Below, piece by piece: positions 1 through 64,000 of a DNA stretch of 64,000 bases. The notes below the pieces were generated by a model, which worked only from the letters and a program-made list of their open reading frames with translations, ran no database searches and was not told where the DNA came from. The DNA is from Capsaspora owczarzaki ATCC 30864 (taxonomy: Eukaryota; Opisthokonta; Filasterea): the NCBI RefSeq assembly GCF_000151315.2, contig NW_011887294.1, forward strand, positions 1,942,460 to 2,006,459, in the 5' to 3' direction. Numbering within the stretch: the first letter of the stretch is position 1; every line of letters starts with the position of its first letter. The position numbers were made by a program, and so were the translations under genes.

Positions 1-181
1 NNNNNNNNNNNNNNNNNNNNNNNNNNNNNNNNNNNNNNNNNNNNNNNNNNNNNNNNNNNNNNNNNNNNNNNNNNNNNNNNNNNNNNNNNNNNNNNNNNNN
101 NNNNNNNNNNNNNNNNNNNNNNNNNNNNNNNNNNNNNNNNNNNNNNNNNNNNNNNNNNNNNNNNNNNNNNNNNNNNNNNNN
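1..181. other. Assembly gap (Ns)
   Basis: An unsequenced run of N lies at the window start. It falls inside the body of a pogo-like transposon copy, so the missing stretch is probably repeat sequence that the assembler could not place. Confidence 0.95.
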
Positions 182-1167
182 GCCTCCTTGACGCTTTCGT
201 GAGTGATGTGCGCACCCTGCTACAGATTCCATCGCTTCTCACATTCGAGGAGTTGCTGCGAGCGCCCCCGCTGACACCGTCGTCGAGCTGCACCGAGCCT
301 GCCACTGTCCGAACCGTCAAGCCGAACAAGGCCTACTCGCCCCAAGATGCGGCACAGCGTGCTACCCAACACGAGCGAGAAGCTCGGGAACAAGAAAAGG
401 CTCAGGTTGCGCCTCTCATGGAGGAGTACAAACGAGCGATGAGGACCTACGAAGACAAAATCGAGCCCTTCATGAATCAGCAGGACCAACTCAAGTCGAC
501 GATCGCTGCCGACCAGACCCGGCTCGCAGAACTCGAGGCAGACGACTCGGCAGCCGCTCTGGTTGCAGACGTGCGTGCGCAACTTCACGCGAACCAGCAG
601 AGGCTCGCCAAAGTCAACGCGACCGTGAAGCAAATGGTCGCCGCAAAACCCAAGCGCCCCGACGTCCGACACGTCCGCGCGCTTGCCGCCTCGAAAGCAG
701 CAGCTGCGGCACCGGCTTTGCAATCGGTTGCGACGATGGCGGTTGAGCAGGACGACTCTGACGACGAATGCGAAGAGGACGGCATTCCGCCGTCGCCAAT
801 GCAGGTGACTTCTGCCGCTCCAGCGCGCTCCAGGAAGAGAATCTATGAAAGAGACTCTGACGACGAGGCCGCTCCATCATTTGAAACAGCCCAGAGTGGC
901 GGGTCGGACGAGAATGTGACCTATTCGCTGTCGTCAAGATCTCTCGAGCGGCTGAAGGAACCCCGTCTTGCTACTCGCAGCTCATCGCGGCTCATTTTGC
1001 CTCCAGGTATGACACTCAGTCGTGCCAACACAAGTGGCGTGAGCAGCTGGCTGACAAACGACATGGCGGCGATGCAGCTTGTGTCAACCGATGAAAATGT
1101 GTCGTCCACGCCGAAAACCGATCGCCGGAAGCGACTCGCGCTATCTGACCTCTCCAATTCGAACTAA
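182..1167 (+). CDS. pogo-like transposase, C-terminal part (5' end in gap)
   Basis: The frame is open from the gap edge to a TAA at 1165-1167. A GTG at 199 is in frame, but the reading continues upstream into the Ns, so the true start is missing. The visible part carries an N-terminal segment that would follow the DDE catalytic domain, then a charged coiled-coil-like stretch (about residues 45-150 from 199), an Ala/Lys linker with the short motif KPKRPD, and an acidic, Ser-rich tail with a basic KR cluster that could be a nuclear localisation signal. The same tail occurs in copy B at 33.41-33.94 kb with only scattered differences. No catalytic residue is visible here. Whether the full gene is intact cannot be judged. 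Confidence 0.6.
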
Positions 1168-1401
1168 ATGTGTTACATGTATGGCTTTATATGCAATTTG
1201 ATGTATGTTATTGTTGTCGGGTTGATTAAACGACGATAATTCTTTGTCCCGATTCGAACCCGCGCACACTCCCGGCCATAAGTACGCACAACATGACCCT
1301 ATCGTCCACCAATACGGATAATATCGATTTTCTTTGCATCTTCGCTGCATGTCCACTGTCGGGGGCGGGCGGGAAGGTGCCGGGAGTGCTGCGGAGGTTG
1401 T

Positions 1402-1580
1402 CCCTCCTACAATGGGACAAGATTTTTCGCGCCCAGCCAAAGGTCAATGCAAAGTCAAAATTTCATATTGCTCCGACCGCCGCCATTTTTTGCACATCGT
1501 CTATATTAATAATATTGAACAAGAATATGAAGAGAGCTAGATGCAGGGTGGTCTCCATTTTTTGTCCCATTGTAGGAGGG
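1402..1580. repeat. Inverted repeat pair at transposon right end
   Basis: A 19-bp arm at 1402-1420 is the exact reverse complement of 1562-1580 inside the right terminal repeat, with about 140 bp between them. The equivalent arms in copy B (34179-34196 and 34340-34357) also pair with each other but have a different core, so the arms have changed together. Confidence 0.85.
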
Positions 1581-1586
1581 TTCTCT

Positions 1587-3038
1587 CTACAAGACTGGAG
1601 TATCCAGATTGGAGCGAACACGCTTGAGCTCTGGATGGCTGGCAGCAACAACATCGGAAGCGAGCTCAACGGTGGCGTCTTCTGGGGCATCCTGGTCAAA
1701 GGGGCGCTTGGGGCGACGCAGAATCAAAATGTTCTTGCCATTGTGTGCAGTGTGCAGGACCGAGTGCTCGGTGACGTCGCCAGTGCTGGCCTCGGGGCCA
1801 GAAAGGCTGTCAAACAAGGCTTGGTCAAAGACGCTCATGCCGTCAGCTTGGGCACTCTCGTTCATCATGGCCAGCGCGGCAGCCTCAAGCTCGTGCGCAA
1901 CGGCAGCACTGCCGCTGTTCGCTGAGGAGGCGCTCTCGCGGTAAAAGCCCTTGCCGCCAATCGAGTAAAGGGGCAAGTCCGCGTTGGACAAATCTTGCTC
2001 AAGCACAGAGGTGGGGGCAGGGCCAAGCAGCGAGTGGGACGACAAGTCGTACACGGTGTTTGCTCGCGCGTCGGCGAGGGCGGACGATGCAGCAAAAGGC
2101 CCTTTGGCAAGCAGCTGCTCTCCTTGTTCGGGATCGGGCGACGAAGTGGCAGACGACGACGCAGAAGAGGTAGGAGACTCGCTCGAGCCACCTGCCGCGT
2201 TCTGCTGGCGGGCAGTCTGGCTGTCCTCGTCGTCGAGATTCATCTCAATGACGCGCTCCTCGTTGGCCAAGTCGGCCTGTGTGGCGCTCGTCATGTCGAC
2301 CACAGTGGTGGTGGTGGTGGTAATAGTGGTGGCCGGAGACCGACGGGTAATATTGGCGGCGGATTGGCGAGAAAACAGGGGCGAAACAAGGACGTGCGAC
2401 CCACGCTTGCGGTCCGCGTTGGCATCATTCTCCTCGTTCTCCTCCTCGTTCTCCTCCTCGTCCTCGTCATTGTCGTTGTCGCTGCAAGACGACGACGAGT
2501 CATCGGCAGAGTCTTCGCCGTCGCTGTCGTCGTGCTTGTCTTCAGACGAGAAGCGGGATTCGAGTTGGAAGACGCTGGCCAGTGGATCGTCAGAGTACTC
2601 TGGCAAAAACGACGTCGTGCTATACGCGTGCGCGCCAAACAAGAAGGGCGACGAGGGCGTTAGCGGCGACATGCGCTTTGATTCTTTTCGCATGCGCAAG
2701 GACGGCGACAACTCGCCGGAATGCTCCTTGTATTGCAGGCGGCTAGACAAGACACGCTGGATCAGCACCGACTTGCGAAGACCCGACGTCTCGTCCTGCA
2801 GGGACATCTTGTCCATGGACAGGCTAATCAAGTAGTCGTTCGCATCGTTGATGCGCAACACGGCGGGTGCCGAGAACGACGCCCTTCGCGTCCTTGACAA
2901 TGGAGTTGGTGGTCGGTGCTGGTCCTGAAAGTCTTCTTGCATCGTGTGGATGCGCGCGTTGCGGACTGGTGTCGTTGGTTCGTTGAGCAGTTGGGTTTGG
3001 TCGAACAGCATATCTGCCGAGGTCAATGTTTCCGTCAT
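1587..3038 (-). CDS. Acidic low-complexity protein with a SERTA-like motif
   Basis: A single open frame of 483 residues starts at the ATG at 3038-3036 and ends with TAG at 1589-1587. Residues about 69-102 (ISLSMDKMSLQ, then LRKSVLIQRVLSSR) resemble the SERTA motif of animal E2F/cyclin-associated regulators such as SERTAD proteins. This is a by-eye resemblance. The rest is disordered: a long Asp/Glu/Ser stretch around residues 165-210, a poly-Thr run near 245, Ser-rich segments, and a basic KRPFDQD-type patch close to the end. TP and SP sites are frequent in the first 130 residues. The stop codon is built from the TA target site plus the first base of the adjacent pogo element, so the native C-terminus may have been longer. 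No enzymatic domain is seen. Confidence 0.6.
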   Translation of the reverse strand: MTETLTSADMLFDQTQLLNEPTTPVRNARIHTMQEDFQDQHRPPTPLSRTRRASFSAPAVLRINDANDYLISLSMDKMSLQDETSGLRKSVLIQRVLSSRLQYKEHSGELSPSLRMRKESKRMSPLTPSSPFLFGAHAYSTTSFLPEYSDDPLASVFQLESRFSSEDKHDDSDGEDSADDSSSSCSDNDNDEDEEENEEENEENDANADRKRGSHVLVSPLFSRQSAANITRRSPATTITTTTTTVVDMTSATQADLANEERVIEMNLDDEDSQTARQQNAAGGSSESPTSSASSSATSSPDPEQGEQLLAKGPFAASSALADARANTVYDLSSHSLLGPAPTSVLEQDLSNADLPLYSIGGKGFYRESASSANSGSAAVAHELEAAALAMMNESAQADGMSVFDQALFDSLSGPEASTGDVTEHSVLHTAHNGKNILILRRPKRPFDQDAPEDATVELASDVVAASHPELKRVRSNLDTPVL

Positions 3039-5056
3039 TTTGTATTTTGAGGGGTTTTGTTGTTTGTTTTCCGGTCTTGGCTGCTTTGTGATGAGGCAAA
3101 GCTGGAAGAAGATTACAGAGCGAAGAAGAGAAGCGAAGGAGGTGACTTTGCTTCTGATCGGGAGATTGTAGAATGCACAGCAAAAACAAAAAGTGAGCGA
3201 AAAGGCGGAAAAAAATCGGAACGAACGAGACAGGCAAATGGCTCAGGAATGAGACAATAAGGGGAGAGAAATGAATGAATGAAAAGTGAACAAGAATAGA
3301 GACGGAAGACAGATTCGAGGTTGAGCGAGAACAGAAAGAGAGAAAAAAAAAAAAAAAAAAAAAGAATCGACAATTCAAAAAATGATTATCGAACGATTTT
3401 TGTTTCTTGTTCATTTTCGGTTTAAACGAGCAAAAAACCGCACGAGTCATCAGTCCGACCCGAGATTGGAAGCAGAGAGAGACAAGAAGAAAGAGAAGAA
3501 GGAGCACGATTGCTCAGGACAACAGAGACAATGAACGAACGAGCGTGCATTGAAAAGTTCAAAAGTTGTTTCAAAAACGAATTAAGAACGAACGAACGAA
3601 CGAACGAACGAACAAACACAACCAGCAGCCTGCAATGGCGTCGGCTCCCAAGTGCAAGGGAAGAAAGTGCACGAGAGCTCGATGAGGTGCATGGCTGGCG
3701 CTGGAGTCGCCGCAGCGATGAGACGGACGGGGAAAGCGGAGGACTTTGTTTCCAAACTGTCCGCAAACCGTATCTCCCAACTCTTTCCCCCTTGGCCACC
3801 GTCAGCGCGACTCGAGGTGCATGTAGACGCAAAGGCATGACATGCGACTCGGCCATCTCTGAAAATGGGGGAGAGAGAGAGAGAGAGAGGCAGGCAGCAG
3901 ACGCACTCGCACAACGCAGTTCCTGCGAAAGGGCGAGTCGTTTTTATGCCTCTCAAACTCCCCCTCCTTCACGCTCGTCCACAGCGGCTGGTTTCAGGGA
4001 GAGGGGAGGCTGCACTCAGCATCAGTCTTTGTCGGTTGCATGAGCGAGGCGTGCTGGTGTTTCCCAACGTATGATGCAAGACGAAAAGCAAAAAAAAATG
4101 CACGAGGGGAAAAAAAAAAAAAAAAAAAAAAGCGCAGTCATCGACGTTGACGAAAGGCAAAAGCACAACGGTCGACAGCCACGAAGGGACGCACACAATG
4201 AAAAAACAACAGAGGAGAGTGTTGAAGAGGAGACGAAACGAAGACGGAGACGGAGGGGGGGAAAAACAGCAAACGGACGACACGGCGACGAGGCGACTTA
4301 CTGCAACGGTTTGATGACGTTGGTGCAGCTGTGGCAAGAAAGAACGTGAAGCAGCGTCAACGAGTCGCCCTGCTGCAGTCCCCGCGGATAAGATGCTAGT
4401 ATACAAGAGCCAAAAGCGAAAAGAGGGGGGCTTTTGACAAGAAGGGGGAGGAGCGAGAGAGCACAGAAAGGCAAGGAATGGCAAAGAAAAAAAAAAAAAA
4501 AAAAAGACGGCGATAAAAGAAAGAAAAAAAAAAAGTGCGAAAAAGCTAGGCGAAAGTAGTGAGATTTTGTGCTGATTTCGGTTTTTAGTTGAAACTTTTT
4601 TTCCTACGAAGCGAATCAAGCGAGAAAAAAAAGTGGATTTCAACCAAAAAACAAAAAACAGCAACAAAAAAACCAACAATGAGCTCTTCCCAAAAAAAAA
4701 AAAGCGATCAGATCATAATCGATTTCTGAAGGATGAAATTGTGGTGATGATGCAAACTGCAGTGAAATCGTCCATTCGCCATTGAGCCCAGTGATTTGAA
4801 TCATCCACAAGTAAAATCAAGGGAGAAAGCAAAAGCAAAAGCAATAGTTCCACAACAAAAAAAGTCTTGGCGATCATCTTAGCGATGATTCGTGCGCGTT
4901 GGCCCTCAGCTATCCTGGGGAATGAAATGCCCTCAGCAGGACGTTACACCAACAACTCAAAGTAACATGAATGGGGAAAGGAGGGGGAGAGGAAGCCCAT
5001 ATTCTGTTTGTGAAAAACTGTATTGTACTCCAAAGAAACAAAAATGATACATGCTG
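3039..5056. other. Intergenic/5' region with simple repeats
   Basis: About 2 kb lies between the CCT4 stop and the SERTA-like start, both on the minus strand. It holds several poly-A runs (about 3343-3363, 4110-4131, 4486-4504), a (CGAA)n array near 3588-3612 and a (GA)n run near 3870-3889. I see no convincing exon. It probably contains the 5' UTR and promoter of the downstream minus-strand gene. Confidence 0.6.
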
Positions 5057-7050
5057 TTAACGAGTTGCAACCTGTGTCAAACAGAGATAGTCACAACAGC
5101 AAGAGTTCACAAACCAGTGAGTCAAACAGAATATTTTGTGAAACAAATCAGCCAAGACAGAAAAGTCACAAAAAAAAAAAACTCACAATGTCGTCGATCT
5201 TGAGGATTGCGCGCACAGTCTCGGAGGCAAGAGTGATCGAGCTGATGGAAACAAGCAGCGGTTGAATGACGTTTTCCTCGAGAATGTTGGTGATCGTGCC
5301 CTGCGAATGCAAGAAATTTGAAGTACCAAAAAAAAAAATTGAGCCACATAAAAGAGTCTTTGGGCAAAACAACCCGCAACCCATAACTCGCAACCACGCA
5401 AAAACCAAACTTGATGCGGTACCTTGCGAACGTTGATGCCAGCAGTCTTCTCGCCTTGAGCGTGGCGGGTTCGGAGCTCGGTGACGACCGAGATCGGGTT
5501 AAGACCGGCATTCTCAGCGAGCGTGAAGGGGATGACCTCCAACGCTTGGGCAAACTCGCGAATGCAGTACGAGTCCATGCCCTCAAGCGAGTTGGCGTAC
5601 TCGGTCAGCTCGTGGGACATTTGGATCTCGGGAGCGCCGCCACCAGCAATGAGAGCGCTGCGAAAGGGGGGGGGGCAAATTGGAGGGCCGAGAGAGAATG
5701 TGAGTGATAAAAACAATCATGGTTTGATGGGCCCACAAAAATAGTGGCGGTGGGGAATATGTCAAAGGATGCATCCAAGGGAAAAAAAAACCAACCAAGC
5801 ACAACAACAACAGAAAACGACCAAACTCTGCCCACTCACCGCTTCTTGACCAGGCATCGGATGACGCAAAGAGCATCGTGCAGCGAACGGTCGGCCTCCT
5901 CGATGACAAGCTTGTTGGAGCCACGGACGAGGACGGAGACGGTGCGCGAGTTGGCGGGGACGCCAGTGACCTTGACAATCTTGGAGTCGCCAGTGGAGAC
6001 TTCCTCAACAAGCTCGGCAGAGCCGAGACGCTCGGCAGTAAAGTGGTCGAGCGAGGCAATGGGCTTGCAGCCGACCGTCTTGCAGATAAACTCAATCTCA
6101 TCGCGCTCAATTTCGGTGATGACCATGATCTTCATCTTGGCGAGGAAGTGGAGGGAGAGGTCGTTGACGGCGTCTCGGAGGATGGATTTTTGGACGAGCA
6201 GCACGTTGCAGCCTGCCTTCTTGATCTGCTTGACCATGTTGAGAATGTATTGTCGCTCCTCGCGAAGGACGCGGTCCATCTGCGAGTAGTCCGAAACAAT
6301 GACCTGGTTCTCGAGGTCGGTCTTGGGTGCCGAGAGGCAGAACTGAATCAGACCAATCTTGGCCTTCTCGACGCGGGTGACAGCCTCGCCAGAGGCGGCC
6401 TGGACGCGCTGGGTGAAGGCGAGGCCGTCAATGAGCTCGCTCTCGTCGACAGTGCCGCCGAGCTTCTTGACAATCTTAATGTCGCGCAGATCAACGTTGT
6501 GCGAGTGGGCGGGGTCGACGACGCGCAGCACGGCATCGACGGCGATGGGCGAAAGCAGGGCCGAGTTTTGCGAGACAACCTTCGAGTTGAGCGACGTGGA
6601 GGCGGCCTTGAGGAGCTGCTCGCGATCGGTCAGCTCGAGCGGAATGGACATGTTGGTGAGGATCTCGACGGCCTTGGCGACGGCCTTGGCGAACGAGGTC
6701 GAGATGGTGGACGCGTGGATGCCCTTGGCGAGCAGGCGCTGTGCAGCGGCGAGCAGCGCGCCCGCCAGCACGACGACCGAGGTGGTGCCGTCACCAGCCT
6801 CAATGTCCTGGGCCTTGGAGAGCTCGACGAGCATCTTGGCGGCGGGGTGGAGCACCTGCATCTGCTTGAGGATGGTCGCGCCGTCGTTGGTGATGGTGAC
6901 CTCGCCCGTGGCCGACTGGATCATCTTGTCCATGCCGCGCGGGCCGAGCGACGTGCGCACAGCATCTGCAATGCCCTTGGCGGCAGTAATGTTGCTCGTG
7001 CGGACGTCGTTGGACTTTTCGTTCTCCTGGAACTTTGCTTCCTTTGCCAT
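5057..7050 (-). CDS. CCT4: T-complex protein 1 subunit delta (CCT4)
   Basis: This is a subunit of the eight-membered cytosolic TRiC/CCT chaperonin that folds actin, tubulin and other proteins using ATP. Four exons are predicted: 7050-5840, 5657-5423, 5300-5187 and 5071-5057. All introns are GT-AG and phases match, giving 524 residues, the usual family length. Chaperonin signatures are intact: [12 protein letters not shown], the ATP-site GDGTTS, and the [13 protein letters not shown] and [12 protein letters not shown] blocks typical of delta subunits. The last exon is only 15 nt and encodes VATR plus stop, matching the VNTR ending of animal CCT4; this fixes the final intron. The start ATG at 7050 gives MAKEAKF; an upstream ATG in the open frame is not needed. 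The gene is divergent from the gene at 8038. Confidence 0.97.
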
Positions 7051-7609
7051 TTTGTTTTGTGTGTCTGATGGTTTGGGAGTCCAGCAGCCAGAGTGAGTGT
7101 GAGTGAGTGTGAGTTTAGATTCAGAAGCAAGCAAGTCGGGAGCGAGGATCAGGACAGGACAGGACAGGACAGGACAGGAGATGTATCGTGATACATGCAA
7201 TGGCGGCTACAATGAAAAAGATCTCGCTTTTTTTCTTTTTTTCTTTTTTTTTTTTTTTTTCTATGAAACAACATTGTCAGCTTTTTGGTTTTTTTTTTTT
7301 TTTTTTTTTTTTTTTTGGTTTCACAAAAACAAAAAGCTGAAGCGCGCCACCACGGCGACCAAACGACACGGCCCGCGCGGGGATCCAAGGAGTGACTTGT
7401 GCGACTGAAGCGATGGGGTGGTTGGGGGGGGCAAGTGGGGAAATGTTGCTGCTGCTGCATGCAGTGCGATCGACGAAAAAAAGACGCATGCGAGCCAAAA
7501 GAATAAAAAATAAAATAATAAAATAAAAAAAATAAAATGGAAAAAAGCCATGCGTTACCAGAAAAAAAAAAAAAAAATGGACTGCAAAAATTTGTATGGA
7601 TTTGAAGAA

Positions 7610-7697
7610 GTGGGGATTGGATGAGATTGTTGGGCAAGTCGGTTGAATCAAAGGTGGGGATTGAATGAGAGTGTTGGGCAAGTCGGTCGAGTCAAAG
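7610..7697. repeat. 44-bp tandem duplication
   Basis: Two adjacent 44-bp units, 7610-7653 and 7654-7697, differ at only a few positions and are followed by a short third partial unit. They lie in the CCT4 divergent promoter region. Confidence 0.85.
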
Positions 7698-7820
7698 GTG
7701 GGGAGGGCAAGGGTGGAATAGAAGGAGGATGGTGAAAGTGGATAAGGCGAGCATGCTTTGCTTTGCTTTGCTTGGATCTCGTCGTCATCGCCGTGCTGCT
7801 CACTGCAAAATGCAATAACG

Positions 7821-7852
7821 AATGAATGAATGAATGAATGAATGAATGAATG
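7821..7852. repeat. (AATG)8 microsatellite
   Basis: Eight perfect AATG units lie about 185 bp upstream of the start codon at 8038. Confidence 0.95.
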
Positions 7853-8037
7853 AGTACATCAGACTTTGAGCATCAAGTCGAATCTGTTGTTTGAGCGCGA
7901 CACTCAGTCCTTGCTTTTTGAAGTGCTCGAGTGCGCAGATTTGACAGGTTTCTCAGATTGGAAAACGACCTCCCAAAAACAACACACATCGGAGACTATT
8001 GCCATCGTTCTGACGACCGTGACGCGCTTTTGTGAGG

Positions 8038-8246
8038 ATGCTTCGAATCGCAGTTGGTCGGCTTTGTCTTCGGAATGGACTGCAGCCAGCAGCCACTTTG
8101 ATCCCAGTTGCTGCCGAGCGCCATAGCGTCGTGCCCGCGCCACAGCTCAGGACAACCTCATCGTCAGGGCCATACCGTGCATACGTGCAAGCACCAAGCC
8201 ATCCCCGCAGCCCGACGCTTGGCTCCAAGACAAGCCTGCAGGCGAG

Positions 8247-8291
<45 letters not shown>

Positions 8292-10221
8292 GAGCACCCA
8301 GCCAGAACAGCCACCGCCGCCACCAACAACCACGACAGGCATGGCGTACTGGGAACGCTACTTTCGTCGCACGACATACACTGAAATGCAACGCGTGCTG
8401 CAGACATGGCGCCTGTCCATCCTGCGCGTCTCCGTCCTGGGCCTCGGTCTGCTCGCGTCGGCCGTGTACTACTACCGCGAGCACATCCGGACGAACGTTG
8501 CCGAGGAAGTGGCAGACGTCGCATCGCGCTCTCTCAGTGGCGAAAACGTCAAGAGCAAGGCCGAGGAAGTCTCCAAGCTCGTTGTCGGCCAAGTTCTGAC
8601 CGATCCAAACACGCTGGCGCTCGCCACGACCTTTGTGCAAGACCTGATTGCCCAGCCTCACATGCAGCAAGCCGTCCTGTCCATGCTTGTGGCTGTCATC
8701 AACGATCCCTTTGCAAAGGCCAAGCTGCTCGAGCTCGTCCAAGCCGTGTTTGCCGAGTTTGCCGCGCAAGAATCCACCCAAACGCTCATGGCAGACTTTT
8801 TCACGCGCCTGTTCCAGCGAGATGACATTAAAGCCAACCTGTCCATCTTGCTGCAGTCTGCCCTCAACGATCCAGCCTTTGTGGACGCCGCCTCTGTTTT
8901 GGCCACCACCGTCCTCACAACTCCCAGGTTTGAGCAGCAGGTTTCGGAACTGGCCAGCTACACTGCCCATCAGACTCTGAACGATGAGGCGATCAAGGTG
9001 GCTGCCACCAGCTTTGCTCAGGCAGTGCTCGATGAGCCGGCCCTCCGCCAGCAAGGCGGTGATGCGTTGTGGGACGCGTTCAAGTATTCTCTGACGCCTG
9101 GATTTTTGCAATCACGGCGCCCGCATCCGACCTCGTCTCCCTCCCCTGGGGCTGCGGCGACGTCATCATCGTCGTCGTCGTCGTCGTCGTCTGCCAAGCA
9201 TCCGGCACCAGCACCTACGCAGCCATCGTCTTCTTCATCGTCGTCTGCGTCGACCAAGCCACCAGCACATGCGCCTGCGCCTGCACCTGCACCTGCACCT
9301 GCACCTGCACAGCCACCGGCACATGCGCACACAGCGACATCGCCGGCCAAGTCGGCAGCAACCCCGCAACCACCATCGCCAAGCCCGGCTACGGTCGCCC
9401 CTGTTTCCGCCAAAGCCGCCGAACCAAAGCCTGCTGCAGAGCCGAAACAGGTGCCTGCGGAACCGCAATCGACCTCGTCGCCTGCACCCCATGCCGCTCA
9501 CGGTGCTGGCTCAGGGACCCACCACGACTCACACACGGAAAGCGCCAAGCCAGCTGCTGCTTCAGACAACACAAAGTCGCATGCAACACCCACATTAGAG
9601 CATTCTCCTCTTCCAACCAAACATCACGATGATAGTCCAGAACCAAGCGCCCAGTCACCCGCGATTCAAGAGCGGGTGTACAGTGCCGGCTCCGAAACTC
9701 CCCTCCTCCAAGAACATGCAGCGACAACTCCCATCAAGCCAATAGAGCTAACAGATAGTGGACTGGAAACCGCAAGTCCGTCATCAACAAGTTTGGAGAA
9801 TCAACCAGCCAGCAGTAGCCAGCCAATCTCGCCAGTGCCCGCACTTGCCCACCTGTACCAGCCCATGCCATCGCGACAGCTCCCCGTCGACGATGACCAA
9901 GCGCCAGTTCTCGAGTCGGCATCATCGGACACCACTGCACAAGGCCTACTAGATGCGCCAGCATCATCAGCCATCATCACTCTGAACGAACTCGACGTGT
10001 CGTCTGCACCTTCAGCCACCACCACCCCGAGCGACCACGATCTGTCCACTTCGCGCGAGGCTGTGGATGAGTTGCTCATGGACGTCGACACGCTTCTTGT
10101 TGACGGGTCGCACAAAGATCACCCCGCTGTGCCCTCGAGCTACGACACGGCTGCAGCCCAGCAACGCGCCCACGGCGATGCCCTAACGGTGCGCGAGTCG
10201 CTCAGCTTTGGCACCGAGTGA
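8038..10221 (+). CDS. Probable mitochondrial membrane-anchored helical protein
   Basis: I do not recognise this 727-residue single-exon protein. The start is taken as the ATG at 8038; a GTG at 8032 is upstream in frame. The first 15 residues (MLRIAVGRLCLRNGL) look like a mitochondrial presequence: basic, hydrophobic, no acidic residue. A poly-Ser tract from an ATC/TCA repeat (about 8250-8292) follows. A predicted transmembrane helix sits at residues 126-146. It is followed by about 200 residues of amphipathic helices with a recurring DP-containing pattern (LTDPNTLAL, VINDPFAKA, ALNDPAFVD, VLDEPALRQ), suggesting four or more helical repeats of roughly 35-50 residues. The C-terminal half (from about residue 365) is disordered: poly-Ser, a Pro-Ala hexanucleotide repeat near 9281-9310, and Ser/Thr/Pro-rich sequence. 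Function is unknown. Confidence 0.7.
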
Positions 10222-10662
10222 GCTCGGAGGAGGAGATCGCTGGCAAACCAAGCCGTTTGTATTTGTTTCCTTCCATGTGTGTTGATAGAAAAAAAAATGT
10301 TGATGTGTCGAGTAAACAAACAAACAGAGTTAACGTCGACAAAACAACAACAACAACAGCAACAACCAAAAAATTCGTTGCTTTTGGAAGTTTTTCGCAC
10401 AATTTCGCATTTGTTACCGTGCATGTTTTTTTGCTTTGTTTTTCATTGTTTTTTTCCCCATCGCCGAATCCAGATGCGGTTTGTCATTCGTCTTGCTTGT
10501 TTTTTGTGTTTATTTCACAGAGTTCGCAGAGTCACCCTTTGACAAGTCGTTCGTTGTCTTCAAGTCTGTTTGAAATTCAACCTCCTTCGTCTTCTTCACC
10601 ACGCTTTGCCTCCCCCCCCCTCCCCTCCCGCCTGCGCTTTGTCTTTTGTTCGACTGTGCACA
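10222..10662. other. Intergenic region
   Basis: This spacer separates two plus-strand genes. It contains a (CAA)n stretch near 10343-10366 and a C/T-rich run just before the next ATG. No gene is seen. Confidence 0.55.
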
Positions 10663-12729
10663 ATGCGCGCTTCCGCTTCTCGACCATCCGCCGTGCTTGG
10701 CGTGGCTGCCCCCCTGCTGCTGCTGCTGCTGCTGGTGCTCGTGCTGGGCACGCCCCGCCATGTTGGTGGGTCACCCTCATTTCCGCTTGGCTCCGACACG
10801 ACGCCCATCGACCGGATGCCCGCCGCCGAGGATGGCCTGCTGGGCATGCACAAGGACGTAAGCACCGTCCCTCAACGCCGGGATGCTGCGGCGGGGATGA
10901 ACGCTGGGGGAAACTGGCGGCTGGTGCGCAACCGCGTCATCACCAGTGCGCAGAATGGCGCCGTGCCGCAGCACCAAGGCGACCATGCTGATCTCACTGC
11001 AGCTATGTCCGATTCGAGGCGAGTGCTGCACGAAGATACATGGCAGGCACTGCTCCCGCTGGGTCTGGCGCGGCGATCGCTGCTCAAAGACACGCTCAAG
11101 TCTGAGAAACATCGGCGCGATGACGGTTCACCCTCTCGCACTCCCGTCGATGGAAAAATCTCCATCAAAGCGACAAATACGTCGACGGCTGCAAGTTTAT
11201 CGGCAACCGTCGTGTACAGCACCCTGGGCACCCTGCGCTCCATTGCAGGCGCGAAATTCTTGGTCGCCGTGCCCGAAACCGGCTGTCCTGCCATCAATCG
11301 ATCAGACCTGGCGCTTGCACCGAACGAAGGCTGGGTCGCCCTGGTCTCGACGTGTCCCGTCACCGACGGCGACAACTGCACCTATGCCGACAAGGCAATG
11401 GCTGCGGAAGCTGCGGGCGCACTGGCCGCAGTGTTTTCGAATTGTGACTCGGCCGCGTCCGCCCCAGTCCGGATCACTGGCGAGACCATCGTGGCCATTC
11501 CGGTCGTTTCTATCAGTGGGGTGACGACCACTGCCCTTGACCAGCTTCTCAGCAACAACCCTGGCGCTGTTTGGCGAGCGGATGTTGCACCCAACCAATC
11601 CGACGACGATGACGACCTCGGACTCGGGGCGACATTGCTCGTCTATTTGGCAATTGTGGTGCTCGCCGTCTGTATTCCTGGATTTGCGGTGGGTTGCATC
11701 TACTGCATCTTTCGCCGACAGTTCATGTCGCAGCGTGCGGCACAAGGCGTTGATCCCTACTTTTCCGTCATTGTACCGTCAGCTGCTCTGAAGCGCGCCA
11801 TCGACGATTTGCCAATGTTTCGCGTCTGCAGCGACCCTAGTCTAGACTCTGGAATTGGCGATGACGACGCGCGCTGTCCTCGTAACGTGGAAACACCCGC
11901 CACGCATTTGGGTGCTTCAAAGTCGCTCCCAATGTCTGCCATGCCACCTTCTGCACTAGTCCACGCAGTTTCGGAACCTGTTGCCCCAAACACGCATGCA
12001 GCAGTTGCAGTACCATCCAGTCAGCAGGCAGCAGTAACGGCTGCCACCAACAATCCACGCCAAGAGCGACTCCAATTTACCTATGTGGCACCGGAGGCTG
12101 CTGCCGCCTCAGCATTGCCAGGTTCCCGTCGATTCAGCCTCAAGCGCCTCCGTCGAAAGCTCCGCATGCTTGTGCTTCGAAACTCTGAAACGTCAGCTCA
12201 GCCACCAGATGCTGATGCTGAAGCACACGTTACTCCTCGGAACGTGCAGGCGCCTCCTGCAGGTGAGAGTGCTGCAATTGAAATGACTGACATTGTCGTT
12301 TCGGCACCTTCGGCACCTTCAGCAGCAGGACCGCCGCCAAGCTTTACTCGGCCGCTGAACGAAACGTGCGCTGTTTGTCTGGATGACTTTGAAGCTGGCG
12401 ACCTCGGTCTCCTTCTTCCTTGCCATCATGGCTACCACCCAGAGTGCATCCGAGAGTGGCTGCTGCAGCATGGCTCGTGCCCGCTGTGCAAAGCGTGGCT
12501 TCTGCCTGCCACGGCAGACGAAACTATCGCCAGCGATTACGACATTGGTGCGCATCACCAGCCAGGTGCTGCCACCGCCGAGTCACAACCCGCTCCAGGG
12601 CCCGTTGCTTCGAACATGCCAGCGTCCAGACGCTCTACCATCTCGAGGCATTCCGCCAGCTCGGCGGACACATTCCATTCGGCTTCAGAAGGCTCGCACG
12701 ACGCCCATACCGATCATACAACGTTGTAG
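10663..12729 (+). CDS. PA-TM-RING E3 ubiquitin ligase (RNF13/RNF128-like)
   Basis: The 688-residue protein has the full PA-TM-RING order. A signal peptide with a long poly-Leu core covers residues about 9-28. A protease-associated domain spans roughly 180-300 (VALVSTCP, DKAMAAEAAGALAAVFSN, IPVVSISG). One transmembrane helix lies at about 323-350, and a RING-H2 finger at about 569-610 with CAVC, PCHHGYHPEC and CPLC providing all eight zinc ligands. Such ligases sit in endosomal/Golgi membranes with the PA domain in the lumen and RING in the cytosol, where they ubiquitinate membrane cargo. The first ATG with a signal peptide directly behind it is at 10663; the frame is open 31 codons upstream but has no ATG there. 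The 220-residue linker between TM and RING is longer than in animal relatives and is disordered. It appears to be a single exon. Confidence 0.9.
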   Translation: MRASASRPSAVLGVAAPLLLLLLLVLVLGTPRHVGGSPSFPLGSDTTPIDRMPAAEDGLLGMHKDVSTVPQRRDAAAGMNAGGNWRLVRNRVITSAQNGAVPQHQGDHADLTAAMSDSRRVLHEDTWQALLPLGLARRSLLKDTLKSEKHRRDDGSPSRTPVDGKISIKATNTSTAASLSATVVYSTLGTLRSIAGAKFLVAVPETGCPAINRSDLALAPNEGWVALVSTCPVTDGDNCTYADKAMAAEAAGALAAVFSNCDSAASAPVRITGETIVAIPVVSISGVTTTALDQLLSNNPGAVWRADVAPNQSDDDDDLGLGATLLVYLAIVVLAVCIPGFAVGCIYCIFRRQFMSQRAAQGVDPYFSVIVPSAALKRAIDDLPMFRVCSDPSLDSGIGDDDARCPRNVETPATHLGASKSLPMSAMPPSALVHAVSEPVAPNTHAAVAVPSSQQAAVTAATNNPRQERLQFTYVAPEAAAASALPGSRRFSLKRLRRKLRMLVLRNSETSAQPPDADAEAHVTPRNVQAPPAGESAAIEMTDIVVSAPSAPSAAGPPPSFTRPLNETCAVCLDDFEAGDLGLLLPCHHGYHPECIREWLLQHGSCPLCKAWLLPATADETIASDYDIGAHHQPGAATAESQPAPGPVASNMPASRRSTISRHSASSADTFHSASEGSHDAHTDHTTL

Positions 12730-13192
12730 TTGGGCTCGGTGGTTGTTCATCGAGTATTGGAGTTATTTTTGCCGCCATATTTTACTACCCTGTTGTACAT
12801 GCTAGAATATGCCTCTCCCTTTTTGAAACAAATCAGTCCTAATGTAATAATCCAAAACCAAAGCTGCAGAAGCAATCCGAGAATGACTCAGAGACAGCGA
12901 GAGTTGTTTGACAGAGTCATGGATATGGACAGCTAGCGTAAGAGAAGGTCATCTGTGGGGGAAAATGTAGCAGCGCATGTGTTGACGGATTGGAAGGACG
13001 GAATCTCGTCTCCCAAGCTCCTTCGTTCGAAGGCGATTTGAATCAACGTTGGCGCTTAAGCATTGTTGAACAGTTGATCAACTGTCACGTTTGACTTGAA
13101 TTGCCTCTGATAGATCTTCGTGATGAAAGGGAACTTGGAGCTTGTATTGAATTTCAAACGATGGTGGACGTCGTGTCTTCGAGTGTTAAAGT
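12730..13192. other. Intergenic region, convergent 3' ends
   Basis: This spacer lies between the RING ligase stop and the CINP stop. I see no gene, RNA or clear repeat in it. Confidence 0.5.
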
Positions 13193-14434
13193 TTATTGTG
13201 GCACCGTTGATACGCCTGCCAACTGGAAAATATTTAGAACTGCGCATCAAAATACCAGGTTCGTGTCAGAGCATTCGCGCAAGAACCACAAAACCAAAAC
13301 AATCCGGTCGAATTGACAACACTTACTTTGACGTTCGTCGATGTGGTATTCGACGCTCCATGCATCGATAATAACTGCTTCAGAGCTATTTCGGGATGCG
13401 TCGAGTTTGAGCGATTCTACTACAGCTGTTTTTCTGTATCAACAAAAACAAGGTCGAGAGATAAGTGGGGAAGAAGGGAAGCAAATCTCAACTAGAGGAT
13501 CCCGCGCCCACCTTTGGAACTCGGTGGAATACATGTGTGCTATTGCTCGGATCCATTCTACTTGCACGCTGGGCGGTATTTCAGAGGGAGACGAAGCAAT
13601 AGCAGCTGAATCAGAGAACCAAACCAAAAAAAAAAAAAAAATGATGAGCCACAGCAATAAAACATGCTTCGTGAATCCCTTGCAACACTCCGGTGCACAA
13701 ACCTGGCAAGGGTAGTGCAGCAATACTACGCTCAGCCGAGTGCTGCAATCGCTCCAAATGCTCGACAACCTCCCAAAGCGTTGATCTGTTGCAAAGCGTG
13801 AATCGGTTGTCTCCAAGTTGACTGGGTACACTCCATTCCCCCATCAATGTTTCACCTACAAACTTCCACGCAGCGCTCTCAAAAGCGTGTCCGTGTACAC
13901 AATCAGCTTCTCAGCGAGACGCGGATTGAGCTTGTCAAAGTGTTGCAGCGGTGCACCTCCGCGCATGTTGCTGCTGGACTGCTCTGGCCAGTGCTCGATC
14001 GCAGACTCGCGTGATTGGCTCTCGCGCACTGCTGCAGACCCGAGACCCATCTGCTCGATTCTCCCATCTGCATCAGCGGCAGGTGTCGTTGTGGTGTGCA
14101 GTGCGCCACGAGGCGGTTCCGTCATCATTGGATTCGCAGCAGTCGTGTCGGAGGTCACTGCAGCGTACTGCTGGCACACATTGGCATAAGACCTGCGTCA
14201 ACATGTTCCACACACACACACACACATACATACATACAGATACACAACGAAAGCGGAAGGGTGAGCTCGCATCCCGCTCGTTTCCCTCCATAGCCATGCG
14301 TGCGCGGCTTACGAAAGCAGCATCGCGCCCTGCATCACGGTTGCGCGCCATAGATTGCGCTGCTTGGCAATAGACTCGATCAGCTCGGTCAGTGAAGCTT
14401 GAACTGCCGTAGTCGTCGTCGCTGCAGCCGACAT
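13193..14434 (-). CDS. CINP: CINP-like protein (CDK2-interacting protein)
   Basis: Six exons are reconstructed: 14434-14313, 14192-13860, 13785-13703, 13605-13512, 13433-13327 and 13239-13193. All introns are GT-AG and phases agree at every join, giving 261 residues. The C-terminal half follows animal CINP closely in pattern: an HLERLQ helix, a proline-rich link (EIPPSVQVEW), then AHMYSTEFQ, a KTAVVESL helix and DAWSVEYHIDER, matching the MYRKE..KRTVAKEL..W...Y...SR pattern of human CINP. Animal CINP binds CDK2 and ATRIP and is part of an AAA-ATPase complex (SPATA5/SPATA5L1/C1orf109) acting in ribosome biogenesis and replisome turnover. The N-terminal exon is helical (ELIESIAKQRNLWRAT), and exon 2 has a low-complexity insert. 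The individual exons are short and easy to miss. Identification is by memory of the human sequence, not a search. Confidence 0.75.
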
Positions 14435-14576
14435 TGAGGATTTGGCAGCGAGTGTGGTCAAGAAGGAAAAAGAGGAGTGTCTCTGAGCGACTGACCGCAC
14501 GCAATCCCCAATCCAAGCATATCCCATACTTTGGCTTTTAATTCGGCAAATCAAAATAGCTGCACATCCGACAGCA
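14435..14576. promoter_or_regulatory. Bidirectional promoter, CINP / C14orf119-like
   Basis: Only 142 bp separate the two outward-facing start codons (199 bp if the second in-frame Met at 14634 is used). Both transcripts must therefore start from one compact region. Confidence 0.6.
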
Positions 14577-14885
14577 ATGCTCAGTCTCGCATTCACTGTC
14601 ATTCTCACACATTGGACAACCACCCAATCGTCCATGTCAGCCTCAATCCATCCGAGCGACCGTCAGGGCCAGATCGAGTGGGTCTGGATGTGCTTTGCGC
14701 AGTGGACTCGGGCTCAGCGCGAGGTCTTCCTGCGACGCGTGCTGGACCGAGTGGTGCCTGGCGAGCTCGACGATCTGACCTTCCTGCTGGACCGGACGAT
14801 GCGACTCCCAGACGAAGGCGCATCGTACAGCACGACCATGCAGTGCGATGACCAGGGCGAGTTGTTGAGCAGCAGCGCGTTCGTG

Positions 14886-14920
<35 letters not shown>

Positions 14921-15050
14921 CGTTGCGCTCGCTTGGCTCGATCGGTGGTCGGACACGGAGCGCAACGCAATGCTCAACGGACTGTCGGAGATTGACATTC
15001 ACATGATGAACGAGTTTCAAGACTGGGTGCGGCGGCTGCGATGGCGATGA
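14577..15050 (+). CDS. C14orf119-like small protein
   Basis: The 157-residue single-exon protein resembles human C14orf119, an uncharacterised conserved protein. Shared features are the CFAQWTRAQREVFLRRVL block (compare WFANW..QRERFLEDLV), a following LDDLTFLLD helix, and a second block LDRWSDTERNAML near the C-terminus (compare W...WAEQERN). A poly-Gln tract of about ten residues from a CAG repeat (14890-14919) is inserted between the two halves. The ATG at 14577 is the first; the second in-frame Met at 14634 gives a protein of family length and may be the true start. The gene is divergent from CINP. Function is unknown in any organism I recall. Confidence 0.7.
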
Positions 15051-15240
15051 ATATCCCCCGTCATCTGCCGTGATGTTCGACGTTTTGGAACGAACAACTC
15101 TGAACGTGTATTAACCCAATGACAAGATCGTACAAGAAGGAGCGAGAGTCTTCACCCCCTCTTGTAGACGGCACGGCGCCCATGAACGGATTTTGACGTG
15201 GCCGACAGTGTTAACAAGTAACGAATGGATGGTGCTTTGT

Positions 15241-16470
15241 TCAAGACGCCAACGAGAACAACAACAGCCAGCCTCGTCGTACAAGTGCCAAGCTCAGCAC
15301 GTAGATGCCGGCGCTCACAGGCACAGGATGATTCCATTGCACTGATGATGTGATTGTTGTCGCAGAAGGGAACAGACACAAAGTAAGTCCGCAAACGGAC
15401 CTTGTTGTCAGCTCTCCCAAATACAAAAACACACTTCATCTCTTGGGTCCCCAGAAGGCTCTGTTACCTGCTAGTGCCCGCGCTGACATGCGCACAACTA
15501 ACAAGAGAATTAGAAAAGTGGGGCTGATGAACAGCCGCGAGTAGTCCCAGATGCAGAGTGCAACACAAAGTGAGGACGGTAGCAACCCGAGGATCAGCGA
15601 TCGTGCAGTCGCCTCAAAGGTGGTCAGCACTTGAGCTCCGGGAGATTGAGAACGACGACTTGGACGAATATTCAGTAGTAACCGGGTCGAGCAATAACTC
15701 CATCCATGGCTGAGCACGTAACACAATCCGGTCATGACGATCAGTTCTGCCAAACACAAAGAAACCCATAGTAGACAGCTCCAAAGCACACCAGCTTCAA
15801 ACCCCAAAACCATTTTGCAATGCTTTACCGATGCATGATTGGAGCAAAGCAAATGCCCACCCTTGCAGTGAGATCTGGACGGATTGTGGCGGCCCGATGA
15901 CGTTCTGCCAAGGACGCCCAATAGCAGTAGCAGCAGCACTAGCAGGACCGGCCAAGAGCCGCGCCGTTGCTTGGCAAGCAAGAAGCACCAGAGCAAGTCC
16001 AATCCATGGTCGCCATCGATGCTGCGGCTGCGGATGCTGTGGGGTTGGCGATTCGGTCGTCCTGCTCACTTCCATGCGACCAGCATAGTTGAACACGACG
16101 TGGCGAAAGACGCTCGGCTTGTCCAGCAGCAGATCGATCGCCAGAATTGTGTGGTCAAACTCGACAAACGGGTCGGCGATCGCCGCGCAATTCGTCTGCC
16201 CCAAGCAAAGTCGTGGTGGTGTGTCAGTTTTCGCGGGTAAAAAATTTGGCGCGCAGATTATCATAATCTCCAAATCTCAGACAACGCGGCCCAAAAGGGT
16301 TGATTCATTGCCAAAGCGGAAATCATTGCCAAACAAGTCAAGTGGGAGAAAATTAAACAGGGATGGAAAAGAGTCGAGGCACTTACGCAGCCTGTGAGGC
16401 GAATATTGCCGGGACTGTACTGGTGAAACAAGCTCGGAACTGGCGATTGACATGCCGTGCAGACCAACAT
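15241..16470 (-). CDS. ARV1: ARV1, ER lipid/sterol and GPI homeostasis protein
   Basis: Four exons (16470-16387, 16195-15829, 15746-15468, 15341-15241) join in phase to give 276 residues. The N-terminus has the ARV1 homology domain: a zinc-binding pair CTAC, an IRLTGC..C segment spanning the first intron, then DPFVEFDHTILAIDLLLDKP and FRHVVFN, which is diagnostic. The rest contains four to five hydrophobic segments (for example WIGLALVLLACQA, LIVMTGLCYVLSHGW, LILGLLPSSLCVALCIW, and one near the C-terminus), consistent with a multi-pass ER membrane protein. ARV1 proteins are needed for sterol distribution and for GPI-anchor synthesis. The start ATG at 16470 places the first Cys at residue 4, as in yeast-type ARV1. 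The last intron acceptor (at 15342) is the least certain part. Confidence 0.88.
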
Positions 16471-17465
16471 GAAATGTGCTCAAGAAGGACTGGGTTGGGG
16501 TTTTATATTATGAATGCTTCGATGAATACACGATGAATCAGATGTTGGGAGGTTTGGTGTGCTGTAGAAGGGTTGGCGAAAAGTACAAAACGCGTTGATT
16601 GTTGTACATTTTTTGTGCTGCTTTTCGCTCCGTCAAGGCGTTGAAGATGTTTGAGATGCTGCGCCTCCCCCAGCTCAAATAGATGTAAAATATAATTCTT
16701 TGTCCAATTCTGCAAATGCGCATGCGCTGTACTGAGGAGAGTGCTCAATTTTACCCGTCAAAAGTTTGGGGATGGAGTAATCATCATACAGGTACACATT
16801 AAATCAGTCCGATTCGCTGGGTGTGTCAATTCCCGTGCTGAGACTCATATTCAATGCCTCCTGGTTGCTAAAAGTAGCTGGAAATGTTGAACATCAAATT
16901 TTCAGCGAGTTCTTGTTTTTTTGGTTGCTGGTTTTGGTTTTTGTCAACAAGCACATTAGGTACGGACAATTTCTCAAAAACTCAATCCCGCGCGCTCTGG
17001 AGTTGCCCAGTGTGTAGAGTTAAAGCCCTGTCAGGACCCGAGTTTGCGTCCGTCCAGCCGGCGAGGTTAGCCGGTGGTAGTTAATGAGGATTTAGCATAT
17101 TTTGGTGCATTTGGATGCTTTTGGATAGTTGTCATTGCGCATTTTGTATCAATCAATCGACGTTACCTGGCCAATAGCTCTAAGCCCCAACCCGTGGGAA
17201 TCGGAGTCTCACAAGCCCATCATTCGTTGGTTTTCATAAATTGACAAGATAACACGAGCGATTTGCACAACACCGTGCCAAGCGAAACGAAACCTCGAAT
17301 TGCTTTCGGCGAGTTCGCCAATCACGATCGAGCACTTCTGGAGTACGCTCGAGCATGATTTATCACTATCAGACTGCAATTTCATGTTTGCAAGACAAAT
17401 AGTTGGGCTTATCTTCTGAGATTTCCTGTTTTGTCTGCTTGTCAGAGCGCAGTCGCTGTTTCGCA
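16471..17465. promoter_or_regulatory. Divergent intergenic region, ARV1 / DMAC1-like
   Basis: About 1 kb lies between outward-facing starts. I see no coding exon, tRNA or tandem repeat. Short open frames here lack splice signals and family motifs. Confidence 0.5.
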
Positions 17466-17922
17466 ATGGTGAATGACACCGCGGTAATGTCGGACGCCAA
17501 CACACCTCCGACTGTCCCCGAGGACTGTCTCCAATGTCGTTTGGTCCACATTGGTGTATTTGCCGCAGCAGGTAAGCCAGTTACCCGCTTGGAGCGCGAT
17601 GACGTGACTGATGATGAGGTCTGAATCCGCCGTCCCCTTCATCCGAGCAGGCGCATGGACGTTCTTCCAGCGCACACAGGTGCCCAAAACAGCCACAACG
17701 TCGCGTGCCACCCTGGCTGTCGTTGGAACAGGTCAGCGGCTGCTCTGCGTGCACCGCGCGTTTGTTGTATTTTTCCAGAGCACTTTTGTTTCATTCTAAC
17801 GTGTCTTGGCCAATCTAGGTTTGTTCGCTCTGAGCGCCACTCGCGCCTTCATCCCACTAAACCAAAGCGCGACACCAGCACCGTCACCAGCCTCATCCAG
17901 TCCACCGTCGTCATCAGCCTGA
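17466..17922 (+). CDS. DMAC1/TMEM261-like small membrane protein
   Basis: Three exons (17466-17571, 17651-17731, 17819-17922) with GT-AG introns and matching phases give a 96-residue protein, too short and split for simple frame scans. It has a CLQC motif followed by R, then two hydrophobic segments (HIGVFAAAGAWTFF and TLAVVGTGLFALSATRAF), and a Pro/Ser-rich tail. This layout (CxxCR then two TM helices) matches animal DMAC1/TMEM261, a mitochondrial factor for assembly of the distal membrane arm of complex I. The match is by layout and the CxxCR motif only, so another small two-TM protein remains possible. Confidence 0.6.
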
Positions 17923-18173
17923 CCTGTTAACGCAATGTTCTATTCAACAACCAAAGTACAAAGCCTAAACCAAACCAAAACCACCGCAGATTTGAAACAA
18001 ACGAGAATAACAATGCTATATTTTCAAAGCGCGATTCGAGAGGGTTGGTGACACTCACAAGAGAAAATTAGACATAGGGAGGAGGGGTGGGGTGGAAGGG
18101 GGAGAAAATACATCGAGTAACATTAGCAGCACACTAAACTACAACCTCAACACTTTCACCAAAAGTTTGTGTT

Positions 18174-21100
18174 TTATCGAATCTCGTTTCGTTTGGCGTT
18201 GCGCGGCTCAACCTGGAGTGAGAATTCATACAGGCCTTGCTCTGAAACGCTCTTGTTGGCCGCACCAATGCTTTGGAGGAGGTTGAAGTTTGACATGGAC
18301 GTCTCGTACGCGGCCCGACGTTGGTAGTTTTCAAACGAGAAGAACAGGTCGTAAATCAGGTACTGCTTGGCGAAGTTGACACGCTCGCCAAGGAAATCGG
18401 GGTTGCCTTCGTCAATGAAAGCCAAATCGCTCAAAAAGACCGCGCTGTGATTTGGATGGTGGGAGCGCACATTGTTGATTTCAGATCAAGTGAGAGAGGG
18501 TCATTCCACATTGTGCGAGCGCATGGAGACACAGAGATTGCGCCTTACAGGAATGGAATAACCGAATTTTTGGTGGAATTCAATGCCGCGCGGTAGCGAG
18601 AGTAAGACTTTTCAGCCTGCATCTCCAGCTCCAGCTCTTCAAGACGCTGCGTGGTTTGATTGCATCAACGAGCAACGCATCGACGAGGAGAGAATGTGAG
18701 ATGCATCGCGTCAGGCAAGAAACAAACAAACAAAAAACGGCAAGACCAAACAAACAAACAAACAAACAGACAAACAAACAAACAAACAAAAATTCCCGAC
18801 ATACCTTGGTGTGACGCTTTGACATGAGGCGGAACGTCCAGGTCAGTCGCTTGACTGAGGCCATGGACAATCCGGCCAGAATACTCATCGTGCCCTGGAA
18901 ATCGCCGAGCTGCCGCAGGAATGAGGCAATCACGACCATTTTGCTAATCATCTTGACGCGACGCTTGAGTTTCTTTTCTTCGAGAATGGACGCGGCCACC
19001 CAGACAGCCACAAGGTTGAACATGCGAATCATGGCCAACACATTGGGCGACTTGGTTTGTTTCTCGCTCGACATCCACGCGAGTTTTCGGAGCTCTCCGA
19101 GCTGGAGTGAGACAAGAAACAAATGTCAGAGATTAGATTAGAAACGTTCAGACGAGCGCAACGAATGCAACCCCCACGCCTCACCTTAATCGCCTTGAAC
19201 AAGTCAGCATTGACGGAGGCAAGCTGGCAAGCAATATCGTAGCTATCTGAGTGGAGCAAGGTCGAAATTCCGAGGAGCTGCTCAAGCGAGACAACGCAAA
19301 AGACGTGAGTGATGCGCAACAGGGAACAAGGGCAAGCCCCAGTAAAAGCGGGCAATACGCACCTTGAATGCACCAGTCGTGTTGCGTCGAGGCTTGCCAG
19401 TGGTTGATCGCAGCGACGGGCGTTTTTCGCTCGAATCGCTCTCCTTCTTGAGCAGTGCTCGCTGAAGAATCTTTTGCAAATATTCGCCCTTGGACGTGTC
19501 CATCGACAAAATAAAAGCAGTGAGCTTTTCTTTGACTCGAGAATACGTGGGACTGGCGGTATCGAGATGCTCATCAATCCACTTTTTGCTGCGCGACAGG
19601 AAAAAAACAAACAAACAAACAAACAAACAAACAAACAAACAAACAAACAAAAAAAAAAAAAACCAGTCACATCACAAGCGAATGAGTGACAACGATTGCA
19701 TACAAACAAACAAAACAACCGAAAAGCGTGCAGGTCTTACAGAATGATGCAAGTACGCTCCATGATGGGGTACTTTTTGGCTTCTGGCGGCCGGCGATAG
19801 CGATCAGTCATTTTGTCAATCAGTTGCTCGGGGGAGACAATGTTGTTGCAGGTCATGATGAACGCGTTTGTAAACAACATGTCTAGACACGAGATGGGCA
19901 AACCGGTGAGCGAAAAATGACCAAACACACCCCCGAGAACAGAATTCGACGAGTCAACACCATCTCGCTTACCAATCTTTTCAGGATCGGTCAATCGCAC
20001 AATCAACTGCTCGAGCGTGCCACTAACAACGCGCTCTTCGCCAAATTGACCAAGCTCAACGACGACTTGACTGTTTTGATCCACAGAGACGTTGAGCCCG
20101 GCTGCGGCTGGATCGGGGTTTTTGCTATTGTTCGACTTGCCGCGGATGGTCTTGGGTGCGGCAAGCGCCTTTTCAACGGCAGTGTCCGTTCGAGTCCGCA
20201 AAAAGTCGGGGATGGCTGCCGCCGTGTTGCGCTTGATGGCCTCCTCAAAGTCCTGCACGATTTCAGGCACCGTGCCCTCAAACGCCGCGGCGTTGGTCTT
20301 GTTATCGCCCATCGGGAGCTTGGAGCGCGCGCCACCGTTATTGCTCTTGCGAATGGTGGCGTAGGTGTTGACAACGGCCTCGACCGGCGTCGAGACCAGT
20401 TTTGAGAACGACTCCATGTCTTGTTTTGACTGAATTTCGTCCAGTCGTTTCCAGCCTTCCTCGTGCTGTCGGTTGCGCATAAAAAAACAAACAAAACAAA
20501 ACAAATCGTCAGCAAACAACATGACAACCAGCCACTACACCACACGACAGCAACCACGAGAACAGAAGGGTGCCACAACATACCGAATCGTCAAGAACAG
20601 TTTCCGCCGATTTGGGAATCGGGACAATCCGACCAAGCGCTTCGTCGACTGCTTCTTCGAGCGAGTCACAGGCCATGTACAGCTCTTCGGCAAGCTCGTC
20701 GTTGCCGGGAGCTTCCAAAACCTTGTTGACACTCTGAATGAGCTCGTTTTTGGTCTGCAGCACGACGTCTCCGACTTGCTTTTTGCTCTGCTCGAGCAGC
20801 TGCTCTTTCAGAGTAGCCGTTTGGCGGGCGAGGGCGGCAACTCGAGCAGCTGCTCTTTCAGAGTAGCCGTTTGGCGGGCGAGGGCGGCAACCTGCGCGGC
20901 CGCCTGTTCGAGCTCTGCTTGGTTTTCGCCCCCTGCGTGATCGTTGACGCGCTTGGTGGCCGACTGCAATTGCGCTTCGAGCTGTCCGAGTTGCGGCGAA
21001 GCCACACCTTCGTACAAATGCTTGCCCACGGGAGCGACGGCAAGCTGCAAGGAGGACGCAGCCTTGACGAGCTGGCTGGTGGCGTCCTTGTCGCCCGGGG

Positions 21101-22381
21101 CCGATCTGACCTGCTCTAGCGCCGCATCCAGCTGTGTCTGATGCGTTGAGACGTCTGTTTGGAGCCGCTTGATCTCTTCGTCGAACGCCGTTGCGATGGA
21201 ACGCACGCAAGCACCAACCTGCGGCTGGGCCGACTCGACGACCGATTTGAGTGTGTTTGGGTCGTACTGGGAGGCAGCAAACGAAATGTTTTGCAACGAC
21301 ACGTTCACGTCGTCCGCGACAGACGCTAATGACGAAATCGAAGGCGGCACTGCCAGACTGTGCTCGGACTTGAGCTGAACAAGACGCGCGTTGGCGCCAG
21401 AGTCGCGCACGTCCTGCACTTCGCTGGCATGCATCTGCGTGCGCAGCTCTTCGGCATGCAGGATGGACGACAAGGTTTTGCTGTAGCAGGCCAAGGTGGA
21501 TGCGCCAGAAATGGACTGACTTTCGAGTGAGACGGCGTCCACAATGTCGCGCACAAGGGCGAGGATTTCCGTCGCGAGCTTGCCGTGCGGCAGCGTGTGC
21601 GGCGGTGCGGTCGGCGCCTGCGGAAGCCGCAAGAAGGCGTTCACATCTTCGGCCAGGCGGGAATTCATCGTGTTTAAAAAGTTGAAGCCGTCGCCGAGGA
21701 AGGAGTAGAACTCAGAGTCAAGCGGCGGGAAGCTGCCCTTGAGCAGACTCACCGTTTCGGCAAAACTGGCAATCGAGCGCGTTGCCGTGTTGAATGCGCT
21801 CAGCACATCGTTTGCTTTGCCGGCGTTGCGCACGGCCTGCACGTCCGTGTGACATTGCTGCGCTGCTTTTGACAGCGGCTCGAGCATCGAGTTCATGGCT
21901 TCAACAAAATGGTCGGCCATGAATCGGGCCAGGCCTTCTGTGGCGGCCACGAACGAGTCATACACGGTGGCGTTAAACTCGTTGTTCGTGGCGTTCAGCA
22001 CGGACACGATTCGTCCAATGAGCTGGCGCACTTCAGCGCCGCTTGCAAGCAGCTTTTGCTTGCGCAGCGCTTGTGAATCGGGCAGTCCGTTGCCCACTGT
22101 GCTCACCATGCGCTCCCATTCCGCTTCGATGGCACGAAAGACGTCGCCCGCGACCGTTCTGAGCAATACAGCGGGATCAAGAGCAAGGGGGAAAAAAAAA
22201 AAAGGGGGCAAGTCAGGAATGTTAGGAACGTGGATAACGCCTGTTGCATGTTCACCAAAGTCAAGACAAAAAGCCCCTACCGAATCACACTAGTGGGCGC
22301 CTTGCTGTTTTTGGCCTTGAGCGCGTTCGCAGTGATGCGCGCGAGCGTGCGCAGCGCAACTGTCACGTCGCACAGCCGCAT
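18174..22381 (-). CDS. RasGEF (CDC25-type) with long helical N-terminus; frame broken by a 50-bp duplication
   Basis: Nine exons: 22381-22281, 22158-20584, 20465-19973, 19882-19741, 19588-19363, 19277-19185, 19101-18805, 18646-18549, 18444-18174. A RasGEF_N element (SGTLEQLIVRLTDPEK, then SPEQLIDKMTDRYRR) precedes a CDC25 catalytic domain with ACQLASVNADLFKAI, SPNVLAMIRMFNLVAVWVA, LAGLSMASVKRL and SDLAFIDEGNPDFLG. It should activate a Ras-family GTPase at membranes. The first 650 or so residues are helical and Ala/Val/Leu-rich with no family I know. Phase bookkeeping closes only if one copy of the perfect 50-bp tandem repeat at 20791-20890 is absent (then 1081 residues). As written, the frame stops soon after the repeat. 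This is either an assembly error or a real disabling allele. Introns carry (TTTG)n tracts on the sense strand. Confidence 0.85.
18720..18791. repeat. (CAAA)n microsatellite in RasGEF intron
   Basis: An imperfect CAAA array lies in the intron between the exons at 18805-19101 and 18549-18646; on the gene strand it reads (TTTG)n. A similar array lies at about 19607-19650 in another intron of the same gene, and a shorter one near 20483-20505. Confidence 0.85.
20791..20890. repeat. Perfect 50-bp tandem duplication inside RasGEF exon 2
   Basis: 20791-20840 and 20841-20890 are identical. Fifty is not a multiple of three, so the second copy shifts the reading frame of the RasGEF gene. With one copy, exons 1 and 2 total 1626 nt and end in phase 0, as the next exon requires. 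Confidence 0.95.
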
Positions 22382-23192
22382 GTCAAGGGAACAACAATGT
22401 CTGTGGATGATGATCAGGACACAAATCGGTGAGTGTTTGGTGCAGAGGTTGGTTTTCAAGTGCAGATCAGTGAGAGCTGGAAGTTTGACTAATTTGGAAG
22501 AGGTGGCTGAGACCCTCAGAACCGCTCAAACTGTGATTGAGGAAGCGTGATGCGCGCTCCTCCTCGCCTAATACAGCATAAGAGTGAATGTTGTCCATCC
22601 TCCTCCCTGCTTCCAACAAAGAAGAAGAGCGTAATCGCGGGAAAAAAAAAAAAACCCAAAACAAAAAAAAAAAAAAACCACCTTCCAAAATAATGCCTTT
22701 TTATAGGTTGACGTTCGCTGCGCTTGCAAAAGAGAGCGGCAGTGAGTTTGAGAGGGATGGGGACCAAGTCAAAGTGTGAGTGCAAACAAGCCAAGAGTAA
22801 GAGAGGCGTGAATACGAGGCCAGACGGCGCTTCACAGAACTCGCTTCGACTCGGTTGCTGCTGCTTGACTGCTGCTTCTTCGTCGCTCCCCCCCCGGTGC
22901 ACGGCGACCACGATCTTTCATCCACAAAACAGCAAGCATCCGTGGGCGGATGGCCTTGTGTCTGCGAAGCGTGGCGAGCATCAGTCGCTAACAACTTTGT
23001 CGTTTGTTCTTCGCGTTTGAACAGGCTCCGCGCCCATCACCATGCCACCCCACACAAGCAATTCAGCACAGCTGGGGTGCATCGTGGGATGGATTGGCCA
23101 AAACGCACACAGACACACACGCTCATGGGACACAGACGACGCTCGTTTTTGCAGTCGGTTGTTTTGCTGATCAACAACAGTTTTTTTGCTCG

Positions 23193-23228
<36 letters not shown>

Positions 23229-25037
23229 CGTTTGGTTTGCTCGAATTTTAAAAAAAATCATAAAAACTTGACAATCACAATCGTGTTCGAACTGCGACTG
23301 GAAACGAGCGACGCACAACGTCAGAAGAGACGCAGCATGCACACACCAAGGATGTACACAGAGAGGCCCCACAAACGCTGTCTGTCGAGCTGCTGCGGCC
23401 GACCAGAACGCTCAAATCAGCAATCAAAAAAAGCAAAATATAAAAAAATAAAATAAAAATAAAAAACCGAAACGTTGCTTATTCTTTTTGGTTGTTGTGA
23501 TGATCGAGGAGGAGAGGCGCCTGGCACGGCATGGCAATGCGATGGAGACAGTGGCAGAGAGGAAGCGCGCGAGAAAGCTCAGAGAGCGTGGAATATGACA
23601 GCCAGACCGGCAGAGGAAAAACCAGCAGACAGCACGACCAGAAAAAAACAAAAAAAAAAAGTTGGACGATTTTCTCTACTCCTGCGAATCACGTCGTCCT
23701 CTCGCTCCCTCGCGTAGCTGAAGCAGGCGCATGGAAGGCTCTTGGAAACACAAAGCAGTTGCTGTGCGCTAGGGAAGACGGAAGGTGGACAGCGAGATCC
23801 CAGTCTCAAGCCATTCAGCAAGCCAAGCAGAAGGAACCAACCAAAAAAAAAAAAAAAAAAAAAAGCAACAACAACCAAGCTGCTGAACCAGGGCACGTTG
23901 CAGGAGCGCGTCGAGGGGCAGGCGTTGGCGAGCGGATCTTCAAGCCATGAGCATTGGCATCAAGCGACGCCAACCACCCACAGAGCTCGGGCGAGGCAGC
24001 AACGAGGAGCACCCGTTTTCCCAGGTTGCTCGCACCCACTCAGTCACAACAGCAACAACAATCGCAAAACCAATCGAGCGGATAGGCTGCGACGGGGAAG
24101 ACACGCAGAGAGCCGGGTGCACACGCTCTGCTAGTGAGAGGGTCTCAACGAGAAGGCTGAACGCTCTTGAACACGCACGGCTGCTGCTGTGACGATTCGT
24201 AAGAGCAGGACGCGCGCGCGCACGAGAAAAAGAAAAAAAAAAAGGAAAAAAAAAATCGACGAAAAACACGCAAGAAGGGAGACAGACAGTGCAGGCCAGC
24301 CGACAGCGACGAGCTCGACAAAGACAATAGCAGAGTGGGGGATGCGATAGGGGGTGGGATCCGGGATGGAGATGGGGCGAGATGGAGGCCAAAGTTACCA
24401 CCAAAAAGAAGCGACAAAAAGCCAAAAAAGCAAAAAAAAAAAAAAAAACGAAAACAATAAAAAAAGGACTGGATGTTGGAATGGGAAATTGAGACGATTA
24501 TGCCGCTTGGTTACAACAAGGAACGAGCGATGCAGTGTCGCACATCTGCAAGACTCCTGGTCTGGGAAGTGATTGCCGTGAGCATTGCTCACAATCAACC
24601 CATCGGCAAAGAACATCATCAGCGCGGCGCTGTTGAATGGTGAGTTCATTTTGGTTGTGAAGTGCGAAGTGTCTAAGCAACAACAAACGCGAATGGTCAA
24701 CCACCACCACACGCACGTAGAACACCCAACACAAGGAAACACGATAATGGAGTCTGAAAGCAGAGGCACGGGAATTCTCAACTCAAAGCGCCAGAGTGAC
24801 ACTGGCCCAAATTTTTTCGACCTTTTTCTCTTCTTTTTTCGACCTTAGCTTCCCCCCGAATCCCTTTTTCCTATCCCCATCCCGATCACCCCCGCCAGGT
24901 GCTTGGAATATAGTCTTGTGAAATTGCAACAACAGTGTCAAATGGCGCTGCTACGACCAGAGGTAGAGAATGGAACGTATTGACGACTAGACAAGACAGT
25001 GACGGTCGGAGTGTAACAGGCAAAGCGGCAGGCAGAA
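22382..25037. other. Long gene-free region with homopolymers
   Basis: About 2.65 kb lies upstream of the RasGEF start and downstream of the NTPase-nuclease stop. It is marked by poly-A/T runs (about 22642-22654, 22664-22677, 23197-23228, 23843-23863, 24431-24447). Open frames here are short, have no family motifs and mostly run through the homopolymers. A minus-strand segment ending near 24647 looks like a possible 19-codon first exon, but no partner exon fits it. It probably holds the RasGEF promoter and 5' UTR. Confidence 0.5.
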
Positions 25038-27824
25038 TCACGGCAACACACACTCACAAGGGTCCTTGTTGCACATTGGGCACGCCAGACAACACTGCAG
25101 AACGAATTGAACCTCGAGGGGAAACTCGACGGGGGTACCAGTCAGGCGGATTGCCTGACGCAAATCAACAGCAGCAATCGCTCCGAGCTGAGGCCATCGC
25201 AAAATGGACTGTGATGTCCTTTCAAGCACAGCATCATCAAAACCAAGTGACGGAGCCAGCCGTTGCAACTGAGCGAGTGAAAATCGAGCATTGGTGGTGT
25301 ACGAGACATTTCTGGCCCGCAATTGTAGAACTTCTTGGACAAGCCGGGCATTTGCTGCTCTCAAGTCTTCTTGTGGCGCCGCCGCGGGGTTCCCGGAACA
25401 AACTGCATCGACCTGGTCGATTGTGAGGAACTTGAGGTCGTCGTCCGAAACCAAGCTGTTGACGCTCGGCGCGTTTTCGTCGTTGCCTTGAAGGAGCAGG
25501 ATGCAAGAAAAAGGGGCAGCGGAAGCACATGCACGATTCCACGCGTTGATTCGCTGCACCAGCTGGTCGGAGAAACGTCCTAGCGTGTACACGCAGCGCA
25601 CCCATCGAGCGTCGCGGCGCACCCCGCTGCTGACCTCCTCGCGGAAGAGTGGAGCGAACGCGGCCCGGTCTGGGCGAACCGATCCACGTAAAGCGGTCCG
25701 ATGGAAACTGGATCGAGTGGCACTGTCGCGAGCAGCATAGATCCAACCAGGCGTAACCGAAGCATCACCACCATTGGCTGTACCGCTCTTGCACTGAATG
25801 GCGAGTATGCTATTCGAATCATACGTTTGACCGGGAACAATGATATCGGGGCCAAAAGGTTGTGGGAGAGTATGCAACACATGGTTTGAGGCGCGGATTT
25901 CGTCGACGGTGGTCGCGGACAGTGGAGAAGCGACGGCTGTCGAGGCGGTGAGTATGATCCGGGACACGGCGCCAGGAAGAGCATACCCTCGAGGAAGGAG
26001 TTCTTTGACAGCCTCGAACATCAGAACTTCTCGAGCGCCAGCGAGCACCACTTGGCGAACAAAATGCCAAGCGACCTTCAACTCGGTCCTTTCACCAAGA
26101 GAAGTGGGAGCGCGATCGATCAGAGTAGTAAAGTCCTCACACTGCAAGGCGGCGTCGCCTTCCTCTAGAAGAGTTTGGAAAGTCAAAGGCTCAGCGCGCA
26201 AGTTGTATGAAGATTGATCAGAGCCAAAGAAGAGGACACCGACAGACAGCATGTCGGCAAGCTGAGGCGCGGTGAATGGCAGCACGCCGTTGGATAAACG
26301 AGCGCACAGATACATTTGACGAACGTTGGCTGCGATGCTTGTGGGCACGAAAGGGCTCGGTGTTTGTGTGTGCTTGCGCCAGTCAGTACGGACCCGATCG
26401 CGCACCTGAGAAGAGACCGAAGTTGCAGCCTTTCTGGCAGTCTCACGAATCATTGCGACCATCTCCTCGGTGTTGTTGGCGTTCTTCACATGATCAAGGA
26501 AGACGTCTAAGAAGGTCATGAAGAAAAAGTGCGGACGGCCTTGAAGCGGGGTAAGTGCCGCGAGACAGACATCACGTTCTTGGCTCGCATGGCTCGGAAC
26601 GGGAATGCCGTCAAAGTACAGACCGAGAAAATCAAGCATGTCGCTGGGTCGCATGGCGTGGAATTCGCGCCATTTGAACAGCTGCGAGTTGAGCGGGCTG
26701 ATCGAGTTACCAAGGCGAAGATCGTCGTGCAACCAGAGGTGTGTGCCGGCATACACAGCGCCAACAGCGCGCGTGGCTACTTCAGAGAGAACGAGACGGA
26801 TGGCGTAGTAGAGATCAGATGGTTGCTGCTTGTTGGTGTCAGGAGAGCTTGAACTGGGTGACAGCTCGTACAATCGGTGCTTGTGCGAACCGTTCTTGAG
26901 CTCGTCCATGTGAAACCACAAACCTGGACAGATATCTTTGGCAGCATTGAGCTCGTCCATGAAGAGGATCAGTGGCGCTTGGCTGCCATCAACGCCGAGC
27001 CGAGAGATGCGTTCGCGGAGCTTGGTTTCTAAAGCGAGCATGGCCGTCTGGGTGTTGCCTGAAAAGTTTGGCGAAAGTCGCGCTGCGAGCCGCTCAGAAA
27101 CTCGCGTGCTGAGTCGGTCGAGCGGAAAGCCATTTTCAAGAATTGCAACCCAGAGTCGACGCTGTTCCTCGATAGTCGCCGGCTCGCAAGCTTCATCGGC
27201 CTCGATCAAGATATCGTAGTAGCTGCATACAAACTCGCGGACGAGATCAAGAGCAAGCTTGGCGGTGGGGATGTCGCATGCCGCCGCGCCATCCTGCCTG
27301 ACACGCTCGATCAGACGAGTGTGCAATGATACCAGCTCATCGCGCAACTTGCTAACAGGTGGGAGAAGTGCGCCTACGCGAGTATCGGCAAGGCGGATGT
27401 AGACAACATGAGCCTGATTGGTGAGGGCTGGCGAGAAGGCCATCTTGGTTTTGCCGGCGCCCGACGTGTCGACGCAACCAAAAACGCGAGACTTCGTCAT
27501 GTTGGTCATCGTGTGGTTGATAGCTGTCAGAACAGTCTCGCAGAAAGTTCGGGAAGGTGCACCGAGAGAGTCGAACGAGCAAAGAAAGGAAAACCCTTTC
27601 AAGCCAGGGTGAAAGGCCTTCTTGAGTAGAGGCCCATACAGTGAGCGCTGCCGATCCAAAGTCGAGCCCTCCAACATCCCCTTGTAGGTTTTGCGACATT
27701 GAGCTTGAAACTCCTCGCGGGAAACGGCTGAAAGGGAAGAACCAAAAAATCAATCAGAACAATATTTCGTCATACTGCTGAGAAAAGTCAAACTCCTCGC
27801 GCTCTTTTGACACCCAGTGCCCAT
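25038..27824 (-). CDS. Crinkler/RHS-type P-loop NTPase with PD-(D/E/Q)xK nuclease domain
   Basis: Two exons (27824-27776, 27727-25038) give 912 residues; the 48-nt intron is GT-AG and phase-consistent. Residues about 104-111 are a Walker A loop (TSGAGKTK) and about 269-275 a Walker B strand (LILFMDE). From about residue 570 the pattern changes to a restriction-endonuclease fold: an upstream Glu in VLMFEAVKEL, GPDIIVP, then ILAIQCKS, i.e. a D-(n)-QxK active site near residues 644-663. NTPase followed by REase-fold nuclease is the layout of the Crinkler-RHS family, which includes oomycete/fungal effectors and trypanosome RHS proteins and is thought to derive from transposon nucleases. The C-terminal 18 residues are Cys-rich (CLACPMC, CEC). 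The gene looks whole. There is no secretion signal, so action on foreign organisms is not supported; a role in genome or element conflict is inference. Confidence 0.7.
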
Positions 27825-28244
27825 TGCCGATAGTGCTATTCGTGTTCGTTGGTCATTCAATCCTCTAGAAGTGTGGGCGGCGGGGAGGCAAGATCAAAGT
27901 GTCATGAAAAGAAGAAGAAGAGAGAGAAAAAAAAAAAGGCGCGAAATCCATTCATACCCATGGTTCTTGGCGTTGTCCTGTTCCCAAAAAAGGACCTCTG
28001 CAAGCTCGGCTTCCCGAGAAATTTCGTAATACTAAACACGGAACGACGAGTGCATGCTGCATGCATGCGTTTTCTGATGGGATTACTGTATCAGTACCAG
28101 ATTTCGCACTGTTTTCGGGACACCTCCCCTTCCTCCGCCCCCGCCAATCAAAGAGAATTTAGGATTTGTTTGAAGCTTGTGTTCTCAGTCAAACAGTTCA
28201 CGAGATTGATCGACTTCAGTCTTACATCCACAACCAGAGCCAAA
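27825..28244. other. Divergent intergenic region, NTPase-nuclease / COX20
   Basis: This 420-bp spacer lies between outward-facing starts. It holds a short poly-A run near 27928-27938 and no visible gene. Confidence 0.5.
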
Positions 28245-29076
28245 ATGTCCAGTGCTGATGCAAAGCCACCTGCAACGCCGTCGCCGCAGCAGCAGCAGCA
28301 GCAGCCTGCTCCTGCAGCAGAAGCAACGCCTGGCTCGTCACGAACCGATCTGAGTCCTGCACTGGGCCAGATGGGACCCACGGTACATTTTGCTTTGGTG
28401 GCTGCATTGTCGCTCGTTCGTTGCTCGTTGCACATCTCACTTCCCCCCCCCCCGCGCGTGTTTCCATGCTCGAGGACGCTCTTTTTGTTTTTTGATCTGC
28501 ATCTTCATCTGACCACATGGAATCAACTCTTGCCCTTGTGCAGCCGCCCTTCTGGACGCAAGAGTACTGGGTTCGCGTCCCATGCGCGCGCCAGTCGGCG
28601 TTGACTGGTCTCGCTGCCATGATCACCGTGTGCGCCGTGCAGACAGTCCGCACCCGTAAGTCTGAGGACTAAGCGGCATTGTCTACTCGTCCTTGTTGTT
28701 CTAGAATTCGAGTCGAAATGTCCAATCACTGACCCATTTGCTGTCACATAGGCGATGCTAACAAAGCGCTCACGCAAGCAGCCTGGTCGTGGTTTGGTGC
28801 TGGCATGATTTCATGGTAAAGATCTCGGCCAGATGTAGCCTTGCATTGGCTGTGATTCAGGCTACCTGTTGACGAGACTGGAACCCCGTCATTCAATAAT
28901 TCTCATCGCTGTCTGCCTGCCTTGACTTTATCTCCTCGCGCAGGTGGGTTTGCCGATACAATTACCGCACCAATATCATTCAATTACGACGCTCTGTGGA
29001 GCTGTACCGGGAGGGCGTCCGGGAAAAGGAGGAACACGCTTCGACAGACTCGCCAACGACTGAGCGAAGCAGCTAG
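28245..29076 (+). CDS. COX20: Cytochrome c oxidase assembly protein COX20
   Basis: Four exons (28245-28382, 28544-28655, 28752-28815, 28944-29076) join in phase to 148 residues. The conserved FAM36A/COX20 core is clear: PCARQSALTGLAAM in the first transmembrane helix, a short loop, WSWFGAGMISW in the second, then CRYNYRTNIIQLR (human CRYNYAKQRIQ). COX20 is an inner-membrane chaperone that holds newly made COX2 during complex IV assembly. The N-terminal 45 residues are Pro/Gln-rich with a short CAG run, replacing the usual short leader. It ends 132 bp from the CHP1 stop on the other strand. Confidence 0.92.
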
Positions 29077-29208
29077 TCATTTGTTTTGACTCTTGTACGA
29101 CACCGTACAGTGTAGAATTCCAAAAAAACTGTATTACACATTTTAAAGCCGCAACGACCAGCAAGATGGATTGCTTTGGTTGGAGACACCGAGTCGGTCC
29201 CAGTCCCA

Positions 29209-30526
29209 CTAGAACGCAATGCTCAGCTTTGAGGCCATGTCGGTCGTTTTCAATACCTAACACAATGTCACAGCGTGTCAGTGCGCATCGAGGACGGGCA
29301 ACAGTCGATGACAAGGCAGGACAAACAACGAAACAAACTAACGAGCAAAAATTTGTGTGACCCACCTCTGCAAACTCTGGGAAGGACAGCTTGCCGTCGT
29401 GGTCAATTGTATCAGCTTCTTGAATAGTGCTGTCAATGATCTGACGGAGTTGGTCTTCGCTCACATGCACGCCAACGAGCATCTTGAGGACTTCATGCAA
29501 GTCTGCTGGAGAAACAAAACCATCATTATCCACATCATACAGACGGAAGGCGACTGTTTTTTTGGGGTAGGGTTAGTGTTGTGGTTGTTGTTGTTAGAGA
29601 AGTGATGCGCATCAAGCCAGTGAGTGTGCGAGCGTGAACAACAACAACAACAACAAAAAAAAAACACGCAAAAAAAAACCACCGCTCGAACAAAATGACA
29701 CGTACAGCGAACTTTGTCTTCTCGTGATCGGTCTGCTTGAAAGACAGACAGGACACGCAAAAATTGCCCAAAGTTGACCATGTCTGCCTTTTCAATGTCA
29801 AACACTGCAATAATTCGCGGGGCGAGCGGGTTCATGGCGAGCTCGGGAATGGCAAGAAACTCGTCGCTGTTGAGCGTGCCCGTGTTGTCCTTGTCCAGAT
29901 TCTTGAATCGGTGATACAACCGCTTGATTTGATTTGGTGTGACTGGTAGCATGTCAAGCAAGGACAAGTAAGTTGAGTGGTGGTTGCATTGAGCAATGAA
30001 TGAGTGGTGCATGAACGTGAGTGACTGTTGCGCTAACTCTTCGAGTTGGCACATGCCCAAGTCCTTCCTTTTCTATTAGTTGCCATCGACCACCAAGTGA
30101 TTGGGACTGCGGCAGGGATGGCGCAGAGACGACCAAGTGGCGAGCTTCCCAGCCATTACCATTGCGAACCCTCGTCCAAACCAGCCTCCCTCTCCCACCC
30201 ACCCACAGGTCAACGTGCCATCTGGCCTCATCTATTTGACACTCCCTCTTCACTATTGAACGTTGCGTTGCTCGAGGCGAAGGCGAGCGACCCAGCGCGC
30301 TGGTAAATGCCAGCTCACTCTGCCGTCAGCACGAATCCAATGCGAAACCCCTTCTGACTCTATTGTCGCACTGTCCGTTGGCAGCTTGCAATGGTCATGG
30401 CAACAATGTCGACTATAAGAGGAGGGTGACGGCGCGACGGTGTGTGTGAAAGAGGCGCATACAGCCAGTCGTCTCCTGCAGCTCAGACAGCTCTTCAGGG
30501 GACAGCGTCGATGGCTTGGCTCCCAT
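29209..30526 (-). CDS. CHP1: Calcineurin B homologous protein (CHP1-like EF-hand protein)
   Basis: Four exons (30526-30463, 29942-29706, 29553-29366, 29256-29209) give 178 residues with matching phases. The N-terminus MGAKPSTLSPEE carries the myristoylation Gly2 and resembles CHP1 (MGSRASTL), as does the ending SKLSIAF (human KMSIRFL). EF-hand loops are visible at DKDNTGTLNSDEF, DVDNDGFVSPADL and DHDGKLSFPEF. The third is preceded by the CHP-like VLKMLVGVHVSEDQL. One N-terminal EF-hand appears degenerate (DIEKADMVNFGQF), as in CHP proteins. CHP1 binds Na+/H+ exchangers and GPAT4 and can inhibit calcineurin. Calcineurin B itself is the main alternative, but both termini favour CHP. Confidence 0.88.
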
Positions 30527-30821
30527 TGTGACTACGAAGAAATGAATTTGCAAGACTGGTGAAAGCAGGAAGGACAGGGGTTTTTTGTCATGGGTAAATT
30601 CAATGACCTTTGTTCGTGCAAAGTGAAAAGAAGAACGAAAGAAAGGACCTCGAATGCACTGGATGGGGTTGTGCGCATGCCAGAAGGATCAACTCCCAAA
30701 GGAGCTGCAGTGAAAGCTCAAGCATTGAATCGTGTTGTTGGGTGTCGCTTCCCTTCCAGACAAGACAGTCTGAAAGAAGGTTTGCCGAAAAATCAAAGAA
30801 GCCATTGCAGCAGCGACACAC
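30527..30821. other. CHP1 upstream region
   Basis: Spacer between the CHP1 start and the solo LTR. It has ordinary composition and no gene is seen. Confidence 0.5.
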
Positions 30822-30954
30822 TGTTACGAACTAGGCTCAGCCTAGTTAGGCTTCCCCTCATTCTTCACTATATTCTTAGTACACGATACTTCCGCATTCT
30901 ATTCTAGCATACTTTAGTAGTGATACGGGTTATGTTCCGGGTAAGGTCGTAACA
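30822..30954. mobile_element. Solo LTR, 133 bp, of an LTR retrotransposon
   Basis: The element starts with TGTTACGA and ends with the inverted TCGTAACA, fitting TG...CA LTR ends with an 8-bp terminal inversion. It is flanked by a 5-bp direct repeat CACAC at 30817-30821 and 30955-30959. No second LTR or internal genes are found nearby, so this is a scar left by LTR-LTR recombination. The flank is itself CA-rich, which weakens the target-duplication evidence slightly. Ends and flanks look undecayed, suggesting a fairly recent fossil. Family (copia or gypsy) cannot be told from the LTR alone. Confidence 0.75.
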
Positions 30955-31357
30955 CACACGCTCCCGCAACCACCAGCAGCAGCAAAAGAACCATGTCTCA
31001 CCTTACATACACTGTCTCAGTAAATATCCAAGTCAACCTTCTTTCCGGCCTCGTGCTAGCGAGGCCTGGGCCCGGATTGGTTCCGAAATAATCGATTTGG
31101 TCAATAATGTCTCACACTTTTAACAATTTATCGATACTCTTTCTCACTAATTTAACAGCGTTTGAACATAGTTTTTCCCGACGGCTTACAAATCCTTGTT
31201 CCCACAAGTTACCAATAATTTATTCACTTTAGTTAGAATTGTCCAATATTTTTCCTACCCTTTAAAAAGGTAATTTATTCATAATTGTCGGCCACTGATC
31301 AGTGTGCAAAGCGAGACTATGAGTATGTCAGATTTAGGCATAGTCTCACTCTATCAT

Positions 31358-31391
<34 letters not shown>

Positions 31392-31395
31392 CCCG
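30955..31395. other. AT-rich island upstream of the HNH gene
   Basis: This stretch is clearly more AT-rich than neighbouring spacers. It contains a 7-bp stem hairpin (GGCCTCG...CGAGGCC, near 31055-31074), a 12-bp perfect palindrome CACTGATCAGTG at 31293-31304, a 9-bp stem hairpin (31313-31321 with 31339-31347) and a 32-base poly-T run ending at 31391. It may be promoter sequence or part of a mobile unit with the HNH gene. Confidence 0.6.
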
Positions 31396-32256
31396 ATGAT
31401 TGGCTTGTTTCCCAACCGTCACACACGCGGCCAAGAGGACGAGAAGGACGTCGATGAGAACGACGAGAACCAGAATGATGATGATGACGACGACGACGAG
31501 AATGACGACGACGACGACGAAGTCAAACGCATTAGATCGAGAATTCGAAACCACATGGCTTCTGATCGAAAATCCAACCTTTTGTCCTCTCCAGGGGAGG
31601 ACTGGGTCTTCATGTGCCCAGAATACATTTTGGACCTCGCTAAGACAAATGTCAATTGTCCCTACTGCACCCGACGCATCAAGCCAGCTAACGTTTCACT
31701 CGATCGTGTAAACAACAAGCTGGGTCATGTTCCTACGAATCTCGTTCTCTGCTGCGGCCCATGCAACATCGCTCGCTCTGACTTCTTTTCCGTCACCGAA
31801 TTTATGGCTGTTTGCGCCCTGGTTCTTGCAATGCGGACCGAGCCGAAGGCGTCTTCCCATTCTATCGCTGTCAAGGAGCCTCCTCAAGTGCTGTCCAAAT
31901 TGCCAAAGCTCCAATCGTATGAAGCGATCAAAAAAGCCAAAATAGCTGAAAGAAGCGATAAGATTCGTTTTGGCTTGATGAAAAAGCTGGTCATTGACAG
32001 GACGTGTCGAAAACAAGAAGTTCTCGACATAGCTAAGACTTGTGTCGAAGAGTTTGCTTTCGATGAAGATTGGATTGAAACATCCTTCAAGATGGGTACG
32101 GGACACAAGGAAGTAGTCGCAGATTGTGTTGCGGCGTGGGCACATTCGATAGAATTCGACAAGATTCAATATGAGTTATATCGCTTGCGTATTAGTGAGA
32201 GTGAAGATGATGAGTTACATCGCTTGCATGTTAGTGAGAGTGAGGATGATGAATAA
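31396..32256 (+). CDS. HNH-type nuclease-like protein
   Basis: The 286-residue frame starts at the ATG at 31396, right after a poly-T run; the frame stays open upstream only because the T run encodes Phe. An Asp/Glu-rich stretch (residues about 14-42) is followed by a zinc-type HNH core: CPYC, then SLDRVNNKLGHVPTNLVLCC, then GPCN. The DR.NN.LGH..(N)LVLCC..CN pattern is typical of HNH nucleases of homing, viral and restriction systems. The Asp, His and Asn positions and four Cys ligands are present, so the site looks complete. The remainder is Lys/Glu-rich and helical. The last 26 residues are a tandem duplication of a 13-residue unit ending SESEDDE. Base composition is AT-richer than neighbouring genes and there are no introns, which suggests transfer or a mobile origin (inference). 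It lies between a solo LTR and a pogo copy. Confidence 0.65.
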   Translation: MIGLFPNRHTRGQEDEKDVDENDENQNDDDDDDDENDDDDDEVKRIRSRIRNHMASDRKSNLLSSPGEDWVFMCPEYILDLAKTNVNCPYCTRRIKPANVSLDRVNNKLGHVPTNLVLCCGPCNIARSDFFSVTEFMAVCALVLAMRTEPKASSHSIAVKEPPQVLSKLPKLQSYEAIKKAKIAERSDKIRFGLMKKLVIDRTCRKQEVLDIAKTCVEEFAFDEDWIETSFKMGTGHKEVVADCVAAWAHSIEFDKIQYELYRLRISESEDDELHRLHVSESEDDE

Positions 32257-32380
32257 GTGCGGCAAATTGCCAATGGATCAGTGTATTAAAAGTCGACATC
32301 CTATGGTCCAAATCTTTCCGCTGACCCCATGAATATAGCACATGAGCCTTAACGATCTTCAACAAATTCTTGACGACTTC
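32257..32380. other. Spacer between HNH gene and pogo copy B
   Basis: Only 124 bp separate the HNH stop from the left terminal repeat of the transposon. Nothing further is seen. Confidence 0.5.
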
Positions 32381-32532
32381 GAGAGGACACTCCTTCTACG
32401 GGACATAATGCATTTCCAGTCATTTAGACGTCTATATTTCTGCTTCCCCTGATCTAAGAGACACGATCGATACGTGGCTCTGAGTCTTGTTCTGCTACCC
32501 CCTCCTTGCGGATATCCACTAAATAGCATCTG

Positions 32533-33944
32533 ATGAACCCATTGGGCACACCGGGCGGAGTCGTCAGTCCGCGGAACGAGCGGGCCTTCGACCTGCTGCG
32601 GGAGGCTAGACAGGCCAAGGACGCCGACTCTCCTCGCTTTTTCAAGGCCGCCGTGCTGAAAACCTACTTTACACCATGTGCTGACATCAGTGGACCAGGT
32701 GGCGCGGGAGCCAAGGAGACGAAACCGTCTATCAGGCAGCTGGCGGCGATTTTCGACGTTCCGCGATCTACTGTCGGCAAATGGATCGCGCATCACCGCC
32801 ATCAAGCCGATCTCTTCGCCCGTTCTACCCTNNNNNNNNNNNNNNNNNNNNNNNNNNNNNNNNNNNNNNNNNNNNNNNNNNNNNNNNNNNNNNNNNNNNN
32901 NNNNNNNNNNNNNNNNNNNNNNNNNNNNNNNNNNNNNNNNNNNNNNNNCGTTGCCCTCCCAGACCCGAGACAATCGAACTCTTCATGCGCATGTCTCAAG
33001 CTCCACGACCAGATGGAAAGCCTCGCCGCAAATTCGGTCCCAACGGCCCGAGCGAGTCGTTTTTGGAGCGGTTTTTTCGCCGAGTTTTCCGACGAACTCC
33101 GCTGGATCACTGCACACTCGATCGAAACCATTCGTACGGCCGCGAGGAACGAGGAAACCCTCAGAAGCTTCTTTGAGCGCCTGCAGGAGCTTTGCGACAA
33201 GTCTGGAGGGAAGCTGTGGGCCGAGCCTAGGCGGATTTTCAACTTTGACGAGTCGGAAATTTCGGCCCCCAAGAAACAGGACAAAGTGGTTGCCGCAACA
33301 AGCCAGAAGACTGTGTCTAGTGCATCCGGGCGGACAAAGTCCATGGGCAGACACATTACCGGCCTGTTCACGGTGGCTGCCGACGGGACAACGCTGCCAC
33401 CGTGAAACAAATGGCCGCCGCCAAACCCAAGCGCCCCGACATTCGACACGCCCGCGCGTTTGCCGCCGCGAAAGCAGCAGCTGCGGCACCGGCTTTTCAA
33501 TCGGTTGCGACGATGGCGGTTGAGCAGGACGACTCTGACGACGAATGCGAAGAGGACGGCATTCCGCCGTCGCCAATGCAGGTGACTTCTGCCGCTCCAG
33601 CGCGCTCCAGGAAGAGAATCTATGAAAGAGACTCTGACGACGAGGCCGCTCCATCATTTGAAACAGCCCAGAGTGGCGGGTCGGACGAGAATGTGACCTA
33701 TTCACTGTCGTCAAGATCTCTCGAGCGGCTGAAGGAGCCCCGTCTTGCTACTCGCAGCTCATCGCGGCTCATTTTGTCTCCAGGTGTGACACTCAGTCGT
33801 GCCAACACAATTGGCGTGAGCAGCTGGCTGACAAATGACATGGCGGCGATGCAGCTTGTGTCAACTGAGGGAAATGTGTCGTCCACGCCGAAAACCGATC
33901 GCCGGAAGCGACTCGCGCTATCTGACCTCTCCAATTCGAACTAA
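32533..33944 (+). pseudogene. pogo-like transposase pseudogene
   Basis: The first frame opens at the ATG at 32533. It has a psq/pogo-type helix-turn-helix (SIRQLAAIFDVPRSTVGKWI, residues about 66-85), then runs into an N gap. After the gap, the family-like block FGPNGPSESFLERFFRR is in a different frame from the downstream SIETIRTAARN block, so there is a frameshift near 33080-33100. The first catalytic Asp region is clear (IFNFDESEISAPKKQDKVV), followed by GRHITGLFTVAADGTTLPP. There the copy is joined directly to the tail (KQMAAAKPKRPD) in another frame, with a TGA at 33403-33405. The second and third acidic catalytic residues lie in the deleted part. The tail then runs open to TAA at 33942-33944. 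Two frame breaks plus the deletion make this non-functional. Confidence 0.85.
32832..32948. other. Assembly gap (Ns) inside pogo copy B
   Basis: A run of 117 Ns interrupts the transposase frame. As with the gap at the window start, it falls in a repeated element. Confidence 0.95.
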
Positions 33945-34364
33945 ATGTGTTAAATGTATGACTTTATGTGCAATTTTATGTATGTTATTGTTGTCGGGTT
34001 GATTAAACGACGATAATTCTTTGTCCCGATTCGAACCCGCGCACGCTCCCGGCCATAAGTACCCACAACATGACCCTATCATCCACCAACGCGGACAAGA
34101 TCGGTTTTCTTTGCATCTTCGCTGCATGTCCGGTGTCGGAGACGGGCTGGAAGGTGCCGGGAGTGTTGCGGAGGTTGTCCCTCCATCTACCGGACACGAT
34201 TTTTCGCGCCCAGCCAAAGGTCAATGCAAAGTCAAAATTTCATATTGCTCCGACCGCCTCCATTTTTTGCACATCGTCTATATTAATAATGTTGAACAAG
34301 AATATGAAGAGAGCCAGATGCAGGATGGTCACCAGTTTCTGTCCGGTAGAAGGAGGGTTCTCTC

Positions 34365-35621
34365 TAACAGTCCCCATTTCGTTTGTTTGTGTATCAAACA
34401 AACTCCCGTTCAAACAAACAAACAAACAAACAAACAAAAAAAAAAAACAAACAAACAAACAAAAACAAAACAAAACAAAACAAAACAAACAAAAAAAAAA
34501 AAAAAAAAATCAAGTGTTGCATGTGCGCTACGCGATGGTCATCTTGCCATTTCCAACAATTCGACAAGTCTTCTTTTTTTTTTTTTGGTTGGAAGGAAAA
34601 CAGCAATTCTCACTCGGGTATCCGTCCAAATCACCAAAACAAGGCACAAAAGCCGCTTTTGGAACCGGTTTTCGCATTGAATGGCTGTGTTTGGGAAGCT
34701 CAACACCAAATTTAGCCACTCGCTCCCTTTTTTGATTTCGACACACGCCTCCTCGCTGTCTCTGTCCTTTGCTTCCTCCTTCTCAGCTTGCACTGATGGA
34801 CAGTGACCAATACATCCTCATCAACCCTTTGGAAGCTGTCGTCCTGTCGTTTTGGGGGCTTTGTGGTCTTGTGGTTTTGTGGGAGAGGAATGGTTTTTGG
34901 TTTTGCCTCGCAACGAACAGTGTTCTCTATTCGCCATGGTGCAGCATTGTTCTTTTGTCGAGTATGCCTCTTGCTATTTTATTGATTTTATTTTTTCGTA
35001 TGTTATTTTTAGCTTTAATTTTGATTTTAGGTCAAAAGAACACTATTTGGGCGGTTTTAAATTCGCATTGAAAAGATCATTTTGACCGTTTTTCACACTT
35101 GGTTGCCACATGCCTGTGTTCACTCGGGCTCGCTGCTGGACTCGCCTCCGCCTCCAGACAATCACCTCCTGCGTCCACAGCGAATTCTATGAGCGACAGG
35201 AGTGGAGACAGTGTGCTCGCTAGCGCGTACGCGGTGACAGAATGATGGGTTTGAGTTTCGCATCGGTTTGAACTGCTGCTTTCTCGTCCGCTCTTCCTGC
35301 CTGGCTCGCTGTCCAACAACCTCTCCTCCGGTGCTATTGTCTTGAAAGCGCTCAGTGTTCTATTTTACCATCCACGTCAATCCGCCCTATAAAAGCCACA
35401 CGTCGCAACAATGCGAAAGCCCAGTCATTTTTTTTTTTTTGATTTGTTGTTTTCCCACCGTTAAAAGTCAAAAAACAAACCCCAACAAACAACACAAAAA
35501 CCGCCTTTTGTTCGCGTCGTTTGTTATCGATACAACGACCCCTTGACCTACCATCTTTCACTGAACAAAAACAAAAAGCAAGCACAGACGTGCAACAAAT
35601 CCCAACTTTGGCATTCCGACA
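34365..35621. other. Intergenic region upstream of the receptor kinase
   Basis: About 1.25 kb. It begins with (CAAA)n and poly-A tracts (about 34410-34510) just outside the transposon end, then AT-rich sequence and T runs. No gene is found. It presumably holds the promoter of the receptor kinase. Confidence 0.5.
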
Positions 35622-38592
35622 ATGAGCAGGCATCCTTTGACAAGCGCTGGCGCTTTGTTTGTGTTGTGTTGGGCGTTGTTTTCCGCGGTCGCCATCGTCC
35701 CTTCGTTCGCGCAACCACCGTGCGGGCCCATCGTCACGACCGCGCCGCTATTCACCAGTCAATTGAGTAATCCCAGCATTCCCCGTATTTGTGTCAACAG
35801 CACAATGTTTCCCAGTATCACCATCGACCCAAGCTGGGAGGTTCTTTCTCGATCACTCATCATCGAGGCCGTCACAGCCCAGCCATTCGCCTTCCAGTCA
35901 GGCTCATCGAAATGCTTAAAGCTTAGTGCTGGCTCTGGCCCCATAGCCATCCAGTTGATCAACGTTGCATTTTCTGGTTTCACCTCCACGGGCCCAGGTT
36001 GTTCGGGCGCCATTTCGGTTTCCGCGCAATACAATCTGACCCTGACGCGATGCCGATTTACGTCCAATGGTGGAAACGGTCCCGCCGTGGCGGTTGACTC
36101 TGCAACCTATCTTGGTGTCTTTGACAGTGTCTTTGGGGGCAATGCCAACTCTGCGATTCGCGTTATCGACACGCCCCTCGAAATTGCCAACTCGAATTTC
36201 ACCAACAATTTCCAAGCCCTTCAAGTCGTCTCCCCCGGAACGACTGGACCCGCTTTCAGCGCAATAATTCGTAACTCTGCCTTCCAGTCAAACTATGGCC
36301 TTTCAACCCCGACGGTAAGGTATTGGGGGAGGTGGTAGTGTGGCCGATGGCAGAACATACTGACTCACGTATGTGCAAATCCTCCTTTAGCCCTCCCCTG
36401 CCATCTTCATAGGGTCAACCATTCGGCAGATTAACTTGAATCTGAACGGCGTGACGTTCCAGAACAATACTTGCTCACCTACTGCATGCTCGAGCATTCT
36501 CATTCAAGCACCCACAAACGTCTCGATTACCTCGAGCAAATTTGATGGCAACCCAGCTGGAAACATTGCCTACTCGACCACCAGCCCGCTTGTCTTCCAA
36601 GAATCAGACAATCTGTGCAACGAAGTGTCCCCGAGCCCGTGTGTGACTTGCAACATGAGCGCTTCCGTTGGAACCTGTGCTGGTTTCCAGGCATCCGCTG
36701 CATCGGCCTCTGTCGCGACATCGCTTGCAGAGCGCGCATCGCAAGCGACTGTTGCATCGCAGGCAAGTGCTTCGTCTGTATTTGCAACCTCAGCAGCATC
36801 TGCAGCATCTGCAGTGTCCCAAGCGGCCGCATCTGCCCAGGCTGCGTCGCAAGCATCCGCCGCAGCGTCCGCATCTCGTCTTGCGGCGTCGCAAGCATCT
36901 GCATCGCAAGAGTATGCGTCCTCTGTTGCTCAAGCGTCAGAGTCTCAGGCATCTGCATCGCAAGCGCAGGCTGTCTCCATTTCTTCGGCGGCGGTCATGT
37001 CTGCAGCGCTTGTATCCCAGTCGGTCGCGTCTGTCGAGTCCGCTTCCGTTGTTTCCCTTGAATCCGTCTCTAGTGCTTTGGTTGCCTCCATTGAATCAGC
37101 CTCTGGTGCATCAGTAGCTGCCTCCGTGGCATCCGCTTCGGTTGCATCCGTTTCCGCCGCCTCTGTAGCCGCCCTTGCCGGTCAGCAAAGCAACACGGGC
37201 GCCGCAAGCTCCGTACCTGCGATCGCCGGAGGTGTTGGCGGTGGCTGCTTCCTGGTCGTGTTAGTTGTCGCCATTTTGCTCGTTCGACGTCGGCGGCAGC
37301 TGAAGAGTTCGAAAGGACGAGCATCGATTGCTCCCGGACCGGCAAACGAGCACGCCTCGTTCGTTATGGAGATACCGACAGTGAGCAAAGGTAGCAACAG
37401 CGACTACAACCACTACGACAACGCTGGCAAAGGCAAAAAGACCGCCAGTCCAGAGTCTCACTATGTGGACCTGGAGCGCCGTGGAGACAGCACCTACGTC
37501 ACCTTCTACGAAGAGTTCACCCCCGTCGTCGACTCGTTGCGCACAAGCATCTCCATGGAGTCTCAGCTCGGCCAGGGCGAGTTTGGCCAAGTCTTCAAAG
37601 CGACTGTGCCCATTGGCCAACTTCCTGCATCCGCACGCGAAGTGTACTCTGGTCTCAGCATTGTGCCAATGGCCATCAAGCTGCTGAAAACCGACGCAGA
37701 TGAAAAGTCGCGTCGCGACTTTGTATCGGAGGCGCAGCTCGTCTCGTCGTTCAAGCACCCCAACATTGTGCGCGTTTTGGCTGTGCTGCTCGAGGCAGAG
37801 CCAAACATGATTCTTCTCGAGTTCATGCCCTACGGCGACCTCCGAACACTCTTGCATCGTTCCGTTTCGACTGGCATTGAATGGAGTCAGCTCGAGTACA
37901 CGACAGTGCTATTCCAGATTGCGTCCGGCATGGCCTACCTCTCGTCCATTCGGTACGTGCACCGCGATCTCGCTGCGCGCAACTGTCTGGTTGGCGATGG
38001 TCTTTGCGTCAAGATTGCCGATTTTGGCCTGTCTCGCGCCCTGGCTGAAGAAAAGGACTACTACAAGGTGCAGACGAAAGGCAAGCTGCCTGCAAAGGTG
38101 AGCCATATCCCAAGACAGCAGATTGTGCGTGGGGGGGGGAGTAAATTCAATCATCCACACATACTCACTGGTTGCTCGTGTTGTTCTTTCGCATGACAGT
38201 GGATGGCACCTGAAAGCCTTCATTTCCGCTTCTTTTCAAGCGCTTCGGACGTGTGGTCTTTTGGCATTGTTTGCTACGAGGTGTACACGTGCGGCATCTC
38301 GCCATACGGGGACAGGAAGATTGTCGACATTCTGGCAGACCTCGAGAAGGGCGAGCGTCTTCCACAACCCGCCAACTGTCCCGAGGATGCGTACTCGCTC
38401 ATGCAAAAGTGCTGGACATGGGAGGCGACTGCCCGACCGTCCTTTGCCGATTGCGTTCTCACCTTGCAAGGGATGCGCACTTCCGGAACCGACGGCAAGG
38501 TTCGCGATCTCGGCCAGTTGGTTGCCGAAGCGAAAGCCCGGCAATCCATGAGTGGTCGTCGCCCCACAGTGTCTGCAGTGGCATCGGAATAG
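35622..38592 (+). CDS. Receptor tyrosine kinase with beta-helix-like ectodomain and Ala/Ser stalk
   Basis: Three exons (35622-36314, 36391-38097, 38200-38592) encode 930 residues. A signal peptide (about 1-30) leads into an ectodomain with Asn/Phe-rich repeats (ANSNFTNN, IRNSAFQSN, ITSSKFDGN) like parallel beta-helix proteins, several N-glycosylation sites and paired Cys. Residues about 327-497 are an Ala/Ser/Gln/Val stalk with a repeating SQASAS pattern. A transmembrane helix (about 509-530) ends in RRRR. The juxtamembrane part has several Tyr motifs (YNHYDN, YVDLE, YVTFYEEF). The kinase (about 620-895) is complete: GQGEFGQV, AIKLLK, HRDLAARN (Asp 757), DFGLSR, WMAPE. HRDLAARN and the activation-loop YY mark a true tyrosine kinase. 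It should signal from the plasma membrane; the ligand is unknown. Many such receptors with lineage-specific ectodomains are known from filastereans. Confidence 0.92.
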
Positions 38593-38854
38593 GCTCCAAC
38601 CATGTCCATCGTCAAGGATTGTTGATGGTGGGACGATGTACCAACCTCTGTTGAGCAGGGTTGAGTTGCTATTGCTGGAGTCATTGCGCAAGATCGTTGG
38701 CTGGTAAAATTTTCAATATATTGTACAGTATTCGCACAATTTTCGAGCTCTTGACGCGCTTGATGCATTCGATGGATCCGAAATTGTGTGTGATACTGAG
38801 GCCAACAAGACACAGCGACCGCAAACACAGCGAACGACACACACACACATCACC

Positions 38855-39799
38855 TCAGAGTTCGCACAGATCAAAATTAGCAACAGCACTCACAATACGC
38901 GTTGGCAAAACGATGATACGGTGCGGGTGGGCTCGGTCAAGCAACCCTTGCAGTAGCGCTTGATCGTCCGGAACACCCCCGAGCAGCATGATAATGTGAG
39001 ACACAGTCGACTCTGGCAACTCGAACATATTCGTGGGATGCAGCTGAATAATTGCGTCCAGGGCTTCGAGGCATGGCTCATGAGCTAGAGGCACTGCGAA
39101 GCAGATTTCGAACACTTCTGCCAGCAAGTTAACAAAGCGTTTGGCATCTTCAACAGCTTGCGAAAGACATTCACCGATGTTGATTTCGACAAAGACTTGG
39201 CATGCTCGCTGAACAAACAGCATTTCCTTTTTGATGTCGGACAGCCTGGAGAGGGAGACATGGTGCAAATGTCGGACGACTGCATCAAACACTGCCGAGT
39301 CAAACACCTGAAGTTGTGCCACTGGCTCACGATAGACCCAGTTCTGCAAAATCAAGGCAATGGTGGATAGGTGCTTGGAGTTTTGGGAGTCTTGTGGAGT
39401 TTGAAACCGATCATTCAGATGCGCGAGGAAAGTCAGTGGACTTTTTGCTGGCGACATCGTGAAGGTCTGTTCCCGCAAGCGTCGTTTGGCCGTTTCGTTG
39501 TTGTACAACCAAAATGCGATAGTGCGACCGACAACACGAAACAGTCGCTCGTTCTCCTCGTCGAACAACTGGAAAAACAGCTGCACAATCAACCCAAGAG
39601 CGTCGTCGCTGATTGAGGCACGTTGCCCAGCAGTTGAGTCGGCAGTGAATGCCAGCTGCAGGAGCTCCATCACTTCGTTGAGCTCTGCTGACGGTGCATT
39701 CTGGTCCACGAGGCGGATTCGCAATTCTTCGAGGTCGATTGTCTGCGTGTCGTCGTTCTGATCGCCAGCAGTCGGAAACATCTGAGTGTTGGAAACCAT
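38855..39799 (-). CDS. Helical (ARM-like) protein of unknown function
   Basis: I do not recognise this protein. The start is taken as the ATG at 39799 (MVSNTQMF), giving about 314 residues; the frame is open further upstream with ATG at 39970. The sequence is almost all helix, with Leu/Val-rich stretches such as LGLIVQLFFQLF, LSTIALILQNWVY and LEALDAIIQL that suggest stacked alpha-helical repeats. Near the end, codons for LPTRI are followed at once by GTGAGT, a strong donor. The last 12 residues to the TGA at 38855 may therefore be intron and the true C-terminus may lie in an unidentified exon towards 38.6 kb. It is tail to tail with the receptor kinase and head to head with L2HGDH. Confidence 0.6.
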   Translation of the reverse strand: MVSNTQMFPTAGDQNDDTQTIDLEELRIRLVDQNAPSAELNEVMELLQLAFTADSTAGQRASISDDALGLIVQLFFQLFDEENERLFRVVGRTIAFWLYNNETAKRRLREQTFTMSPAKSPLTFLAHLNDRFQTPQDSQNSKHLSTIALILQNWVYREPVAQLQVFDSAVFDAVVRHLHHVSLSRLSDIKKEMLFVQRACQVFVEINIGECLSQAVEDAKRFVNLLAEVFEICFAVPLAHEPCLEALDAIIQLHPTNMFELPESTVSHIIMLLGGVPDDQALLQGLLDRAHPHRIIVLPTRIVSAVANFDLCEL

Positions 39800-40487
39800 T
39801 GCACATGATAAGTAAGAGTGTTGTTCACTGGTGCAGTTCAAGCTGAGCGGCGGCAGAAAAGTTACGGGTTGCACAATCTCAGTTTTGGCGCTCTCAAAAG
39901 AACAGGAAGCCAACAAAGCAAGCGAGATGAGATCATTCCCAAGATGAACTGACTGTCGCAGGTTACTCAACGGACGTAAGAAGGTACACCGTGGTTGTGT
40001 TCAGCAAGGTTGTGAAAAGACCGAACGAGATCAATCAACAGTCGCCCAGATTGCTAGTTTCTCTCTTCGCCACGCATCGGCAAAGCGCGACGTTAACTGT
40101 CATTCCACAATATCACTCGTCACAACATAAAGACGAACGTTTGGCACGAACGACGAGCAATAGAAAACACAACAACGTGCAGCGCGCGCGAATAGCCAAA
40201 AACACTGTCCAACTCTTTCGCAACAATGCATTTGGAGCTGAACCAAGAGACATCAATCAGAGCGTTGGCTTCAACCTTGGTTCAAAAGGCAGCGAGAAAC
40301 GAACAGGAAAGGAGGAACGAACTAGCAAAGGTTGTTGAAGACTGAATCGTGCCTGAGGTGCAAGGTTGTTGTCTTGTCGAAACGTCAATGCAGCGTACAG
40401 TATCAGTACGAACATTGAAGCCCCGTACAGCACTTTTCCCAATTTCTCAGAAACCATGGATCAGTCCAAATTTGCGCCAAAACAACA
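39800..40487. promoter_or_regulatory. Divergent intergenic region, helical protein / L2HGDH
   Basis: Up to 688 bp lies between outward-facing starts (517 bp if the upstream ATG at 39970 is used). No gene or tandem repeat is evident. Confidence 0.5.
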
Positions 40488-42570
40488 ATGCTTGCGTTAC
40501 GATTTGCAACTGTTCGACGCTTGTCCACTTTGAACGGCGTTGCAGCTGCCGCCAACTCGGCCGCGAGCGCGACGACGCAATCAGCCATCACTCCCAGCAC
40601 CCCGACGAGCAAGCCACAAGAGTTTGATGTCGGCGTGATTGGCGGCGGGATTGTGGGAATGGCAACCGCTCGCGAGCTCTCTCTGCGACTCCCACAGCTT
40701 CGCATCGCCGTCTTTGAGAAGGAGAGCGGCCTTGGTAAGCTGATGCCAGGGGGCATGCAGCGCAACCCCCCCCCAGAGACTGGGTGGCATGCATGGGGTC
40801 TGTGGGTCGGGTTGGAGTCGGATCTGGCTGGATTGGAGTTTAACTTGAATCTCAGATTGCCGCCATGCTCATCGTCATTCATGCTGATTGTGGGTGGAAT
40901 CGATGCGTCTTTGCAGGTGCGCACCAGACTGGACACAATAGCGGCGTCATCCATGCTGGAATTTACTACAAGCCTGGATCACTGAAGGCGAAACTGTGCG
41001 TCGAAGGATTGCGCTTGACGTACGACTACTGCGACAAGAAGAACATTCCCTACAAGAAGTGTGGCAAGGTACACACAAAACTAGTTTTGTTGGATTGGAT
41101 CGTCTGTGTCGATCTGCGTTGGGGGGGGGGGCAAACTCTAACTGTTTGACTTTGTGTGGAACTTGTTTTTTGTTGTGGTCTGTGCGCGTTTGCCTTCCTC
41201 TTGCTACCCCTGACCAGCTGATCGTCGCGAGGTCGGAGGAAGAAATCCCAGGCCTGAAGGCGCTGTTCGATCGTGGCCAGCAAAATAACGTGCCGGATCT
41301 CCGCATGATTGGGGTGGACGAAATGAAGCGCATCGAGCCGCACTGCGTGGGCGTGCAGGCCATCCACTCTCCAGTTACCGGCATCGTAGACTGGCTGCAG
41401 GTGACCAACTCGTACGCTGACGATTTCACCGCAAACGAGCGCAACCGAGTCCTGACCAACCACGAGGTCACTTCGCTGGACAGCGTGGATCCGCTCAATC
41501 CTCGCGCGTATCAGCATGGAGTGGTGGTTTCGTTCAAATCCAAGGTCAGTGTGGCAGCTGGGGACGACAAAGGCAGAGACAGTTCATCTGTGAACATACA
41601 ACGATCTCTGCATCTCAATTTGATGACGATGCGCTTTTGCAGCCTGCTGTGCGTTGCCGTTACATTATCACTTGCGCAGGCATGAATTCAGATCGAATTG
41701 CCCAGAAGGCCGGCGGGCAGTCCGAGCCTGTCATGGTGGTGCGTACATCAACGCATTTTTCCTCTGTTGCGCACTGATAATAATGAGCTCACTATTGGCA
41801 TCATTTTTTTTTGGTGCTTCCTCCTTCATCAGCCCATTCGTGGCGAGTATCTCACACTCAAGCCCGACCGTCGTAACTTGGTCAACGGACTGATCTATCC
41901 TGTGAGAAAGCCATGCCGAGTCGTGAGCTGATTCAGCGGCCTGGATCCAAAAACTCACCGTCCGCTCAACTTGTCAGGTCCCGGATCCCACTCTGCCATT
42001 CCTCGGGGTCCACTTTACGCCTACCATGAAAGGAGATGTGCTCCTTGGACCGAACGCTGTTTTCGCTTTTGCCCGCGAGGGATACAAGTTTTTCGACATT
42101 AATCCCCGTGACATGTTTTCTGCGCTCTTGTTCCCGTAAGTCTGGGAGCACCCCGTTTGAAATAGTCAAGTTCAACGAAATACTGATAAACCTTTGCCTT
42201 GGCCCGATCCAGTGGTTTCCAACGGCTCGCTCTCAAGTACTGGAAGTTTGGCATGGGGGAAATGTACCGAAGCCGATTCTTGTCGGCACAGGTCAAGCTC
42301 CTGCAAGACTATGTCCCGGAAGTGACCATCAATGACGTGCAACGAGGGATGGCGGGCATTCGCGCGCAAGCCATGGACCACCATGGCAACCTGGTCGACG
42401 ATTTTGTGTTTGAGACGGCGGTTCAGCCAGAAGGTGGCCCCGCCGCATCCCGCACTGCCCATTTGCTGCACGTCCGCAACGCGCCGTCTCCAGGTGCAAC
42501 CTCATCCCTGGCGATCGCCAAAGTGATCTCGGACAAGGCTCAAGAAATGTTCAATTTGCGCCAAGCGTAA
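40488..42570 (+). CDS. L2HGDH: L-2-hydroxyglutarate dehydrogenase, mitochondrial
   Basis: Seven exons (40488-40734, 40917-41068, 41218-41544, 41643-41738, 41833-41901, 41978-42135, 42213-42570) join in phase to 468 residues, the usual length. The N-terminus [13 protein letters not shown] is a good mitochondrial presequence. The FAD-binding Rossmann motif is [19 protein letters not shown]. Family blocks follow: [12 protein letters not shown], the substrate-side [42 protein letters not shown] and the C-terminal [16 protein letters not shown]. The enzyme oxidises L-2-hydroxyglutarate, a side product of malate dehydrogenase, back to 2-oxoglutarate with FAD. Several introns are short (76-182 nt) and one exon is only 69 nt. 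The 3' end is 134 bp from the PRODH stop on the other strand. Confidence 0.96.
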
Positions 42571-42704
42571 ACGAAGCGGCTGTTTGAGCTTTTGCTTGGA
42601 CGACTGAAAACTAGAAAATGACACCATTTTTTGACCCAGAGGTTGATTGACCAACAAAATAACAACAACTAAACGAAGAAAAAAAAGGCACAGGGCGAAA
42701 CGCT

Positions 42705-45687
42705 TCACCGTGTCAAGTGCATTCGGCGCTTCACTTCACTCAACATCATGGAAATCTCTTTGCCCGCGTTGCCCATAATGTCTGCGTTTTCCTGAGCGCG
42801 TCGAACAAGGTACGGCACGACTTCACGAACGGGCCCGTAAGGTACATACTTGAGAGCACGGTAGCCATGCTGCAAGAAGGCAGAATTTGGAGGGCAAGTG
42901 AGCAGCGGCCGACAAAACAAAGAAACAAACAGCAAAGGGAAAATCGAAGAGGACATACCAAGCCAAGCGTAAATGTCAGGTGATCGGCCATGCCGAGAAG
43001 CTGTCCAAACATGACAGCAGGGTTGTTGGGAGCAATACCAAGCCTGACAGCAGGATTGATCCAAGTGAGAACAGCTAGATTAGAAACAACAAAAATTGCG
43101 CACAGAAAACTCACTTGCTCATCAGCTCTGTTGTTTGTTGAATCGAATACTGATTATGAGTGGCAACCATTACGTTGGCACGGTGAATGTTTTGAAGCAC
43201 CTGAAAGGAGGGCAAGAGAACAAAGAGTGAGTTCGACCCATTCTGAATCAATTAGCCAACGGGTCAATGGAAACCATACCTGCTCGATGCAAAAGTTGTA
43301 ATTGTCATGTGTCTGCTCAATTGTATCGAGAATTGGCGACGGATAGCCCTTTTCAAGGGCACGGCGTCGCTCAAGCACCATGTAGGCACCGCGCACAAGC
43401 TTGCCACCAAAGTAGTACTCTGGAGAATGGACAAGAGAACAAAAACGAGCAGATCAGCGCATGCAAACGACCGTGCTGTTTCTCATCAGACCTGTTCACA
43501 CTCTTATTAGAACGTACGGCCGCGACGAGCTCGCTCCAGGTCGTAAAGCAAGTTGCCTCGAGAATATTTGAGGTAGCACTGATACGTGTTGTAAACGACG
43601 GGGAATTCGCGGTTGTACAGGCGCTGCATTTGGATGGCAAAGTGATCAATGCAGGGCTGGAGGTAGGACTGCTCGGCGTCCACGAGCAGACGCACGCGCT
43701 TCTCGGCAGCATATCCGCACAACGTGCGAAGACGTTTGACCATCGAGTCGGCGAGGCCCGTTTCTTCCTCGGACAGGAGAGGGAGCCGACCCATGCTGCG
43801 TAGCACATGAATCGAGAGTGTCAGAAACGAAGATTCACACGACACCATTATTTTTTGTTCTCTTTCGCTTTTTCGCATCAGAAACTCACCGAGTCAACGC
43901 CGACATGTTGTAGCCAGAACGTTCAAAGAACTTGCGGGTGAGCCTGACAAGTGAAAGGAAACGTGAGCAACCCAATAGAACACTATCATCCCTCTTCGCA
44001 TCCAAAATCAACATACAGATCTTCGAGCTGCAAAGCAGACGTCCACTCGACATAGTCGATATCGCCACTATTGTCCGTGTCGAAGCGCGTGAAAAGCTTG
44101 GTGATTTCGGCGTCCGTCATGTTGACTCCCATCTTGACCAGGCCGCTGTGGAACATGTCGTACGTGAGCGTGCCAGTTGGTGTCTTGGTGAGAAAATGGA
44201 CGTGCCACATGTCGCGGATGGCGAGAAGAATGACGGAAATGCTTTGCAGCAAGCTGGGCTTGCCAAGGGCTGTACCAACAAACAAGGCCAATGGCGAAGA
44301 AAAGGGTGTGTTAGAACCAACACGCTTTGTCTCTCTCAATCGTCTTCAACCGCAACCACCGCACATGGAAAAACCCCATACCTGTAAGCTTGATGGCCAA
44401 CACACCGTCGGGTTGGAGCGCGGCAGTGTCGATGCATTGCATCATGGTTTGCATGTTGCGATCGCACTCGAGCTCGCCTGCATAATCGTAGGTACGGGCG
44501 CTCGTGACACCCTCGCGTTCGGCATTACGGATTTCAGCACCATGCTGGACGGCCGTCTCGTCGACGTCGTTCTCGGCGGCGTAATCGAGAATCGAACCAA
44601 TACCTGCAGCACGGAGTTTTCGAATGACGGGCTGAATGTCCTCCGCGCTCACGCCTGCGCAGAAGTGTCGGAAAAAGGTGTGCTTGACCACCGCCATAGT
44701 CAGGGTTTCGCCAAAGACGCGCTTGGACAAGTTGAGCAGCTTTTCGGCGTTTGCAACGATGGGCCGAATCCCGCAAACGCGGAAGATGATGGCGCCCAGC
44801 AGCAGCTCGGAGGTTGACTTGAGCATGTATGCCGCGGTAGGGTCGTTAAAGTTGAGTTGCAACGGTGCTGCCGAGGCTGCAGCCGTCGCGCCATTCGCAT
44901 GGTGGTGAGTAGCAGCAGCAGCAGCAGCAGCAGAGGTAGAGTCGGTCGAGACGGAGGTGGCTTCGTGATGAGCATGAGGTGCGGGATGCTCGACAATGGT
45001 ATCAGCAGACATGGCGGCCTGCTGTTCAACAGCCTTGACACTGGCGCTGAGGGGTGTCCACGAGGTCGCGGTCAAATCGGGCGACGCAGTTGCAGTCAGC
45101 GGAACGTCGTCCGTGCCTGGTCGTACTCCAGGTGCAGGTGCAGGTGCAGACCCACCGTCCGCCGAGCCCATGATGATGGTTGATGTGACGTGCGATGCAG
45201 AAGAAGTCGCATCCGCAGAAGCAGCGGAAGAAGAAGACGAGGAGGACGACGACGAGGAGGAAGCGGTCGAAGCTGGGTCTTCCATGGTCGCAGCAGCGTT
45301 CGACGACGAACCCGCATCAGCAGCAGCAGCAGAAGCAGACAATGCGCTGTGCAGCAGACGCCGCGGTGGTGCGACCAGCAAGTCCGCGTGCAGCCCGAGC
45401 AGCGTGTCTGTTGACAGAGGACGACGACGCGGGAGAGCCATCCGCCTCGTTGAGGAGGGAGCCGAGGGAGAAGGGCAAGCGTGGTGGCGGTTCGGTGGCG
45501 CCACTGTGGCCAGGCCGTGACGACGCGTCTCCGTGGCCGCGCACCCCGCTGCGACCGCCAGACCAAGTGCGTAGAGCGTCTGTGTGGACGTAGCATGCGC
45601 TGGCATCGCACCGGAGCGCAGGCGCCCAGATGCAAGCGCAGACGACGTCGTCCGCATCGCAGTCCGCGCCGTGATCACGGTTTGCAT
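42705..45687 (-). CDS. PRODH: Proline dehydrogenase with inserted EF-hand, mitochondrial
   Basis: Eight exons (45687-44382, 44269-44017, 43943-43890, 43795-43518, 43419-43280, 43200-43115, 43043-42959, 42869-42705) give 788 residues with all phases consistent. It oxidises proline to pyrroline-5-carboxylate using FAD at the inner mitochondrial membrane. Barrel motifs are clear: VRLLVDAEQSYLQP, YNTYQCYL, GGKLVRGAYM, MVATHNQYS, FGQLLGMADHL and KYVPYGPV. Between barrel parts, residues 499-510 form a canonical EF-hand loop (DTDNSGDIDYVE). The first 270 or so residues are low-complexity (poly-Ser, poly-Ala, His-rich), much longer than a targeting peptide. The start ATG at 45687 gives a basic, hydroxylated leader (MQTVITARTAMRTT), suitable for mitochondrial import. 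Confidence 0.94.
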
Positions 45688-45735
45688 GTCAAAAAATGAA
45701 AAAAAAAAACCTACTAAAAACTGAAAGACTGGGCT

Positions 45736-45771
<36 letters not shown>

Positions 45772-46476
45772 CTGCTTTGGTTTGTTTGTGGGTTTGAGTT
45801 TGGCATTGTCGGTCACAGATGGAGCAGCTCTAGTTGAGGTTCCTTCGCTTTGAATGAGCATCAAAAAAAGGGGGGGGGGGAAGCGTAGGCGCACCAGAGT
45901 GAGGCAAAATCAACATGACTCGAGTCGGCACAAATCGACAAAAACCACAATGATGCTTGTCATGAGATTTCAAGAGCTGGATGGGCTCGAACAAAAGAGA
46001 GTATAGGTTCATTAAGAGGTGTGACAACCAGATGCAATAGCTGGCGGAGCTTCAAGGAGCAGGACGGGGCAAGAGTTGCTGCAATCATCGGATGTTTCAG
46101 CGTTCATAGGCATTTGCAGTTGCTCGCGCTTCAAGTCTTGAACGACCCGAATCCAGACATTTGGACGCCTCGAACATGAAGAAGAAGAAAACGACCAACT
46201 GGACAGCAGTCATCACAGAAGCGGACCGAGAGGAATTTTGAATTCCGATTTGGAGCGAAATTTGCGTTGTCGTTCTCAGTGCAGTCAGCAGAATTCCAAC
46301 AGTCTTCGAGGACAAATGTCATGGATGAATCATTGGCACGACGAAGACGATGCAAAGAGCGCTGACTTTGACCAAAGTGTCACTTTGACATGAAATCGCG
46401 AAATGAAAGGCGCTCGTCAATTTGACTGGTTGCTCGATCACCATTAGATAGGTTTCAAAGCGCAGGAAGACGATTC
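45688..46476. other. PRODH upstream region
   Basis: About 790 bp lies between PRODH and the PIGH stop, both on the minus strand. It contains a poly-A run of over 30 bases (about 45738-45769) near the PRODH start and a G run near 45871. No gene is seen. Confidence 0.5.
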
Positions 46477-47377
46477 CTATGTGAGTTCGCACCACTTCCG
46501 GAGCGCTTTGGCGATGGGACGCAATTCCGCCAAGCGAGGATGGAGATGCTGCGTGTCACCCGAAGAACACAAACAAAATAAACGCAAGTGTCAAGAACAC
46601 ACATGAGATGCACAGCTCAATTAGTTCATATGTGGTGGCACAGCATCTGGGAGCGGGGACACACATTTCCCCGACTTTCTCCAAAAGTCGCACAAAACTC
46701 ACGCGAAACACTGGCACGACGCGCTCCACCGATCCACTCGCGGCATCGTGCGTAGATGCCAGAACCACAAGCACGGATATCACTCTGTGCATTGTGATGA
46801 CTTCGTTGATCACAACATCCCGAACTTGCGCGGCGTCCAAAAAGGTTGTGGTGCTGCGTCGCCGCAGGCCCTTGACCACAGTCAGCTCAATCCCAAGCCC
46901 TGGGACAACGGTAATGGTCTCTGTGCAGGTCGACACGAGCAGTTCGCAGATGGAAAGTGAGGTGAGAAATCGCACAACTCAAAGCACCAATCTTGGGATG
47001 TACATGTCAAACCCACCTTGATGCACGGTCGTCGATGCCAACCAAAAGATCACAGCCCATGCCATGACCGCCATAGCGAGTAGACCACACCACCACAGAC
47101 TGGCTGGCGGACGGCCGGTTGCCAACAAGCCAAACGCGATTGCAGAAGTTCGCGCTGGATCCATCGCAGCCAGCACGACGCTTGCCACTGTCAAACCCAT
47201 CGCAATGACTAGGAGTAGAGACGGCCTTGTCCGATTCCGAGCACTGGCGCGCGACACTGTGACTTGGCGGATGGCATTGATCGGCCGGGCTCGACGGCTT
47301 CCTGAGGATTGCAGAAGAGCACTGCTCCGAAGCCGGGTCGCAACACCGCCTTGCGTGTCTTGCAGTGTCGGGTTCAT
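46477..47377 (-). CDS. PIGH: PIGH, GPI-GlcNAc transferase subunit H
   Basis: Three exons (47377-47017, 46920-46703, 46548-46477) join in phase to 216 residues. Exon 1 supplies two hydrophobic segments (LLLVIAMGLTVASVVLAA and LLAMAVMAWAVIFWLAS), as in PIGH. Exon 2 begins at ETITVVPGLGIELTV, aligning with human ETLLIIDSLGIQM, and continues with TTFLDAAQVRDVVINEVI (human TTFIEMGKVKDIVINEAI) and VVPVFR. The short last exon has PRLAELRPI (compare PRLDCLIEI). PIGH is part of the ER complex that starts GPI-anchor synthesis by adding GlcNAc to phosphatidylinositol. The acceptor at 46921 was chosen because it alone restores the family sequence; the frame upstream of it is open but does not match. Confidence 0.85.
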
Positions 47378-48358
47378 GTCATCTTGCACTGCCACTGGTG
47401 CTTGGATGTGCACCTCGATCGGCACGCCGTCCACGCTCTCGACGGTGATTCCCGCCAGTTTTCCAATCGTTCAGCTTTTTTGGACTGATTCAGCTGTCCA
47501 TCCGAATCGAGAAGTCAGCAATCCAATGAAATAGATCGTGTTTCATGACGAGCAATACAGTAGTAATCAATGTCGAGGTCATCCAATGCGCAGAAAGTGA
47601 TCCACTGCTCTGAAAGTGATCCAGCACCCCATCCGTCACGCGCGCAACCATCTTGATACAGTACATTGCTGAAATTGACTTCAAGCACCACCAGCCTTTC
47701 ATTTCATTCAATGTCAGTCTTGTTTCAGTTCTGTAACGTGAAGTCACTTTGTTTCTATTGAGTATTGCATTGGTGTTTTTTTTTTTTTTTTTTTTTTTTT
47801 TTTTGGTTTTCCAGCGGTTTTTCTCGCCTTTCGCTTCGTTGCCACTTTCGCGCTCGTCTCCCTTTTCACTTTGCACTCCACCACTACCATCATCACCTCA
47901 TTCCAGCTTCCATCCACAAACACCAAACCCCCCACCCCCGCTTCTCTACCTCGCAAACCAAGCTGACTCTTCCCGTCCATCTTTTTTTTTTTTTTTTTTT
48001 TTTGAAGTTGTGAGCTCCACCATTCACTCACAGAACCCCCTACCCCCCTTCCCAACTCAATCGATTCTACACACACACTGCGTCAACATCCATCTGCCAT
48101 CACTTTCTCGTTGCTGTCGTCGTGCTGCGCTTCCTGAAACTGCTTCTTTCCGTTTCAATGTTGTTGCCACTGACTTTTTTTTTTTTTTTCTTTTTGTACG
48201 ATTGTCAGAGTCACAGGCAAATCAAGCAGAGCGTCCACAAACAACAAGTTCATCCTCATCAGACAAGCCAACATCCAAGCAATAAACAAAAAGAGCTCAA
48301 CTCCAAGAACATCACAGAAAGAGTTGCTTTGAAGAGCAAACTGAAAACCCAAACAACG
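47378..48358. promoter_or_regulatory. Divergent intergenic region, PIGH / STE20 kinase
   Basis: Nearly 1 kb lies between outward-facing starts, with three poly-T runs on the kinase strand (about 47778-47804, 47980-48003, 48176-48190). These lie in the likely 5' UTR or a 5' intron of the kinase. No exon is identified. Confidence 0.5.
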
Positions 48359-50308
48359 ATGGCTGCTCAACCGAACTTTGCGTTTGAGCACTGCGAAATC
48401 ATCAGTCAGCTCGGCGAGGGAGCGTTTGGTGCAGTGTACCGTGGCCGTAACCGACTCACCGGCGAGACGGTGGCCTTGAAGGAGGTGCTCCTGGAGAACG
48501 ATGACGCCAACATTGCCGACCTCGAGCGTGAGATTATGGTGCTGCAGAGCTGCCGGCATCCCAACATTGTTGCCTACCTCGGCAGCTACCTCTCGGACGA
48601 TTCGCTCTGGATTGCCATGGAGTTTTGCGGCGGCGGTGCATGTGCAGACATTATCGAGACGCTGGAGGAGCCGTTCAACGAGGACCAAATAGCCTACGTG
48701 TGCCAAGAGACACTCAAAGGGTTGCAGTATCTCCACTCGAGCAAGAAAATCCACCGCGACATCAAAGGCGGCAATGTTCTCCTCAACGACCGCGCAGAAG
48801 TCAAGCTGGCCGATTTCGGCATTTCTGCTCAATTGACACAGACCATGTCCAAGAAGAATTCTTTCGTCGGCACTCCTTACTGGATGGTGCGTGTTACCAG
48901 AGTTGGCTGGGGGAAAAAGTGTTGTTCATGTTCGCGGTAACGGGGGAGGGGGGAAAGGGACACATCAAACTTGTCTTCTTGGAATTGCCCCTTTTGCTCA
49001 ACTGCGTTTCTTTGTCGTCCTCCCATCTCACTCACCTGAACTTCAGGCTCCCGAAATCGTCGAGGGCGTGCCGTATGACGCTCGATGCGACGTGTGGTCC
49101 CTCGGCATCACCGCTATCGAACTCGCAGAGATGGCGCCGCCGCTCAACAGCATCCACCCCATGCGAGCGCTTTTTGTCATTCCGATGCAGCCGCCGCCAA
49201 AGCTGCAAGAGCCTGGCTCCTATTCTGACGATTTCCACGACTTTCTGGCCAAGTGCTTGGTGAAGGACCCCCGCAATCGACCGACCACCGATCAGATGTT
49301 GACGCATCCCTTCATTGTTGGCAAGGGCAAGGCACCGCGGACTGGCACTGTCCTGATTGAGCTTCTCGACCGCGCAAAACTCGTGTCGAGCGAGCAACTC
49401 GAAAAGCGAAAGTCAGAGAAGGCCAGCGACTCGCGCAACAGCAGCAACAGCAGCCAGCCAGGCCAGCAGGCTGTCGACCTGTCCGAATCCGAAGACGAGG
49501 AGGCAGAGCCCATTAGTTTTGGCACAATCAAGTCTGGCGAATTTTCCAAGTACCGGCAGCAGATGGCCACCTTGCGGAACGCGACGCTCAAGAAGACAAA
49601 GAATGCCGATTGGCACGAGGTAAAAAATGGTTGTCTGCGCTCTCTTTTGTCTTTTGTTGTGGTTGGTTTGCAGGAATAGGGGCGAAGAATATCTCACTTT
49701 GTGCTGTTTTTCACTTATCTTGCAGCGACGCGCAAGCGAACCTGCCGTGGCGTACAGCAAGAGCGAGGATAGCCCGAATGGCTCTGACGACGCGCAGTTC
49801 TCCTGGGGCACCGCCAACCGCAAGATGGATACCAGCACTTCGTTGCTAGAAGAGCGAACAAAGTTCCTTCCGCTATGGGCACGCGAAAAAGCTCGTGAGG
49901 AGGCAGCGTTGCGGGCTCAAGAAGCAGATAAAGCATCAACGTGGTACGCATTTTTTTGTTGTTTTTTTGCCACCAACTTGGTGGTTGGGGAATTGAGCTG
50001 ATCGAGCGTGCTTGGTGCTCACCGTTTTGTAATGCTGTTTGCCTGCTGGTTGGTTGCACATCAGGGACAAGCGAGAATCCAAGCTGTCCAACTCGAGCAG
50101 CAGCAGCAACAGCAGCAGAAGCAGCCGTAACAGCACAAGCAGCAGCAGCACTGCTGACTTTGGCGAGTCAGATGACGAGCGTCCGCCACCGCCAGCCAAG
50201 AATGGCGATGGCGATTCAGACTCTTTCGACTCGGATGCCTTCAACTCGTCTGACGATGAAGCTGAATCCAACGGCACTGCTCCAAACTCGAAAGACACTG
50301 CTGTCTAA
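48359..50308 (+). CDS. STE20-family kinase, GCK/MST-like
   Basis: Four exons (48359-48886, 49047-49619, 49726-49943, 50065-50308) encode 520 residues. The kinase domain (about 10-265) is complete: GEGAFGAVYRG, VALKEV, HRDIKGGNVLL, DFGISAQLTQTM and the GCK-type GTPYWMAPE signature. SLGITAIELAE, HPMRALFVIP and FLAKCLVKDPRNRP place it with MST/Hippo and MAP4K kinases. Like MST1/2 it has an acidic SESEDEE segment after the kinase. However, I see no C-terminal SARAH dimerisation domain; instead there is an Arg/Glu coiled segment (LWAREKAREEAALRAQ) and a long Ser-rich, acidic tail encoded by CAG-like repeats. It could act in a stress or growth-control MAPK pathway. Assignment to a specific orthologue is left open. 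Confidence 0.9.
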
Positions 50309-50575
50309 CCCCTTCCCTCCCTCCCCAACTCTTTTTTTTATTTTGAAACCAATCTTCTTTGATGTACTTTGAGGCACGTTGTTGTTGTTGTTGGTCATGC
50401 GTTTCGACTTTTTTTCATTTCGTTCGTGTAGCTTGTTTTGGTGGTAATTTGTTGTTTTTCCTCTGCATTGTGTGGTTTTGCAACAAGATACATTATTTCT
50501 TTTTTTCATTTCGCTTCTGTCAAATCCATTCATCTGCGCGAGCGAGCGGATCGTAGCAGTCATCCTTTTTCCACC

Positions 50576-52654
50576 ATGTCGGCGGAACTGGGCGTCACTG
50601 TGCTTCTGCACCTCGTGCTGACGGTGGTGCAAGCCCGCCGCAGATTCAAAGTTGAAAACATCAAGTTTCAGGTGCGCTCCGAGGAAGGTGGAAGGGTAGT
50701 GCTGCGTCAAGAGGTCACTCATGGCGGGGACGTGACGATTTTGAAACGGTTTCAAAATTCGTTCCGTTTGCTTGCTTTCTCATCGACATTGACACCACTG
50801 CTCATCACGTTTGACAGACGCTGTTCGATTGCATTGATACTGTTCAAGATGTTTTGGAGCAGCGTACGTCTTGCTGTGGCGCGGTTGTTGCTTGCTGACG
50901 TGCTGCTGCTTTTTGCTCTGTCGGCGTTTCGGTTGGATTTCTCACGTCGCGCTCTCATCCAACCAAACCATCGCTGCATTTCTCGAATTAGTCGAACAAG
51001 TGCAAGCGGACATAGACTTTGAGGAAAAGCTGCCCAAGCGCACCCTCGACAACCTGCAGCTGTGCTTGCGTAAGTTCATCCTCGCCAAAAACATTCCTCA
51101 CACTCCAGTTCGCACTTTAAAGCATGTCGTTATCTCACTCTTCAACAATTGAATTACTGTTATCAGATGATATCGCATCGTTCTTGAATAAACGCGTGAC
51201 CAAGGGGCAGCGCGACCCTTCCAAGTTGATTTTGCCGCAAAAGTTTGCGTTTGGTATGACATGCCCCGAGCTATTCGCCGTTGGTTCATTCTGTTTTGTT
51301 TGTTCCAACGTCATGACTCTTTGTGTGCAACAGGTGATCACAATCAAATGATGGCAGAGGCTTGGATTGAGCGCTTGACGTCAGCCCTGAACAACTTGAC
51401 GACCGTGTTTGACATTCAGGAAAAGCTTGCCAAACTGACCGTGTCGAACAGCAGCAAGACTCTTCCCCTCCTCGCAAAAGTCTCAGGCAAAGAGAATTGC
51501 GAGGCGGTTGCCGGAGAAGCTCCAAACAGCCCCGTCATTTCTGCTTCGTGCTGGAGTCCTGCCGTGCTTGGCGCGACAGCAACGTTGACCAATTCTCAAG
51601 CACCTTCAAGCATGACAAATAATGTTGGATCTGTGGCTAATTCCAACAATTGTTGTAGCAGTTCTGAGCTGCTCTATGCAGCCCAGGCTTCTTCTCACAA
51701 CCAAAATTGTTCACCACCGCACAACTTTGCATCCGAGTATGCATCGTTGCAGCAATCACCCGTGCTGGCCTCGTGCTTGAGTATGACGGGCTTTGATCAA
51801 CGTTTAGCTGCCGCAGCGACCCAACAACAACAGTACATGCAGAGCGCCGCGTTTACTCGAGGCGATTTGCAGCCCTTCCTTTGCATTGGTACGCGCAATT
51901 AAGGTTGAAGCGGTCATGCTGATTTCCTCCCCCACTCACAAGTCTGCTTGCATGTGGTACAACCAGATGTCGAGTCTGTCATTTTGGATCGCTTTGACAT
52001 TTGCATTCAAATCAAGACTGACTGGCGCAAGTCGAGCGATGGCGAGCTAAAGGCTGACAAGGCCTGGTCCAGCATGAAGGACAAGTCTGTGAGTGCACGT
52101 CTATTGCATCAAGTTTCGAAGTCAGCTCGGATCAGTTGTTCTCACCATTTGCACGCCTTGCAAACAACAACACCAAAGATTTACACGGCAGAGACCAAGC
52201 GGGTTGCGCACGAAACTTTGCAGCGATGGCAAGCACGGACGCATCGTCTTGCTGGACGCCTCGATGATAATGTCTTGCTGCTAACCGAGCTGTTGCGGCG
52301 GTTTATGCTTTTGGACACTGGTACGATTGAAAGTCATACTTTGCCTTCTCTCGTGGCTCGATTCTAACTAAACCTCGAACCACAGTTCACGCAGTCGATC
52401 CCTCGCTCCAACCCCCACAAGTCGGCGCCATCCTTCCATGGAAGCCTCTGGCTCTCAAGCAGCTGCGGACGGCGGTTGTTGCGAAAATCGCACAAGCCAA
52501 AGCCCAGCTTCACTCGTTACAATCCGCACAAGCGCAGCAAGTCCGCGAACTATGCGAGGCGTCTAATGCGAACGCCCTGGAGCAACTTCAGCTCTTGGCG
52601 CCTCCGGAGCAGGATTCTGACGCGGAGGACGACAATCCCAACGATAACATTTGA
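50576..52654 (+). CDS. Multi-exon helical protein of unknown function
   Basis: I do not recognise this protein. Eight exons (50576-50671, 50818-50863, 50992-51069, 51167-51253, 51334-51888, 51943-52088, 52194-52320, 52386-52654) with GT-AG ends join in phase to 467 residues, which argues for a real gene. The start has a strong CCACCATG context. The first 150 residues are amphipathic helices (LHLVLTVVQARRRF, LFDCIDTVQDVLEQ, RLTSALNNLTTVFDIQEKLAKL), like a four-helix bundle. The middle (about 170-290) is Ser/Asn/Gln-rich and disordered. The C-terminal third has further helices with ETL-type and LLTELLRRFMLL stretches, ILPWKPLALKQLR, and an acidic end. The acceptor at 52194 is a choice between two adjacent AGs; only this one keeps the helical frame. 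Confidence 0.6.
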
Positions 52655-52942
52655 CTTTTGTGATGTACGAGTAGAGTAGATCGACACAGGTTGCTTTTGT
52701 TGTTGTTGTTGTGCCAGGCTAAAACACTTAATTTCCCACTCTTCATTTCTTCTTCATCTTCACACATTTCACCTCACCCCTTTTTTCTCGCCTTACTCCA
52801 AAAACACACACTTAAAAATCCAAAAAATAACCGTATCGTTGTTGTTGTTCTTCCTCTTTTAATTTTTTAATTGTTTTGAATTGATACCCCCTTTTTGCAC
52901 TCTCCCAACCCCACAACCCCACAACCCAAAACCCCAAAAACG
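52655..52942. other. Short intergenic region
   Basis: About 290 bp, C/T- and A-rich, between two plus-strand coding regions. It is probably the promoter and 5' UTR of the next exon. Confidence 0.5.
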
Positions 52943-53440
52943 ATGAGCACCGCGACTACAACCATCCACGCAGCAAACCCCGTCGGACGCGGTGGCAGCG
53001 AGCAGCAGCGACGCCACACAACGCGGCAAATGTCGCTGCCGGTTGATATTCCGATTCGCTCCACCTCTTCGTCCTCGACCTCGACAACGGCCGCCAAGAG
53101 CAGCGGCTCCCCAGGCTTGGTGCGCCGCAACGCCGACATGACGGCAGCGCACGCACTTCGATCACTCAGTATAAGTGGTCCGTCGTCCTCGTCCGCGTCC
53201 TCCTCGTCGGTGGCGTCGTCGGCGGCGTCATCAGTCGGTGTCGGCGTTTCAGCCAAAGCAGCAGCGCCAGCGTACAAGTCGTCCGCGCCAATCAACATTT
53301 CCATCCCGCACAGCATCAGCACCAATGCCGAGGCCATCCACGAAGCCATGTACACATTCATGCCGACCAGTCCAACCAGTCCCCGCCGTGGCAGCCTCCA
53401 GTACCAAGAGGTAATAGCGATGAAACGAGAAGTTTGCTAA
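52943..53440 (+). CDS. Ser-rich protein or alternative first exon
   Basis: The ATG at 52943 opens a Ser/Ala-rich frame. It contains poly-Ser tracts, a basic RRHTTRQMSLP segment and ends in SPTSPRRGSLQYQE. At 53411 comes GTAATAG, a plausible donor in phase 0; read through it, the frame stops at 53440 (165 residues). The exon has no family I recognise. Both this exon and the one at 55414-55827 end in phase 0, and the shared downstream exon at 56192 begins in phase 0. So this could be a distal alternative first exon of that gene (222 residues if joined), or a separate small gene. RRGS and TSPRR-type motifs suggest phosphorylation sites. Confidence 0.45.
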   Translation: MSTATTTIHAANPVGRGGSEQQRRHTTRQMSLPVDIPIRSTSSSSTSTTAAKSSGSPGLVRRNADMTAAHALRSLSISGPSSSSASSSSVASSAASSVGVGVSAKAAAPAYKSSAPINISIPHSISTNAEAIHEAMYTFMPTSPTSPRRGSLQYQEVIAMKREVC

Positions 53441-55413
53441 TGCGTTTTTTTTAATCCCAAGTATCCTTTTTCAAAGGTGGCTTTTACTTGCTCCCGTTGC
53501 GTTGTGCGAGGAGGGGGCTTGGTTGAGCATAGGCTCTGTGCAGTCGTCATCCTGGTGGAGCGGGAGTTGAGGTTTGTGTCGCCCGGTCGGTGGGCGTAGC
53601 ACAACAAAACAAACACAAGGAAAATGCTGAACGGCGACATTTTTTTTTTTAAAAGCAGAACGTTTCATCGGCAGTGTTGTTTTGTGTGGCTTTGGAGCTC
53701 CTTTTGCCCTGGGCTTTGCTTTTCAAGCTGAAACTGCAGACGAGCGAACGTGTCTCAGCTGTCCGATGCGCACTCATCGCAACGAAGAGCATTTCGTGCA
53801 GCTATACTGTTTCTTCAAAATGTCAACAAAACAAACGAAAGCTATTTCGAACAACAAATTGTGATCATGTCGAATGCATTGTTTTGTTTGGTACGATTTC
53901 GATTTGTTGCTTGGAGCACTGATGTTGTTGCTGGTCTGGCTTGCTCGGCCATCGACTAAGAGCAAACATCATCAGGCTGCGTTTGCTCCTTTCGTTTCGA
54001 GTTCTTTCGCGCTTTGAGCGAAGCTGATTTCGATCGGCAATTCTTTTGCACGGCGAGCATCCAATTCTGACACATTTTTTTCCTGTTTCGTGGATTTATT
54101 TTGTCCAAAGTGTTCGCTTTTAGTGAGCTATTCCACCATGCTTTGTTTCTGCCATCGATCGAGTTTGTATGGAGCAGACGGGGGTCGCGATGGGAGGGTG
54201 GCAAAGCGGCGAGTGGCTTGCGCACTTTTGTTTGATGTGTGTGTGTCTCCACCGCTTGTTGCTATCGTCTGCTTTTTTTTTTGACACACATACTTTCTCC
54301 TTGTGAATGCATTTGCAATCTTCCGTGGCTGTCGTGCTTTTGGTGGGGATTTGGCTTGCTGTGCTTGCTGGGAGTGCCGAGCGAAGAGAGTTTTTGTTTT
54401 GGGGGCGATTGCTCATTCGTCGGGGTTTTACGTCGCGAGCAGCTACCAACGCTGCAATCCAACAAACTGCAAGTATTGCGTGGCGCGGGAGCAATTCCAA
54501 ATGCGTCATTGTATTTGTTTCCGTGTTTTTTTGGTTTCGATGAAGAGCAATTCGAATTATTCGACAAGCACAAACAGCACCTGTTTTGGGGTGTTTGTTC
54601 GCTCACACATTTGGCCTAGTCACTTGGATGATATTGTACATTGTGATTCAAGTGCACCAAGGAAGCGGAAGCGGGTGTGAGAGTGTGAGGTGTGACACGG
54701 AACAAAAAAAACCCTGTGGCATTAGGGACATGACGCACACTTTTCCGTCTCAGCGGCGTTGTTGTTGGTTTTTGTGTCTTTGAGTTTTTCGCTCTCGTGC
54801 TCGGCTGCCAAAGTGGCTCCCCTTCTCTCGTAGCGTTGATGACGCTCGTACATCTCAATGCAATGAGTGCCCATCCAATACCGAGCGCTCCGACACAGCC
54901 TTTGTCGTGTGCACTTCGTTGGACAGTCTCGTGCTCGGCGTTCTCTTTTTTGTATCGATCTTGAAAATTCGATCGATTTTTTTTGCTTGCGGTTTAGCAA
55001 AATGCTCTCGTGCAGTCCCCCGAAAATTGCATTTTCCCAAGAGCTGTTTCCTTCGCACTCGTGTCATCGTTCCTCACACTGCAACACGCAGGGGAGGTTA
55101 TTGTCGTGGCACCACATGCTCGGCTTGCCCTTTTCTTTGCCTTCTTTCGCACTTTTTGTGTCGATGTTTTGTTTTCTTTCCTTTTTGATTCGGCTTTTTT
55201 GTTTTGATTTTCGCTTCAGTCCAACTTTTTTTTTTCGCTCTTTTATTATTCCTTCTGTTTCATAGCATACATTTCTTTCATTGCTGCTGGTCGGCACCTT
55301 TTTTCAATTACTACTGTCAATACTTTTTACTCATTGTTACGCACTGTCGCTTTTTTTGATCCATTTTTTTTTTTGCTTGTTCCCCTCCCACCACCAACAT
55401 ACTCGCTGCGACC
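53411..55413. other. Intron or intergenic stretch, T-rich on the plus strand
   Basis: Two kilobases with no convincing exon on either strand. They are rich in TTTG and T runs, with composition like the introns and 5' UTRs elsewhere in the window. If the exon at 52943-53410 splices to 56192, all of this is intron. Confidence 0.5.
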
Positions 55414-56493
55414 ATGCCGACCGCTCTCTCGGACATGGACTCTTACATTTCCCACTACTCTGTATCGGTTGGCGTCGGCGTGTCGTCCTCGTCCGCAACA
55501 ACAATGCCGCTGGCTGCTCCCGTGGCGCCTGTCTTCCCGACACCTCGCACCCTCAACCGCGCCAAATCCACTGGTGGAATGCCAATCGCTCACCATCTGC
55601 ACACTGGCGCCGACATTGGCGGCGGCATGGCACAGTCGCTGTCGACTTCATTGCCGACATTCCGAACTCAGCAGGGACCGTCGGGCTTCCCGCTCTTCCC
55701 AGCGCCCGGCTCGGCCCCCATGATGCGCCGGCCAAGCTTGCCGCCAACGCCCCTCACGTCCACCACTGCTGGTTCTCCCGAGGCCCCTCCTTCTGCCCCT
55801 CCAACGACAACCGGTGGCATTTTCAAGGTAACGCTTTTTTGTTTTTCTTTTTTTGGAATTCAAAAAAGAACGCTGCGCTTTTTTTTCCCATTCACAATTT
55901 TTTTTGCTGTTTTATTGCCTTACTTGGAATTCTGTCTCTTAATGTGCGCCTTCTTTTTGTTTGCATTTGTGTGTTTCGTTGTCGTTGTCGTTGTCGTCGT
56001 GTCGGGTTATCTTCTTCATCGCACACTCATCCTCTTGTGGCTTTTTTGAAAACTTTGGCTCCAACTTCTCCTTGTACGAGTCCCATTGGTGGCGTTCATG
56101 TCTTGTCTTGCATGCGTTCTCGCCAATGACTGGTGCGTTGTTCACTGCATATGCTGACACTTTGGCTGTTGGTGCCTTTCTGCTTTTGTAGTTTGATCCG
56201 TTCGTCATGCAGCCCTCGCCTGGACTCTTTTCCCGAAAACGAGCGTGTAAGTGTTTGCCATGGCATGTCGAGTTGTGTTCATAGGGGTTGTGGCGAATCG
56301 TCCAAGCTGGTGGCTGCGCTGACTCATCATTGCTGTGACACGAACAGTCTCGGTTCCTGCAGTGCCCGCATACACCGATGGATCACACCCAACACCTGCA
56401 AGCTCACTGGCGCAAATCCCCGAGCGCCCAAGTATTGAGAAGGATCCGATCAACAATATGGCGCTCCATGGCCAGTTCATGGACTTTTGTTGA
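55414..56493 (+). CDS. Disordered protein with 14-3-3-like phosphosites
   Basis: Three exons (55414-55827, 56192-56246, 56348-56493) join in phase to 204 residues with a TGA at 56491-56493. The start has a good context (GCGACCATG). The protein is Pro/Ser/Thr-rich with no folded domain I recognise. It contains NRAKST, RRPSLP and RKRAFSVP. The last two fit the RxxSxP 14-3-3 binding pattern when phosphorylated by a basophilic kinase. The short second exon (FDPFVMQPSPGLFSRKRA) looks like the most constrained part. The role is unknown; a scaffold or regulator is inference only. The upstream exon at 52943 may be an alternative start. Confidence 0.55.
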
Positions 56494-57106
56494 GCACCCA
56501 CCCGGACAGCCAATGCTCGTGTCGATGCCGCCATTGTCCATTTCCATGTTTCAATGCTTCGAAGCTCGTGTTCTTCACACCACACTTGCCCCCCGAACCA
56601 TTGTCTCACTTTTTTGCTTGCTTGATCCCCGCAACATCCTGGTTGATTCCACCATCGATCGCTGCCCTCCTTGATTGATTTCATTTGTTTGTTTGGCTCC
56701 CCGCGTGCATTCTCTCTGCACGTGCTTCTTTTGTACTTTAGTTTGTTCTCTATCGTTTGCCCTCTGCCTGCGTCTTCCTTTGTATCTTTTGTTTTTTGCT
56801 GGACTCGTTTTCTTGACTGTTGTACATTTTTTTGTTTTTCAAATTGCATATGAGTATTCCTCAACCACCAATCGCCGCTGGGCTGCGAGGGTTTTTATCT
56901 TTGCACTGAATTTGATCATCGCAACGATTCAACATGCGTGCATAGTGTTCAGAGGCACTCAGAGAGTAACGCCAGCACAGCTCAGCCAAACCTCAATTCA
57001 GTGGTTGATCGCACCTCTGCCATCTTGTCGGGCACCTCACCCGTAATAACTATTGCAATTTCATACACCTACAAATTAGTACAGAACATCAGTCCATCAT
57101 TCATCC
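56494..57106. other. Intergenic region
   Basis: About 610 bp between two plus-strand genes. It is T-rich with no repeats or gene seen. Confidence 0.5.
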
Positions 57107-59417
57107 ATGACGGGCGTATTGGCGTTACAAGCATCATCAATGCTGCAGCGCGTGTTGCCCCTTCCGTCGCTGCCGTCGCTGCCGTCGCTGCCGTCGCGTG
57201 CCACCTGGAGCCTGCGCTCAAGATCCTCACACACGACCACCTCCAGTACACATCCCAACACGCAAGTCCCGGCGTGGGCGCGACCGGCGCAGGTGAAACC
57301 GGTTCTCATCACAACGCCAATCTTCTACGCGAATGCCGGTGAGTGCCTGCGAGACGACCCATTGGAGTCGATGGTGGTGGTTTTGGCAATGGATGCACTG
57401 TGCTGCTTCCAATGCAATCGCGCGCAGAGACATCGCAGAACGTTGACTTTGCGAGCACTCACTGCTGCCGTTTGATTACAGTTCCACACATTGGCCACTT
57501 GTACTCGGCGTTGCTCGCTGATGGTGTCAACCGATGGCATCGCATGCTTGGTCACCAGACAGTGTTCAGCACGGGTACCGACGAGCACGGCATGAAGGTA
57601 ACCGACAACAGAGTCGCGTTTCACTTCTGCTCAGCAAAGCCAGGTGGTCGCTGTACACCGTGTTTTCATGCACTCACACAACAACCCGGATATGCTGACG
57701 CACACTTCACGCCATGCAGATCCAACAGGCAGCGGCTGCAGAAGGGCTCACACCACTGGAATTGTGCGATCGCACCTCGACACGGTTCCGGGAACTCTTC
57801 GATCTCTGCGATATCGGGTACACGGACTTTGTGCGAACCACCGAGGAGAGACACAAGGCGGTGGCAAGAGCAGTATGGACCAAGTTGGCTTCCGAGCAGC
57901 TCATCTATCTCGGGAATTACGCGGGATGGTATTCCGTCCCCGACGAAACGTTCGTCCCGGAGGCCCAGACCGTGGCGGGCGTAAGAAAGCGCGACGGCGC
58001 GCCGTGCAAGCTGTCGCTCGAATCAGGCCACGAGCTAGAGTGGGTGGAGCAGCCCAATTACAAGTTCAAGCTGCCGCTGTTTAAGGAAAAGTTGCTGCAA
58101 TGGCTGGACTCTCAGCCTGCAACTGTCGCGCCTCAGAATCGACTCGCCTGGACGGTGCAAGAGGTCGGGCAAATGAAAGCGACGTCAGATGCAGACGATC
58201 TCTCAGTGTCTCGACTGACCCAGTACTTGCAATGGGGCATCCCAACACCCAACGACCCTTCGCACGTCATGTACGTCTGGCTCGATGCGTTGACCAACTA
58301 CCTGACGGTTTCGCAAGTACCGGTGCACAAGTTGAGTGAGGTCAAAAAGACTGGGGCCAAGCCCGAGTTCCCCGCGTTGGATGGCCAGGTCTTTTCAGCT
58401 TGGCCAGCGGACTACCACATTATCGGCAAGGACATTCTCAAGTTCCACGCCATTTATTGGCCCGCGTTCTTGCTTGGCGCCGGACTGGCACCACCCAAGC
58501 GCGTGATTGCACACGGCCACTGGACTGTAAACGGACAGAAAATGTCCAAGAGCAAAGGCAATGGCGTGGATCCATTCGACCGTGTCGCGGTGCATGGTGT
58601 GGATGCGGTGCGATACTTTTTGTTCCGTGACAGTCAGCTCGACTCTGATTGCGACTACTCTGACACGCGTGTCACCGACCTGTTCAATGGCGAGCTTGCT
58701 GCGGCGTTTGGCAACCTGTTGTCGCGCGTGTTCGCCCGTGCTCTGCTGCAGCCCGCGAATCAGCCGTCCGCAACATTGTCATCATCACCATCGTCTGCGC
58801 AAACTGCAGATGACCTGGCCGCGTGGGCGTTCGTTCCCTCAAAACTGGATGGAACGGCTTGGACACGGTCTGACGCCATTCAAGTGCTTCCTCCGATTGC
58901 TCAGGAGCTGCACGACAAGCTCAACCAGCTTCCTTCGTTGGTGCACGAGGCATACACGGATGCCCAGTTTGCGCGTGGCATCACCGCTGTGCTCTTTTCC
59001 ATCCAGTGCTGCAATCGCGCTTTCACCATCGTTGAGCCATGGACGCTCGCCAAGACAATCCGCGAAGGAGCGCTCAAGAACGAACCAGTCAACGAGACAG
59101 CACTGACGCAACTGCGGGCGATGCTGTATCTGACCCTGGAGACACTTAGAATTGCGTCGCTGTGTTTGCTTCCAGTGCTGCCGCGTTCAATGACCGCTGC
59201 ACTCAACCATCTGAGCATACCCGCCGACCAACGCCTTGCGCAGCACATCTTCTCCTCTCCGCTCGTCTCTGGCACCTTGCTTCCTGCAGCCGGTGGCAGT
59301 GTGGTGGTGTTTCCCAGCACGCGCCGCGCAAACCCCGTGACCACAGGTGCGGCCGCCACTCAATCTGGCAAGCCAGCCAAGACCAAGCAGAAAAAGCAAA
59401 AGGACTCTAGCTCGTAG
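57107..59417 (+). CDS. MARS2: Methionyl-tRNA synthetase, mitochondrial type
   Basis: Three exons (57107-57338, 57482-57597, 57720-59417) join in phase to 681 residues. The class I signature is split by introns: PHIGHLYS in exon 2 (the HIGH motif) and KMSKSKGN in exon 3. FSTGTDEHGMK and WFNGxx-like WYSVPDETF are typical of MetRS, as is WPADYHIIGKDILKFH. The bacterial-type form without the eukaryotic cytosolic N-domain, plus a basic, Ser/Arg-rich leader, indicates the mitochondrial enzyme. It charges tRNA-Met with methionine using ATP. A 9-bp repeat near 57163-57195 encodes PSL units in the leader. The C-terminus ends in a Lys/Gln-rich tail (KTKQKKQKD). It ends 124 bp from the TAF11 stop on the other strand. 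Confidence 0.95.
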
Positions 59418-59541
59418 GAGCGAGCGCTTTCTCTCTGATTGCGTCCTGGCTCCGCTTTGAAAGAGAGTTCAACAATTGGAAACAATAAACCCTTTCATGA
59501 TTGTTTGAACGTATTGTTGCACATCAACCCATCCAAGGTAT

Positions 59542-61258
59542 CTAGCGACGGAACAACCGTGCTTTCGGCGGGTCTCGCTCGGAAATGACGCCCTTCGATC
59601 GCAGCCGCCGCAACGCTTCTCGAATGTGAGCCGGTTGGATTTTGTCGCCCTCGTCTCGTTCTACCATCACGTCGCGTGCTTGTTCAATTATCTCACCCAC
59701 AAACACCTTGGCGATACCCGCCATGACAATCACAGAAGGAATCGATACGGCCGAATTGAGCTGTTGCTGCATGACCTGTTTTGTGTGACGAGGTTGCAGA
59801 GTAAGTGAATCAGCCAAAAGGCACCGCACTGCTAGTGCAATTGAATTATTTGTTGTGGCCGTACCTTGCGAATAACTGCTCGCGGAAAGCCAGAACGTCG
59901 ATAGCACTCGTAGCGATGTAATTGTTCCGGAGTGAACGCATCGACCAAAAGTCTGTTTTGTTTTTCCAGCAACAAAAGCACATGCGTTAGAAACGACGCA
60001 AGGATGCTTCAAGGCTGAAAGTTGGCGTTGGTTTCAAATCCTACTTTAGTTTATCGCGATCAGACTCCAAGTCTATCTCGTCATCGTCCTTGGCAAATGT
60101 GATGGCTTGTTCGTTCTCCATGTTTTCCTCCTCTGTTGAGCACGACAGAGGAGTTTTGGCTGAGCACACTCGAAACACAAAAGCACAAAACTCACAACAA
60201 GACAAAAACACAAAACATTCCATACCTTGCTTCGCGGCCTCGCCAGACGCAGCTGCGTCACCTCCATCAGCAGCACTGGCAGCTCGATGACGTGCTCGGA
60301 AACGCCGGAGCGTTGCTGCACCTTCTGGATCGTCGTCGTCTTCATCGTCTTCCTCGCCCTCATCCTCGCGCGCGTCCGAGTGTTCGGATGCATCCGACCC
60401 TTCCTCGTCGTCGTCCGAGTCTTGATGCGCCTTTTTGCGTTTTGGCCGGAACTCGGCGTCGCTGTCGTCTTCGTCTTCCTCCTCGTTGCCGGACGAGCTG
60501 TCTCCGCCGAGCAGTTCTTCGTCGACCTGGAACTCGTCGTCGTCGTCGTCGTCGTCACCACCGCCCCGTCCACGGCCGGGCTTCTTGCCACTGGACTGCG
60601 GCTGGTGTCTTGGTCGCTTGCTTCCGCCGGTCTCTGGGGTGGCAGGCACAATCGCCATCAGGCCGCCAGGACGAGGCCGCATCCCTGGCGCGTTCGTAAA
60701 CCCGGACTTGCTGGAGCCACCGCCACCACCTGCTGCTGCTGCCATTGAAGCTGCTGCCATGAGCAGACCACCGCCAGATCCCGACGCGGAGAGCGACGAC
60801 GAGGAGCCAAAGCCCGGCGTCGGGCTGCCGCGACCCTCGGGGGTGGCTGTGCCCGGCGGAGCTGCCCTGAACGCCCTCGCGTCGCCTGGCTGCTCGATCT
60901 GGAAGTTGGACATTGTAAACCGTTGCTCTGGCGGGACGGACTTGACGTTCTTGGCGTGCCTGTAGTACTTGGCCGACTCGTCGACAAAGCCAAAGCCACC
61001 GCCTGCGCCACCGCCCGACAGGTCGTCGTCTGCAAACATGGGCACGGCCGCAGTGCTCGTGCGCAGTGAGCTCGACGCGGCGCTGGACCGCGGCGACGGT
61101 CGGCTGCTTGTTGGCCCCCTGAGCTGAGCCAGCAGCGAGTTCCCGCCGCCCGAGCCAGAGCCAGCGTTCGTCCCAGAGCCAGATCCAGCAGTGCCAGATC
61201 CGGATCCAGCAGCGCCCGACATTTCAGTCGCAAAGTCGTAATCCGAGTCGTCCGACAT
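59542..61258 (-). CDS. TAF11: TFIID subunit TAF11 with long acidic N-terminus
   Basis: Four exons (61258-60226, 60132-60045, 59952-59865, 59775-59542) join in phase to 480 residues. The histone-fold domain at the C-terminus is clear: FTPEQLHRYECYRRSGFPRA, VIVMAGIAKVFVGEIIEQA and IQPAHIREALRRLRSKG, matching TAF11. It pairs with TAF13 in the TFIID lobe that contacts TBP. The first 345 or so residues are one exon of low complexity: Gly-Ser repeats (GSGSGT), poly-Ala, poly-Gly, then long Asp/Glu stretches with KRKK and RPRPGG patches. Animal TAF11 is near 210 residues, so more than half of this protein is an added disordered acidic part. The gene is divergent from CWC21, with 366 bp between starts. 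Confidence 0.93.
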
Positions 61259-61624
61259 GATGTGGATTGAAAGATGGAATGGAGGACTGAACTGTTTGAT
61301 TCCAAATCGACCGTTGTAACTGTGAGTGCTGTGGCACAAGAGGAGACAGATGGGGGACGCAGGTAAGATGCAAAGTATATTGAGCACTGATGCTCACTGC
61401 CATTCACTCGGTTTTCGTCGGTCAGCTCCAATCGTAGCTCTACCACTTCCCCCCTCAACAACCACCCTCAACAACAACCGTGATCTTATATCATTCTCAC
61501 TCCGCTCGTTGTGCGATTGTTTTCTATTTCACTCAGTGATCCTGTCTGTCATCTGAGCAGCTCAGTCTTTTTCTTTCTACTCTTTCCTTCCCCTTCCCCT
61601 TCCCCTCTCTGATTCCTCCCCACC
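61259..61624. promoter_or_regulatory. Bidirectional promoter region, TAF11 / CWC21-like
   Basis: 366 bp separate two outward-facing starts of nuclear gene-expression factors. The CWC21 side has a C/T-rich tract just before its ATG. Confidence 0.55.
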
Positions 61625-62932
61625 ATGTCCTACAACGGAATCGGACTCACGTCTGCGCGCGGCACGGGCACCAACGGCTACATCCAGCGCAACCTGTCGA
61701 CCATCAAGTGGCGGCCAGAGTCTGCCCAGGCGCGCCACGACGAGCTCTCGCAGCAGCAGAAGCACCGCCTCGACCGCGACCTCCACCGCGAGCCAAACGC
61801 CGAAATCCTCGCTCACGAGCGCAAGCGACAGGTCGAAGTCCGCTGCATGGCGCTCCAGGACGAGCTCGAAGAGAAAGGGTGCGCGTTTTGAAAGAATAGT
61901 CGAAATCGTTGCCTTTTCATTGCGCTGCCATTGAAGAGTTCACTCTGTCTGTCTGTCTGTGTGTGGCTGACATTTTGCTGGTGAATCATTCATTTTGTGT
62001 GACTGTTGTCGAATGGGGGTAGAATCAAGGAGGCCGTCATCGAGTCGCGCGTCGCAGAGCTGCGAGAACAGCTGCTGAGCGAACTGCAGAGCGAGACGGC
62101 CGCCGCACTGCTGCCGCAGCAGCAGGGCAACCAGCGGCTATCAGAAACACACCAGCTGGCTGCGGCACAGCAGGCCAAGAACGAGCGCACGCGATCGGCG
62201 CTGGGCATCGAGGAAGGCTACGTCGAAGGAAGCGCGTTCGATCCCGAAACACAGCAGCGCAAGCGTGAAGAGCGCATTGCGCAGCGCGAGGCCCAGCAAG
62301 CTGCATACGAAGCCCAGCGGGCGGTTCGCGAGGCAGAGCGGGCGGCCCGACTGGCAGAGCGGGATGCACGCGATGCCGAACGTCGCCAGCAGCAGCAAGA
62401 GCAAGACCGCGAGCGTCGCTCACGTCGCAGCGAGGACAGTGACGCCGCCTCAAAGAAGAGCGATGCCCCCGAGGCAGGTGAAGCGAATCGAGGAGAATCT
62501 GCTGCTCCACGACACGAATCCAAGCGACGACGATACGACTCGGAATCGAGCACTGTGGCGCGCCGTCGATCGCCCTCTGCGTCACGCTCGCGGTCGCGGT
62601 CGCGGTCTCCATCTCGCTCCCCAGTGCGTCGCGGCCGCTCCCGTTCTCCTGCACAGCGACGAGCACAACGATCTCGATCGGGCTCTGGCTCGCGTTCTCG
62701 TTCTCGCTCGCCACCAAGTCGGTCGCGAACCTCTCGGCGTCGGTCGGCATCACGGTCTCGATCCCGCTCGCCAGTTCAGCAGCGACGAAATCGCTCTCCA
62801 TCGCCTGCGGCAGCTGAAGCGCCAAGACGGTCGGTGGCACGCTTGTCACGACGCGGTGATTCGTCTCCACCGCCGCAGCAACAGCCCCCACAGCCCGAGC
62901 CTGTTCAACAAGAGAAAGAGGCAGAAAACTAA
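61625..62932 (+). CDS. Spliceosome protein CWC21/SRRM2-like
   Basis: Two exons (61625-61878, 62023-62932) join in phase to 387 residues. The N-terminus is a textbook cwf21/SRRM2 start: MSYNGIGLTSARGTGTNGY, then IQRNL, followed by NAEILAHERKRQVEVRC and ETHQLAAAQQAKNERTRSALGI, and YVEGSAFDP. These parts contact PRP8 and the exon in the catalytic spliceosome. The middle is an Arg/Glu/Ala coiled coil. The C-terminal 140 residues are an RS domain (SRSRSRSPSRSP) with Pro/Gln tail. It is longer than yeast Cwc21 (135 residues) and far shorter than human SRRM2, i.e. an intermediate form. Confidence 0.94.
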
Positions 62933-63225
62933 AAGTCGCTGATTGAGTTTAGGTTTTGCGTATTGGCGCCATTCAGGGCCATGGACAGTTGCGGGATTGT
63001 TTTCGGCTTTTGTTGCTCTGATTCTTTTGTTTTGATGCCCCCCTCGTTTTGAATACACCCTTGTACAACACTTGTGCAATATTGTCGACTCTTCAGCCCA
63101 ACGCAGTTTGCTCAGCTAGCACAAACGAAGGAAATTGCTCGGATCTCCTCTCAAAATCCCTGCTCAAAACGCATTGCAGCCTACTATGCGTCGCCTTGCT
63201 GCCTACTATGCGTCTAACTTTGTAT

Positions 63226-63979
63226 TTACAATGGTGCCGGATCGATCAGCTCAAAGAACAACGAATACGACCATGGATGTGCGCGCAGCAGCTTGCCGTC
63301 GCGCGACTTGACGTTGACAGACTTTGACGCCGGCCACTCTTTGCGGACTGCGACCAACCCCAAGCAAAAACAACAGCCAAAGGTCAATATACGTGTCACG
63401 CATGTTTTCCATCATGAAACAGACAAGTCCGGTTGAGGCTTTGACGTTTTGAGCGCAACGAAAGCGTCGTTACCTGGCATTACGACAAAGCTATCTGTGC
63501 GAACCGATCCGCCTCGACCATTCTGCGAAACGAGATTCATAATAACCGACTATAGATGCGCATCATCAGGATGAAAATAAAGTGAGAAGCTGGGTTTTGC
63601 AACCGTTTTGATTTTTGGCGGGAAAAAACTCAATGGTACCTGGATCTCCTGCTGTAGCCGGACGTCCTCCTCGATAAGTCTGCCATCGCGCGTCATTGAG
63701 TGCCTATCCAATCAAAGAAACCAAGGTGCGTGCCACGGCGTGGGCGGCGGAGGTTGGTGAGCGAGCGAGCGAAGAGGCGGCACAGCGCTCGGCTGCCAAA
63801 TGGAGCACCGCCGAGACACAGCGCCAACAGAGCAGGCCTGCTTGCTTGCATGTTTACCCGACGAGCAGAAACTTAACGTTGTAGACCGTGTCGTTGAGCC
63901 GCAGCAGCCGCGTCTCTTCGGCGGTGACGATTGGGTCGGACGGCGGCACAGCGCCGAGCACTTGAAACACGGGTCGCAT
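63226..63979 (-). CDS. Small conserved-looking protein of unknown function
   Basis: I do not recognise this protein. Four short exons (63979-63858, 63703-63640, 63549-63474, 63347-63226) with GT-AG ends join in phase to 127 residues. An in-frame TGA two codons before the ATG at 63979 supports that start. The sequence is compact and without low complexity, unlike most orphans here: RLLRLNDTVYNVKFLLVG, RDGRLIEEDVRLQQEI, RTDSFVVMP, then KSRDGKLLRAHPWSYSLFF. The pattern of short strands and one helix suggests a small folded domain. It is conv ergent with CWC21 (293 bp between stops). Confidence 0.5.
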
Positions 63980-64000
63980 CGCTCACTCAACGTCAATGGG

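Follow-up and report, generated by a model that had tools for sequence, protein, structure and literature searches.

A proposed Crinkler/RHS-like NTPase with a putative nuclease domain and its paralogues in Capsaspora owczarzaki

The gene reported here, located on the minus strand (25038..27824) of a 64,000-nucleotide stretch of the Capsaspora owczarzaki ATCC 30864 genome (contig NW_011887294.1; the stretch as a whole is referred to as the window), is reasoned to be Crinkler/RHS-like by its predicted architecture, whereby kinship to the Crinklers is plausible. In the reading which we hold with moderate confidence, its product would be a large, lineage-specific, cytosolic or nuclear, headerless protein that combines an N-terminal P-loop NTPase with a C-terminal PD-(D/E)xK nuclease-like domain and acts inside the cell against invading DNA or mobile elements. 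Gene, motifs and motif order were directly observed, as was the conservation of the motifs over four copies in the genome, with two losses in the copy named L002.

Gene model and conserved motifs

A two-exon model on the minus strand reproduced both the coordinates and the length (25038..27824, 912 residues) that the initial annotation had given for the gene. Within this interval the plus strand is closed by many stops, and on the minus strand 903 codons can be read before a stop occurs. The single-exon form is an 879-residue open reading frame which runs from an ATG at 27677 to the stop at 25038. Excision of a predicted 48-nt GT-AG intron (GTATGA...CTTCCCTTTCAG, 27728..27775) joins a predicted first exon of 49 nt (27776..27824), the frame of which is open once the intron is removed, in frame to the predicted exon 2 (27727-25038), yielding exactly 912 residues. 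The 3' end of this intron (TTTCAG) is matched in position by a CAG in the closest paralogue L002, as compared by eye; exon 1 of the 912-residue form is nevertheless to be taken as a model.

The earlier description of TSGAGKTK, LILFMDE and then D...QxK within one protein was found to be correct, as all three motifs are present in this order and recur in the paralogues. The Walker A motif TSGAGKTK (27444..27467, minus strand, as for all features below) is invariant in its S, G, G, K and T and reads (D/Q)xSGxGKT in all four copies, whereby the first glycine of the classical GxxxxGK[ST] is replaced throughout, by D in the window protein and L002 and by Q in L003 and L004. The Walker B motif LILFMDE (26952..26972) possesses its aspartate in four and its glutamate in three of the four copies, the latter being N in L002. 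Thus, at the level of motifs, the P-loop NTPase feature of the Crinkler/RHS class is present (Walker A in 4/4, Walker B D in 4/4 and E in 3/4). Downstream of these, the strongly conserved block GRPHFFFMTF (26511..26540), of which G, R, P and three F are invariant and which has GRP-x-x-FF in common in all copies, is a possible sensor or arginine motif.

A motif pattern that required the classical GxxxxGK[ST] failed to recover the window protein because of the replaced first glycine, and a second, loosened three-motif pattern was set after the protein had been seen. This second pattern (Walker A, Walker B and D...QxK in order) matched the window protein and none of 20000 composition shuffles, and among 96 open frames of at least 250 residues, coming from the window and 12 flanking stretches, it matched one, which is the gene under study; L002, L003 and L004 are absent from this count, their frames being cut by the ends of the flanking stretches. 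The motif positions are kept across the copies, including the two which are only 25-26% identical to the window protein, with the exceptions named for L002, and this conservation may be regarded as stronger evidence than a fitted pattern.

The putative PD-(D/E)xK (restriction-endonuclease-like) domain was placed at 25422..26126 based on motifs and a weak model. It contains a candidate helix-1 glutamate (E532 of 879, 26082..26084), invariant in all four copies, and a D...QCK signature (D611, Q628 and K630 of 879, 25788..25847), of which D and Q are found in four copies and K in three, the lysine being replaced by M in L002 (QCM). The full E...D...QxK set is complete in 3/4 copies, in the expected order and at similar spacing, and just 23 of 263 alignment columns are invariant, those of E, D and Q included. 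AlphaFold was used for the whole protein and for residues 518-752, with four sequences each, and gave mean pLDDT values of 37.1 and 38.1, respectively, which are not reliable. As both models failed in this respect, support for the nuclease fold comes from the motifs and from weak secondary structure. In the low-confidence model of residues 518-752 (pLDDT 38.1) a helix is followed by a strand hairpin and then by strand-helix-strand, whereby D starts the hairpin and the Q of QxK ends it, and the whole-protein model is similar; this topology, weak and unreliable as it is, would suit a PD-(D/E)xK core. Residues 420-525, which lie between the NTPase and nuclease-like parts, where a helix-turn-helix would be expected in the class, are mostly helical in the low-confidence whole-protein model and matched no family among the Pfam profiles. 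At its C-terminus the window protein carries an extension missing from the three paralogues, the cysteine-rich end of which (CLACPMCNKDPCECVLP, 25041..25091) could be a small zinc-binding tail.

The N-terminus of the window protein is not hydrophobic, the highest mean hydropathy of any 11-residue stretch that begins within residues 1-40 being 0.74, and a hydropathy scan hence agrees with the earlier statement that no secretion signal is visible. Somewhat more hydrophobic stretches are present in L003 (1.71, beginning at residue 8) and L004 (1.86, beginning at residue 38), whereby it is uncertain where these paralogues start.

Paralogues and their divergence

A search of the genome (27456641 bases, 29 contigs) with the window protein identified at least four copies, answering the proposed paralogue count: the window gene itself (contig C3, 903 codons), L002 (C4, 817), L003 (C5, 923) and L004 (C4, 835), all of them with uninterrupted frames free of internal stops. 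In the alignment, L002 is 63% identical to the window protein, and L003 and L004 are 25-26% identical. Searching with L004 returned the same genes except L002, together with one extra place at chance level (E 0.47), and searching with L003 recovered L002 at E 7e-5. The four-copy NTPase-nuclease-like family is real, probably functional and of low copy number, and the window copy looks intact.

The closest paralogue L002 (L002:1456-3864) has a long open frame and has kept its P-loop, and lacks the Walker B glutamate, the nuclease lysine and the C-terminal extension. The absence of the first two of these argues against enzymatic function of L002. Comparison of the window gene with L002 by a Nei-Gojobori type calculation (purpose-written script) gave a dN/dS of 0.595 over 779 codons. 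The NTPase part is under purifying constraint, with values of 0.37 (residues 60-250) and 0.49 (250-420); residues 1-60 gave 0.41, values of 1.17 and 0.89 were obtained for residues 420-525 and for the nuclease-like part (525-760), respectively, and 0.34 for residues 760-879, the latter from only 43 codons. Two dead genes are argued against by the constrained NTPase part and the intact frames. The genome thus contains one protein in two versions, of which the first looks active and the second, L002, looks dead.

Within residues 525-760, dS towards L002 is only 0.22, and three 100-base bins (25401..25700) are 88, 95 and 94% identical to L002, as compared with a range of 65-88% for the other 27 bins, 22 of which lie at 74-84%. 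Owing to this local rise in identity and the low dS, gene conversion between the two genes at 25700-25401 is likely.

Genomic surroundings and searches for relatives

The statement that the gene lies next to the largest gene-free block of the window was borne out by a crude coding scan, which small exons could escape and in which no gap exceeds the adjoining one of 3.5 kb (27.75-31.29 kb). The codon score was applied to gaps and neighbours only; it was trained on seven frames including the window gene, L003 and L004 and hence is no independent proof of coding. Thirty neighbour frames, picked by length, codon score or by eye from the window and the stretches around the other copies, were compared with Pfam, whereby 15 gave matches over the curated cut-off, seven gave sub-cut-off matches only and eight gave none. 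The matches comprise a chaperonin, RING, kinases, a methionyl-type tRNA synthetase, ERO1, BEACH, GATA, CLU, an aminotransferase, an amino-acid transporter, a MYRF-like protein and RasGEF_N, and no transposon protein was among the Pfam matches of these 30 frames. The MYRF-like gene (L018:2500-6288; NDT80/PhoG, S74 chaperone and MYRF-ICA domains) is located close to the L002 copy, and a further stretch about 9 kb from L002 (L020) consists of N in 9841 of its 9900 bases. In the genome two Runt-domain matches exceeded the cut-off, with none in 14 controls, a comparison of little weight as the controls named are bacteria and archaea; Runt genes are known from Capsaspora, and these matches, the MYRF-like gene and the types of transposon present agree with it as the host. 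Within the window, a direct repeat of 971 bases was observed (619-1589 and 33396-34366), with 94.4% identity between two same-strand copies separated by 32.8 kb. As N runs (1-181 and 32832-32948) end about 440 bases before each repeat copy, the repeat may stem from a recent duplication or from an assembly artefact.

The proposed location of the paralogues near transposons did not find support; an association with mobile elements is reported for some members of the class and is not obligatory. Genome-wide, at least 35 reverse transcriptase, 61 DDE_3 and 11 MULE matches were found, the search being made up of these three protein types. The nearest of them lies 372 kb from the window gene, 105 kb from L002, 464 kb from L004 and 103 kb from L003, hence none within 100 kb of any copy. 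Among 20000 random draws, 49% had a mean distance not larger than the observed mean and 76% a minimum not larger than the observed minimum; since the distances match random draws, the idea of a transposon hot spot was rejected for these three types. Of the 14 transposon match rows located on contigs C3-C5, 11 entered this test and three were dropped as they adjoin a row of the same element; the length of C3 was taken as a lower bound.

The proposed profile search for CR-type domains likewise gave no support, as neither the Ubl header PF20147, which is the one of Phytophthora while various helical headers occur elsewhere, nor the RHSP profile PF07999 matched and nothing in Pfam exceeded chance. 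In detail, profiles from Pfam, NCBIfam, PADLOC and PHROGs gave no match beyond chance for the window protein family (best E 0.05), the PADLOC models of prokaryotic antiviral defence matched none of the four copies at E up to 10, and the same was found for PF20147 and for PF07999. Genome searches gave no match for PF20147, for which no control genome matched either, so that absence from the genome does not follow, and none for PF07999, this search being one without positive control. The PDB, searched by sequence, returned no match better than E 0.083, from molecules without bearing on the protein. In collections in which only fairly close relatives are detectable, none of 54 + 23 pattern matches among viral contigs and none of 50 + 87 among prokaryotic genome contigs was confirmed, and phages gave no relative; plasmids gave none in one search and in the other a single match at E = 3, which was ignored. 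The literature searched contained no report of this gene as a Crinkler or retrotransposon hot spot protein of Capsaspora.

Proposed function and relation to known systems

Nuclease fold, ATP dependence, target and biological role are proposed here as follows. Most likely, the NTPase would sense or remodel a nucleic-acid target, ATP binding or hydrolysis would license cutting by the nuclease domain, and the protein would probably be used inside the cell, against intruding DNA or mobile elements. This proposal draws on motifs kept across paralogues of 25-63% identity, four open frames of 817-923 codons, the constrained NTPase, the weak REase-like topology, the N-terminus without a hydrophobic stretch and the published layout of the class. 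It is opposed by the lack of any profile or PDB match beyond chance, by unusable structures, by dN/dS values of 0.89-1.17 in residues 420-760 and by the lack of a nearby transposon protein of the three types searched, and weighing both sides we consider it about evenly balanced. A rather unlikely alternative assumes a P-loop NTPase with a non-nuclease C-terminal part, the QxK being a coincidence inside another conserved domain. This would agree with AlphaFold models that give no confident fold, with an L002 frame still open after loss of the lysine and with an invariant AW directly after the invariant helix-1 E, as AW at this place is not known to be required by the restriction-endonuclease core. 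However, coincidence would have to account for E, D, Q and K in expected order and at similar spacing in three of four copies, for E, D and Q being among so few invariant columns, and for D and Q at the two ends of the hairpin predicted with low confidence.

The description of the host as a 'free-living-type' protist was half right, as Capsaspora is reported as a snail-associated predator to which schistosomes and snail embryonic cells can fall victim (PMC12422584). It could hence be imagined that Capsaspora brings the nuclease into its prey by an unconventional route. The first descriptions of Crinklers were of delivered effectors, even though, according to a review, true signal peptides were ruled out for them by Zhang et al. 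(PMC5289972). The somewhat hydrophobic N-terminal region of L003 would fit such delivery, yet the window protein possesses neither a signal-like stretch nor a Ubl header, and the four copies found, a lower bound, do not amount to a large diversified repertoire, which renders delivery improbable. Hardly more probable is that the gene, devoid of present function, was left by a mobile element and is domesticated or in decay: while L002 lacks the C-terminal extension as well as two catalytic residues and dN/dS is 0.89-1.17 over residues 420-760, four uninterrupted frames, the constrained NTPase part, and nameable neighbours that are ordinary genes, with none of the searched transposon types nearby, argue against it.

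Beyond the preferred reading of an internal Crinkler/RHS-like nuclease, a two-part DNA-conflict system may be conceived, a long shot in our estimate, in which the complete NTPase-nuclease is accompanied by the 63%-identical L002, conversion acts at the nuclease end, and L002 restrains or steers the active protein by joining its oligomer. If true, this would be an internal pair of active and inactive nucleases on the animal side of the opisthokonts. According to one report, genes of Capsaspora have been disrupted by homologous recombination, and components of non-homologous end joining are lacking (PMC9170242). For the latter reason a home-made DNA-cutting protein may be costly and its control interesting. 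If the protein is a CR-type nuclease, Capsaspora, a relative of animals, would allow testing an internal role outside a plant pathogen.

Among known systems, prokaryotic NTPase/wHTH/REase proteins of the ATPase_2 plus DUF234 type show a comparable domain order. They differ from the family in that neither domain gave a Pfam match in any of the four copies at E up to 10, and no prokaryotic relative of the window protein was confirmed. As the review recounts (PMC5289972), Crinklers and RHS proteins were brought together by Zhang et al. 2016 under the name of CR proteins, and trypanosome RHSP (PF07999) thereby shares the class with the Crinklers; in contrast to RHSP, none of the four Capsaspora copies matches PF07999 and no reverse transcriptase match lies within 100 kb. 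The same review puts the share of NTPase plus REase at a little over a quarter of all CR C-termini and describes the majority of those in Phytophthora as NTPase, HTH and REase; toxicity is believed to reside in the REase, under regulation by the NTPase (PMC5289972). Unlike such proteins, the window protein lacks a Ubl header, matches no profile and has no transposon protein of the searched types nearby; its copies are few and its middle HTH is a candidate. The order from NTPase to QxK in the initially assigned Crinkler-RHS membership is carried by conserved motifs; the membership itself found no backing in a profile match, a confident fold, a Ubl header or an RHSP match. In common with CR proteins, known from free-living eukaryotes as well (PMC5289972), the window protein shows a P-loop NTPase followed by a putative restriction-endonuclease-like nuclease and no visible signal peptide, and the family probably is a new, divergent member of the CR-type NTPase-nucleases.
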